DNA from: Spirochaetota bacterium
GTDB taxonomy: Bacteria > Spirochaetota > UBA4802 > UBA5368
Assembly: GCA_018263175.1 (NCBI GenBank)
Contig: JADFDB010000001.1
Location: 64,260-104,595 of the forward strand
DNA: 40,336 bases
Direction: 5' to 3'
Translations under genes and position numbers: made by a program
Part shown: positions 1 to 40,336 of the stretch, piece by piece
How the letters are laid out: each line of letters starts with the position of its first letter
Numbering within the stretch: position 1 is the first letter of the stretch
The notes under the pieces: model-generated
What the model was told of the DNA's origin: nothing
What the model saw: the letters and a program-made list of their open reading frames with translations, nothing else
Database searches by the model: none

Positions 1-591
1 AACGGTCCCCGCGCGGACGCGGTATTCAGCGGGCTCTGCAAGCTAAGGCCCGCCTTTTATAAGAAATACGGAACGGTCACCGCGGGCAACTCCTCCTTTT
101 TGACCGATGGCGCGGGCGCGGTGCTATTGATGAGCGACGAAAAGGCGAAAGCCCTCGGACTGAGGCCGAAGGCCTATATCCGTTCATATGTCTTTTCCGC
201 CCAAAATGTATGGGATGAGCTGCTGCTGGGGCCGACGTTTTCGATAGCGAAGCTGCTCAAAAAAACCGGCCTGGAGCTCGCGGAAATCGGCGTGCTCGAA
301 ATCCACGAGGCGTTCGCCGCACAGATGGAAGCGAACATACGCTGCCTGGAGTCCGACGTCTTCGGGCGGGAAAAGCTCGGATATCCGTCCAGGGTCGGCA
401 TGGTCGACCGCAGCCGGCTCAACGTCTACGGAGGTTCGCTGTCGCTTGGTCATCCGTTCGGGGCGACCGGTGCGCGGCTGCTCGGCACCTGCTGCAACCG
501 GCTCAGGGAATCCGGCGAGCAGTTTGGCATCATCGCCGGCTGTGCCGCCGGCGCCGTCGGAAGCGCCATACTCGTAGAGAACGCGGCCTGA
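1..591 (+). CDS. fadI: Acetyl-CoA acyltransferase (thiolase), FadI-like, C-terminal part
   Basis: Thiolases cleave 3-ketoacyl-CoA with CoA to give acetyl-CoA and a shortened acyl-CoA, the last step of beta-oxidation. The gene enters from the left edge already open in frame 1, so the N-terminus with the nucleophilic Cys is not visible; 196 residues remain. Seen motifs are TAGNSS and DGAGAV near the start, HEAFAAQ (catalytic His region), GGSLSLGHPFGATGAR (second catalytic His) and a C-terminal GCAAGAVGSA block carrying the catalytic Cys. The CAAG form resembles FadI-type trifunctional beta subunits more than the common CxGGG form. The FadJ-like gene begins 20 bases downstream on the same strand, which fits a beta/alpha pair in one operon. 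The family call is secure; the symbol is by similarity. Confidence 0.9.
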   Translation, partial: NGPRADAVFSGLCKLRPAFYKKYGTVTAGNSSFLTDGAGAVLLMSDEKAKALGLRPKAYIRSYVFSAQNVWDELLLGPTFSIAKLLKKTGLELAEIGVLEIHEAFAAQMEANIRCLESDVFGREKLGYPSRVGMVDRSRLNVYGGSLSLGHPFGATGARLLGTCCNRLRESGEQFGIIAGCAAGAVGSAILVENAA

Positions 592-611
592 CGCGGACAG
601 GGGGGAGTGCA

Positions 612-2819
612 ATGAATAACGAACGGGCATCGGCAGTGAAACCGGGAGAGGACCGCAACAGGGAGATTATCCCGCTCGACCGGCTTGTGCTGTCGCATCT
701 GAAGATAGAAAAGACACGAGATGGTATCGCGCTGGTCGTCATCGACTCACCCGGCACCAGGGTGAACAAGGGCTCTTCCGATCTGCTCGGAGAGATCGGG
801 AGCATGATCGATTCGATCGAAGGGGACGGTACGGTGCGCGCGATGGCGGTCGTGAGCGGGAAGGAGGACAACTTCATCGTGGGAGCCGACATCGACGAGC
901 TCAAGAGTAAGAGCACCAGCGAAGAAGTCCTCGCCTACATCAGAACGGCAAACGACATCATCAACCGCATCGAGAGCCTTAAAATTCCTGTCGTCGCGGG
1001 GATCAACGGCAGCTGTCTGGGCGGAGGGCTCGAATTCTGCCTTGCCGCGAATTACCGGGTGGCGACGGACTCACCGAAGACCGTTTTAGGTCTACCTGAG
1101 GTGCGGCTCGGACTGTTTCCCGCCGGCGGCGGCACCCAGCGGCTTCCGCGCCTGATAGGCCTCACGCAGGCACTGCCGCTTCTCCTCACGGCGAAAAACG
1201 TGCGCCCGCGAAAGGCGAAAAGGCTCGGCCTCATCGACGAAATCGTCTTTCCCTATTCGGTTCGCGACGCGGCCGTGCAAAAGGCCCGCGAGCTTGCCGA
1301 CCGAAAGACAAAGATAAAGCGGAAACGAAAGCGCTCCCTCCTGACGGCATTTCTCGAGAGCACCCGGCTCGGACGCAGGGTGGTCTTTTCCCAGGCCCGT
1401 ACGATGGTCATGAGACAGACTCATGGCCTGTACCCGGCCCCGCTCGCGATCCTCGACTCGGTGGCCTACGGTTTCCGGAAGGGGGTGCGGCGGGGGATAG
1501 AGGCCGACTGTGAGCGGCTCCCGGAGCTTGTGCTCTCTCAGCACGCGAGGTCGCTGATGGGCCTCTTCTTCGCGATGACCGAGGCGAAAAAGAATCCGCA
1601 CCGAGAGCGTGCGCGGCAGGTCAAAAAACTCGCACTGCTCGGCGCGGGACTCATGGGGAGCGGGATAGCCGCGGTCTCGGTGGAGCGCTGCGACACGGTG
1701 CTCGTCAAAGACACCACGCTCGATGCGGCGGCGCGCGGCATGCGTGAGGTATGGAAGGGGCTTGAGAAACGCGCGCGTTCCGGCGGCCTCACGCCATTCG
1801 AGCGCGACACCCTGTACGGGAAGATGGTGCCCTGTGATGATTATTCATTGTTCAGCGGAACGGACCTCGTTATCGAGGCGGTCTTCGAGGATCTCGCGCT
1901 CAAGCGGCGGATACTCGCCGACCTCGAGCGGGCCACCGGCGAAAAAACGATCTTTGCGTCGAACACCTCGGCGCTCCCGATCAAGGAGATAGCCGCTGAA
2001 AGCCTTCGTCCCGAGAACGTTATCGGCATGCATTATTTCAGTCCGGTTCAGCGCATGCCGCTTCTCGAGATCATCATAACAAGCGATACGGCCGACTGGG
2101 TGAGCGCGTCGGCGCTGGAGTTCGGGATACGCCAGGGTAAGACCTGCATCGTCGTGAAGGACGGGCCAGGTTTTTATACGACGAGAATTCTCGCGCCGAT
2201 GCTGAACGAGGCGGTGCTCCTCATGGAGGAGGGGGTGGACCCGGCCGATATAGACCGGGTAATGCTCTCCTTCGGATACCCGGTCGGTCCCATCGCGCTT
2301 ATGGATGAAGTGGGTATCGATGTCGGTGCGCATGTGTCCCAGGGGCTGGGGCCGATGTTCGAGGCGCGCGGGGCGAAGCCTTCGGCGGGACTCGAAAGGC
2401 TCTACGAAAAGGGCTACTACGGCAAAAAGAATAAAAAGGGCTTTTACCGTTACGATGCGAAAAAGAAAAAGGGCGCGCGGCGGATCGACCGGGAGGTCCT
2501 CGGCATACTGAACGTCGCGCCTCCGAGGAAAAGCGAGATGCGGGAGATTCAGGACCGTGTGAGCCTGATGATGGTGAACGAGGCGCTGCTCTGCCTGCAG
2601 GAGGGCATCATCGCGTCACCGCGCGACGGCGACACGGGGGCCGTCCTGGGCCTGGGGTTCCCGCCGTTTCGCGGAGGGCCCTTGAGGCACGTCGATACCG
2701 AGGGCGCGCGCGCGGTACTAAAACGCATGGACGAGCTGGCCGCGACGCATGGGGAGCGCTTCAAGGCGGCCGGGATTCTCCGCGACGCGGCATCCTCGAA
2801 CAAAAAATTTTATCCATAA
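612..2819 (+). CDS. fadJ: Multifunctional enoyl-CoA hydratase / 3-hydroxyacyl-CoA dehydrogenase, FadJ-like
   Basis: This 735-residue protein has the FadB/FadJ alpha-subunit architecture. The N-terminal crotonase domain shows INGSCLGGGLEF and GLPEVRLGLFPAGGGTQRLPR; their Glu residues match the two catalytic acids of enoyl-CoA hydratases. From about residue 340 a Rossmann domain begins with LLGAGLMGSGIA, followed by SNTSALPI and HYFSPVQRMPLLEII, the His-Glu pair of hydroxyacyl-CoA dehydrogenases. DGPGFYTTR and GYPVGPIALMDEVGIDV mark the C-terminal dehydrogenase domain, and a second such domain follows. The protein hydrates 2-enoyl-CoA and oxidises the product with NAD. Length fits FadJ (about 714). 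A GGGGAG ribosome site precedes the ATG. It sits between thiolase and acyl-CoA dehydrogenase genes. Confidence 0.95.
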   Translation: MNNERASAVKPGEDRNREIIPLDRLVLSHLKIEKTRDGIALVVIDSPGTRVNKGSSDLLGEIGSMIDSIEGDGTVRAMAVVSGKEDNFIVGADIDELKSKSTSEEVLAYIRTANDIINRIESLKIPVVAGINGSCLGGGLEFCLAANYRVATDSPKTVLGLPEVRLGLFPAGGGTQRLPRLIGLTQALPLLLTAKNVRPRKAKRLGLIDEIVFPYSVRDAAVQKARELADRKTKIKRKRKRSLLTAFLESTRLGRRVVFSQARTMVMRQTHGLYPAPLAILDSVAYGFRKGVRRGIEADCERLPELVLSQHARSLMGLFFAMTEAKKNPHRERARQVKKLALLGAGLMGSGIAAVSVERCDTVLVKDTTLDAAARGMREVWKGLEKRARSGGLTPFERDTLYGKMVPCDDYSLFSGTDLVIEAVFEDLALKRRILADLERATGEKTIFASNTSALPIKEIAAESLRPENVIGMHYFSPVQRMPLLEIIITSDTADWVSASALEFGIRQGKTCIVVKDGPGFYTTRILAPMLNEAVLLMEEGVDPADIDRVMLSFGYPVGPIALMDEVGIDVGAHVSQGLGPMFEARGAKPSAGLERLYEKGYYGKKNKKGFYRYDAKKKKGARRIDREVLGILNVAPPRKSEMREIQDRVSLMMVNEALLCLQEGIIASPRDGDTGAVLGLGFPPFRGGPLRHVDTEGARAVLKRMDELAATHGERFKAAGILRDAASSNKKFYP

Positions 2820-2834
2820 AGCGAAGAGGTGGTG

Positions 2835-3983
2835 ATGGAGCGAACGCTGCCGATCAACGAGGAACACGTCATTTTTCGAGAATCCTTCAGGAGGTTCATC
2901 GGTGCGGAGATCGGCGACCGCTACGCGGACTGGGAGCACGAGGGGATCGTCCCGCGCGGGATATGGAAAAGCTTCGGCGAGAACGGCTATCTGTGCCCAT
3001 GGGCGGCCGAGGAGTACGGCGGCTCCGCGGCGGATTACCTGTGTTCGGTCATCATCACGGAAGAGCTTGCGCGAGCGGGCATGGCGAGCCTGTTCGTCCC
3101 CCTGCACAACGACATCGTGGCGCCGTATATCGACGCGTACGGCACTGACGAACAGAGGGCACGATGGCTTCCCGGATGCGTTTCGGGGGACATCATCCTC
3201 GCCGTCGCGATGACCGAGCCCGAGGCCGGCTCGGACCTCGCCTCGATGAAGACGACCGCGGTGAAGAAAAACGGTCGCTGGATCCTGAACGGTCAGAAGA
3301 CCTTCATTTCAAACGGCATACTGTCCGATCTCGTGGTCGTGGCCGCGAGGACGGGCGGAGCGGACACGCCGGCTAACCAGGCGATGAGTCTCTTTGTCGT
3401 GGAACGAGGAGCGGAGGGATTTACGCGCGGCGCGCCCATCAAAAAGATCGGGCTCAAGGCGCAGGACACGGCGGAGCTCTTCTTCGACGACTGTGCGCTT
3501 CCCGAGGAGAACCTTCTCGGTACGGAGGGGATGGGATTCATCTACCTCATGCAAAAACTCCAGCCCGAGCGGCTGATCTGCGCGGTGGGCGCAGAGGCCG
3601 CGGCCGAGCGCTGTCTCGAAATCACCGTCGAGTACGCAAAGGAGCGACGCCTGTTCGGCAAGCCCCTTTCGAAATTTCAGAACACGCAGTTCGTCCTCGC
3701 CGAGATCGCGGCCGAGGTTGCCGTGGGGCGAAGTTTTGTGGACGATCTCATCCGCGCGCACATGGCCGGCAAGTCGGTGATGAACGAGACCTGCATGGCC
3801 AAGCTGTGGGTGACCGAGATGGCCAGGCGCGTTGCGGACCGTTGCCTGCAGATCTTCGGCGGCTACGGCTACTGTTCGGAGTACTTCATCGCCCGCTTTT
3901 ATGTGGACGCCCGCATCCAGACCATCTACGCCGGCACCTCCGAGGTCATGAAGATGATCATCTCCCGCTTCATGGGACTGTAG
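2835..3983 (+). CDS. Acyl-CoA dehydrogenase, long-chain/isovaleryl type
   Basis: FAD enzyme that catalyses the first step of beta-oxidation, passing electrons to ETF. It has 382 residues from ATG 2835, which lies five bases after AGAGG; two in-frame GTG codons (2829, 2832) are less well placed. Seen motifs are MTEPEAGSD and NGQKTFISN, the FAD/substrate region RRLFGKPLSKFQ, QIFGGYGY and the C-terminal IYAGTSEVMK. Medium-chain enzymes carry the catalytic Glu in YEGT; here that position is Ala (YAGT). LCAD and isovaleryl-CoA dehydrogenases instead use a Glu in an xxERL motif, and QPERL is present here with Glu near residue 245. The protein is therefore probably active and of that subclass. It is the third gene of the operon. 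Confidence 0.93.
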   Translation: MERTLPINEEHVIFRESFRRFIGAEIGDRYADWEHEGIVPRGIWKSFGENGYLCPWAAEEYGGSAADYLCSVIITEELARAGMASLFVPLHNDIVAPYIDAYGTDEQRARWLPGCVSGDIILAVAMTEPEAGSDLASMKTTAVKKNGRWILNGQKTFISNGILSDLVVVAARTGGADTPANQAMSLFVVERGAEGFTRGAPIKKIGLKAQDTAELFFDDCALPEENLLGTEGMGFIYLMQKLQPERLICAVGAEAAAERCLEITVEYAKERRLFGKPLSKFQNTQFVLAEIAAEVAVGRSFVDDLIRAHMAGKSVMNETCMAKLWVTEMARRVADRCLQIFGGYGYCSEYFIARFYVDARIQTIYAGTSEVMKMIISRFMGL

Positions 3984-4026
3984 GCGTAATTTCCTCATTT
4001 TTGCCTTTTTCCGCACCGATAAGGAA

Positions 4027-4046
4027 GGAGAATCCAACTATTCTCC
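4027..4046 (+). other. Hairpin just upstream of a ribosome binding site
   Basis: GGAGAAT (4027-4033) and ATTCTCC (4040-4046) are perfect inverted 7-base arms with a six-base loop. The right arm partly overlaps the CCGGAG ribosome site (4045-4050) of the gene starting at 4057, so folding could hide it. Functional meaning is inference. Confidence 0.4.
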
Positions 4047-4056
4047 GGAGTTGACC

Positions 4057-4689
4057 ATGCTTAATAAATTGCTGGCCGCAGCTTTCATACTACTGCCCGT
4101 GGCGCTTTTCGCCCAGGCCGGGCCCGGTAAGGACGCGCCCGATACAAAGGCGAAATCCGGGCTTTCCATCACCAATATTCCGGTACAGGCGCAGTACAGC
4201 GAGAAGTTCGAGGTGGAACACTGCTATTTCAACAAGCGCATCGATCGAGGCGGAAAGGGGGAAGTGCTTGAAATTGAGCTGACACTCAAGAGCCACTCGA
4301 ATGATCCAATCGAGATGTACATTTACACGATAGCGACGTACGAGAAGACCGAAAAGACCAAATCGAGCTTCGAGATGCCGGTCCCGGAAAAGAAGCGCAT
4401 CCGGAATTTCGTTCCCTACCCCGACGACCTGAAGAACTACGTGTATGAGGGCCCGGACGGGAAAGGCAAAACGGTGCTCGTAAAGTATCCGAAAAATCCG
4501 AAGACCGGTGTAGACCCCTCTAGCGGGAAGCCCTATATGCTCAAGGACAGGCTGGTAGTCCGGACCTATCATCTGAGTCCCTACCGCAACGATTACGTTT
4601 TCTTCAATAACGCCACCATCCTGATCTTCGACGGCGAAGGAAACGCGATGTTCCGCAAACTCTACGAAATACATGGCCGCCGCCGCTGA
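4057..4689 (+). CDS. Exported protein of unknown function
   Basis: I do not recognise the family. ATG 4057 is preceded by CCGGAG with a six-base gap and is a better start than the in-frame TTG at 4051. The 210-residue protein starts with a typical Sec signal peptide (MLNKLLAAAFILLPVALFA, cleavage likely before QAGPG), so it is probably periplasmic or outer-membrane associated. The mature part is hydrophilic, mixed alpha/beta in appearance, with alternating beta-like stretches and no Cys cluster or transmembrane segment. It lies 73 bases after the beta-oxidation operon and is followed by a hairpin, so it may be a separate unit. Confidence 0.75.
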   Translation: MLNKLLAAAFILLPVALFAQAGPGKDAPDTKAKSGLSITNIPVQAQYSEKFEVEHCYFNKRIDRGGKGEVLEIELTLKSHSNDPIEMYIYTIATYEKTEKTKSSFEMPVPEKKRIRNFVPYPDDLKNYVYEGPDGKGKTVLVKYPKNPKTGVDPSSGKPYMLKDRLVVRTYHLSPYRNDYVFFNNATILIFDGEGNAMFRKLYEIHGRRR

Positions 4690-4714
4690 TCCAGCCGGCG
4701 TACTCCACGAGAAA

Positions 4715-4749
4715 GAGGCCCCGCTGAATTCACCACCGCGCGGGGCCTC
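4715..4749 (+). terminator. Hairpin, possible terminator after the exported-protein gene
   Basis: GAGGCCCCGC (4715-4724) pairs perfectly with GCGGGGCCTC (4740-4749) across a 15-base loop. No T-run follows, so an intrinsic terminator is plausible but not typical. Confidence 0.5.
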
Positions 4750-4793
4750 CGGCGTTAAATAGTGATTGACCTCGATGCCATAGTGAAAAAGGC

Positions 4794-4821
4794 TTGTTAT
4801 TCTATTGTTTTACTCTATCGT
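4794..4821 (+). promoter_or_regulatory. Candidate sigma-70 promoter of purA
   Basis: TTGTTA (4794-4799) and TATCGT (4816-4821) are separated by 16 bases, giving a leader of about 42 bases before the purA ATG. The match to consensus is moderate. Confidence 0.4.
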
Positions 4822-4869
4822 AGTTCCGCTTGACGCGTACTGCGGATTCCCCTGTTTCGAGGAGAGGTT

Positions 4870-6138
4870 ATGAGCTGCGTGGTTATCATAGGCACACAGT
4901 GGGGCGATGAGGGCAAGGCGAAGATGATCGACTACTTCTCCGCCGGGGCCGATATCATCGTGCGCTACCAGGGCGGGGCGAACGCCGGGCATACGGTCGT
5001 GACGGGCGGAGTGAAGCACGTCTTCCACCTGATTCCCTCCGGGATACTCCATCCCGACAAGGTGTGCGTGATCGGCAACGGCGTGGTGCTCGATCCCGAG
5101 CAACTCCTTGAAGAAGTAGACGCCATCGAGAAACAGGGGATCGAGGTCGGCAGCCGTCTTTTCATCTCGGACGCGGCGCATCTCATCCTTCCCTATCATA
5201 AGCTCTTCGACGAGCTCGTCGAGGAGTCTCGCGCGGACCGGATCGGTACTACGAAACGAGGGATTGGCCCGGCGTATTCGGATAAGGCGCTTCGTATCGG
5301 CATACGAGTCGGTGATGTTCTGAATGACGAGTATCTCGCCGAACGGCTCGCCTGCGGTCTGTCGATGAAAAACCGGCAGCTCGCGCAGATGTACGACCGC
5401 GCCCCCTTCGACAGCGCGAAGATCCTCGACCAGGTGCGCAATTTCAGGGACCGGATGAAGGGCAACATCATCAACACGCAGTACTATCTGCACCGCGCCG
5501 TTCTGCAAAAGAAGAAAATCCTGCTCGAGGGCGCTCAGGGGGTCGCGCTCGATATCGATCATGGCACCTACCCCTTCGTGACCTCATCGAACACGACGAT
5601 CGGCGGGGCGCTCACCGGCACCGGTCTCTCGCCGTTTAACATCGATAAGATAATCGGCATCACCAAGGCCTACGTGACGCGCGTCGGGGAGGGGCCGTTC
5701 CCGACCGAGGATGAGGGAGACGATGGCGCGCGCCTGCGCGAGAAGGGCGGAGAATTCGGTTCGACGACCGGCAGGCCCCGTCGCTGCGGCTGGTTCGATA
5801 TGGAGATCATGCGGTATTCCAAGCGCGTGAACGGCCTGACGAGCCTCGCGCTGACAAAGCTCGACGTGTTAAGCGGATTCAAGAAGATTAAGGTGGCCGC
5901 GGGCTACGAGATCGACGGCAGGCGTCTGGAATACTTCCCCTCGTCGATGCATCACAGGATCAGGCCCGTTTACGAGGAGCTTGACGGCTGGGACGAGGAT
6001 ATATCCGCCTGCCGCAGCTTCGAGGCCCTGCCGTTAAACGCGAGGTCCTATGTCGATTACATAAGGAAAACCCTCGATATCCCGATTTCGATCGTTTCGG
6101 TGGGCCCCGACAGGGAGAACACCTTCATACTCGAATAG
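4870..6138 (+). CDS. purA: Adenylosuccinate synthetase
   Basis: PurA joins IMP and aspartate using GTP to make adenylosuccinate, the first committed step to AMP. The 422-residue length is normal. GTQWGDEGKAK at residues 8-18 holds the catalytic Asp13 and the GTP loop; the usual GKGK reads GKAK here. NAGHT contains His41, the second catalytic residue. Further family signatures are TTKRGIGPAYSDKALRIG, GAQGVALDIDHGTYPFVTSSN, GEFGSTTGRPRRCGW and KLDVLSGF. A strong GAGGAGAGG ribosome site precedes ATG 4870. It appears to be a single-gene unit. Confidence 0.97.
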   Translation: MSCVVIIGTQWGDEGKAKMIDYFSAGADIIVRYQGGANAGHTVVTGGVKHVFHLIPSGILHPDKVCVIGNGVVLDPEQLLEEVDAIEKQGIEVGSRLFISDAAHLILPYHKLFDELVEESRADRIGTTKRGIGPAYSDKALRIGIRVGDVLNDEYLAERLACGLSMKNRQLAQMYDRAPFDSAKILDQVRNFRDRMKGNIINTQYYLHRAVLQKKKILLEGAQGVALDIDHGTYPFVTSSNTTIGGALTGTGLSPFNIDKIIGITKAYVTRVGEGPFPTEDEGDDGARLREKGGEFGSTTGRPRRCGWFDMEIMRYSKRVNGLTSLALTKLDVLSGFKKIKVAAGYEIDGRRLEYFPSSMHHRIRPVYEELDGWDEDISACRSFEALPLNARSYVDYIRKTLDIPISIVSVGPDRENTFILE

Positions 6139-6180
6139 GATATTCATATTGTTTTTTACCGGATGTGTGCTAATTTTTAT

Positions 6181-6207
6181 TTGACAGTAAAGTCCGTGTT
6201 TTATACC
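6181..6207 (+). promoter_or_regulatory. Promoter of the tRNA genes
   Basis: A perfect TTGACA (6181-6186) and TATACC (6202-6207) lie 15 bases apart, 19 bases ahead of tRNA-Lys. The upstream stretch is AT-rich. The spacing is shorter than the usual 17. Confidence 0.55.
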
Positions 6208-6225
6208 TCTAAGCCCGTACGTTTT

Positions 6226-6298
6226 GAGTCGCTAGCTCAGTTGGTAGAGCAACTGCCTTTTAAGCAGTGGGTCCGGAGTTCAATTCTCCGGCGACTCA
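6226..6298 (+). tRNA. tRNA-Lys (anticodon TTT)
   Basis: A full cloverleaf can be drawn. The acceptor stem GAGTCGC pairs with GCGACTC and the discriminator base is A (6298). D-arm is GCTC/GAGC. The anticodon stem ACTGC/GCAGT has loop CTTTTAA with anticodon TTT at 6259-6261. The T-arm CGGAG/CTCCG has loop TTCAATT. The 3' CCA is not encoded. Confidence 0.97.
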
Positions 6299-6301
6299 CA
6301 G

Positions 6302-6341
6302 AAAATTGCGAAATATTGTTGACCAATCCACGCAATTTTTT
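6302..6341 (+). terminator. Intrinsic terminator candidate between the two tRNA genes
   Basis: AAAATTGCG (6302-6310) pairs with CGCAATTTT (6331-6339), an inner ATTG/CAAT can pair too, and the right arm runs into six T residues (6336-6341). It would end transcription after tRNA-Lys or act as a processing hairpin. Confidence 0.55.
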
Positions 6342-6358
6342 ATAGTGCCACAGCATTT

Positions 6359-6431
<73 letters not shown>

Positions 6432-6441
6432 CATCGAAAGG

Positions 6442-6462
6442 GCGGCCATGTGGCCGCTTTTT
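6442..6462. terminator. Intrinsic terminator shared by tRNA-Glu and the convergent SGNH gene
   Basis: GCGGCC (6442-6447) and GGCCGC (6452-6457) form a tight hairpin with an ATGT loop, followed on the plus strand by five T residues (6458-6462). It ends the tRNA transcript. It lies six bases beyond the stop of the minus-strand gene, so it may serve both directions. Confidence 0.75.
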
Positions 6463-6467
6463 CCGTT

Positions 6468-7070
6468 TTAGCCGAACACTTCCATTATCGCCTCTGCCAT
6501 CAGGCGATACCCCTCCACCGTCGGGTGGACCCTGTCGAACTGCACGAGCGAGCCGAATTCCACGCCTTCAGCGATTTTTTTCCGCCAGTATTCGTGCACG
6601 CGCGCTATCGGCAGTGAGTTTTCCGCCGCCAGTTCCTCGATCTTCGCGTAAAACGGCTCGGCTATCGCGTTGTCGCGGGCGTCGGCGAGGTGGACCGAGG
6701 TGATGAGGATGATCTCGGCATTGGTGTCTTCACGGATGCGGTCGATGATGGATTGAAGGGTTCGCTTGTAGCCCCCGGCAGGGCGGCCGGTGAATGCGTC
6801 GTTGAGCGCGAACTGCACGAAGACAGAGTCGGGGCCCTCGTCGATAACATCCTCGCGGACGCGCATAAGGCCGCCCTCGGCCGTGTCGCCGGGTATACCC
6901 CGATTGATGATGCTGAATTGCGCGGAGGGATAGCGGTCCTTCAACATCTCTTTTAAAAAAGCAAGATAGCCCTTGTTCACCATCCAGCCCTGGGTGAGCG
7001 AATCGCCCAGGGCGACGATGACGGCATGGGAGCCTTCCACGAGCTTGCTGATGGTTTTAACGGCCTTCAT
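6468..7070 (-). CDS. SGNH/GDSL-family lipase or esterase
   Basis: The 200-residue protein shows all four SGNH blocks in order: GDSLTQG (nucleophilic Ser), NRGIPGD (Gly), FALND (Asn) and DRVHPTVEGY (Asp and His). These enzymes hydrolyse esters, acyl chains or acetyl groups. No signal peptide is evident, so a cytoplasmic thioesterase/lysophospholipase or deacetylase role is possible; the substrate cannot be read from sequence. I chose ATG 7070 because the only upstream start (TTG 7118) lacks a ribosome site. It is transcribed alone, converging on the tRNAs. Confidence 0.88.
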   Translation of the reverse strand: MKAVKTISKLVEGSHAVIVALGDSLTQGWMVNKGYLAFLKEMLKDRYPSAQFSIINRGIPGDTAEGGLMRVREDVIDEGPDSVFVQFALNDAFTGRPAGGYKRTLQSIIDRIREDTNAEIILITSVHLADARDNAIAEPFYAKIEELAAENSLPIARVHEYWRKKIAEGVEFGSLVQFDRVHPTVEGYRLMAEAIMEVFG

Positions 7071-7191
7071 GACGGACCCCGTGGTTTTGATGATCGTGAT
7101 GCCTGTTAAGCGATACAAAAAACAGCGCCCGCGTCAATTCAAAATGCGGTCCATGCCCTGTGCGGCTTGAAACAAATCAAAAGGAATATGG

Positions 7192-7219
7192 TTGATTTTT
7201 AGGCACGGATCGTTATGCT
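7192..7219 (+). promoter_or_regulatory. Candidate promoter of the SDR gene
   Basis: TTGATT (7192-7197), 16-base spacer, TATGCT (7214-7219). This is a moderate sigma-70 match about 80 bases ahead of the ATG at 7305. Confidence 0.4.
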
Positions 7220-7304
7220 CTTTCCCTGAGCGGCTCGCGCGTCGCGGCGGCGGACTTTGCGGGCGACGATGATGCCGCAAGTGTACGGAGGGGAGAGAGG
7301 ATAC

Positions 7305-8315
7305 ATGAAAAATGTACTGATTACCGGCTCGACGGGTTTTATCGGGAGCCACCTCGTGGAGGCAAATCTCAAAAAAGGAAACCGCGTCCGGGCGATGGTG
7401 CTGCCCGGCGACCCGGGCGGCGAGAGGCTCGCGAAGAAGAAGGGCGTACAGGTCGTAAGCGGCGACGTTCGGGACTATGATTCGGTGAAGCGCGCCTGCG
7501 CGGGAATGGATATCGTTTTTCACTGCGCGGCGGTCGTGACCGACTGGGCGCCGAAGGCCCTTTTCCGTGAGGTGACGGTGCGAGGCACCGAGAACATGTG
7601 CAGGGCGGCGCTCGCGGCGAACGTGAGCCGCTTCGTCGATATGAGCACGAATGATGTCTTTGGCATCGACGAAAAGAACGTGATGGACGAGACCTTCCCT
7701 CTCCGGAGATGGGGAGAGCCGTATCCGGATTCCAAGATCGAGGCAGAGCGGATCACCTGGCGCTTTCATCGGGAGCACGGCCTGCCGGTGACCATGGTCT
7801 ATCCATGCTGGGTGTTCGGTCCCGGCGACATGACCTTCGTCTACCCGCTGGCAGAGGCGATCGTCAAGAAGGATCTGTTGTTCTGGCGAAGGGATGTCAT
7901 CGTATGGCCGGCTTATATCGAGAACCTCGTGGACCTGCTCATGCTGATCTCGACCGACGAGCGCGCGGTGGGCAACGGCTATCTCGTCCACGACGGTGAG
8001 TACGTCACGCTGCAGAATTTCTGCAAGGGCATCGCCGCTGCGCTCGGCGCGCCGCCGGCCACGCTGCATATCCCCTATTTCGCCGCCTATGCGGTATCGT
8101 TCGTGATGGAAATGATCTGGAAAGCCATGGGGAAAAAGGAGCGGCCGCTTTTGACCACGTACGTCGTCAAAAATCTCGGCTCGCGCTTTAAATTCTCGAT
8201 CGACAAGGCGGCCCGTGAGCTTGGATGGAGGCCGAAGATTGCCTACAGCGAAGGTTTCGCGCGGACCATGGAGTGGCTGAAGACCCTCGGTGTGGAAAAG
8301 ACGACCGCGAAATAA
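7305..8315 (+). CDS. NAD(P)-dependent epimerase/dehydratase (extended SDR, 3-beta-HSD-like)
   Basis: 336 residues. It opens with ITGSTGFIGSHL, the extended-SDR TGxxGxxG dinucleotide site, and has GDVRD, FHCAA and an active-site YPDSK (YxxxK) after DMSTNDVFG. The overall look (VRGTENMCRAALAANVSRFVDMST) is close to 3-beta-hydroxysteroid dehydrogenase/dihydroflavonol-reductase-like proteins, which act on sterols, hopanoid precursors, sugars or other carbonyls; the substrate is unknown. ATG 7305 follows GAGAGAGG closely; upstream in-frame starts add an unlikely extension. It converges on acetate kinase with only nine bases between stops. Confidence 0.88.
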   Translation: MKNVLITGSTGFIGSHLVEANLKKGNRVRAMVLPGDPGGERLAKKKGVQVVSGDVRDYDSVKRACAGMDIVFHCAAVVTDWAPKALFREVTVRGTENMCRAALAANVSRFVDMSTNDVFGIDEKNVMDETFPLRRWGEPYPDSKIEAERITWRFHREHGLPVTMVYPCWVFGPGDMTFVYPLAEAIVKKDLLFWRRDVIVWPAYIENLVDLLMLISTDERAVGNGYLVHDGEYVTLQNFCKGIAAALGAPPATLHIPYFAAYAVSFVMEMIWKAMGKKERPLLTTYVVKNLGSRFKFSIDKAARELGWRPKIAYSEGFARTMEWLKTLGVEKTTAK

Positions 8316-8324
8316 GCGGAGGCC

Positions 8325-9515
8325 CTACGCGTTCAACGCCGCCCTCGCCTCGCGCATGATCTGGAGCTCCTCGTTCGTGGGGACCACCATGGCGCTGACG
8401 CGGCTGTCGGGCCGGGTGAGTATAGTATGGTGCGACTCGTTCTTTTCGTCATCGAGGTCGATACCGAGGAAAACCAGGCTCTGCAAAACGCCCTTTCGTA
8501 ATTCGGGAGATTTTTCGCCGATCCCGCCGGTGAAGACGACGGCATCCAGGCCGCCCATCTCGGCCGCGTACGCGCCGATCGTGCAGACGATGCGGTTTTC
8601 CAGCACCTTCTCGGCACGGATGGCGTTTGCATCTCCCGCGTGGACCGCTTCCATAATGGCGCGATGGTCGCTTGATATGCCGCTGAGCCCCAGAAGTCCC
8701 GACTCCTTGTTTATCATGGCTTTAATCGCTTCGGCCGTATAGCCATGGCCCAACAGAAAGAAAACGATTTCGGGGTCGAACGATCCGCTGCGCGTCCCCA
8801 TCGGAAGCCCCTCGAGCGGGGTAAAGCCCATCGAGGTGTCGACGCTCCGGCCGTATTTGACCGCACAGATGCTCTGGCCGTTGCCGAGGTGGCACGTGAT
8901 CATCCTGAGCTCGGCGATGTTTCTGCCCAGAATCTCGGCGGCCCTCAATGCGACATATTTGTGGCTGGTGCCGTGAAAACCGTATTTACGGATGCCGAAT
9001 TTTTTATACAGCGCGTAGGGAAGGCCGTAGAGATAGGTCTCTTCGGGCATGGTCTGATGAAAGGCCGTGTCGAAGACCGCGTACTGCCGGACGCCGGGAA
9101 GCTCGCGGATGAGGATTTCTATACAGGCGATTCCGACGGGATTGTGCAGCGGGGCGAGAAAAGCGATTTTACCGAGCTCGGCCATCATCGTGTCATCGAT
9201 CAGGGTGGTGGCGCTGTAGCGCTCGGCGCCATGGACGACGCGATGCCCCACCGCGGTGATCTCTCTGCGATCGGCGATTATCCCCTTCGCGCGGAGCGTT
9301 TCAAGCATGTCACCGATGGCGCCCCCGTGGCCCCGGACGGCACAGCTCGTGCGTTCGGCTGTGCCGTCTATGACGAGTTTCCGCTCGCAGGAGGATTCGG
9401 AGTCCGAGAGTCCGATGCCGTCGTAATGCCCCTTTATCAGCACCGCCTCGGTCTGCGCGTCGAAGAGCTGGAATTTCAATGAACTGCTTCCCGCGTTGAC
9501 GATTAGTATCTTCAT
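8325..9515 (-). CDS. ackA: Acetate kinase
   Basis: AckA interconverts acetyl phosphate plus ADP with acetate plus ATP. The 396-residue length is normal. Motifs seen are NAGSSSLKFQLF at the N-terminus (phosphate site), GHRVVHG, FDTAFHQTMP (catalytic Asp), YGFHGTSHKYV, CHLGNGQS, DTSMGFTPLEGL with MGTRSG (catalytic Arg region) and FTGGIGEKSP. ATG 9515 follows GGAG by seven bases; the longer open frame upstream has no ribosome site. It lies downstream of xsc on the same strand, so its likely job here is harvesting ATP from the acetyl phosphate made by Xsc. A terminator separates the two, so it may be transcribed independently as well. Confidence 0.97.
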   Translation of the reverse strand: MKILIVNAGSSSLKFQLFDAQTEAVLIKGHYDGIGLSDSESSCERKLVIDGTAERTSCAVRGHGGAIGDMLETLRAKGIIADRREITAVGHRVVHGAERYSATTLIDDTMMAELGKIAFLAPLHNPVGIACIEILIRELPGVRQYAVFDTAFHQTMPEETYLYGLPYALYKKFGIRKYGFHGTSHKYVALRAAEILGRNIAELRMITCHLGNGQSICAVKYGRSVDTSMGFTPLEGLPMGTRSGSFDPEIVFFLLGHGYTAEAIKAMINKESGLLGLSGISSDHRAIMEAVHAGDANAIRAEKVLENRIVCTIGAYAAEMGGLDAVVFTGGIGEKSPELRKGVLQSLVFLGIDLDDEKNESHHTILTRPDSRVSAMVVPTNEELQIMREARAALNA

Positions 9516-9644
9516 GGTAGTGCTCCAGTATGCCGGGTATTCCATCTCCGCGTGGCGTGAACGGCACATGCCCCGTATGAGTGAACTGTATGCCGGCGGG
9601 CGCGATTTAATCAAGCAAAGAGTGCGCACTCCGGTGAGCGTGTT

Positions 9645-9677
9645 AAAAAAATCCCCTCCGGCCGTCGGGCCGAGGGG
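9645..9677 (-). terminator. Intrinsic terminator of xsc
   Basis: Read on the minus strand, CCCCTCGGCC pairs with GGCCGGAGGGG (one bulged G) around a CGAC loop and is followed by A then seven T residues (9651-9645). This is a textbook intrinsic terminator placed between xsc and ackA. Confidence 0.8.
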
Positions 9678-9693
9678 AATGCGCAGGAGGCGC

Positions 9694-9718
9694 CGGCGGA
9701 GAGACCGTCTCTCCGCCG
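9694..9718 (-). other. Strong perfect hairpin after xsc
   Basis: CGGCGGAGAGA (9694-9704) and TCTCTCCGCCG (9708-9718) are perfect 11-base arms with a three-base loop. It precedes the intrinsic terminator in the xsc transcript and has no T-run of its own. It may stabilise the xsc mRNA 3' end (inference). Confidence 0.6.
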
Positions 9719-9740
9719 TGCAGCTATGATAAAATAGTCG

Positions 9741-11465
9741 CTATACCATGCTCAGGTGCTTGTATTTCGGAAGGTGGCGCACCGCGGGTTTGAATGCGTC
9801 GCGGCGGAACGGCTCGGCAAGAACATTCGCCCCTCCCTCTATGATGGCGTTGATGACGACGGGTTTTTTCGACTTCACCGCCTCGTTCACGACATCCTTC
9901 ACCTGATTGTAATCTTCGACCTTGAATCCGAGCGCTCCCATGTCTTTGGCGATCTGGGCGTAATCGGGATTGGTGGGCAGGTCGCATCCGACAAAGCGAT
10001 TGTCGAAAAAGTCGATCTGGTTCTTCTTCTCTGCGCCCCACTCGTAATTATTGAATACTACGGCGATTACCGGGATGTTTTCGCGCACCGCAGTCATCAC
10101 CTCGGCGATGCCGCTGATGCCGTAGGCGCCTTCTCCCTGGAGGGCGAATACGGGGCTGTCGGGCATACCCATCTTGGCGCCCAGTGCGGCACCGTACGCG
10201 AATCCGCAGTTCCCCCAGCTGAGCGCCGATATATGCCGGCGCGGCCCGGTGAACCGGAGATAGCTGTTGCAGATCGACGAGTTGTTGCCGATGTCGGTCG
10301 CAACGATAGAGCCCTTGGGCATCGCGTCGGTGAGCTCCTTGATGAAACGGCGCGGATGCATGAGCTTGTTGGTCGAGGAGGACCAGCCGTCGAGCTCATC
10401 CTTCCAGATCTTCTTTTCCTTCTCGATGTTCTCGATGCGTTTGTCGTCCTTCGCCCGCTTGCCGTCGATGGCACGAAGGCGCAGTATGAGCTGCCGTGCG
10501 AACTCCTTCGCGTCGGCCAGTATGCCGATATCGACCTTCTTGGAGAGTCCGAGCTGGCTTGCGTCAACGTCGATCTGAATGATCTTCGCGTTCTTCGGCC
10601 AGTAGTCGATGTCGTACTGGGGCAGCGTGCCGAAAGGCCCGAGGCGCGTACCGAGTGCAAGCACAACGTCCGCCTTGGCGATAAGTCGCATCGCGGCCTT
10701 GGAGCCGCAGTAGCCGATCGGACCGACGGCGAGCTCGTGGTCGGCGGGAAAGCTGTCGTTATGCAGATAGGTGTTTACCACCGGCGCGGTGAGGTATTCG
10801 GCAAGGGCCTTTGCCTCGTCGTGCGAGTTCGACTGGGAGACGCCGCCGCCCGCGAGGATCACCGGAAACTTCGCCTTTGAAAGCATTTCCGCGGCCCGCT
10901 TGACCTGCTCCTCGGGGCCGGGGCCGTAGCTCACGTCGCCGGACTTGTAGATTTCGCAGTCCAGGTCGCCGTAGAAAAAGTCGCGGGGGATGTTAAGCTG
11001 CGTCGGGCCGTTCAGAAGTTTCGCCATGTAAAAGCAGCGGCGGGTGAGTTCGGCCATGCGCTCGGGGCGGTTAACCCGCACCTGGTACTTGGTGGATTTT
11101 TCGAACCAGGGCATCTGGTCGAGTTCCTGGAAGCCGCCAGTGCCGATACCCATACTGCCGGTTTCGGGCGTGATGGCGACGACAGGCGAATGGGCCCAGA
11201 AGGCGGCGGTGATCGCCGATACCAAGTTGGCGGCACCCGGGCCGTTCTGCGCGATACAGGCCTGCGGTCTGCCGGTTACACGGGCATAGCCGTCGGCCGC
11301 GTGCCCGGCGGCCTGCTCATGGGCTACCGGGATGAAGCGGATTCCGGCGGCGGGGAAAAGATCGAGTGCGTCCATGAATGCGCTGCCCACGATGCCGAAT
11401 ACGTCGCGTATTCCCTCGGCAACCAGTGTTTCGACGAGCGCCTCAGACGGTGTCATGCGTGGCAT
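9741..11465 (-). CDS. xsc: Sulfoacetaldehyde acetyltransferase
   Basis: Xsc is a thiamine-diphosphate enzyme that converts sulfoacetaldehyde and phosphate into acetyl phosphate and sulfite, the desulfonation step of taurine, isethionate and related sulfonate degradation. The 574 residues match Xsc closely from memory: VFGIVGSAFMDALDLFPAAG, AHEQAAGHAADGYARV (Glu that activates the cofactor), TPETGSMGIGTGGFQE, PTQLNIPRDFFYGD and, in the cofactor domain, NNYEWGAEKKNQIDFFDN. These separate it from acetolactate synthase. The metal-binding GDG motif reads GEG here. ATG 11465 follows a perfect GAGGAGGT site. Promoter and palindromic operators lie upstream, and ackA downstream would use the product. 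Confidence 0.93.
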   Translation of the reverse strand: MPRMTPSEALVETLVAEGIRDVFGIVGSAFMDALDLFPAAGIRFIPVAHEQAAGHAADGYARVTGRPQACIAQNGPGAANLVSAITAAFWAHSPVVAITPETGSMGIGTGGFQELDQMPWFEKSTKYQVRVNRPERMAELTRRCFYMAKLLNGPTQLNIPRDFFYGDLDCEIYKSGDVSYGPGPEEQVKRAAEMLSKAKFPVILAGGGVSQSNSHDEAKALAEYLTAPVVNTYLHNDSFPADHELAVGPIGYCGSKAAMRLIAKADVVLALGTRLGPFGTLPQYDIDYWPKNAKIIQIDVDASQLGLSKKVDIGILADAKEFARQLILRLRAIDGKRAKDDKRIENIEKEKKIWKDELDGWSSSTNKLMHPRRFIKELTDAMPKGSIVATDIGNNSSICNSYLRFTGPRRHISALSWGNCGFAYGAALGAKMGMPDSPVFALQGEGAYGISGIAEVMTAVRENIPVIAVVFNNYEWGAEKKNQIDFFDNRFVGCDLPTNPDYAQIAKDMGALGFKVEDYNQVKDVVNEAVKSKKPVVINAIIEGGANVLAEPFRRDAFKPAVRHLPKYKHLSMV

Positions 11466-11567
11466 ACGATACCTCCTCAGTTTACGATGGTTTCAATGGC
11501 ATAATCACACACCCAAGGGCCAACGGCAACGGGCCAGTCGTGCGCGTGGCTATGGTTCGGGCGGTTA

Positions 11568-11592
11568 ATTATATGAATAAGATTCATATAAT
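11568..11592. promoter_or_regulatory. Perfect 25-base palindromic operator at the xsc start point
   Basis: ATTATATGAAT (11568-11578) and ATTCATATAAT (11582-11592) are perfect 11-base arms around AAG. The site covers the predicted xsc transcription start, the classic place for a dimeric repressor. It is also in the divergent region upstream of the FAD/Fe-S dehydrogenase gene. The regulator is not identifiable in the window. Confidence 0.75.
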
Positions 11593-11604
11593 GAACATAG
11601 TTCA
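11592..11604. promoter_or_regulatory. Second small palindrome over the xsc -10 box
   Basis: TGAAC (11592-11596), ATA, GTTCA (11600-11604) is a perfect 5-3-5 palindrome that contains the -10 element and abuts the larger operator. It shares the GAA/TTC half-site flavour and may be a second binding site. Confidence 0.45.
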
Positions 11605-11622
11605 GTGTGCTATACTTGTCAA
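11594..11622 (-). promoter_or_regulatory. Sigma-70 promoter of xsc
   Basis: On the minus strand, TTGACA (11622-11617), a 17-base spacer and TATGTT (11599-11594) form a near-consensus promoter. Transcription should begin near 11587, leaving a leader of about 120 bases. The -10 box and the start point lie within two palindromes. Confidence 0.7.
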
Positions 11623-11837
11623 TAGTTTTTTAATTAATTTCGCCGTGTACGATGCCGGATACAGGTCGTTTCCCGGGTCTTCGCCGAGGGTAAAAACGGC
11701 CATGTTCGAGTTTTATGGCGAGCCCATTAATTATCTTGACGATATGCGTTATAGCTCCAATAAAACGCTATCGAACACGTGTATCCGTTACGGCCTTTCC
11801 GACTCTAACGGGTACATGGATGGGGAAGTGCAGGCAG

Positions 11838-14800
11838 ATGATGAAAAAGGATTTTAAGTACAGGGAGATACCCTATAACTATACCTCCTTTTCCGACCGG
11901 GAGATCATGCTCAGGTATTTCGACGATGAGACCGCCGATCTCATCGATACGCTGCGCTCGCAGCGCGTTACCGGCAGGAGCGCCAAGCTCCTCTTCGAGA
12001 TCTACGGCGATCTGTTTATAATCGATCGTAATCCTTACATCTATAACGATTACCTTGAGGATCCGAAGAAGCAGCGGCGTCTGAAGCGGCTTCACGACGT
12101 GCGGCTTGACAGCATCGTCAGGGCCTCGAACGACAATCCGCTGGTTATGAAACTCGTCGAGAAGACGAGGGAGCTGGACAAGAACTTCTTCGCCGGATTC
12201 GCCGAGGAAAAGCGGCTCAGAAAAAGGATATTCCACGTTCTCAAATCCTGTACCACGCGCGGCAACATCCAGTTTTCGGCCTTTCACAAGGTGGCGCACG
12301 CCACGGACGCCACCGACTGGAGGGTCGAGTATCCCGCGGTGGTGGTCTACCCGGACGCGGTCGAGGAGATGCCGGCGCTTATCCGCGCGGCCGGGAAGCT
12401 CGGCCTGAGCATCATCCCCCGCGGGGGCGGTACGGGGCTTACCGGCGGCGCGATTCCGGTGCACCGCAATACCATGCTCATCAACACCGAAAAGCTCAAC
12501 CGGATAATCCGTATAGATGTGGAACGCGAGGGCGGGAGGGAGATTCCGGTGGTGAGCGTGGAGGCGGGAGCCGTCACCGAGGACGTCATCACCTACTGTG
12601 AACACAGCGGGTACATCTTCGCCACCGATCCCACCTCGGCCTGGGCCTCGACGATCGGCGGCAATATCGCCGAAAACGCGGGCGGCAAGAAGTGCGTGAT
12701 GTGGGGCACCGCGATCGATAACCTCTATTCGTATACGATCGTGGACGCGCAGGGGCGTGTGCTCGAGGTGAAGCGCCGCGATCACCCCTATCGAAAGATC
12801 CTGCCGGCCGACACGGTGGTGTTCGATGTGTACCGTATGGAGGGAGCGAAAAGCGTTCCGGTCGGCACCATCTCGCTTCTCGGCACGGAAATCCGGAAAA
12901 AGGGCCTCGGCAAGGACATAACCAACAAAGCGCTCAAGGGGCTTCCGGGCGTGCAGAAGGAGGGTGGCGACGGCATCATCACGACGGCGCGCTTCGTACT
13001 GTATCATCCGTTTGCGTACTGCAAGACCATTTGTCTCGAGTTTTTCGGAAACAACCTCATTAACGCATCGAAGGCGATCGTCGACATCATGAACAACTTC
13101 GATAACGACGCGGTGGTCTTCCTGACGGCGCTCGAGCATTTCGACGAGAAGTATGTGCTCGCCATCAACTACCGGAACAAATCGAAGCGGGCCGCCATCC
13201 CCAAGGCCGTGCTCCTGGTCGATATCGAGAGCAATAACGAGGAGCTGCTGCTCAGTGCCTGCGAACGGGTGATTCGGCTCGTCGAGCCGTACAACACCGA
13301 GGGGGTAACCGCAGCCGACGAAAAGGAACGTGAGCTTTTCTGGCAGGACCGCAAGAACCTCGGCGCCATCGCGCGCCATACCAACGCTTTCAAACTCAAC
13401 GAAGACGTGGTCATTCCGCTCGAGAAGCTGCCGCTGTTCGCCGATTTTATTGAAAAACTCAACCTCCAGAAGGAGCTCGAGAACGACATCCGCATAATTG
13501 ACGAAGCCGAGCGCTTCCTGACCGAGGCCAAGTCGGAGCAGGGGGCCGACTTCAGCGCCGCGCGTATCGACGCCTACATGGACGGCATGAAAAAGGTTCG
13601 TGAGCTCTACCGGGCCTATGTGGAAAACTTCGACCGGCCCGCCGGAGAGGTTCTGGGGGGAGGGAAGGACGAGACCGTTTTCAAACTGATACAGGAAGGC
13701 GCGATCATCATACAGTTCGACGACGACATCATTACGCACTTCGCCATCAGCTTTCACGGGTACGAGGAACTGCTCGACAAGTTCAGCGCGGTGGTCCAGA
13801 ACGAGCGAAAGCGCAAGATCATCATCGCGACGCACATGCACGCCGGCGACGGCAATGTGCACGTCAATATCCCGGTGCATTCCAACGACTACATGATGAT
13901 GCGCGAGGCGGACGAAACGGCCGGCGTGGTTATGCGCGAGACCGTAAGGATGGGAGGCGTCATCTCCGGCGAGCACGGGATCGGTCTTACCAAGCTCCGT
14001 TTTATCGACGACGAGGTACTCGAGGATTATCGACGGTACAAGATCGAGAGCGATCCCGGGGACCTGTTCAATCCCGGCAAGCTCCGTGCGGACTTCCCGC
14101 AGAACAGCATCTACACGCCGTCGTTCAACCTGCTCGAGCTCGAGGCCTTCATCCTTAAGGCGACGGATCTCGAGAAGCTTTCCATGTCGATCGCGCCGTG
14201 CGTCCGCTGCGGCAAGTGCAAGTCCGTGTGCAACACGCACTATCCGGGCGGCACCATGTTCTACAATCCGCGGAACAAGATCCTCGGCGTCGGACTCGTC
14301 ATGGAGGCGGTCCTTTACGACGCACAGACCTCGACCTCGCTCTCATTCCGCAATTTTGAGAAGCTGCGCGAGATATCCGATCACTGCACCATGTGCCACC
14401 GCTGCCAGGCGCCGTGCCCGGTGGACATCGATTTCGGCAACATCACCCTCGACATTCGCGAGCTCATGGTGCAGCGCAAGAAATCGCAGTTCAAGGCGGC
14501 CACCCAGTTCACGATATTCTTCCTGCGCCGGCGGGGCTATTACATCAACAAGATCATGCGCGTCATCATCTTCCGGCTGGGCTACGGGGCGCAGCGGCTC
14601 GGCTATTACCTGAACAGGCCGGTCTCGAAGATCACGAAAACGCTCATCCCGCGGATAGCAGGTTTTCTCGCGGGGCGCCTGCCGCGCACGGGCCAGAAGT
14701 CGCTCCGTGAGCGCCTGCGCCTGAAGGGGACCAACAGCTTTTATTCCTTCGAGAATCCCGACATGCCGGTCAAGAAAAGCGTGGTGTATTTCCCCGGCTG

Positions 14801-15542
14801 CGGCTCCGAAAGGATGTTTCCGGAAATCAGCATCGCGGTGATCGCCCTTCTGTATAACGCGGGAATCCGCGTGGTGATCCCGCCGGAGTTCATCTGCTGC
14901 GGCTATCCGATGCTCGCCAACGGCATGATCGAGCAGGCGGACATGCGCAGTTACGAAAACAGGGTGCTCTTTCATCGCATAGCGAACACCACCGGCTACA
15001 TGGACATCGAACACATCATCGTATCGTGCGGCACCTGTTTCGAGATGCTCGAGAAATACGAGATCGAGAACATCTTCAACGGCGCCACGCTCATGGACAT
15101 CAACGAATTCATAGCGCGGGAGGGCTTTTACGGGAAGGCGTCCGCGCCGCGGCATCCCGTGCTCTATCACGAGCCCTGCCATACGCCGCTCAGGCACATG
15201 GGCTACGAAAAAACCTTCGAGAAGCTGTTCGGCATCAGCCCGGTGAGCATTCCCAACTGCTGCGGCGAAGGGGGCACGCTCGCGCTTTCGACCCCCGAGA
15301 TCTCGAACACCCTGCGCGGCCGCAAGAAGCTGAACCTGCTCGGGGCGACGCGGCGGAGCAGGGTAAGCGTGCTCACCACCTGCCCGAGCTGCGTGCAGGG
15401 CCTGTGCAAGATCAACGACGGACTTGCGGTGACCGGGCGCTCGCTCGCGGTTTACGCGGCGGAGCGCTTCCTGGGGCCAGACTGGGAGAAAAAGTTCGTG
15501 CGTACCGTGAAAAAAAAGGGAATAGAGAGAATCCTGTTTTGA
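11838..15542 (+). CDS. FAD-linked oxidase / 4Fe-4S dehydrogenase fusion (GlcD-GlpC-like, DUF3683 N-terminus)
   Basis: A 1234-residue fused respiratory-type 2-hydroxyacid dehydrogenase. The N-terminal ~165 residues open with REIPYNYTSFSDREI, which I recall as the DUF3683 signature. An FAD_binding_4 domain follows (IPRGGGTGLTGGAIP near 193, SAWASTIGGNIAENAGG near 264), then an FAD oxidase C-domain (HMHAGDGNVHVN near 665, GEHGIG near 711). Next come two ferredoxin clusters (CVRCGKCKSVC near 788, CTMCHRCQAPCP near 850) and two CCG domains (FPGCG, FICCGYP, CGTCFE, HEPCHTP, NCCGEGG). Relatives oxidise D-lactate, glycolate or similar acids and feed quinones. The substrate is not evident. ATG 11838 or 11841 are both possible; longer frames lack support. 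It is divergent from xsc. Confidence 0.88.
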   Translation: MMKKDFKYREIPYNYTSFSDREIMLRYFDDETADLIDTLRSQRVTGRSAKLLFEIYGDLFIIDRNPYIYNDYLEDPKKQRRLKRLHDVRLDSIVRASNDNPLVMKLVEKTRELDKNFFAGFAEEKRLRKRIFHVLKSCTTRGNIQFSAFHKVAHATDATDWRVEYPAVVVYPDAVEEMPALIRAAGKLGLSIIPRGGGTGLTGGAIPVHRNTMLINTEKLNRIIRIDVEREGGREIPVVSVEAGAVTEDVITYCEHSGYIFATDPTSAWASTIGGNIAENAGGKKCVMWGTAIDNLYSYTIVDAQGRVLEVKRRDHPYRKILPADTVVFDVYRMEGAKSVPVGTISLLGTEIRKKGLGKDITNKALKGLPGVQKEGGDGIITTARFVLYHPFAYCKTICLEFFGNNLINASKAIVDIMNNFDNDAVVFLTALEHFDEKYVLAINYRNKSKRAAIPKAVLLVDIESNNEELLLSACERVIRLVEPYNTEGVTAADEKERELFWQDRKNLGAIARHTNAFKLNEDVVIPLEKLPLFADFIEKLNLQKELENDIRIIDEAERFLTEAKSEQGADFSAARIDAYMDGMKKVRELYRAYVENFDRPAGEVLGGGKDETVFKLIQEGAIIIQFDDDIITHFAISFHGYEELLDKFSAVVQNERKRKIIIATHMHAGDGNVHVNIPVHSNDYMMMREADETAGVVMRETVRMGGVISGEHGIGLTKLRFIDDEVLEDYRRYKIESDPGDLFNPGKLRADFPQNSIYTPSFNLLELEAFILKATDLEKLSMSIAPCVRCGKCKSVCNTHYPGGTMFYNPRNKILGVGLVMEAVLYDAQTSTSLSFRNFEKLREISDHCTMCHRCQAPCPVDIDFGNITLDIRELMVQRKKSQFKAATQFTIFFLRRRGYYINKIMRVIIFRLGYGAQRLGYYLNRPVSKITKTLIPRIAGFLAGRLPRTGQKSLRERLRLKGTNSFYSFENPDMPVKKSVVYFPGCGSERMFPEISIAVIALLYNAGIRVVIPPEFICCGYPMLANGMIEQADMRSYENRVLFHRIANTTGYMDIEHIIVSCGTCFEMLEKYEIENIFNGATLMDINEFIAREGFYGKASAPRHPVLYHEPCHTPLRHMGYEKTFEKLFGISPVSIPNCCGEGGTLALSTPEISNTLRGRKKLNLLGATRRSRVSVLTTCPSCVQGLCKINDGLAVTGRSLAVYAAERFLGPDWEKKFVRTVKKKGIERILF

Positions 15543-15545
15543 GCG

Positions 15546-15579
15546 CCGGCGGCGGAAAGCCAGTATGCCCCACCGCCGG
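15546..15579. terminator. Hairpin between convergent genes, possible bidirectional terminator
   Basis: CCGGCGG (15546-15552) pairs with CCGCCGG (15573-15579) across a 20-base loop; GTTTAT follows on the plus strand. It fills the short gap between two convergent genes. Weak T-run. Confidence 0.4.
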
Positions 15580-15588
15580 TTTATGCAA

Positions 15589-16326
15589 TCACCGCAGCGC
15601 TTCCTTCGAAAACTGCGAATCCGCGATCGGGACGTTGTAGGTCACGGATTTTATCCGTAGTTCGGTCTTCCCCCTGCCGTCGGCGCTGTGCATGACCGCG
15701 CGGAACGGGGTGAGGATTCCGTTCACCTTCCGTATGTCGTGGTTTTCCAGGTATTTATGTAAACCTCCCCTCATGTAGATGTCGATCCGCATCACGAAGA
15801 AGTTTGTCTTGTCGATATAAAAGACCGCCTTGTCGTAGACGAGTTTTTTCGATCGGGCCGCCGCCTCGACCTTGTAGCAATCGACGCCGCCGGCTCCGGC
15901 GTCCCCTATCAGGGTGTAGCCGTAATCGTCGATGTCGCGGGACTTGAGGTCCTCGTAGTAGAAATGGGAATTGACAAAGGGCTTGTCCGAATCGGCGAGC
16001 GCGATACGCTTCACCTTCCCGGAGGAAAGGCCGAGCCACTGATCGTCGTCACGGCCCTTGTACGTGTGCGTCAGAAGCCGTATGCTGGTCGGGCGGCTGA
16101 ATGAGAGCAGCGCCTTTTCGTCGTTGCCGTACTTCTTCCCGACGAGCTCGAATTCCTTCTCCTCAACCCTGCCGCCCTTCTCGACGAGCATCAGAACGGC
16201 CGCACGAACGCTCTTTGGCTGCGCCAGCGCATCGCTCTTTTCCATTATCTGCCTGCCGTCCAACGCGTACAGCGGGGAAGCGGCGAGCGCAAGCATCGTA
16301 AGAATCGCGATTGAATACGATCTCAT
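15589..16326 (-). CDS. LolA-like outer-membrane lipoprotein-sorting domain protein
   Basis: 245 residues with a Sec signal peptide (MRSYSIAILTMLALAASPLYA). The mature part resembles the LolA-like family often encoded beside RND exporters: DGRQIMEKSDAL, an antiparallel-beta body with SFSRPTSIRLLTHTYK and DDQWLGLSSGKVKRI, YYEDLKSRDIDDYGY and YIDKTNFFVMRID. Such proteins have a half-barrel fold that can hold a lipid or lipoprotein acyl chain in the periplasm. Its ATG overlaps the stop of the RND gene (ATGA), so the two are translationally coupled and probably act as one export system. It has no lipobox. The precise cargo is unknown. Confidence 0.82.
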   Translation of the reverse strand: MRSYSIAILTMLALAASPLYALDGRQIMEKSDALAQPKSVRAAVLMLVEKGGRVEEKEFELVGKKYGNDEKALLSFSRPTSIRLLTHTYKGRDDDQWLGLSSGKVKRIALADSDKPFVNSHFYYEDLKSRDIDDYGYTLIGDAGAGGVDCYKVEAAARSKKLVYDKAVFYIDKTNFFVMRIDIYMRGGLHKYLENHDIRKVNGILTPFRAVMHSADGRGKTELRIKSVTYNVPIADSQFSKEALR

Positions 16327-19010
16327 TGTGAACCTCCTTCGATAGTGTTTTGATTTTCAATGTTGAACAGCCTGCCGATGTAAAAGTATTTCCAGAATCG
16401 CGAGTCCGAGGTCGATTCCGCGAGGTCAACCCCCGTATATTTTATGACCGCCGGAAGAATGAGCAGTGCGCCCGTCGTGGTCGCGATGAAGGTCACGCCG
16501 ACAAGCAGCGCGAAAAAGATGATCGGTTTGAAGCTCGACACGACAAGCACCGCGAAGCCGAGGATGAGGGCGAGCGCCGTATAGATGATCGCGCGCCCGG
16601 CGGTCGAAAGAGTGGCCCGAATGGCCTCGTCGAGGTCGCTTCCGGCGGACCGGAAATGACGGAAGGTGTTGAGGAAATGGATGGTGTTGTCGACGCCGAT
16701 GCCGATCGTAATCGACGCGATGATGGCGGTCGCGATATCGAGCCGTATTCCGGCCCATCCCATAAGGCCGAAATTCATCGTAACCGCGACCCCGATCGGA
16801 ATGAGCGATACGAGGCCCGCTTTCCAGTTTTTAAACAGAAGCGAAACCACAAGGCCCACCACGGCGAGCGAAAGAAAGAGGCTCATCAGCTGGCCGCGAA
16901 CCACATGTTTCGCCAGCCGGGTGATGATGAGCGGCTCCCCGGATATCGCCAGACGGTATCCCCGCTCATGGAGCATCGGCGATAGGCCCGCCCGGATGGA
17001 GGCGATGATCTCATTGAGACGCGAGGTCGACAGCGGCGCGCCCTCCTTTTCGTACATCCGCGCGAAGAGGTTGACGGTGCGAAATTCATGATCGACGTAG
17101 GGCTCGAAGTCGTCGGCGCGGCCGTCCGAGTTCAGGTCGTCGCCCGAGTATATCTCGAGGTAATCAGCTATATCGGTTGCGGACGCGGGTATCGCGTAGG
17201 CGGCCGGGTCGTCGTTGTTCATGGCCATATTCATGCGCTTTATCACATCGGTGAAGGAGTCGGTACGCCCGATCTGAAAGGCCGCATTGCCGTCCGAAAG
17301 CAGCCAGTTACGAACCTCCTCGACCGTTTGAAGAAAACCGGGGTCCTTGACGCCATCCGTCCTCCCCGAGTCGAGGAGGATGTTGAGGCCCAGGCTTCCG
17401 CCGAAACGCTCGCCGATGAGCCGCGCGCTGACGTTGATCGTATCATCGTCGTGAAAATAGGCGCTTATCGAGGTCTCCGTTTTCAAAAAGCCGATGCCGA
17501 TGCCGGAAAGAACGAGAATCCCCGCCACGACGATCATGACGGCGCGCGTATGGATGGTCGCGAGGTGCGCCATGAAGGCCGTAATGACATCGACCGGGGC
17601 CTTTCCGGAGGATTTTCCTTCGCGGCCCAGGCCCTGCACGGCCCCCGGCAGGCAGATGCAGAGCGCGGGGATGAGCGAGGCGGCGATGAGCACGGCGAAA
17701 AGGGTGCCGATCGCCGAGTACAGTCCCCACTCACGGATGGCGGAGACCTGGTTCGTTACGAGCGTCGCGAAGCCGATCATCGTGGTCAGGCTCGCGAGGA
17801 TCAGCGTGACGGCGATGGTATTCATCGATATCCTGATTCCCTGAACGGGCCCGCGACTGCGTATGAGCTGCGTGTCGAGCGCGAAGCGGTTGAGGATGTG
17901 GATGGAATAGGAGCTCCCGACGGCGATCATGAGCGGCGGAAGCGAAATGCCGATGACGGTGAGCTTGCCGCCCAGATGGCCCATGAGCCCCAGCACCCAT
18001 ATATCGGCGAGCACGAGCGTGATGAAGGGAAGCGCCACACCGAGCAACGAGCGGAAGTTGAGGAAAAAAATCAGGACCATGACGAGCATCACCAGCGGCA
18101 TGAAGAGCCGCAGATCGTGTTGCATGTAGCTGTTGATCTGATGATAGAGGACGGGAATCCCCTGTATGGTTATATGGAGATCCGGATGGCTGCGTGCGAT
18201 CTCCTGCATCTCGGAGGTGATGCCGTCATAATCGCGCACGTCGAGCAGGCGGACAAGGACCCCGAAATCGGAGATTTCGCCGGAGGCTGGATCGCGATAG
18301 AAAATACCCTTAGCAAACGCGGGGTTGGCGGACAATCGGGATCTGAGCTCCGCTATGCTTTTCCCGGACGTCGGCACCTGTCGACGGCCGTCTTCGCCGC
18401 GTTCGACGAGGTCGAATGCGGAAAGGGTGTCGTTACGGCCCGAGAGGTCCTTCATGGTGAAGGGGGACAGTATTCTGTCGACCAGACGCTCGGAGCGCAC
18501 GGTCGCGGACCTTTCAAGCTCGCGGGCGAGCGTCGAGATCCGTGATCGATCGAGGGAGTGCTCTTCTCCGAAAAGCCCGGTGATTTTTCGTGAGAGCAGG
18601 CGCCGGTAGGCCGGATCGTTCTCAAAGCGGGCGAGGAGCTCGTCTCTGCCCACCGGAGCATGTTCGGTGACGGAAAGGAATGCGCGCCGCCGTTCGGCCT
18701 CGCGGGTCCCGTCGAAATCGCGGTATTCCTCGATGTCGCCGATCAGGCTTTCGAATTCGAGAAGACGTGCGCCGCTCCACAGCCTGTCGGGGGCGACATC
18801 CATGATGATGAATTTTCCGTTGTTGCCGTAGATTTTTTTGACCTCTTCGTTCCGGAGGTATTCCGGGTCCTTCGAAGGCATCATGGAGTCGAGTGAGTTG
18901 TCGAAGCGGAGCTTCGGAAGCCCCGTCCCGAACGCGATGGTGATGAGCACAATGGCCAGAACGGTGGCACCGGGACGGCTGATGATAAACCTGATGTATT
19001 TATCGAGCAT
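16323..19010 (-). CDS. RND-family (MMPL-type) exporter
   Basis: An 895-residue inner-membrane permease with the duplicated RND layout: an N-terminal helix (FIISRPGATVLAIVLITIAFGTG), a large periplasmic loop starting KLRFDNSLDSMMPSKDPEY, five membrane helices from about residue 290, then a second copy of the same arrangement. The first half has LMIAVGSSYSIHILNRF and the second IASITIGIGVDNTIHFLNTF, equivalent to proton-relay helix regions. It belongs to the COG1033/HpnN-like exporters of lipids and other hydrophobic molecules rather than to the tripartite drug pumps. It starts eight bases after the tetR-type gene, with a ribosome site overlapping that stop, and overlaps the LolA-like gene by four bases. 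Confidence 0.9.
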   Translation of the reverse strand: MLDKYIRFIISRPGATVLAIVLITIAFGTGLPKLRFDNSLDSMMPSKDPEYLRNEEVKKIYGNNGKFIIMDVAPDRLWSGARLLEFESLIGDIEEYRDFDGTREAERRRAFLSVTEHAPVGRDELLARFENDPAYRRLLSRKITGLFGEEHSLDRSRISTLARELERSATVRSERLVDRILSPFTMKDLSGRNDTLSAFDLVERGEDGRRQVPTSGKSIAELRSRLSANPAFAKGIFYRDPASGEISDFGVLVRLLDVRDYDGITSEMQEIARSHPDLHITIQGIPVLYHQINSYMQHDLRLFMPLVMLVMVLIFFLNFRSLLGVALPFITLVLADIWVLGLMGHLGGKLTVIGISLPPLMIAVGSSYSIHILNRFALDTQLIRSRGPVQGIRISMNTIAVTLILASLTTMIGFATLVTNQVSAIREWGLYSAIGTLFAVLIAASLIPALCICLPGAVQGLGREGKSSGKAPVDVITAFMAHLATIHTRAVMIVVAGILVLSGIGIGFLKTETSISAYFHDDDTINVSARLIGERFGGSLGLNILLDSGRTDGVKDPGFLQTVEEVRNWLLSDGNAAFQIGRTDSFTDVIKRMNMAMNNDDPAAYAIPASATDIADYLEIYSGDDLNSDGRADDFEPYVDHEFRTVNLFARMYEKEGAPLSTSRLNEIIASIRAGLSPMLHERGYRLAISGEPLIITRLAKHVVRGQLMSLFLSLAVVGLVVSLLFKNWKAGLVSLIPIGVAVTMNFGLMGWAGIRLDIATAIIASITIGIGVDNTIHFLNTFRHFRSAGSDLDEAIRATLSTAGRAIIYTALALILGFAVLVVSSFKPIIFFALLVGVTFIATTTGALLILPAVIKYTGVDLAESTSDSRFWKYFYIGRLFNIENQNTIEGGSQ

Positions 19011-19018
19011 GATGGTCC

Positions 19019-19594
19019 TCAGCTTTTATGGTCGAGAAGGCCCGAGAGAAACAGGCTCTTGAAGGCGACGATGCTGTCCTCGACGGTCAGATTGTGCTCC
19101 AGAATGAAATCGGGATTGAGCACGGAGTTGCTCGCCCCGGTCAGAAACCCGACCACGATTGCGGGATGTATGTTCTTGAAGACGCCGGCGCGTATGCCCC
19201 GGCTGATGGTGCCGGTGAACAGGTCGATCTGTTCGCGCTCGAATTCACGAATCCGCTCATTGATGACGGGGTAATAGCGCCGTACGTCCCGAAGGAGCGG
19301 CTGCGAGATGCTGCCGAAGAGCTTGTACGCCGTCTCGAAGAAGCGGTCCAGGCGGGAGAGCGGGTCGGACTCCGTACGCTCGATCGTCCTGAATTCCGCC
19401 CGCATCTGGTCGAGGATCGCGTCGAACACGATTTCGACGAGCTCGTCCTTGCTCCTGAAGAACTTGTAGAGCGTCTTCTTGGATATGCCGCACTCGCTCG
19501 CGATCATGTCGATGGTTATGCCCCGTATCCCGAAAGCCGATGAGAGGCGTTTGAATATCTCGATGATCTTCTGCTTTACGATCGATTCACCCAT
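19019..19594 (-). CDS. TetR-family transcriptional regulator
   Basis: 191 residues. The N-terminal helix-turn-helix reads GIRGITIDMIASECGISKKT with LYKFFRSKDELV, typical of TetR DNA-binding domains. The C-terminal ligand domain is helical and not assignable to a ligand. It is first gene of the TetR-RND-LolA operon and so probably represses it in response to the exported molecule. I chose ATG 19594 because it leaves a standard ~10-residue lead-in; ATG 19627, close after GGGAG, is the alternative. An inverted repeat overlaps its own promoter, suggesting autoregulation. Confidence 0.88.
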   Translation of the reverse strand: MGESIVKQKIIEIFKRLSSAFGIRGITIDMIASECGISKKTLYKFFRSKDELVEIVFDAILDQMRAEFRTIERTESDPLSRLDRFFETAYKLFGSISQPLLRDVRRYYPVINERIREFEREQIDLFTGTISRGIRAGVFKNIHPAIVVGFLTGASNSVLNPDFILEHNLTVEDSIVAFKSLFLSGLLDHKS

Positions 19595-19635
19595 GACCCT
19601 GCACCGTCCAGTGAATGGTATCATCATCTCCCGGA

Positions 19636-19663
19636 GGAAACTATAAAAACCATAATAGTTTCC
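19636..19663. promoter_or_regulatory. Inverted-repeat operator of the tetR-RND operon
   Basis: GGAAACTAT (19636-19644) and ATAGTTTCC (19655-19663) are perfect 9-base arms around a 10-base spacer, followed by a further ATAGTTT (19664-19670) in direct repeat. On the minus strand TTGACA (19678-19673) and either TATTAT (15-base spacer) or TTATGG (17) form the promoter. The repeat therefore sits on the -10 region, as expected for TetR repression. Confidence 0.65.
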
Positions 19664-19678
19664 ATAGTTTTTTGTCAA

Positions 19679-19897
19679 GTCAATAAGCGGTGCCCCCAGA
19701 CAGGCATTGTCTGGAGGACAGAGGCTCGAACGGGATGGGCGATGGTGCCAAATACTGCTGAAGTGGGAGCGGTATTGTATCGATTATATCAGAGTTATAC
19801 TGTAAATGGGGTGTCGCGGACCCTGCATGCCGGGCGATGGCTTGTACGGCATCGCGCCTGCACGTGCCCGTGGCGAGTGATCGGCGAGGATATCGGG
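19679..19897 (+). other. Divergent intergenic region with hairpin and promoter-like boxes
   Basis: This gap holds a hairpin, CCAGACA (19696-19702) with TGTCTGG (19708-19714), and a weak plus-strand promoter, TTGTAT (19775-19780) with TATACT (19796-19801) 15 bases apart. I see no other gene in it; open frames here look like chance extensions of the lipoprotein gene. Confidence 0.4.
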
Positions 19898-20665
19898 ATG
19901 AAAAAACTGAGTTTTGTGGTAATGGCCATAGTGCTGGTTCTGCATGCTTCCTGCTCGGTCAAAAAGGAAGCGCCGCTCAAACGGGAGGGCTCGCCGCTTG
20001 ATGGAAGGCTCGCGTCCTTTTTCACTCTGTGTGCAAAGGACGCCGAGAGCGGGGCGAAGGTCGTCCAGAAACACGACATCGTTAAAATGCTGACTCATTT
20101 CCTGAGGATGGACGGCGGAGGGAAGAAGTACTATCTCCTGGAACGCGAACACATCTCCGAGATGATACTCGCGGTGACCGAGGGCCTGTACTCGGACTTC
20201 ATCCTGATTAACCGGCACGGCGTTGTGGTGTACAGTCGCGAGAACGACGACATCTTCGGAAAGAACGTGCGTAGCGCTCTTTCGGACAGCCCGCTGGCAC
20301 GATGCTTCGCCCGGCAGGACCAGGACCTGTATATCGAGGATGTTGCCGTTTTCCCGCCGGGCTCCGGGCGGTACGGCATTTTTGTAAGCTCGAGGATCGT
20401 GGTTGAGGATTCCTTCCACGGTATTCTTGTTCTGCAGGCGGGGATTGAAAAGGTCGAGGGATATCTGGACGGGAAGACGGAGATACTCGATTACGAGGGA
20501 CGATACCGGATTTCGCCGCGCAGGGAGTTGATTATGACCGAGCATCCCCTGTATGAGCGCATGAAACAGGGTGCGTCAGGCAGCCTGTCGGCGGACGGGA
20601 AGCGTTTCGATTATCATCCGTTCGAATTCCGGGGAATTCGCTGGCTTATCGTCGGCGAGCGCTGA
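19898..20665 (+). CDS. Lipoprotein with a Cache-like sensor domain
   Basis: 255 residues from ATG 19898, which follows GAGGA by eight bases. The signal peptide MKKLSFVVMAIVLVLHASC ends in a relaxed lipobox with Cys19, of the loose kind found in spirochaetes. The body resembles a Cache/PAS-like extracellular sensing domain: SDFILINRHGVVVYSREND, FGKNVRSAL, then VSSRIVVEDSFHGILVLQAGI and a C-terminal beta segment ending FRGIRWLIVGER. Unlike chemoreceptors it has no second membrane helix or signalling domain, so it may bind a small ligand or help a separate partner. The fold call is from pattern, moderate confidence. Its stop abuts the stop of the convergent gene. Confidence 0.72.
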   Translation: MKKLSFVVMAIVLVLHASCSVKKEAPLKREGSPLDGRLASFFTLCAKDAESGAKVVQKHDIVKMLTHFLRMDGGGKKYYLLEREHISEMILAVTEGLYSDFILINRHGVVVYSRENDDIFGKNVRSALSDSPLARCFARQDQDLYIEDVAVFPPGSGRYGIFVSSRIVVEDSFHGILVLQAGIEKVEGYLDGKTEILDYEGRYRISPRRELIMTEHPLYERMKQGASGSLSADGKRFDYHPFEFRGIRWLIVGER

Positions 20666-21934
20666 TCACTCGATCATGAAGCGCGCGACGAGGTCGTGTG
20701 CGTTCATGAACAGTGAAAGGGGACGCTTGTCCCTTGCCCGCTGGCGGTTGATTTTTTTCGCCGTTTCGACGAGCTTTGTGTCGTCGATGGACCGGCCGCC
20801 CGTCTTGAGCAGACCGCTGAGCAGGCCGGGGAAGACCACCGCGGGGTCTATGCGAGAGCGGGAGATGAAATCGCGCACCCCCTTATCGACGATGATGCCC
20901 CGTTCGAGTTCGTCGAAATCTATCAGCGAGATGAGCATCTGCCCGGCCCGAATCCGGTGGAACTCGTCGATCGTGAAATGATTTCTGAACAACAGTATCA
21001 CATCGGCATTGTTAAAGATGTTCTCCGGCGTGGTTGCGAGCCCTCCTGCTTTCTCAAAGGTAAGCATGAACCTCTCGTTATGATCGTATCCAAGCACGCG
21101 ATGGCAGCCAAGACCGTGGAGCAGGCGCGTCATGCGAAGCGAGCTCGTATCGATGCCGATTATTCCGGCGGTCGCTTCGGAAAGGGCGAGGTGGTCCCTT
21201 TCGAGCAGGTTGAGGATCTCCACGAGCAGGAGGAGGGGAAGCTCGTCGTAGAGCGTGGAAACCACGGGAAGCGATATTTCGGAAAGAAGCTGCTCGTATA
21301 TGCCGCTGTCGTCAACGTCCTCCACCCCGGCAATGCGGAGCGCGGCGAACCCTGCATTGATTCCCTGGATCGTTTTGATGAGATCCTCGATCTGTCCGTA
21401 CGTGATGATGAGCGGCAGGGCGTTCAGCCCGGTGAAGTGATTGAGTATCACGGCGTCGCGCTCGAGATCGGCATGCCACAGCCGTATCGTATCGACCGGG
21501 GTCTCGATCCTTTTTTTTATACAGCCGAGCATGGCGACGGTTCTCATGATGCCGGTGCAGAAGTCTCCCCTGCCCAGGCGTATCTGCTCGCGCATGAGCG
21601 CGGCGGCCCCCAGCAGCCGCATTTCGTAATCGCCCTGGTTCTCGATCGAGGTCTTTCCGGCGACGTTCAACAGTCCCCCGGCTATGGAATCCTCGAGCAC
21701 GTTGCGCGCGCTCTGGATCTGGTAGGCGTCGCGGGACGCGGCAGCGACGCCGAGAAAGGCCTCGTATGCTTCAGGATCTGAATATATGATCTCCGTTTCG
21801 TAGAGATCGTGTTCTTCGCCGCTTTCTTTCAGGTTCAGCCGTTGAAGCCGGCACCCGTGCCGGTGCAGTTCATCGGTAAACGAACCGAGGGCTTCCCTGG
21901 CGATTTTAACCTGGAGTTCGACAATCAATTGCAT
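20666..21934 (-). CDS. Malic-enzyme-like protein with N-terminal ACT-like domain, probably catalytically inactive
   Basis: 422 residues. The first ~75 look like an ACT ligand-binding domain (MQLIVELQVKIAREALGSF...). The rest follows the bacterial malic-enzyme order: GGLLNVAGKTSIENQGDYEM, ILNHFTGLNALPLIITYGQ (the LFKxFAGIDxxPI region), a Rossmann core GIIGIDTSSLRMTRLL with LGYDHNE, and a C-terminal PAVVFPGLLSGLL like the family's FPGIFRGAL. Residues expected for catalysis seem absent: no YTPGVA Tyr, RD in place of GK before the LFK region, and RIAGVED in place of the INLEDI metal site. It is therefore more likely a sensor or regulator than an oxidoreductase (inference). Start ATG 21934 has only a GGGG stretch upstream. 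Confidence 0.6.
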   Translation of the reverse strand: MQLIVELQVKIAREALGSFTDELHRHGCRLQRLNLKESGEEHDLYETEIIYSDPEAYEAFLGVAAASRDAYQIQSARNVLEDSIAGGLLNVAGKTSIENQGDYEMRLLGAAALMREQIRLGRGDFCTGIMRTVAMLGCIKKRIETPVDTIRLWHADLERDAVILNHFTGLNALPLIITYGQIEDLIKTIQGINAGFAALRIAGVEDVDDSGIYEQLLSEISLPVVSTLYDELPLLLLVEILNLLERDHLALSEATAGIIGIDTSSLRMTRLLHGLGCHRVLGYDHNERFMLTFEKAGGLATTPENIFNNADVILLFRNHFTIDEFHRIRAGQMLISLIDFDELERGIIVDKGVRDFISRSRIDPAVVFPGLLSGLLKTGGRSIDDTKLVETAKKINRQRARDKRPLSLFMNAHDLVARFMIE

Positions 21935-22046
21935 TGTTATGCCCCGCCGCTTTATTTTTATTATCGAAAGAAGGGGCCCCGATATTAACCATGAAAAGAC
22001 AGGGGACCGGTGAAGAGGGCAAAGCGGGCCTGAGGGGGTGCGATAT

Positions 22047-22062
22047 GCCGGCGGGAGCCGGC
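22047..22062 (-). terminator. Small hairpin right after the flavodoxin-like gene
   Basis: GCCGGC (22047-22052) and GCCGGC (22057-22062) form a six-pair hairpin with a four-base loop, four bases beyond the stop. No T-run follows on the minus strand, so termination is uncertain. Confidence 0.3.
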
Positions 22063-22065
22063 CGC

Positions 22066-22659
22066 TCAGCCTCCGGGGCCGGGGCGAAGGGCAGAGCCGA
22101 GCTTCCGGGCACCGGACAGATGTTTTTCCGGCATAGTGGCTCCATGGATTCCCTCCATGTTCGCGACCAGAAGAAAATCCTCCCGACGATAGTCATATCC
22201 AATCGAATTGAAAAAATGGCGGATGATCGTGACCGTGGGCAGAAACATATTGCGGTAGCGCGCTCCTCCCGTGCAGATCAGGCTCCCCCAGCGTCGTTTC
22301 GCCGCTCCCTCTCTGCGCCGTGTGCTCTCCCACAAAACCTGGCAGCGGTCGATGAAGAGCTTCAAGGGGCCGGGAGGAGACGAGAAATACAGCGGCATGG
22401 AAATCGACAATAGATCGGCCTCTTCGATGGCCTCATAGAGCGGCGTCATGTCGTCGTCGAAAATGCATTCCCTTCGGCGTGCGCAGTGGCCGCAGGCCGT
22501 GCAGGGATGTATCGCGGCATCGTAGAGATGGACGCGCCTTACTTCCGCCGGGCCGAGGGCCGCCAGAAGGGATTCGTGGAGGGTGGAGGAAGCCCCCGTC
22601 TTGCGGGGGCTTCCGAAAAGCGCGAGGACCCTTATCTCAGTCCTCTCGGATACGGGCAA
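22066..22659 (-). CDS. Flavodoxin-fold NAD(P)H-dependent FMN reductase family protein
   Basis: 197 residues. The FMN phosphate loop is [11 protein letters not shown] near residue 16, then a [15 protein letters not shown] segment with four Cys, as in iron-sulfur-flavoprotein/NADPH-dependent FMN reductase relatives, and [20 protein letters not shown], the usual flavin-binding region of this family. Such proteins reduce quinones, metals, azo dyes or FMN; the substrate is unknown. The start is TTG 22659, because GGGAGG (22672-22667) lies seven bases upstream and no other start precedes the phosphate loop. The gene overlaps the PIN/TRAM gene by 23 bases, so the two should be translationally coupled. 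Confidence 0.85.
22588..22614 (-). other. Perfect 11-base hairpin inside the flavodoxin-like coding sequence
   Basis: GGAAGCCCCCG (22588-22598) and CGGGGGCTTCC (22604-22614) with a five-base loop lie over the FMN-loop codons, about 45 bases into the gene. Confidence 0.7.
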
Positions 22660-23641
22660 AGATCATCCTCCCGGCCGTCGTCTGAAGCACCGAGGTCACG
22701 ACGACTTCAACCTCGTGCCCGAGGCGGCGCCGTCCGTTTTCGACCACGACCATGGTGCCGTCGTCCAGGTATCCGATGGCCTGGTTGGAGTCCTTGCCCT
22801 CTTTGATGAGCGCGACCTTCATCTCCTCGCCGGGGAGCACGATGGGCTTGAGTGCGTTTGAGAGCTGGTTGATGTTGAGGACCCTGACGCCGTGGAACTC
22901 GGCCACCTTGTTGAGGTTGAAGTCGTTCGTGATCACCATGGCCTTCATCACCTTCGCCATCTTTACCAGCTTGGCGTCGACTTCGTGTATCTCGGGGAAG
23001 TCCATGTCGGAGATCTTCACCATGATGGTCTGGTCTTTCTGCATCTTGTTCAATATGTCGAGGCCGCGCCTGCCGCGGTTCCGCTTTATCGAATCGGCCG
23101 AGTCGGCGATCATCTGCAGCTCGTTGAGGACGAAGTTGGGTATGACCAGTATGCCCTCGATAAAGCCGGTGTCGCAGATGTCGGCGATGCGTCCGTCGAT
23201 GATGACGCTGGTATCGAGTATTTTATAGGCGATGCCACTCTCTTTTCCCTCTTCGGTCTTCTCGGGGATGATGTAATCGAGCAGCGAGATGCTGTCGTTG
23301 TTGATGACGAAAAAGAGCATCGTGGCGAACCCGATTACGTGGTAGATGAGCGCCTTCACGACCGACTGGGACTCGGCGGAAATGGCAAACGGCATCGCGA
23401 CAAAGGCGATGACGAGGAGGTGGCTGAAGATGAGCCCGACGAAAAGTCCCAGGAGCGCGGCCAGGAGTATCCGCGTGGAAAAGGTATGGGATACGTACTC
23501 GATTACGATGATGATCGCAAGCGCGGCCACGGCCGACACGAGCCCGCCTATAATCACCGCCTGCACCGAAACATTGATGTAATACAGCGCGGTGAAAACG
23601 ATCGAGGAAAGGATGAAGAGAATTCTGAAAATTGCTATCAT
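22637..23641 (-). CDS. PIN/TRAM-domain membrane protein (YacL family)
   Basis: 334 residues. Four hydrophobic helices occupy about the first 120 residues. A PIN ribonuclease-type domain follows with acidic residues at [28 protein letters not shown] and [10 protein letters not shown], then a C-terminal TRAM RNA-binding domain ([28 protein letters not shown]). This order matches YacL-type proteins, membrane-anchored PIN proteins of unclear biological role. It lies 126 bases downstream of carD, a linkage I recall from spirochaetes and Gram-positives. AAGGAG precedes the ATG by about ten bases. The flavodoxin-like gene overlaps its 3' end. Confidence 0.9.
22667..22672 (-). promoter_or_regulatory. 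Ribosome site fixing the TTG start of the flavodoxin-like gene
   Basis: GGGAGG on the minus strand, seven bases before TTG 22659 and inside the PIN/TRAM coding sequence. Confidence 0.7.
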
Positions 23642-23767
23642 ACCGGATGACTCCTTGGATTTATGGCGGGGTTGCGCGTGAACCGATCACCGGATCGGCG
23701 CCATCGACACCACCGCTTGATTTTCCCTCCTGCGGCGAATCCGGACACGGAAAGGCCGCACGCAGGT

Positions 23768-24247
23768 TTACACGGAGAGGGCTTCGGAGACCAGGTTGCC
23801 GGCTTCTTCAGTGTCGAGGTTCTTTGCGAGCGCTATCTCGTGAATAACCAGCTGGTAGGCGTTCTCGTAGAGTTTGCGCTCCATGATGGACAATTCCTTT
23901 TCCCTTCCCCTGCGGTAAAGGTCCCGGGCGACCTCGCCCACTTCATGGATCGAGCCGCTCTTCACCTTGTCGAAATTGCCCTGGTAGCGGAGCTTCCAGT
24001 CGTCCTCGGTGATGACTTCCTTCTTCTTGAGCAGCTCGAGCACCTTGTTGACCTCACGCTTGGAAATGATCGATCGAAGGCCGATTTCCTTGGCCTTGTC
24101 CACCGGGATCATCACTTTCATGCCGCTGTTGATGATCGTTACCATGTAGAACTGGTTCCTCTTTCCAAGAATTACCTTTTTCTCGATAGCATCGATACTT
24201 CCGACCCCGTGCATGGGGTACACAACCTTGTCTCCGACCTTGAACAT
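23768..24247 (-). CDS. carD: CarD/CdnL-family RNA polymerase-binding regulator
   Basis: 159 residues. CarD-family proteins bind the RNA polymerase beta subunit through an N-terminal Tudor-like domain and stabilise open promoter complexes, often at rRNA promoters. The N-terminus [18 protein letters not shown] is the family hallmark; a helical C-terminal DNA-contacting domain follows ([38 protein letters not shown]). ATG 24247 follows GGGAGAGGG closely, and the upstream extension is unlikely. A strong promoter lies about 260 bases upstream, giving a long leader. Confidence 0.93.
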
Positions 24248-24510
24248 AGCCCTCTCCCTATAAACGGGGCACGAACGGTCCCCATTCATAGATCGCGAAT
24301 TTTAAACGTTACTCAAAATACCGCCTCTACGGCCATCTTTCCCCTGCCGGCGCGCGGGAAGAGCGCGATACAGCCATTGACAAAACGCTTCGGGGGAAGC
24401 CGATACGGGATTATGCCGGGCCGTCCGCCCCCGCTGTCCATGTCTCACCGCCAGTGGCGGAAAACTGAACAGTACCGTTTTATTTTTGGTATAATTACAA
24501 ACAGGCTCAG

Positions 24511-24538
24511 AGTATAGCACGGGCGGGAGCGATATCAA
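24511..24538 (-). promoter_or_regulatory. Promoter for the carD operon with a ~257-base leader
   Basis: On the minus strand TTGATA (24538-24533) and TATACT (24516-24511) are 16 bases apart, each one base off consensus. Transcription would start near 24504. The gap between this and carD holds no recognised gene; the only notable item is a seven-codon reading frame (24336-24313) after AGGGGAAAG. Confidence 0.6.
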
Positions 24539-24560
24539 GAACAAAAAAAAGACCGGACAA

Positions 24561-26849
24561 TTATTCTTTGGCCTTGAGACCCTCGTTTTCCATGTACACA
24601 TCGAGTATGGACTTCATGGTCCCGGTCTCACCCTCTCCGCCGTACGATGGTACGTAATGAATTCCCGGAGGTGCTGCCGGAAAAACGGGGTCGCTCATGC
24701 CGTTGTAGACCTCGCGCATATAATGGCCCCAGACCGGGGCCGCGATTCCCGCCCCGGCCTGGTGCTTGCCGAGCGACATAAACGGCCGGTCGTAGCCGAA
24801 CCAGACGACGGCGGCGATGTCCGGGGTAAACCCGCAGAACCAGGCGTCGGTCCAGTTGGAGGTGGTGCCGGTTTTTCCGGCGCACTTCTTGCGGAACTGG
24901 GCCGTGTTGCGTATGGCGTCGGTCGGGGTCCCGCCGTTTACGACCGCCTGCATCATATCGGTCATGATGTACGCGGTCTGTTCGGAGATCACCTGTATGC
25001 TGCTGTCCATCTCCCTGGCGGCGATGACGTTGCCGACCTCCTCCTCGATGTTGGCGAGCTCGTTACCGTCGCGGTCGACTATGTAGCGTATCGCAAAGGG
25101 GAAAACGTCCCGGCCCCGATTGGCGTAGATGGCGTATCCGGTGGCGATTTCGAGGGGAGTGAGCTCGGACGAGCCGAGCGCGAGCGACGGGCTGGGGGTA
25201 AACCGCGACTGGGGCACCTTGAGCATGCGCGAGGCGAAATCGATGATGCGGTCGGCGCCGACGATATCGTAGATGCGCACCGAAATTACATTGATTGATG
25301 CGGCGAGCGCGCGGCGGAGGTTCACCATGCCGGAGAAGCTTCCTTCGTAGTTGCCGGGCGCCCAGGTCTCGCCGGTTTCGTCGATGTCGACGAGCGGGGC
25401 GTCGGGAAGCACGGTATTGGGGCTGATGATCTTGTTTTCCATCCCGGCGCCGTAGACAAACGGCTTGAAGGCCGAACCGGGCTGGCGCCGCGCCTGTACC
25501 GCGCGGTTGAACTGGTTGTTGACGCTGAACCCGGAACCCCCGATCATGCTGGTGATGTAGCCGGTCTTCGGCTCTATCGCCAGGAACGCGCCCTCGACCT
25601 TGAGGGTCGAGGAGATCGCGGAGGTGGCGGTCCTGAACGCATCGATGCTCTGTGAAGAAGAACGGACGTCCATCAGCAATGAGATGATATCGATGGAATC
25701 CACGACTTCTTCCACCATTTTCTTTTTAACGGTAGTCTCGAAGTCGTTTCGTACATAGACGCCGGGCAGGCTGAACACCATGCGCAGTGTCTCGTAGGCG
25801 CCGAAGAGACCCCGGTCTACGGCGCTGTTGGAATACTTGTTGGCGAGCTCGGAAACGGCGTTCTGCCTGACGAGTGCGGGGGGAAAGTACTTTTCCGCGA
25901 TCTCCTGCCGCTTCAGGTTGAGCGTTGTATATACCGACATTCCCTCGGTGTACACGGCCTCTTTGCCGAAGCGGGACGTGAGTATCTGGCGGACGTAATC
26001 GGTGAAATAGGGCGCGCGGTCCTCGCTCCTGGAAAAGGCGTTCTTGGTGGTGAATTCGGTCTTTATGGAATCGACGAAGCCGGGCCAGAATTCCTCGTAT
26101 ATTCTGTCGGCGCGTTCGGCGTTCAGGTAGCCCGCGTCGACCATGCGGTTCAGGGTATCGCGATTCTTGGTATAGGCCTCGTGGGTGTTCATGAGCGGAG
26201 AATGACGTCCCGGCGCGGAGGGAAGGGCGGCAAGCACCGAGCTCTCGGCGACGTCGAGCTGACGAACGTTCTTGTTGAAAAAGAGCCGGGCCGCGGACGA
26301 GACGCCGTAACAGCCGTGCCCGAGGTAAATCTGGTTGAAGTACATTTCGAGGATCTCCTCCTTGGAGAACCTCTTTTCAATCTGCAGGGCGAGTACCGCC
26401 TCCATGGCCTTTCGAGCGAGCGTGCGTTCGCCGCTGGTGAAAAGCCTTTTGGCGAGCTGCTGTGTGATGGTCGATCCGCCCTGGACGACCCTGCCGGCGA
26501 TCAGGTTTTTCGCCATGGCCCGGACGATGGCGAGCGGATTGATGCCGAAATGGCCGTAGAATTCGCGGTCCTCGGCGGCGACGAACGCGTTGATGAGGTT
26601 GCGCGGAAGCTCTTCATAGGCGATAAGCTCCCTTTTTTCGCGAAAGAGCTCGGCGACGAGCTCCCCGTTGACGTCGTACAGCTTGGTGGGGAGGCTTACC
26701 TGGAATTGCCGGAGGTTCTGTATTCCCGAGAAGTTTTTGATCTGCGCCGTGATGTAGCCGAAAACGACGCCCCCCACGAGCGATATGACCGCGAGCGATA
26801 TGAGGAAGCTCTTCTCTATCGTATGTATGGTTTTTTTGATGTCTTCCAT
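24561..26849 (-). CDS. Penicillin-binding protein 1A (bifunctional glycosyltransferase/transpeptidase)
   Basis: A 762-residue class A PBP that polymerises and cross-links peptidoglycan. It has a short cytoplasmic N-terminus and one membrane anchor (FLISLAVISLVGGVVFGYI). The GT51 domain shows EDREFYGHFGINP with the catalytic Glu, GGSTITQQLAKRLF and KRFSKEEILEMYFNQIYLG. The transpeptidase shows SAFK (SxxK) near residue 459, SIN and KTGTT near residue 660. A linker of about 100 residues with helical character separates the domains. Length and motif order are typical of PBP1A. AGAGGGG lies upstream of ATG 26849. A run of eight T residues occurs after the stop on the minus strand, without a clear hairpin. 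Confidence 0.95.
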   Translation of the reverse strand: MEDIKKTIHTIEKSFLISLAVISLVGGVVFGYITAQIKNFSGIQNLRQFQVSLPTKLYDVNGELVAELFREKRELIAYEELPRNLINAFVAAEDREFYGHFGINPLAIVRAMAKNLIAGRVVQGGSTITQQLAKRLFTSGERTLARKAMEAVLALQIEKRFSKEEILEMYFNQIYLGHGCYGVSSAARLFFNKNVRQLDVAESSVLAALPSAPGRHSPLMNTHEAYTKNRDTLNRMVDAGYLNAERADRIYEEFWPGFVDSIKTEFTTKNAFSRSEDRAPYFTDYVRQILTSRFGKEAVYTEGMSVYTTLNLKRQEIAEKYFPPALVRQNAVSELANKYSNSAVDRGLFGAYETLRMVFSLPGVYVRNDFETTVKKKMVEEVVDSIDIISLLMDVRSSSQSIDAFRTATSAISSTLKVEGAFLAIEPKTGYITSMIGGSGFSVNNQFNRAVQARRQPGSAFKPFVYGAGMENKIISPNTVLPDAPLVDIDETGETWAPGNYEGSFSGMVNLRRALAASINVISVRIYDIVGADRIIDFASRMLKVPQSRFTPSPSLALGSSELTPLEIATGYAIYANRGRDVFPFAIRYIVDRDGNELANIEEEVGNVIAAREMDSSIQVISEQTAYIMTDMMQAVVNGGTPTDAIRNTAQFRKKCAGKTGTTSNWTDAWFCGFTPDIAAVVWFGYDRPFMSLGKHQAGAGIAAPVWGHYMREVYNGMSDPVFPAAPPGIHYVPSYGGEGETGTMKSILDVYMENEGLKAKE

Positions 26850-26954
26850 GGATGGAAGCCCCTCTTAAAGTCCCCGGTAGTGTTCAGCGCGCATCGGCGG
26901 CACAGACTTCTACCGATGCCCGAATTAATCAAGAAATTATTTCATCTGCGGGGA

Positions 26955-27155
26955 TCAGGACCTGGAGGATTTTGACAGGTATCCGACGAGCCACAGCAAT
27001 CCGAATACCACCAGAAGTATGATCGCGGCCTGGAGGAGGAAAGCGAGAATACCGGCCAGCGCTTTCAGCACAAAGGGAATGATATAGCGCAGCCCCAGGT
27101 ACAGGGCACACAGGGCGGCCCCGAGATACAGTATTAAACGGGCGCTTTCCCGCAC
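26955..27155 (-). CDS. Small membrane protein, unknown
   Basis: 66 residues starting at GTG 27155, chosen because a strong GGGGAGGT (27168-27161) lies five bases upstream; the longer frame has no such site. Nearly the whole protein is hydrophobic, with two predicted helices (LILYLGAALCALYLGLRYIIPFV-like and LLQAAIILLVVFGLLWLVGYL-like segments) and a basic/Ser tail. I do not recognise the family. It lies between htrA and the PBP gene on the same strand and could belong to envelope upkeep. Confidence 0.65.
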   Translation of the reverse strand: MRESARLILYLGAALCALYLGLRYIIPFVLKALAGILAFLLQAAIILLVVFGLLWLVGYLSKSSRS

Positions 27156-27353
27156 GGCGCACCTCCCCGCGGCTATTGAGACGGTGCCGCTCGACCGGGA
27201 CAGGCTATCCTCAGTCTTCCGAAGCGTCAACGCATTTGACGCGCCGGATGAAGGATTTGTGCTGACGTGGTGCCTTCCCCGTGCGGGTAAAAACGTTTCG
27301 ACAGACCGGTTTCGCTCGGCGGGGGCGGCCCGGAGCCGCGGAACCCTCCGTCC

Positions 27354-28493
27354 CTATGGACGCTCCGAAACCGTAATAAACAGGTTAAGCTCCTTGCCTT
27401 CCCTCCACACCGTGGCCTTCAGCGTTTGGCCGATGGGCGTTTTACCCACAATATCCACGAGTATGTTATAATCCTTGATCGCTGCGTCATTGATCTTTGT
27501 GACGACATCGCCCGCCCTGACGCCGGCACGGGCGGCGGGACCGTTCTCCTCGAGACCGCCGATCAGCGCGCCTTCAGCGGCCTTGAGGCCGAGCTGTTTC
27601 GCGTAGTCCTCGGTGAAAGGAACGATCTGCACACCGATGTATCCGCGTTTTATTTTCTTGTGTACCTTGAGCTGCTCGAGTACGGACTTTGCGATGTTGA
27701 CGGGAATCGCGAAACCGATACCGAGATTGCCACCGCTGTTGGAATAGATCATTCTGTTGATGCCGATGACCTCGCCGTTGATATTGATGAGCGGTCCGCC
27801 GGAATTACCGGGATTGATGGACGCGTCGGTCTGGATGTGGGACTGGGAGCCTCCCATCATGTCCACGTCTTTGCGGCCTGTCGCGCTGATCACTCCAACG
27901 GTGAAGGTTTTGTCGAGTCCGAAGGGATTTCCGATCGCGATCGCCCAGTCGCCCACCCTGACCTCGTCTGAATTGCCGAGGAATACGGGTTTGAGCTTTT
28001 CCCTGGGGGATATTTTCAGCAGGGCGATATCAGTCTTCTCGTCCGAGCCGATGATCTTCGCCGGATATTCTTTTTCGTTGATTTTGATCGTGATTTTATC
28101 CACGCCCGAGACCACGTGGTGGTTGGTGCAGATGTAGCCGTCCTCGGACAGAATGAATCCGGTCCCGAGGCCCGTGCGCCGCTGCGTGCGCGGGCCCTGC
28201 TGCGGTGTGCCGAAAAACTCCCTGAAAAACGGATCGTTGAAGAACGGATGCTGCGGTATCTTCACCGTCTGTTCGGTCGCGATGAACACCACTCTTTCCT
28301 TATAGAGGTCATAGACGTCCCGGAAGGCCTTCTGTATCTCCATCGCCCTGGCGGCCTCGGCGCTGGACTTTACCGGAGACTGGGAAGACTCACCGAAGAC
28401 GGGCGCGTCTTTCTGTGCACATGAGAACGGATAGACAAACAGTGAGGCGAGCAGAAGGAGGAATACGGGCAGTACGGTTCTTCTGGCGGTCAT
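27354..28493 (-). CDS. HtrA/DegP-like serine protease with one PDZ domain
   Basis: 379 residues. The signal peptide MTARRTVLPVFLLLLASLFVY ends PFSC, with Cys25 a possible lipid anchor, though the lipobox is imperfect. The trypsin-like domain carries the triad in TNHHVV (His ~125), KTDIALLK (Asp ~154) and NPGNSGGP (Ser ~231). One PDZ domain follows from about residue 285 (RGYIGVQIVPF, AARAGVRAGDVVTKIND). The single PDZ resembles DegS and many spirochaetal HtrA proteins rather than two-PDZ DegP. It degrades or senses misfolded periplasmic proteins. AAGGAG sits six bases before ATG 28493. A long inverted repeat lies upstream. Confidence 0.93.
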   Translation of the reverse strand: MTARRTVLPVFLLLLASLFVYPFSCAQKDAPVFGESSQSPVKSSAEAARAMEIQKAFRDVYDLYKERVVFIATEQTVKIPQHPFFNDPFFREFFGTPQQGPRTQRRTGLGTGFILSEDGYICTNHHVVSGVDKITIKINEKEYPAKIIGSDEKTDIALLKISPREKLKPVFLGNSDEVRVGDWAIAIGNPFGLDKTFTVGVISATGRKDVDMMGGSQSHIQTDASINPGNSGGPLININGEVIGINRMIYSNSGGNLGIGFAIPVNIAKSVLEQLKVHKKIKRGYIGVQIVPFTEDYAKQLGLKAAEGALIGGLEENGPAARAGVRAGDVVTKINDAAIKDYNILVDIVGKTPIGQTLKATVWREGKELNLFITVSERP

Positions 28494-28540
28494 CGGGGGC
28501 TCCTTATCATATCGTAGTGATGCATAGGATTTCTACCGGT

Positions 28541-28613
28541 CGTTCCTGTTACAGGCATCGGGAAAAAGTTTTTGCCGGCAACAAAACTCTCCGTGCTTAA
28601 AATAACAGGAACG
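28541..28613. repeat. Long inverted repeat between divergent htrA and hydrolase genes
   Basis: CGTTCCTGTTA (28541-28551) and TAACAGGAACG (28603-28613) are perfect 11-base arms 51 bases apart, with an outer CCGG/CCGG match (28536-28539 and 28616-28619). The left arm also contains the small palindrome CCTGTTACAGG (28545-28555). The element is in the ~300-base gap that must hold the promoters of both genes. Paired operator sites or a large hairpin are both possible. Confidence 0.6.
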
Positions 28614-28661
28614 GGCCGGGTATTCAAGCATTATTGCGCACAGGGCCATCGCCACTCCTTC

Positions 28662-28690
28662 TTGACACAATGCCGTCGATACTGTAGGTT
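28662..28690 (+). promoter_or_regulatory. Candidate promoter of the alpha/beta hydrolase
   Basis: A perfect TTGACA (28662-28667), a 17-base spacer and TAGGTT (28685-28690). The -10 is poor; the leader would be about 95 bases. Confidence 0.4.
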
Positions 28691-28793
28691 TGGCCGAATA
28701 TCCGTCAAGAGACTTGCTGCGGATCCCAAAGAAACCGGCCGTATTTCCCGGTCATGCAACGACTCTAATAATCCTCAACGGAACAGGTTTAGC

Positions 28794-29645
28794 ATGGACC
28801 CTTCACTGCTGACAAAAAAATTCGGAGATACCGCCATCGAATACCTCTATTATGACGGTGACGGCCCGATCGTCATGATGCTGCATGCCACGGGATTCCT
28901 CCCCTGGCTCTGGCACCCCATAGCGAGAACGCTCGCGGGGAAATACCGGATCATCGCGCCCTATTTCTGCGACCACCGGCACGTCGAGCCCGAAGACGGG
29001 GGCTTGAGCTGGATGATTCTGGCCGAAGACCTCTGCCGCTTCTGCGAGGTGATGGATATCGACCGGCCCTATCTCGTGGGCCATTCCATGGGGGCGACGG
29101 TCATGACGATCGCCAACGCGGCGTACGGCTCGCCGGCGGAAGGCATGGTAATCATCGAACCCATCTTTCTGCCCGAGGATTTTTATCGTATGAAGATCGG
29201 TGTGGACCAGCACCCGCTGGCCTCAAAATCGATCAAGCGCCGCAATCACTGGGAAAGCCGCCAATCGGCGAAGGAATACCTGCGCTCCAGGGCCCTCTTC
29301 AAAAACTGGGACGAGGAGATGCTCGATCTGTACCTGAGCCACGGGATGGTGGACCGCCCGGACGAAGGGCTTACACTCGCCTGTTCGCCGAGACGGGAGG
29401 CGTCGCTATTCATGGGGGGGATGCAGTACGACCCATGGCCGCTGTTGCCGAAGCTGTCCTGCCCGGTGCTCGTTGTGGAAGGAGAAGAAAGCGAAAACCG
29501 GCAGTTCATCGACTTGAAAAAAGCCGCGTCGCTCATGCCCCGCGGGGAATACACGAGCGTAGCCGGCGCGGGACACCTTATCCCCATGGAGCGGCCCGCG
29601 CAAACGGCCGATATGATTAAAGAATTTTTTTCGCGCCCCGCCTGA
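28794..29645 (+). CDS. Alpha/beta hydrolase
   Basis: 283 residues from ATG 28794; the longer frame has no support. The core has LHATGFLPWLW (oxyanion-hole region), the nucleophile elbow VGHSMGATV with catalytic Ser, an acid candidate in VVEGEESENRQ and the catalytic His in GAGHLIPMERP. It lacks a signal peptide, so it is probably cytoplasmic. Relatives include esterases, epoxide hydrolases and C-C bond hydrolases; the substrate cannot be told from sequence. The ribosome site is weak (ACAGG). It is divergent from htrA. Confidence 0.87.
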   Translation: MDPSLLTKKFGDTAIEYLYYDGDGPIVMMLHATGFLPWLWHPIARTLAGKYRIIAPYFCDHRHVEPEDGGLSWMILAEDLCRFCEVMDIDRPYLVGHSMGATVMTIANAAYGSPAEGMVIIEPIFLPEDFYRMKIGVDQHPLASKSIKRRNHWESRQSAKEYLRSRALFKNWDEEMLDLYLSHGMVDRPDEGLTLACSPRREASLFMGGMQYDPWPLLPKLSCPVLVVEGEESENRQFIDLKKAASLMPRGEYTSVAGAGHLIPMERPAQTADMIKEFFSRPA

Positions 29646-29724
29646 AATGCCGCGTTAAAGAACGGGGAGCCCGGAGTGGGCCATGCCGGCAGCGGCGCAG
29701 TGACCGCTTAGATCGGCCGGACGT

Positions 29725-29943
29725 TCACCGCTTGTCGATGAATGGATCTTTTTTATCCTTCCGGGATTTTTCCGTTTCCCTGTCGATCGTTTTTCTGAAA
29801 ATAAAACGATAGTTGGTCGAACGATCGTTTTCGATTTGTTCGAGCGGCACCTCGTTCCGCTCCTTTTTTTTGCATCCGGACACGGCCCCGAACAGGGCGA
29901 GAGCGATGAGTATCGCGCAGCAAGTCCACATCGGGTTCTTCAT
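29725..29943 (-). CDS. Small lipoprotein
   Basis: 72 residues. The signal peptide ends in VSGC with Cys24, a good lipobox, followed by KKKER. The remainder is highly charged (RKTIDRETEKSRKDKKDPFIDKR) and without fold clues. I do not recognise the family. ATG 29943 has no close ribosome site; CGGAG lies twelve bases upstream. It converges on the hydrolase gene and is divergent from the flagellin-like gene. Confidence 0.65.
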   Translation of the reverse strand: MKNPMWTCCAILIALALFGAVSGCKKKERNEVPLEQIENDRSTNYRFIFRKTIDRETEKSRKDKKDPFIDKR

Positions 29944-30026
29944 GAGTGGTTTATACTCCGGGCATTCCTGCGGCGCAATCCATTTATTTATAAAATAAAA
30001 TTAGCCCGTGTGGTAAAGCAATTACA

Positions 30027-30055
30027 TTGACATGGGAATGCCGGGCGGATATACT
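30027..30055 (+). promoter_or_regulatory. Strong sigma-70 promoter of the flagellin-like gene
   Basis: A perfect TTGACA (30027-30032), a 17-base spacer and TATACT (30050-30055), with transcription expected near 30062, 23 bases ahead of the ATG. It does not resemble a sigma-28 flagellar promoter. Confidence 0.75.
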
Positions 30056-30084
30056 CTATTCTGCGGGGATCGGGAAGGACTGCG

Positions 30085-30828
30085 ATGAAGATAAACACCG
30101 ATATGGTAAAACTTGTACGTGAAAGCCGCATAATGGGGAACTCCGGTGTGAAACGGAATCATGCAGCGGAGGCTGCCGCGGCCGTACTCGACAAACCGGC
30201 GGATACCGCACTCAGGAGGGTGGGCGACCGGCAGGCCGGGGAGCGCCGAATGACCGAGGCGCTCAGTATCGCCCAGATGGCGCAGCATGTGCTGCAGCGC
30301 GCGGTGGAGATATCATCGCGATTGCGCAACATGGCGATCGATGCGATGGTGTCGCGCCGGATCGATTACGAGGGAATCACCGGGCTCAGCGCGGAGCTGG
30401 CGGCCGCGCTGGCGGAGTATACCGGGAGGTTCGGCATGGAGGCGCTCCCTACCGCGGCGCTGAGCCCGAAACCAGTGCGCGGCAGCGGTGCGATGAAAGC
30501 GCCGGGTGGGGAGATACGCTCCGCATTCGCGGAGATGTCCGCTGTTACCGAGGACATCAGGGAAGGGAGGGCGGTCGATACCTCCCGTCTCGACGGCCTT
30601 CAGGCAAGGCTTAAGGACAGCTTCGCCGATACCGAGAAAACGGTTGCCCGGCTCACGAGAATGGGTCTGGAGATGGTGCGGGAATACGGCTCCGGCGTCG
30701 GTGTGGACAGGGAATACGCCGGCATGCGCACGGTCGTCCGGGAGTCCATCAGCAGCGATTCGAAAGCGGCCCTTATCGCGCAGGGAAACATCAACCGCGA
30801 AACGGTTGCCGCGCTGTTTCATGCATAG
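30085..30828 (+). CDS. Divergent flagellin-like protein
   Basis: 247 residues. The N-terminal ~95 follow flagellin D0/D1 spacing: MKINTDM at the start, NAME-like helical heptads, then ALSIAQMAQHVLQRAVEISSR and LRNMAIDAM, matching the flagellin region with a NAQ...LQ...R.LA pattern. The C-terminal end (ISSDSKAALIAQGNINRETV followed by AALFHA) matches the flagellin terminal helix (LAQANQxPQxVLxLL). The usual N-terminal SSGxRIxxAxDDAAG motif is replaced by VLDKPADTALRRVGDRQ, and the centre is only a short linker, so there is no outer filament domain. GGGAAGGA precedes the ATG. It may be a minor filament, hook-filament or separate secreted protein. The homology call is from pattern. Confidence 0.62.
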   Translation: MKINTDMVKLVRESRIMGNSGVKRNHAAEAAAAVLDKPADTALRRVGDRQAGERRMTEALSIAQMAQHVLQRAVEISSRLRNMAIDAMVSRRIDYEGITGLSAELAAALAEYTGRFGMEALPTAALSPKPVRGSGAMKAPGGEIRSAFAEMSAVTEDIREGRAVDTSRLDGLQARLKDSFADTEKTVARLTRMGLEMVREYGSGVGVDREYAGMRTVVRESISSDSKAALIAQGNINRETVAALFHA

Positions 30829-30881
30829 CCGCAGAGTGCCGCGCAACGCATTAACGAGTCAACGGCAAGGAGAATGAGATA

Positions 30882-31286
30882 ATGGAAGTGTTCGACGGTT
30901 TTATAGCGGCCATCGCGACGGAGTTCAAACTGAAGTTTCATAAAGACGGCCCCGGCGCGTATTCCACCAAGCTGAAATTCGACAATAACCGGTCGCAGCA
31001 GATCCTTATAACGCTGACCAAGGACGAGGTCGGCGACCGGATCATCAATTATTATTCGCCGATCGGCAAATTGAGGGGCGACTTCTGCGAGCTGTACAAG
31101 TACGCACTGCAGACGAACGCGACGCTGCCGCTCGGATCGCTCGCCCTGGTGGACGAAACGCTGGTGCTTCGTAATTCGATCCTTCTGCAAGATTGCGATC
31201 CGCGCCGGTTTCTCAAGTCGCTTACGTACATCGCCGCGAGGGCCGACGAGCTCGAGGAAATTCTTCTTAAAGACGACGCCTCGTAG
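30882..31286 (+). CDS. CesT/Tir-like type III secretion chaperone-like protein
   Basis: 134 residues, small and acidic (net charge by eye), with the alpha-beta-beta-beta-alpha layout of type III secretion chaperones: an N-terminal helix (FDGFIAAIATEFKL), a beta sheet (STKLKFDN, QQILITLTKD, RIINYYSPIG), then LYKYALQTNATLPLGSLALV with ETLVLRNSILLQ and a long C-terminal helix (FLKSLTYIAARADELEEIL). CesT members dimerise and bind secretion substrates. It begins 53 bases after the flagellin-like gene, after AAGGAG, so the two are probably one operon and the flagellin-like protein is the obvious candidate client. YbjN-like proteins share a similar fold and are the alternative. Confidence 0.6.
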   Translation: MEVFDGFIAAIATEFKLKFHKDGPGAYSTKLKFDNNRSQQILITLTKDEVGDRIINYYSPIGKLRGDFCELYKYALQTNATLPLGSLALVDETLVLRNSILLQDCDPRRFLKSLTYIAARADELEEILLKDDAS

Positions 31287-31293
31287 CGCGCCT

Positions 31294-31815
31294 TTACAGA
31301 TTATCGAGCCTTCCCCCGATCTTTTCCATCATTTCCCGGATAACCGGAAAATCATCGACGTCGTCGACGTGCAGGAATACGACCACGTTTTCGCGGACCG
31401 AAACAATCGCGCGGTCCGAGTTGTATCCGACAAAATCGGTGATCTTTTTAATTTCGTTTTTTGCCGAGGCCATGTCGTTATAGACGATTATATAGCAGAC
31501 GATGTCGTCGCCGAAGGGAGTGGCCGGGCGCGTGAGGATGGTCATGTGGATGTCGGAAACCCTGCCGGGATCGCCGTCGGGATATATCTCGCGGGTAAGC
31601 CTTTTAATGGCGGCACGGTCGAACTTCCAGGGGTTTTCCCTGAGTACCCGCTGGGCGAACGGCGGGATGTTGCCGTAGACAAAGCCCTGGGGGATGTCGC
31701 CGACGGCGAGGCGTATCTGGTCGATGATGGTGCCCTTGTATTCCGCGCCGGCGAGCGGCATAAGGAAGAAAAACACGAGCATGGTCGAAATTATGGGAAG
31801 AACGCGTTTTTTCAT
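31294..31815 (-). CDS. Exported protein of unknown function
   Basis: 173 residues from ATG 31815, which follows GGAGG perfectly. The signal peptide MKKRVLPIISTMLVFFFLMPLAGA predicts export to the periplasm. The mature part has IRLAVGDIPQGFVYGNIPP and a C-terminal beta-rich segment (DRAIVSVRENVVVFLHVDD) ending in a helix. I do not recognise the family. It converges on the CesT-like gene with seven bases between the stops. Confidence 0.7.
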   Translation of the reverse strand: MKKRVLPIISTMLVFFFLMPLAGAEYKGTIIDQIRLAVGDIPQGFVYGNIPPFAQRVLRENPWKFDRAAIKRLTREIYPDGDPGRVSDIHMTILTRPATPFGDDIVCYIIVYNDMASAKNEIKKITDFVGYNSDRAIVSVRENVVVFLHVDDVDDFPVIREMMEKIGGRLDNL

Positions 31816-32142
31816 GAGTACCTCCGGCAGTTCATATAGGCTGTACCGTCCGGCACCACCTGCATCCTTTTTCGGCATCCGGTCTGCGGGCCTACAGCGA
31901 AATTCCGGTTCGCAGGCATCGGCCGCCCGGCGCCCCTTTTTTTATTGAGACATAATATTTTCCTTGACGGATACCTAAAATGACGGTAGTTTCACGAATC
32001 GCGGTTCGGGTGCCTGATATACAAATGTTACTGCTCCGTCTGGCGTGCTCCTGCTGTGCTTTACGAGAGCGGCCCCGTATTTCAACCGTTACTTGCGGCG
32101 GCAATGAAATCAAAAGAATAGGGACATCTGGAGTATTTCCCA
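31816..32142 (+). promoter_or_regulatory. Gene-free region upstream of nrdD with a promoter candidate
   Basis: This 327-base gap holds TTGACG (31964-31969), a 17-base spacer and TAGTTT (31987-31992), a moderate promoter for nrdD with a leader near 145 bases. I see no NrdR-box pair, gene or clear hairpin. A seven-T run at 31937-31943 has no convincing stem. Confidence 0.4.
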
Positions 32143-34212
32143 ATGGAAGATAATACATCCCGGGTGCAGTATATACGCAAAAGGGATGGGCGCATTCTTC
32201 CCTTCGACGCCGGAAAGGTTACCGATGCCATATTCAAGGCGGCGAGAGCGGTCGGCGGGAGCAATAGGGAGACGGCGCAGTCGGTATGCGATTCCGTGGT
32301 CGGTATTCTGAATATACTGCACTACAAGGAAGGCAGAACCCCCACAGTCGAGAACGTTCAGGACCTCGTTGAGAAGATGCTCATCGAACGGGGCCACGCA
32401 CGCGTCGCGAAGGCGTACATACTCTACCGCGAGCAGCACCGTAAGATCCGCGATGGCAAGGACCTCCTCAACGAGGGCATACAGCTCGTCGAACAGTATC
32501 TCGACCGCTCGGACTGGCGGGTCAACGAGAACAGCAACATGAGCTATTCGCTGCAGGGGCTCAACAACCATATCGCGTCGGCGATCACCGCCAAGTACTG
32601 GCTGGAGCGTCTGTACCCGCCGGAGATACGCGAGGCGCACGTTTCATGCGATTTTCATCTTCACGACCTCGGCCTCCTGTCCGCGTACTGTGTGGGTTGG
32701 GACCTCAGAGATCTCCTGCTCAGGGGATTCGGAGGCGTTCCGGGCAAGGTCGAAAGCCGTCCGGCGAAGCACTTTCGCAGCGCGCTCGGACAGGTGGTGA
32801 ATTTTTTTTACACGCTGCAGGGGGAATCGGCCGGAGCGCAGGCCTTCGCGAACTTTGATACCTATCTGGCGCCCTTCATCTTCTACGACCGGCTCACGCA
32901 GGCCGAGGTGAAGCAGTGTTTGCAGGAGTTCGTGTTCAATATGAATATACCGACGCGGGTCGGTTTCCAGACGCCTTTCACCAATGTAACGCTTGACCTC
33001 AAGGTGCCCTCGACGATCGGCGAGGAGTATATCGTGATAGGCGGGGAGATCCGCGACAGAAAATATGCCGAGTTTCAGGAAGAGATGAACATCTTCAACG
33101 TGGCATTCGCCGAGTGCCTCCTGGAGGGCGACGCACGAAATCGCATCTTCACCTTTCCGATCCCGACCTACAACATTACCGCCGACTTCGACTGGGAGAA
33201 CCCGGCGCACAACCGGCTCTGGGAGATGACCGCGAAATACGGTATTCCCTATTTCGCCAATTTCGTGAATTCCGACATGGACCCCGAGGATGCGCGCTCC
33301 ATGTGCTGCCGTTTGCGCCTCGACAACAGGGAGCTTCGAAGCCGCGGCGGAGGGCTCTTCGGGGCGAACCCCCTCACGGGAAGCATCGGGGTCGTGACCA
33401 TCAACATGCCCAGGCTCGGGTATCTTGCGAAGGATGAGGCGGAGTTTTTCGAGCGGCTCGCGCATCTCATGGATCTGGCGAAGGACTCGCTCGAGATAAA
33501 GCGGAAGGTGCTCGAGAACTTCACCCTGAGCAATCTGTATCCCTACACAAGGGTATATCTCTCGGACATCTACGAGCGAAACGGCCGTTACTGGTTGAAC
33601 CATTTTTCCACGATCGGGCTGGTCGGGATGAATGAGACCTGCGTCAATCTGCTCGGCGGCGATATCGCCTCGGCCGAAGGGAAGGAATTCACCATACGCG
33701 TGCTCGACTTCATGAGGGAGCGCATACGGGGGTACCAGGAGGCGACCGGAAACCTCTACAACCTGGAGGCGACTCCCGCCGAGGGCGTAAGCTACCGGTT
33801 CGCGAAGCATGACAGGGCCGCCTATCCCGAGATAAAATCGGCCGGGACGAACGAACCCTATTACACCAACTCGGTGCATCTACCCGTGGGACACACGGAC
33901 GACATCTTCGATGCACTGGACCACCAAGACGAGCTGCAGACCCGCTTTACCGGCGGAACGGTTGTACACGGATTCATCGGCGAGAAGATCGACGATCCGC
34001 AGATGGTCAAGCACCTCGTGCGCCGCATCGCCGAGAATTACGCGCTTCCTTATTTTACCATCACCCCGACGTTCAGCATCTGTCCGGTGCACGGTTATAT
34101 CGCCGGTGCCCACAGGTTCTGTCCCTACGAGCACACGGAGGAGGAACTGGAGAAATTCGGCGTTGAGATTACGGCCAGGGATGCCGATTATAATAAAAAG
34201 ATAGCGATGTAA
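32143..34212 (+). CDS. nrdD: Anaerobic ribonucleoside-triphosphate reductase, large chain lacking the glycyl-radical domain
   Basis: 689 residues. NrdD reduces ribonucleoside triphosphates to deoxy forms without oxygen, using formate and a glycyl radical. An N-terminal ATP-cone (YIRKRDGRILPFDAGKV) is followed by the barrel with NMSYSLQGLNNHIASAI, FAEC, MCCRLRLDNREL, RGGGLFGANPLTGSIGVVT, VGMNETCVNLLGG and YFTITPTFSICP. Intact NrdD ends with a Cys4 zinc knuckle and then EVYSRVVGY with the radical Gly. Here the chain ends after CPVHGYIAGAHRFCPYEH and a ~25-residue tail, with no RVVGY. The missing domain is encoded in the next gene. GGAG lies about eight bases before the ATG. The activase gene follows. 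Confidence 0.93.
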   Translation: MEDNTSRVQYIRKRDGRILPFDAGKVTDAIFKAARAVGGSNRETAQSVCDSVVGILNILHYKEGRTPTVENVQDLVEKMLIERGHARVAKAYILYREQHRKIRDGKDLLNEGIQLVEQYLDRSDWRVNENSNMSYSLQGLNNHIASAITAKYWLERLYPPEIREAHVSCDFHLHDLGLLSAYCVGWDLRDLLLRGFGGVPGKVESRPAKHFRSALGQVVNFFYTLQGESAGAQAFANFDTYLAPFIFYDRLTQAEVKQCLQEFVFNMNIPTRVGFQTPFTNVTLDLKVPSTIGEEYIVIGGEIRDRKYAEFQEEMNIFNVAFAECLLEGDARNRIFTFPIPTYNITADFDWENPAHNRLWEMTAKYGIPYFANFVNSDMDPEDARSMCCRLRLDNRELRSRGGGLFGANPLTGSIGVVTINMPRLGYLAKDEAEFFERLAHLMDLAKDSLEIKRKVLENFTLSNLYPYTRVYLSDIYERNGRYWLNHFSTIGLVGMNETCVNLLGGDIASAEGKEFTIRVLDFMRERIRGYQEATGNLYNLEATPAEGVSYRFAKHDRAAYPEIKSAGTNEPYYTNSVHLPVGHTDDIFDALDHQDELQTRFTGGTVVHGFIGEKIDDPQMVKHLVRRIAENYALPYFTITPTFSICPVHGYIAGAHRFCPYEHTEEELEKFGVEITARDADYNKKIAM

Positions 34213-34228
34213 CAGGAGACATGGAAAT

Positions 34229-34426
34229 ATGAAGAAGGACAGGCAAGTCCCCGTTGAGGTTTATTCCAGAGTCGTTGGCTATTTCAGGCCGGTGAACCAG
34301 TGGAATAAGGGCAAGCGGGAGGAATTCAACGACAGGCGGGAGTACTCATTCAAGGACGTCAAAGAAGCGTGCATATATGAATATAAAGGGAATACACAAG
34401 ACCTCGCTGATCGACTTCCCCGGTAG
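34229..34426 (+). CDS. Stand-alone glycyl-radical domain of the anaerobic ribonucleotide reductase
   Basis: 65 residues, in a different frame from nrdD. It contains EVYSRVVGYFRPVNQWNKGK and then REEFNDRREYSF, the exact glycyl-radical C-terminus of NrdD, with the radical Gly in RVVGY. AGGAG (34214-34218) is ten bases before ATG 34229, sixteen bases after the nrdD stop. A stop at 34202 closes the frame upstream. It runs 50 bases into nrdG. I infer it supplies the radical subunit in trans to the larger chain. A few extra residues (SFKDVKEACIYEYKGN...) follow the usual end, in the overlap. Confidence 0.85.
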   Translation: MKKDRQVPVEVYSRVVGYFRPVNQWNKGKREEFNDRREYSFKDVKEACIYEYKGNTQDLADRLPR

Positions 34427-35072
34427 GATCAGCTCGGTTTTCTTTACCGGGGGATGCAATCTCCGGTGCGGTTACTGCCATAATCCCGAGCTCGCCTGCA
34501 ACAGCGGCTGCCTGCGGTCGTATTCGAACGACGAAGCGCTCGGATTTATTAAAAAGCGCCGGGGTATTATCGACGGCGTGACCATTTCGGGCGGCGAGCC
34601 CACCATCTCGGGAAACCTGGAATCGTTTATCGGAGCCGTCAAGGAGATGTCCGTGGCGGTGAAAATCGACACCAACGGCCTCAATCCCGCCGTGGTGGCG
34701 CGTCTTGCCGACAGGGGGCTCGTCGATTACGTCGCGATCGATATCAAGACATCGCCGAAGAAGTATGATTTCGTGGTGGGCCGGCACGTCGATTTTTCGC
34801 GCGTCGCCGAAACGGTCGGGATAATCAAAAACTCCGGGATCGAGTATGAGCTTCGGACCACCTGCATCCCAGGGTACGTGACGCTCGAGGACTTCGGAAG
34901 CATCGGGGCCGCACTCGGGCGCGTAAAACGCTATTTCCTGCAGCAGTTCGTGCCCGATGTCACGCTCGACGAGTCCTTCCACGATCTGCGGCCCTATGCC
35001 GTCGAGACGCTGCACGGCTTTCGCGCGTACGTGGCCACCTTCGCCGATCTGTGCGAGCTTCGCGGCGTCTGA
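34377..35072 (+). CDS. nrdG: Anaerobic ribonucleotide reductase-activating protein (radical SAM)
   Basis: 231 residues. NrdG uses a 4Fe-4S cluster and S-adenosylmethionine to make the glycyl radical. The N-terminus MNIKGIHKTSLIDFPGRISS and the cluster motif CNLRCGYCHNPELAC (CxxxCxxC) match the activase family, with GGEPTISG as the SAM-binding GGEP region. It is longer than short NrdG proteins (~155) and nearer the PflA-like activase form with a full partial barrel. Start ATG 34377 fits the family start; the ribosome site is weak. It overlaps the radical-domain gene by 50 bases, suggesting coupling. Confidence 0.92.
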   Translation: MNIKGIHKTSLIDFPGRISSVFFTGGCNLRCGYCHNPELACNSGCLRSYSNDEALGFIKKRRGIIDGVTISGGEPTISGNLESFIGAVKEMSVAVKIDTNGLNPAVVARLADRGLVDYVAIDIKTSPKKYDFVVGRHVDFSRVAETVGIIKNSGIEYELRTTCIPGYVTLEDFGSIGAALGRVKRYFLQQFVPDVTLDESFHDLRPYAVETLHGFRAYVATFADLCELRGV

Positions 35073-35085
35073 GCGGCCATCGGTT

Positions 35086-35119
35086 GCGGCCTCGTCTTTG
35101 CGGCCTCGTCTTTGCGGCC
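35086..35119. repeat. Short tandem repeat, 14-base unit
   Basis: The unit GCGGCCTCGTCTTT occurs at 35086-35099 and 35100-35113, followed by GCGGCC of a third copy. It lies in the gap between nrdG and the ChaN-like gene. Confidence 0.85.
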
Positions 35120-35160
35120 CCGGTGCCGGTCGGACGGGCCGGACCTTCTATAAAAATCAC

Positions 35161-36126
35161 ATGATGAAATTGATAAAAACGGCCCCGCTCGCGTTTTTCT
35201 GCGCGCTTATCGCCTTTCCGTTCGCGGCCTCCGGTGCCCGTGCGGAGCATGAGGCGGAGCCCGGACGATGCGCGCTCTGGATTGACGTTTATACGGGAGA
35301 GCCGGTATCGTTCGATGCGATGATTGAGGATTGCCTGAACGCCGGCGTGGTCTACCTCGGTGAGCGGCACGGCCTGAAACGGCATCACGACCTGCAACGG
35401 TCGATTGTCGAGGCGCTTGCGGCGAAAGGCGGGACGGTGCTCCTCGGGATTGAACAGATGGAATTGCATAATCAGCCGGCGCTCGACCGCTTCAATAAAG
35501 GGGAAATCGATTTCGACCGGCTTGCCGCCGAAACGGAATGGGGAAACCGGTGGAGCAATTACCGGGATTATCGTGCAATTATAGAGGCGTGCAGGGCGGC
35601 CGGAGGCTCGGTACTCGCGCTCAACGCGCGCGCCGAGGTGGTGCGCTCAGTCGCCCGCAACGGGCTCGCCGCACTCGATGCGCGGGACCGTGCCGAGCTG
35701 CCGGCGGAAATCGACCTGGGGAATAAAGACCACGAGCGCCTGCTCGGGATGATGCTTCCGGTACACGCGTTCACCCAGGGCGAAGGGCTTCGCCGAATGT
35801 ATGAAGCCCAGGTTGTGCGCGACGAGAAGATGGCGGAGGTGCTCGCGGCGAAACTGCTGAAAGATACAGCCGCCGGCGGAAAAACCATCGCTGTCGTCAT
35901 CGGGGGCGCCGCGCATTTCGCGTACGGGCTCGGCGTGCCCTCCCGCGTCGGCCGCCGCGTTCCTGGCCTCGGCGAGCGCATCATCATCCTCTCGGAAAGC
36001 GGGGACCTGCGCCTCGGCGAGCGTGAGCGGATGATGGCGCGCGATACCGGCATTACCCACGAGGGTCTGAGATTCATCACGAGGCCCGTCGCCGACTATA
36101 TCCACGCAACTGAAAGGGCGAAGTGA
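35161..36126 (+). CDS. ChaN-like haem-binding-type (DUF399) protein
   Basis: 321 residues with a signal peptide (LIKTAPLAFFCALIAFPFAASGARA), so periplasmic. The body is of the Cofac_haem_bdg/ChaN family: VVYLGERHGLKRHHDLQ, GIEQMELHNQPALDRFNKGE, WGNRWSNYRDY, GSVLALNA and GGAAHFAYGLG. Members bind haem or have a peptidase-like fold and appear in iron-linked contexts; the role here is not shown. ATG 35161 and 35164 are both possible and no good ribosome site is visible. Its stop overlaps the GTG of the next gene (GTGA), so they are probably coupled. Confidence 0.82.
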   Translation: MMKLIKTAPLAFFCALIAFPFAASGARAEHEAEPGRCALWIDVYTGEPVSFDAMIEDCLNAGVVYLGERHGLKRHHDLQRSIVEALAAKGGTVLLGIEQMELHNQPALDRFNKGEIDFDRLAAETEWGNRWSNYRDYRAIIEACRAAGGSVLALNARAEVVRSVARNGLAALDARDRAELPAEIDLGNKDHERLLGMMLPVHAFTQGEGLRRMYEAQVVRDEKMAEVLAAKLLKDTAAGGKTIAVVIGGAAHFAYGLGVPSRVGRRVPGLGERIIILSESGDLRLGERERMMARDTGITHEGLRFITRPVADYIHATERAK

Positions 36127-36923
36127 GCTCCGACGTCATGCGATCACGAAAAACGGCCTGTTTTTTTGCGCTTGCGCTCGCAATCTTTCTCGTGGCGGGG
36201 ACGGCGCTCTGCGGCCGTGACGACGATTCGAAACGCTATGCCGGTATCGCGAGTGAAAAATACCTGACGGGGCGGTTTGACCCGGAGAAGGCGCGGGGCT
36301 TTGTCGAGCTGTCGACGCTCGGCATTCCGGTGAAGGGAGAGCGGCAGTATCTTCGACGGGAGGCCGCGGGGGCGCTTGCGGCGATGTTTCGCGATTTCAG
36401 AAAAGCGCATCCGCACGCCGTGTTCGCCGTGCGGAGCTCGACAAGGAACTGGAACCGCCAGAAGGACATCTGGGAAAGCAAATGGGGCGGCGAGACGAAG
36501 GTCGCGGGGCTCAGGCTTAATGAAGCGATCAAAGATCCCGCCGCGCGCGCACTGAAGATCCTCGAGTTTTCTTCCATGCCCGGCATCTCGCGGCACCACT
36601 GGGGAACCGATTTCGATCTGCAGGAGCTTGACAACCGCTATTACGAATCCGGCCAGGGGAATGCCCTCTATCGCTGGTTAACCGCGAATGCGCCGTCGTA
36701 CGGCTTCTGCCGGCCGTATACGGCCGGCCGGTCCGCCGGCTACAGGGAGGAAAAATGGCACTGGTCCTACCTGCCGCTCTCGAGAGGCTTCCTCGCCGAC
36801 TGGGTCCGTATCTATAAAAACAATCCCGCGGGGATCGCCGTAGAGGAGGGTTTTGCGGGATCGGACGCCGCGCTGCCACTGGCGCCCCTGTACGTTGAAA
36901 GCGTCAATCCGGCCTGCAGGTGA
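36123..36923 (+). CDS. VanY-like D-alanyl-D-alanine carboxypeptidase
   Basis: 266 residues from GTG 36123 with AAAGGG just upstream; ATG 36138 is the alternative. An N-terminal hydrophobic segment (ACFFALALAIFLVAGTALC) is a signal peptide or anchor. The zinc metallopeptidase M15 motifs are present: SRHHWGTDFDL (SxHxxGxAxD type with His and Asp ligands) and EKWHWSY (ExxHxW, catalytic Glu and third ligand). Such enzymes trim D-Ala from peptidoglycan stems. It overlaps the ChaN-like gene by four bases and so lies in the same transcript. Confidence 0.87.
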   Translation: MSSDVMRSRKTACFFALALAIFLVAGTALCGRDDDSKRYAGIASEKYLTGRFDPEKARGFVELSTLGIPVKGERQYLRREAAGALAAMFRDFRKAHPHAVFAVRSSTRNWNRQKDIWESKWGGETKVAGLRLNEAIKDPAARALKILEFSSMPGISRHHWGTDFDLQELDNRYYESGQGNALYRWLTANAPSYGFCRPYTAGRSAGYREEKWHWSYLPLSRGFLADWVRIYKNNPAGIAVEEGFAGSDAALPLAPLYVESVNPACR

Positions 36924-36925
36924 AA

Positions 36926-36948
36926 GGCCTTCCGGTCGGGCGAAGGCC
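36926..36948 (-). terminator. Hairpin between convergent vanY-like and dsbD genes
   Basis: GGCCTTC (36926-36932) pairs with GAAGGCC (36942-36948) around a nine-base loop. On the minus strand the hairpin is followed by TTTC, so it mainly fits dsbD termination. Confidence 0.5.
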
Positions 36949-36957
36949 GCAGCGCGT

Positions 36958-38799
36958 TCAGGGCAGTGATGCGCGGCGAATCGCCTCGAGTACGTCGTTT
37001 GCGCCGTAAATATCCCGCAGACACAGCGGCTCGGAAAAACGCCCCCCGGGCGGGAAGACCGCAAGGAACGGGATGGAACGGCTGCCGAGTGCGCGCAGGA
37101 GCTCTTGGGCCACGGGGTTTTCGCGCGTGAGGTCGGCCGTGTAGAGCGTGATGGATTGTTCGTTTATCCGCGTCACGACCTCCGGATCGTCGAGCGATGT
37201 CTTCTCCACGAGGACGCAGTTAGGGCACCAGTCCGCGGTGAACTTGACGATCGATATCCTGCCTGCCGCCCTGCTCGCCTCGAGCGCTTCCATCGAGAAT
37301 TCCGCCTGCGAGGCGACGGCCGCGCGTTCCGTCCCGCGGTCAAAGGCCTCGAACGAAAGCCAATAGCCCCCGATCGTCAAAAGAACAAGTGCTGCGATCG
37401 AGACGGCCCGGCTTCGCACACTTCGCGTGATGGTACCGAAGCGCCCGTACTGCCAGAGCCCTATGGCGAATATGAGCAGAAACCACAGGGCCCGTACGAC
37501 GCTGTCCGAGTGGAGGATGCCGAGCAGATAGACGGCCGTGCCGAGCATGAGGAAGCCCATGGCATGCTCGAAGACGATCATCCAGCCGCCCGGCCTCGGA
37601 ATGAAACGGATGAGTCCCGGAGCGGCCGCGAGGGCGAGATACGGAAGGGCCATGCCGAGGCCGATGCTCATGAAGATCGCGAAGATCACCGGCGGCGGCT
37701 GGGTAAACGCGAACGCGAGCGTTCCGCCGAGGAACGGCCCGCTGCAGGGCGTGGCGAGCAGCGTGGCAAGCATTCCCTTGACGTAGGCGTCGACGAAGGG
37801 ATTGCCGATCTCGCGCGCGGCCCTCGAGGCGAACGCCGGCACGCCGAGCGTAAAAACGCCGAGGAGCGAGAGCCCCATCGCGAAGATGACCGCCATCATG
37901 GCGACGAGAAAGAGGCGCTTCTGAAAAAGCTCGCCCCAGTTGTAGCCGAAAAAGGAGCCGAGCGCAGCCAGCACGGCGAAGCTCGTAAGGATGCCGAGCG
38001 AAAATAGCAGTCCGAGCCTGATGAGTTTGCCGCGTTGTTCACCGGCATGCCGTACGAAACCCATGAGCTTGAGGCTGACCACGGGAAGCACGCAGGGCAT
38101 AAAATTGAGTATGAGGCCCGCGATCAGGCCGAAGAGTACCGCCTGGAGAACGCCCGCCACGCGGCCTGCCGACACGTAGCGCGGCGTGAAACGCGTGTCG
38201 TGTAAGGATCCGGACCGCGCTTCGTCGAGGCCCGTACGGTCAGCCGTGTCCGTTGAATGGATCGTGTAGCGCGAAAGGGTCTCCGCCGGGAATCGCACCC
38301 CGCCGGCGCCGGGAGGCAGGACGCGCACTGTATGAACAAGCTCCATCGTCTGCGGCATGCAGGATCCGTGCGTACAGAGCAGGGCCTCTATCGTTACTTT
38401 CAAGGAGCGCGGTGATGGTTCGGCATCGGCTGCAACAGAGAACGGAATAAGAACGCTCGTGCCGTTTTCGTAGATCCAGACGAAGTCATCTTCTCCGGCG
38501 GCCGTATATCGCCGGGCGGGAAGGAATCGCGCCGGATGGAATACGAAGCCCCCGACCGGGGCCACGCTGACCGTGGTCGGCTTTCCAATCCCCGGACCCC
38601 TGGGGTTTCCGTAGATGTAGGATTCGCGGGGAATCGTCAGTTGAATGATGAAAAAACCGCTGCCGCCGGCGGCGAGCACGGTCTCTTTCCCGGCGAGCTG
38701 CGCCCGAATGTCGGAGAGGCCCCACGCGGGGGAAGGCGCCCCGACGATCATCGTCAATAGCGCCGTTATGATGGCGAAGCCGGGAAAAATTCGTCTCAT
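36958..38799 (-). CDS. dsbD: Thiol:disulfide interchange protein DsbD
   Basis: 613 residues. DsbD moves electrons from cytoplasmic thioredoxin across the membrane to periplasmic thiol proteins. It has a signal peptide, an N-terminal periplasmic domain with CTHGSC (active Cys pair, one residue shorter than the usual spacing), eight or so membrane helices with MPCVLPV and ATPCSGPFLGG (each with a catalytic Cys), and a C-terminal thioredoxin-like domain with WCPNC. All three disulfide modules are present. GAGG lies seven bases before ATG 38799. It is a single gene, convergent to the vanY-like gene. Confidence 0.93.
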   Translation of the reverse strand: MRRIFPGFAIITALLTMIVGAPSPAWGLSDIRAQLAGKETVLAAGGSGFFIIQLTIPRESYIYGNPRGPGIGKPTTVSVAPVGGFVFHPARFLPARRYTAAGEDDFVWIYENGTSVLIPFSVAADAEPSPRSLKVTIEALLCTHGSCMPQTMELVHTVRVLPPGAGGVRFPAETLSRYTIHSTDTADRTGLDEARSGSLHDTRFTPRYVSAGRVAGVLQAVLFGLIAGLILNFMPCVLPVVSLKLMGFVRHAGEQRGKLIRLGLLFSLGILTSFAVLAALGSFFGYNWGELFQKRLFLVAMMAVIFAMGLSLLGVFTLGVPAFASRAAREIGNPFVDAYVKGMLATLLATPCSGPFLGGTLAFAFTQPPPVIFAIFMSIGLGMALPYLALAAAPGLIRFIPRPGGWMIVFEHAMGFLMLGTAVYLLGILHSDSVVRALWFLLIFAIGLWQYGRFGTITRSVRSRAVSIAALVLLTIGGYWLSFEAFDRGTERAAVASQAEFSMEALEASRAAGRISIVKFTADWCPNCVLVEKTSLDDPEVVTRINEQSITLYTADLTRENPVAQELLRALGSRSIPFLAVFPPGGRFSEPLCLRDIYGANDVLEAIRRASLP

Positions 38800-38973
38800 C
38801 GCACGTCCTCGAAAGATGGTATCGGATGCTGCGGCCCAGGACGAACCTACGATAAGCGAGCGGATTATTCAAGTGCAAACTCAATGGAGAAACAGGTTCG
38901 CGGGAGGGCAGGGGGGCATCGACGCAGAGGAATTGCCTTTGACAGAAGGGCAAAGAACGCATACGATAGCCGG

Positions 38974-39306
38974 GTGAGCGGGGACGAGAAGCGACACGAC
39001 GAGCCCGAGTGCCTGCGGTGCGGCACCTGTTGTCTCGCGGACATGATCGCCTGCGCGGACGCAGAGGATGTCAGGCGGTGGAAGCGCGCCGGGCGTGAAG
39101 ACATTCTGCATATCATCGACAACGAGCGGGCCGTCTGGATGGGCGACCATCTCGTATCCGCGCGTGACGGACGGGAACTTCATCATTGTCCCTTCCTCGA
39201 ATGGGTCGACGGCCGGTGCTCGTGCGCTATCTACGAGGTGCGGCCGCGGGTGTGCGCCGAATATCGGCCCGGCTCATCGGCGATATGCCCGCTCTTCAAA
39301 AAATGA
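38974..39306 (+). CDS. YkgJ-type Cys-cluster protein (CxxCxxCC family)
   Basis: 110 residues from GTG 38974. The pattern CLRCGTCC, then HHCPFLE, CSCAIYEVRPRVCAEYRPGSS and a final CPLF is that of the small Cys-cluster family thought to bind zinc or an iron-sulfur cluster; function unknown. The start is uncertain: an ATG at 38884 gives an Arg-rich 30-residue extension without a ribosome site. It lies 83 bases ahead of the rhomboid gene. Confidence 0.75.
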   Translation: MSGDEKRHDEPECLRCGTCCLADMIACADAEDVRRWKRAGREDILHIIDNERAVWMGDHLVSARDGRELHHCPFLEWVDGRCSCAIYEVRPRVCAEYRPGSSAICPLFKK

Positions 39307-39389
39307 CTTTACGGATATTCTTCCCTGATTTAGGGTACCGCCTTGAACAGAATGCCGCATGTTGATCAAATTTATTTCGGGAAGTGTCG

Positions 39390-40336
39390 ATGAAAGGTCC
39401 TGGCTCCGCAAGTCCTTACCAGGGGTGGGTCGTCAAGCTCATCATCGCAAACGTCATAGCGTACGTTTTTCAGATGTTCACCGCGTCAAACCAGACGCCG
39501 CACGCGATGTCGGCGCTCACCTACTACCTGGGGCTTACGCCGGCGCTCGTCGTGGAGCAGGGTTTCGTGTGGCAGATCGTGTCGTATATGTTTCTGCACA
39601 GCACCTCCGGTTTTTTCCACATCTTCTTCAATATGTACGCGGTGCTGATATTCGGAACGCCGATTGAGCAGGAGTGGGGAAGCAAAAAATTCGTCGGATA
39701 TTATTTCTTTTGCGGCGCCGGCGCGGGCCTTTCGATCCTCGTAATCAACCTCATCTCACGGGGGGACGCGTATCATATCCCGACGATCGGTGCATCGGGC
39801 GCCGTATTCGGGCTGCTGCTTGCGTTCGGGATGCTGTATCCGAATGCCGAGATCCTGCTCTTCTTCTTCCTTCCGATCAAAGCCAAGTACCTTGTCATTC
39901 TCTACGGGCTCGTCGAGCTGTATCTCGAGCTCTTCGGCGGCCGCAGCAGCATCTCGCACGTCGGGCATCTCGGAGGGCTCTTCTTCGGTATCATCTACTT
40001 CCTGGTGACGAGAAGGAGCAGTATTAAATTCCGCACGAAAATGTTCGCGGCGAAGATTGAGAAAAGGGCCGGGGAAGTCACGCCGATAACCGGTTCGAAG
40101 GCGGCGGTGCGGGACGAGCGCGTGAAGCAGAAGGAGATCCTCCTGAAGCTCGGGAAGGGCGGGCCGGCCTCGCTCTCCGATGACGATATCCAGTATATAA
40201 AATACCTCACGATTATGAAAGACGACATCATCGCGCGATGCGACAGCGCAGATTACAACATCGATGACGCGTACTGCGCCGACTGCGAGGTCACGGACGC
40301 GTGCTTCATCCGCGAGGTGAAGCGCCTCATGGAAAA
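39390..40336 (+). CDS. Rhomboid-family intramembrane protease with Cys-rich tail, 3' end outside window
   Basis: At least 315 residues; it leaves the window open. Six membrane segments are seen after residue 15. Rhomboid signatures are WQIVSYMFLHSTSGFFHIFFN (HxxxxHxxxN-like), GASGAVFGLLLAFGM with nucleophile Ser near 136, and SHVGHLGGLFFG with catalytic His near 193. A hydrophilic cytoplasmic tail follows, with RCDSADYNIDDAYC and CEVTDACF that look like a small metal site. GGGAAG lies about six bases before ATG 39390. It cleaves membrane proteins within the bilayer; substrates unknown. Confidence 0.87.
   Translation, partial: MKGPGSASPYQGWVVKLIIANVIAYVFQMFTASNQTPHAMSALTYYLGLTPALVVEQGFVWQIVSYMFLHSTSGFFHIFFNMYAVLIFGTPIEQEWGSKKFVGYYFFCGAGAGLSILVINLISRGDAYHIPTIGASGAVFGLLLAFGMLYPNAEILLFFFLPIKAKYLVILYGLVELYLELFGGRSSISHVGHLGGLFFGIIYFLVTRRSSIKFRTKMFAAKIEKRAGEVTPITGSKAAVRDERVKQKEILLKLGKGGPASLSDDDIQYIKYLTIMKDDIIARCDSADYNIDDAYCADCEVTDACFIREVKRLME

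What the first reader, a model, noticed from the sequence alone, without database searches (positions are those of the whole stretch)
30027..31286. Flagellin-like protein paired with a CesT-like chaperone behind a strong sigma-70 promoter
Seen: D0/D1-like ends at both termini, no outer domain, altered N-terminal motif, a TTGACA-17-TATACT promoter and a small chaperone-shaped gene 53 bases later. Known: flagellar export normally uses FliS for flagellin and CesT-type chaperones for injectisome substrates. Inference: a non-filament or specialised secreted flagellin-like protein with a dedicated chaperone.
Basis: partly seen in the sequence, partly recalled or inferred. Interest (0 to 1): 0.65.

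Follow-up and report, generated by a model that had tools for sequence, protein, structure and literature searches.

The report
Flagellin-derived protein with CesT-type chaperone
In an order of little-known spirochaete bacteria, a shrunken relative of the flagellum's building block is encoded beside a chaperone of the kind that normally serves injection needles, although almost none of these genomes shows a second, needle-type export gate; this suggests that the flagellar export channel also ships a specialised, non-filament protein.

Summary
The 247-aa ORF (30085-30828) is a divergent flagellin derivative. Its 29-member family profile aligns end to end with spirochaete FlaB (hhalign 41.5; best of 60 column-shuffled controls 22.3), but it has lost the invariant D0/D1 polymerisation motif, replaced by a variable, probably disordered N-terminus. 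The 134-aa ORF (30882-31286) has the class I type III chaperone fold: AlphaFold pLDDT 86, nearly all top PDB matches are chaperones such as SycT, ExsC, SycH and SycE, 15 kDa, pI 5.2. The genes are adjacent in 25 of 40 genomes that carry both, in six of seven families of one Spirochaetota order, and unlinked only in the seventh. The TTGACA promoter lies upstream of 24 of 28 homologues, against 13 of 361 control genes. The genomes keep canonical flagellins, FlgL, FliS, FliW, CsrA and, with one possible exception, a single FlhA, so no injectisome was found. Best explanation: a non-filament flagellar type III substrate with its own class I chaperone, resembling Campylobacter FlaC but served by a CesT-type chaperone. 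Against exclusivity: the chaperone is far more conserved than its partner and occurs without it in other families. A fused-pair model gave no confident interface. Export and binding are inferred, not shown.

The parts
30027..30055 (+). sigma-70-type promoter TTGACA-N17-TATACT of the operon
   Evidence: conserved at -54 to -69 in 24 of 28 homologues against 13 of 361 control genes
30069..30081 (+). ribosome-binding region (around GGGAAGGACT; CAGGGAGGGA-like in most relatives)
   Evidence: GGGAGGG in the last 25 bases before the start codon in 21 of 28 homologues against 2 of 361 control genes; the window's own genus carries a variant
30085..30828 (+). divergent flagellin-derived protein, 247 aa, pI 9.5 (P0001)
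   Evidence: variable, probably disordered N-terminus
30220..30354 (+). conserved helix aligned with flagellin ND1b (ERRMTEALSIAQMAQHVLQRAVEISSRLRNMAIDAM and flanks)
   Evidence: lowest entropy of the body
30769..30825 (+). C-terminal flagellin D0C-like signature (AALIAQGNINRETVAALFHA)
30882..31286 (+). CesT-fold class I type III chaperone-like protein, 134 aa, 15.2 kDa, pI 5.2 (P0002)

Best explanation
A two-gene operon encodes (1) a flagellin paralogue stripped of the motif used for polymerisation, which is a non-filament substrate of the flagellar type III export gate, and (2) its class I (CesT-type) export chaperone. A strong sigma-70 promoter drives both. In the cytosol the small acidic chaperone, expected as a homodimer, would bind the basic, disordered N-terminal stretch of the flagellin-like protein (about residues 7-50), as CesT and SycE bind effectors, and present it to FlhA; the retained flagellin-like C-terminus may still engage FliS. 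The protein would then pass up the flagellar channel and, in a spirochaete, end in or beyond the periplasm without joining the filament. SHOWN: flagellin descent, loss of the core motif, chaperone fold, gene pairing, conserved promoter, one export-gate gene in nearly all genomes. INFERRED: binding, site of binding, export, destination, function after export.
For: Flagellin descent: profile-profile score 41.5 over 186 columns, global probability 94%, against at most 22.3 in 60 shuffles and 13.6 reversed; 20 sampled distant profile hits are all flagellins. Loss of the KLSSG..DDASGL core in every member. Chaperone fold: nearly all top PDB matches are SycT, ExsC, SycH, SycE, AvrPphF ORF1 and the like; 15 kDa, family pI 4.5-5.2. 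Pairing: adjacent in families f1, f2, f4, f5, f6 and f7 (25 genomes), including f2, where the partner has diverged beyond direct detection but keeps the promoter. Host machinery: flagellin 46/46, FlgL 46/46, FliS 39/46, FliW 42/46, CsrA 42/46, a single FlhA/SctV-type gate in nearly all. N-terminus predicted disordered (pLDDT 35-42, on the G162 homologue) and hypervariable.
Against: The chaperone-like protein evolves far more slowly than the partner (70% against 25% mean pairwise identity). It is present without the partner in three genomes of the order and in families f22, f38, f41 and f46, where it usually sits next to fmt. In f3 the genes are unlinked. The fused-pair model had pTM 0.44 and no confident interface. 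YbjN proteins share the fold without a secretion role (PMC5398634). The operon is not in a flagellar gene cluster.
Confidence: 0.5

Rival explanations
1. The chaperone-like protein is a YbjN-type cytosolic adaptor or regulator with another, conserved partner; its adjacency to the flagellin derivative is inherited gene order. The flagellin derivative is exported, if at all, with the help of FliS.
For: Much stronger conservation than the neighbour; occurs next to fmt without the partner in other families; some family members hit YbjN and TY-Chap1 as well as CesT in Pfam; 2plg and DR1245, which are YbjN-like, rank among the structural matches; separation in f3; FliS present.
Against: Adjacency over six families while the neighbour diverges to about 25% identity; class IA chaperone genes are typically next to their substrate gene whereas ybjN genes are not near type III genes (PMC5398634); acidic chaperone and basic partner.
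Confidence: 0.23
2. The flagellin-like protein is a minor structural component of the periplasmic flagellum (junction, tip or sheath-adjacent subunit) that is incorporated in small numbers.
For: Flagellin-like D1 and C-terminal D0 sequence retained in most families; found only in flagellated genomes.
Against: The polymerisation core motif is missing in all members; FlgL is present separately; the promoter is sigma-70-type and the leader lacks the hairpin seen before flaB genes; f2 members have lost the C-terminal signature too.
Confidence: 0.17
3. A cytoplasmic decoy: the flagellin-like C-terminus titrates FliS or FliW and so tunes CsrA control of flagellin synthesis, with the CesT-fold protein controlling its availability.
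For: Retained C-terminus where FliS binds flagellin; FliW and CsrA present; flaB leaders carry CsrA-like hairpins; CesT is known to bind CsrA (PDB 5z38 among the matches).
Against: No direct evidence; C-terminus lost in f2; such decoys are not known to me.
Confidence: 0.07

Closest known systems
Campylobacter jejuni FlaC (secreted non-filament flagellin)
   Same: Short flagellin derivative (26 kDa native; window protein 26.6 kDa) largely without D2/D3, present beside canonical flagellins, varying gene context (PMC4863622, PMC5466977)
   Different: FlaC retains D0 and D1 domains and uses FliS; no CesT-type chaperone partner is described in the passages read. The spirochaete protein lacks the N-terminal core motif and sits beside a CesT-fold gene.
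Class IA type III secretion chaperones (CesT, SycE, SycT, SycH)
   Same: Predicted alpha-beta fold, about 130 aa, acidic, gene next to a candidate exported protein
   Different: No injectisome gate found; the partner is flagellin-derived; no Pfam match over the curated cut-off for the window protein
YbjN family (AmyR, DR1245, T110839)
   Same: Same fold, occurs in bacteria without an injectisome
   Different: ybjN genes are not next to type III-related genes in the survey of PMC5398634; here the neighbour is flagellin-derived
Flagellar chaperones FliS, FlgN, FliT
   Same: Serve flagellar export
   Different: All-helical, unlike the alpha-beta fold here (own knowledge); FliS is present separately in these genomes
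Spirochaete FlaB flagellins
   Same: Colinear profile match over D1 and C-terminal D0
   Different: Core motif lost, probably disordered N-terminus, different promoter and leader

Membership tests
Bacterial flagellin (Flagellin_N / Flagellin_C) | Pfam match over the curated cut-off | tested here: not met
   No flagellin hit for the window protein, nor among the 25 families listed for 29 relatives
Bacterial flagellin (Flagellin_N / Flagellin_C) | Common descent over D1 and C-terminal D0 | tested here: met
   hhalign 41.5 against shuffled maximum 22.3; 20 sampled phylum-wide profile hits are all flagellins
Bacterial flagellin (Flagellin_N / Flagellin_C) | Conserved N-terminal core KLSSGxRINxAGDDASGLA | tested here: not met
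   Absent in all 29 family members; conserved in the host's flagellins
Bacterial flagellin (Flagellin_N / Flagellin_C) | Builds the filament | not testable with these tools
   Needs proteomics of purified flagella
[quoted passage not shown]
   Model pLDDT 86, pTM 0.79; SycT 1.8e-4, ExsC 6.4e-4, SycH 9.5e-4
[quoted passage not shown]
   15.2 kDa, pI 5.17; family 4.46-5.17
[quoted passage not shown]
   Window protein 14.2 bits against 27 for CesT_Tir_1; best relative 2.3e-4
[quoted passage not shown]
   Adjacent in 25 of 40 genomes with both; unlinked in f3; no partner seen in other families. That the neighbour is a substrate is not shown.
[quoted passage not shown]
   Fused-pair model gave no confident interface, pTM 0.44
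YbjN family | Sequence match to YbjN | tested here: inconclusive
   5 of 31 relatives hit PF10722, best 0.0047, fewer and weaker than CesT_Tir_1

The most novel reading that the evidence does not exclude
A class I (CesT-type) chaperone works for the flagellar rather than an injection-type gate, and delivers a flagellin-derived effector-like protein through periplasmic flagella, so that flagellar export in this spirochaete order doubles as a secretion route with its own chaperone class.
Probability: 0.35. Interest if true: 0.7.

Novelty: new variant of a known kind. Interest (0 to 1): 0.5.

Why it matters
Flagellar export is known to use helical chaperones (FliS, FlgN, FliT), and alpha-beta class I chaperones are tied to injectisomes. 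A conserved pairing of a class I-type chaperone with a flagellin derivative, in genomes with essentially one export gate, would link the two chaperone worlds. It would also point to a second secreted-flagellin lineage, distinct from Campylobacter FlaC, and to a possible non-Sec route into the spirochaete periplasm.

Tried and rejected
Single-sequence searches: Pfam and PDB gave nothing for the flagellin-like protein, and for the chaperone only a weak CesT hit plus ribosomal protein L2 chance matches. hhalign against near-identical flagellins was uninformative, so a diverse set was built. PDB profile hits to designed coiled coils and viral spikes are compositional and were not used as evidence. 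'Replacement of FliS, FliW or FlgL' was rejected, as all three are present. 'Injectisome effector' is disfavoured because one FlhA-type gate is found in nearly all genomes (G170 has a second, shorter match that I did not resolve). Apparent loss of the partner in f2 was rejected: a divergent orthologue with the same promoter sits in place. Complex modelling on an in-frame read-through of the G162 pair gave pTM 0.44 and no usable interface. One scan of the genome collection found only one further relative, on a contig of the same length as, and with the same protein as, G082. Literature searches found no description of such a pair.

Full report
WHAT IS THERE. The window lies in a draft spirochaete genome (2.65 Mb, 73% complete). 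Two genes on the + strand, 30085-30828 and 30882-31286, are separated by 53 bases, with a TTGACA-17-TATACT promoter at 30027-30055. Neighbours are housekeeping genes: a penicillin-binding protein, a DegQ-type protease, an alpha/beta hydrolase, and the anaerobic ribonucleotide reductase with a radical-SAM protein. There is no flagellar cluster nearby.

THE LARGER PROTEIN IS A FLAGELLIN DERIVATIVE. Alone it matches nothing in Pfam. A family of 29 gives a profile that, besides its own members, hits the C-terminal end of FlaB-length ORFs across the phylum; 20 such loci were fetched and all are flagellins. Profile-profile alignment with 20 diverse flagellins scores 41.5 over 186 columns. Reversing the profile gives 13.6, 60 column shuffles give at most 22.3, and the global alignment runs from end to end. 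The matching parts are the first residues (MKI.TD against MIINHN), a helix at about 46-90 aligned with ND1b, and the C-terminal A..AQGNI..E.A..L aligned with the D0 signature. The segment between the first residues and that helix is not flagellin-like: residues 7-50 are the most variable part (entropy 3.03 against 1.55 for 51-90), rich in P, S, T, A, G, Q and N, and the first 20 residues were predicted with pLDDT 35-42 in the one model made (on the G162 homologue). The KLSSG..DDASGL core of the flagellins is missing.

THE SMALLER PROTEIN HAS A TYPE III CHAPERONE FOLD. The AlphaFold model (pLDDT 86, pTM 0.79) has the order helix, four strands, helix, two strands, helix. Its PDB matches are almost all class I chaperones, with the YbjN-like 2plg and DR1245 among them. 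Twenty-six of 31 relatives hit Pfam CesT_Tir_1 (best 2.3e-4), 17 TY-Chap1, 5 YbjN and 5 CesT; the window protein itself stays under the cut-off. It is 15.2 kDa and acidic, while the partner is basic (pI 9.5).

THE PAIR. In 46 genomes of the order both genes are found in 40, one in 4, neither in 2 (my tally). They are adjacent, flagellin-like gene first, in 25 genomes of families f1, f2, f4, f5, f6 and f7. They are unlinked in all 15 of family f3 with both, which fits a single separation. In f2 the partner of genus g4 is too diverged for direct detection but aligns to the family at 45.6 (shuffled maximum 18.1) and keeps the promoter. Three genomes have only the chaperone-like gene (G139, G166, G207), one only the partner (G158); some of these are incomplete. 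Outside the order the chaperone-like gene occurs in families f22, f38, f41 and f46, mostly beside fmt and without a recognisable partner. Mean pairwise identity is 25% for the partner and 70% for the chaperone-like protein.

THE PROMOTER. Exact TTGACA lies at -75..-46 in 24 of 28 homologues and in 13 of 361 control genes; GGGAGGG precedes the start codon in 21 of 28 against 2 of 361. The G-rich ribosome-binding sequence is not unique to this gene: 2-16 exact CAGGGAGGG...ATG sites per genome were found in eight genomes, above the reversed-pattern control in most but hardly in G071 (5 against 4). The promoter stays with the gene in f3, where the location differs. Flagellin genes have a different leader, with a CsrA-like hairpin.

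HOST MACHINERY. Flagellins and FlgL-profile matches occur in all 46 genomes (44 over the FlgL cut-off), FliS in 39, FliW and CsrA in 42. FlhA-type genes were found in 43 genomes: single in 41, two contig fragments in G213, and a second shorter match in G170. So the flagellin-like protein is an addition, and an injection apparatus is not in evidence.

MECHANISM. The most economical reading is a flagellar type III substrate with a class I chaperone bound to its disordered N-terminus. What is shown stops at descent, fold, pairing, promoter and host machinery; binding, export and destination are inferred. The slow evolution and wider occurrence of the chaperone-like gene suggest further clients or an older role, and YbjN proteins prove that the fold alone does not mean secretion (PMC5398634). 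An attempt at a complex, made by reading through the stop codons of the in-frame G162 gene pair so that both proteins form one chain (alignment), gave pTM 0.44 and no confident interface; it neither supports nor refutes binding.

COMPARISON. Campylobacter FlaC is the nearest functional analogue: a short, secreted, non-filament flagellin that uses FliS (PMC4863622, PMC5466977). It keeps D0 and D1, and no CesT-type partner is described in the passages read. I found no paper describing a flagellin derivative paired with a class I-type chaperone, but the library is open-access only.

Noticed in passing
L001, L113-L141 (flagellin leaders): flaB genes of this order have a conserved hairpin of the form GCTATC-ANGGA-GATAGC before the ribosome-binding site TTCAAGGAGGA, which looks like a CsrA double site; in many genomes fliW and csrA lie next to flgL.
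   Followed up: partly
G042, G102, G143 and five other genomes: CAGGGAGGG ribosome-binding sequences recur 2-16 times per genome, mostly above the reversed-pattern control, before unrelated genes.
   Followed up: partly
window 31294-31878 (-): Conserved neighbour on the opposite strand in several families (cluster c9); 194 aa, no Pfam match, possible signal peptide.
   Followed up: no
window 29725-29943 (-): Small ORF with a lipoprotein-like start (VSGCKKKE), divergent from the operon; short ORFs lie at the same place in relatives (cluster c8).
   Followed up: no
G087:C42:30038-30739: Flagellin-like gene carries an in-frame TAG in this assembly: pseudogene or sequence error.
   Followed up: no
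G170:C31:68296-69300: Second, partial match to the FlhA/SctV family in one genome.
   Followed up: no
L085-L096 (family f3): Where the flagellin-like gene is unlinked from the chaperone it is often followed by two conserved genes of unknown function (about 270 and 210 aa, the second lipoprotein-like).
   Followed up: partly

Follow-up and report, generated by a model that had tools for sequence, protein, structure and literature searches.

How can a class III ribonucleotide reductase work when its glycyl-radical domain (GRD) is encoded by a gene of its own, and is such a split a real property of the enzyme or an accident of sequencing, decay or decoding? We addressed this question at the nrdD locus of a Spirochaetota bacterium within a window of 40,336 nt, the whole stretch of DNA that was analyzed and to which the coordinates below refer.

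The nrdD Locus Encodes the Glycyl-Radical Domain Separately

The nrdD core (32143–34212, plus strand; stop codon TAA at 34210–34212) encodes 689 residues that comprise an ATP-cone (residues 10–100; Pfam, E = 7.9e-22) and the NRDD barrel, and it ends after the zinc motif; a Pfam search of this chain found no GRD, which sits in a separate ORF. The core matched positions 1–531 of the 562-position Pfam family NRDD (PF13597) with 592.1 bits (E = 1.6e-177; curated cut-off 26.2) and scored 1036.9 bits against NCBIfam NF006126 (PRK08270; cut-off 548). The stand-alone GRD gene (34229–34426, plus strand) encodes 65 residues in a frame that differs from that of the core, is preceded by an AGGAG ribosome-binding site at 34214–34218 (plus strand), 10 nt before its ATG, and matched positions 532–562 of PF13597 (38.7 bits, E = 6.6e-10; cut-off 26.2). 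Thus, with both matches above the cut-off, the core and the GRD jointly span the family from end to end. The initial annotation had described an nrdD frame that runs to 34212 without the terminal RVVGY segment, followed by a GRD frame with its own AGGAG site; these coordinates proved correct, and the two halves are complementary in PF13597.

Both chains retained the residues expected to carry the radical. By alignment, the expected radical cysteine lies in the finger-loop motif MCCR (Cys388-Cys389, 33304–33309, plus strand), and this cysteine pair was invariant in 55 aligned rows. The motif was present in 62/62 split, 10/10 redoxin-branch and 41/45 fused core rows, and it has been linked to the use of formate or thioredoxin (PMC9669993). 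A further alignment placed the zinc motif CPVHGY...CPYEH (34081–34134, plus strand) on the core; the zinc role of this region is taken from the class III family (PMC9669993). The zinc motif is followed by the tail HTEEELEKFGVEI, which was common to many split cores in an alignment of which every second row was shown and was missing from two of them (L216 and L253) in the same alignment. In the small chain, the expected radical glycine by homology to NrdD C-termini is Gly17 of the RVVGY segment (codon at 34277–34279, plus strand), which was invariant in 13 alignment rows. The next gene (34377–35072, plus strand) encodes an nrdG2-type radical-SAM activase (TIGR02495, 190.1 bits; cut-off 131.15), and its ORF starts with the ATG at 34377 inside the GRD ORF, the two overlapping by 50 nt (34377–34426) but read in different frames, so that nrdG may shape the tail of the GRD protein.

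The source genome is a 2.65-Mb draft in 241 contigs that is 73% complete, in which an NRDD search detected one GRD, no intact NrdD and no further NRDD match. A match to a class II-type ribonucleotide reductase was also present (PF02867, G000:C208:3504-4916); therefore, the split enzyme may be dispensable. In addition, this genome encodes two glycyl-radical enzymes of the pyruvate formate-lyase (PFL) type, each with its own C-terminal domain.

The Split Is Conserved in the Phylum and the Small Gene Is under Purifying Selection

We searched 98 genomes of the phylum, including the source genome, and obtained an NRDD match in 70, of which 65, the source genome counted, were read at the core locus; those left out were G018, in which no core was detected, G022 and G039, whose cores lay at contig ends or were fragmented, and G091 and G092, whose matches were weaker and differed in length. 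Most of the genomes compared were draft metagenome assemblies, and the closest named relatives were draft Spirochaetes genomes. A separate GRD ORF was located 3–369 nt downstream of the core stop in 53 of the 65 genomes. In particular, this linked split was found in 4/4 genomes of the genus (source included), 3/3 of the family, 33/34 of the order and 13/24 of the rest of the phylum; the one exception in the order, G038, has a locus cut by a contig end. Four genomes (G054, G063, G066, and G074) carried a GRD unlinked to the core, with one or two GRDs elsewhere, and the distance between them was about 527 kb and 95 kb in the single-contig genomes G063 and G074, respectively. Single-frame fusions were observed in 7/65 genomes, with a short joint in G050, G052, G064, and G068 and a long joint in G062, G073, and G083. 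The search of related genomes that the initial annotation had proposed thus recovered the same split, and among these loci we encountered no close relative with one intact frame in its place. Its proposal that the GRD works in trans is likewise well supported, as judged from the separate GRDs that accompany the cores of the genus, family and order and from the four unlinked genomes.

Two side observations were made among these loci. One genome of the same order, G011, has a second, longer, intact nrdD beside its split enzyme, encoding a 969-residue NrdD with the GRD in the same frame (L070, G011:C89). At two loci (L091:8057-9197 and L093:6917-8034), the unlinked GRD gene adjoins a radical-SAM gene, and the nrdD of these genomes has no GRD in its vicinity; the radical-SAM gene, for which Pfam was run on L091 only, is possibly a second activase.

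Selection on the source GRD gene was estimated from the 49 codons outside the nrdG overlap by comparison with three genomes of the same genus. Against two of them, 17 synonymous and 5 non-synonymous differences were counted (dS about 1.0, dN about 0.044), and against the third, 21.5 and 13.5, respectively (dS 2.1, dN 0.13). The GRD gene is under purifying selection. The draft state of the source genome, 73% complete and in 241 contigs, would be compatible with a single gene that has been disrupted, whether by an error in sequencing or assembly or by a mutation of recent date; however, a separate GRD in 53/65 genomes with varied spacing and in two named isolates (see below), together with the selection on the small ORF, makes this explanation scarcely credible.

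The spacing of the genes also bears on whether programmed frameshifting or stop read-through could yield one long NrdD. Some relatives do have the core and the GRD in frame across a single stop (L178), which speaks for such a product. However, across the 53 linked loci the gaps of 3–369 nt fall in all three frames and, under a permissive rule, a ribosome-site-like stretch precedes the GRD in 48/53. The occurrence of all three frames and of the unlinked copies in four genomes argues against a shared programmed frameshift, and we regard a long decoded product as highly improbable. Sequencing error, pseudogene formation and programmed frameshifting were accordingly rejected by this comparison with relatives.

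Split Enzymes Occur beyond the Phylum

Named bacterial and archaeal genomes were scanned with the GRD alignment, and the best 80 loci, a set that leans to stand-alone copies, comprised 35 with a separate core and GRD, 36 fused, 2 fused with a separate GRD as well, and 7 with a GRD and no core in the stretch. According to record titles, the split cases among these best 80 belonged to Thermodesulfobacteria, Desulfuromonadales, WOR-3, TA06, Omnitrophota, Goldiibacteriota, FCPU426, and Sumerlaeota drafts. In two Thermodesulfobacteriota isolates, Thermodesulfatator autotrophicus S606 and Thermodesulfobacterium hveragerdense DSM 12571, the genome showed no NRDD match besides the split pair. A match to nrdG lay in the same stretch at 28 of the 35 split loci and was missing from the stretch, some stretches being short, at 7, including those of both isolates.

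To place the fused, split and redoxin-branch states on the core phylogeny, we used two trees, both built by a quick method. The tree of 117 distinct cores required 8 changes of state, compared with 43.9 when the labels were shuffled. A second tree of 96 rows, from which the fused cores L168, L211, L240, and L252 were removed and in which the spirochaete split rows were thinned, required 9 changes, compared with 38.6, and its strongly supported branches force at most three per state. With moderate support, the long-joint fused cores nested among the split ones, a placement suggestive of re-fusion.

One Lineage Joins the Radical Domain to a Redoxin-like Domain

In eight linked loci of another spirochaete branch (L009–L013, L020, L021, and L027), the separate GRD forms the N-terminal part of a 157–181-residue protein, in which a C..C pair lies early in the second half. 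Pfam, run on three of the fusions (L009, L011, and L231), matched thioredoxin or glutaredoxin families above the cut-offs; L231 comes from a named Spirochaetaceae draft, and its core is not in the stretch. The redoxin branch formed one clade with a support of 100 in the 96-core tree. Two further loci, L054 and L063 (genomes G063 and G074), were assigned to this branch by label, and the GRD proteins of these genomes share the N-terminal part, with the redoxin part absent and the genes unlinked to the core. A single-sequence structure prediction of the L231 fusion had a mean pLDDT of 50.1 and was set aside. Fusion of the GRD to a redoxin-like domain is consistent with a small chain that binds the core transiently.

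Structure Prediction and Proposed Mechanism

We modeled a relative of the same family with AlphaFold2 by reading through its one stop, so that the two parts formed a single joined chain; the aligned sequences included fused homologues. The model reached a mean pLDDT of 81.8 and a pTM of 0.79, with the joint below 50; successive blocks over residues 721–760, within which the GRD lies, had pLDDT values of 59, 77, 85, and 67, the block of the radical glycine averaging 59. It superposed on solved NrdDs with the C-terminal part included, so that its GRD fell on theirs, residues 118–752 on 85–735 of 8p2s (Z 33.4, rmsd 2.7, 559 aligned). The model thus agrees weakly with docking of the GRD at the usual place in NrdD, since one joined chain was folded and the confidence was low at the glycine block and the joint.

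Because the split core lacks a GRD of its own, the small chain would be obligate in split genomes, and we consider an obligate radical subunit acting in trans to be its most likely role. In conjunction with the locus and its conservation, we proposed, with good though not full confidence, a two-gene class III ribonucleotide reductase in which a separately made radical chain docks, takes the radical and passes it to the core. The nrdD-grd-nrdG cluster would be translated into a core chain (ATP-cone, barrel, MCCR finger loop and zinc motif) and a separate 65-residue radical chain; the small chain would dock at the site that the C-terminal end occupies in an intact NrdD, NrdG would install the radical on Gly17, and the radical would then move from Gly17 to the finger-loop cysteine. 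A small chain cut by oxygen might be swapped for a fresh one and the 689-residue core kept. In glycyl-radical enzymes, NrdD among them, oxygen cuts the peptide backbone at the glycine (PMC12288474).

Extra Copies of the Radical Domain in Genomes and Viruses

Extra GRDs beside the linked one were found in at least 10 genomes of the phylum (G009, G011, G013, G014, G026, G028, G036, G040, G042, and G058). Several extra or unlinked copies had phage-type neighbors, namely an endolysin (L078), a replication protein (L074), a DNA transposition protein (L080), a major head protein (L092) and a single-strand binding protein (L090); the neighboring proteins at L076 and L081 gave no match in the same phage-gene search. 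Other extra copies occupied chromosomal sites (L073 and L079; L082, L083, L085, and L087) in recurrent places, next to leuS and thiamine genes or to a transporter or birA-like gene, these neighbors being named by eye except ThiC.

Among the 2.9 million contigs of IMG/VR, 333 stretches encoded a GRD relative. The best 80 of the 333, those closest to the source GRD alignment and hence leaning to stand-alone copies, comprised 75 stand-alone GRDs whose stretch lacks a core, 1 with a separate core and 4 fused. We searched 45 records of these best 80 at full length, and 45/45 had only the GRD end of NRDD and no NrdD core, although the records may be fragments; NrdG2 was above the cut-off in 0/45, with weak radical-SAM matches in four. 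The radical glycine was kept in the best 80 loci, one of the two search patterns having already contained it. In one record (L148), the GRD gene lies between the portal and major head genes. A terminase profile matched 28/45 records but also 11/14 cellular control genomes and is therefore a weak viral sign; the hallmark genes beside chosen copies are a better one. The GRD copy L261, from a Desulfuromonadales draft whose reductase is split, encodes the same protein as an IMG/VR copy (L114). Selection is evident between closely related copies: L124 and L126 differed by a dS of 0.57 with a dN of 0, and GRD pairs with a dS of 0.1–1.5 had a median dN/dS of 0.20 (254 non-independent pairs). Separately, in two of the 75 stand-alone IMG/VR copies, L132 (near 6043) and L133 (near 5552), the GRD is broken by one in-frame stop, TAA in L132, where relatives have Gln; either the gene has been inactivated or the stop is recoded.

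Stand-alone GRDs are rare in GenBank phages. Among 50,697 phage records, the source GRD matched three at E up to 0.01, two of the matches being the terminal part of a complete reductase, and the sole stand-alone GRD of the three was a 144-residue protein of ANMV-1 virus; with the L118 copy as the query, two of the same records were matched. Among plasmids, 29 records matched, all below 60% identity, and most of the matches listed were annotated as reductase.

These copies weigh on two further explanations. The small protein might have another job, for example inhibiting NrdG or NrdD or acting as a decoy for either, with the core inactive. Nothing speaks directly for such a role, and phage copies could hijack or block instead of help; however, the core retains its invariant residues and MCCR, the GRD retains the radical glycine segment, and the two isolates have the split pair as their only NRDD match, so we regard this role as very unlikely. 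The split might instead be real and the two chains bound in a permanent complex, the small chain never being exchanged and serving no repair. The genes are usually together and often with nrdG, and the split class II reductase NrdJab is a precedent for a split without a repair role. Set against this are the extra GRDs in at least 10 split genomes of the phylum and in others, and the viral contigs with a GRD alone; a permanent complex is possible, and we would take it seriously, but on balance we doubt it.

The initial annotation had further suggested that the small chain might be replaceable after oxygen damage. Exchange of the damaged chain is a reasonable inference from the analogy with PFL and GrcA (PMC8683613) and from the extra copies, whose presence both in genomes and in phages strengthens it.

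Zinc-Ribbon Copies Accompany Intact Enzymes

Three genomes, those of L213, L235, and L258, had an extra free GRD alongside an intact NrdD; the source genome, 73% complete, did not show this arrangement. Two CxxC pairs precede the GRD in these 3/3 extra copies, compared with 0/21 where the genome or lineage has a split core (Fisher p 0.0005; the rows are related, only three are fused-side, and L260 of the 22 split-side loci was missed by the motif). Three of the loci in this test (L090, L091, and L093, from G054 and G066) may hold the working subunit and no extra copy. The presence of the zinc ribbon on extra GRDs thus appears to follow the type of the host enzyme. In the Smithellaceae draft with an intact nrdD (L258:3583-4616), the zinc-ribbon GRD begins less than 100 nt after a rubrerythrin gene, and the rubrerythrin family is linked to oxygen defense.

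Relation to Known Systems and Implications

The intact class III reductases (NrdD with NrdG, as in T4, T. maritima, and P. copri) share with the split enzyme the same family across both chains, the ATP-cone and the adjoining nrdG, and those of the double-cysteine branch share the MCCR finger loop; in contrast, the GRD is a separate gene here and the zinc motif stays on the core, reading C..H...C...H in the split lineage versus C..H...C..C in most of the intact relatives among the alignment rows shown. The PFL spare parts GrcA/YfiD and T4 Y06I are likewise small free GRDs for radical supply in trans, with a phage-borne example (PMC8683613). The likeness to GrcA/YfiD drawn in the initial annotation holds in function but not in family: the source GRD belongs to PF13597 and not to the PFL-type family PF01228, to which Pfam gave no match at E up to 1 (only PF13597 was reported), and it serves another partner enzyme. 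Nor does the comparison with a rescue copy carry over, the GRD being an obligate subunit in split genomes. NrdJa/NrdJb also spread a reductase catalytic chain over two genes (PMC9669993), but that enzyme is class II. Some phages have nrdD in pieces as well, and splits of phage nrdD and nrdA are mostly ascribed to introns, inteins or homing endonucleases within one gene, with the process at phage phiAS4 left open by the same paper (PMC3653736); here, by contrast, the split is conserved at a domain boundary, and viral contigs carry the GRD alone. The split enzyme thus joins two known kinds, split ribonucleotide reductases and glycyl-radical spare parts.

Our searches of open-access papers yielded no description of a separate NrdD glycyl-radical gene, although subscription papers may hold one. 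According to Andorfer et al. (2021), only two spare parts, both for PFL, have been validated, and parts for other enzymes of the class may exist (PMC8683613). By analogy, the stand-alone GRDs are candidate spare parts for class III ribonucleotide reductase, a role validated so far for PFL alone. Genes of 40–75 residues such as these may be overlooked or misnamed in annotation: Pfam NRDD finds them, NCBIfam matches fall far under the cut-offs, PHROGs gives weak matches only, and the ANMV-1 virus copy is filed as the reductase itself.

Taken together, these results incline us somewhat toward a wider proposal, in which class III ribonucleotide reductase has exchangeable radical parts: many anaerobes would have a detachable subunit, others an intact enzyme with a zinc-ribbon GRD as a spare for repair after oxygen damage, and a set of phages the GRD alone, with which they would re-arm the oxygen-damaged or under-activated reductase of the host for phage DNA synthesis. 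The split enzyme provides concrete spare-part candidates for ribonucleotide reductase in both cells and phages. Because its core and its radical chain can be produced apart and then combined, it also opens the installation of the radical, its damage by oxygen and the repair of that damage to direct test.
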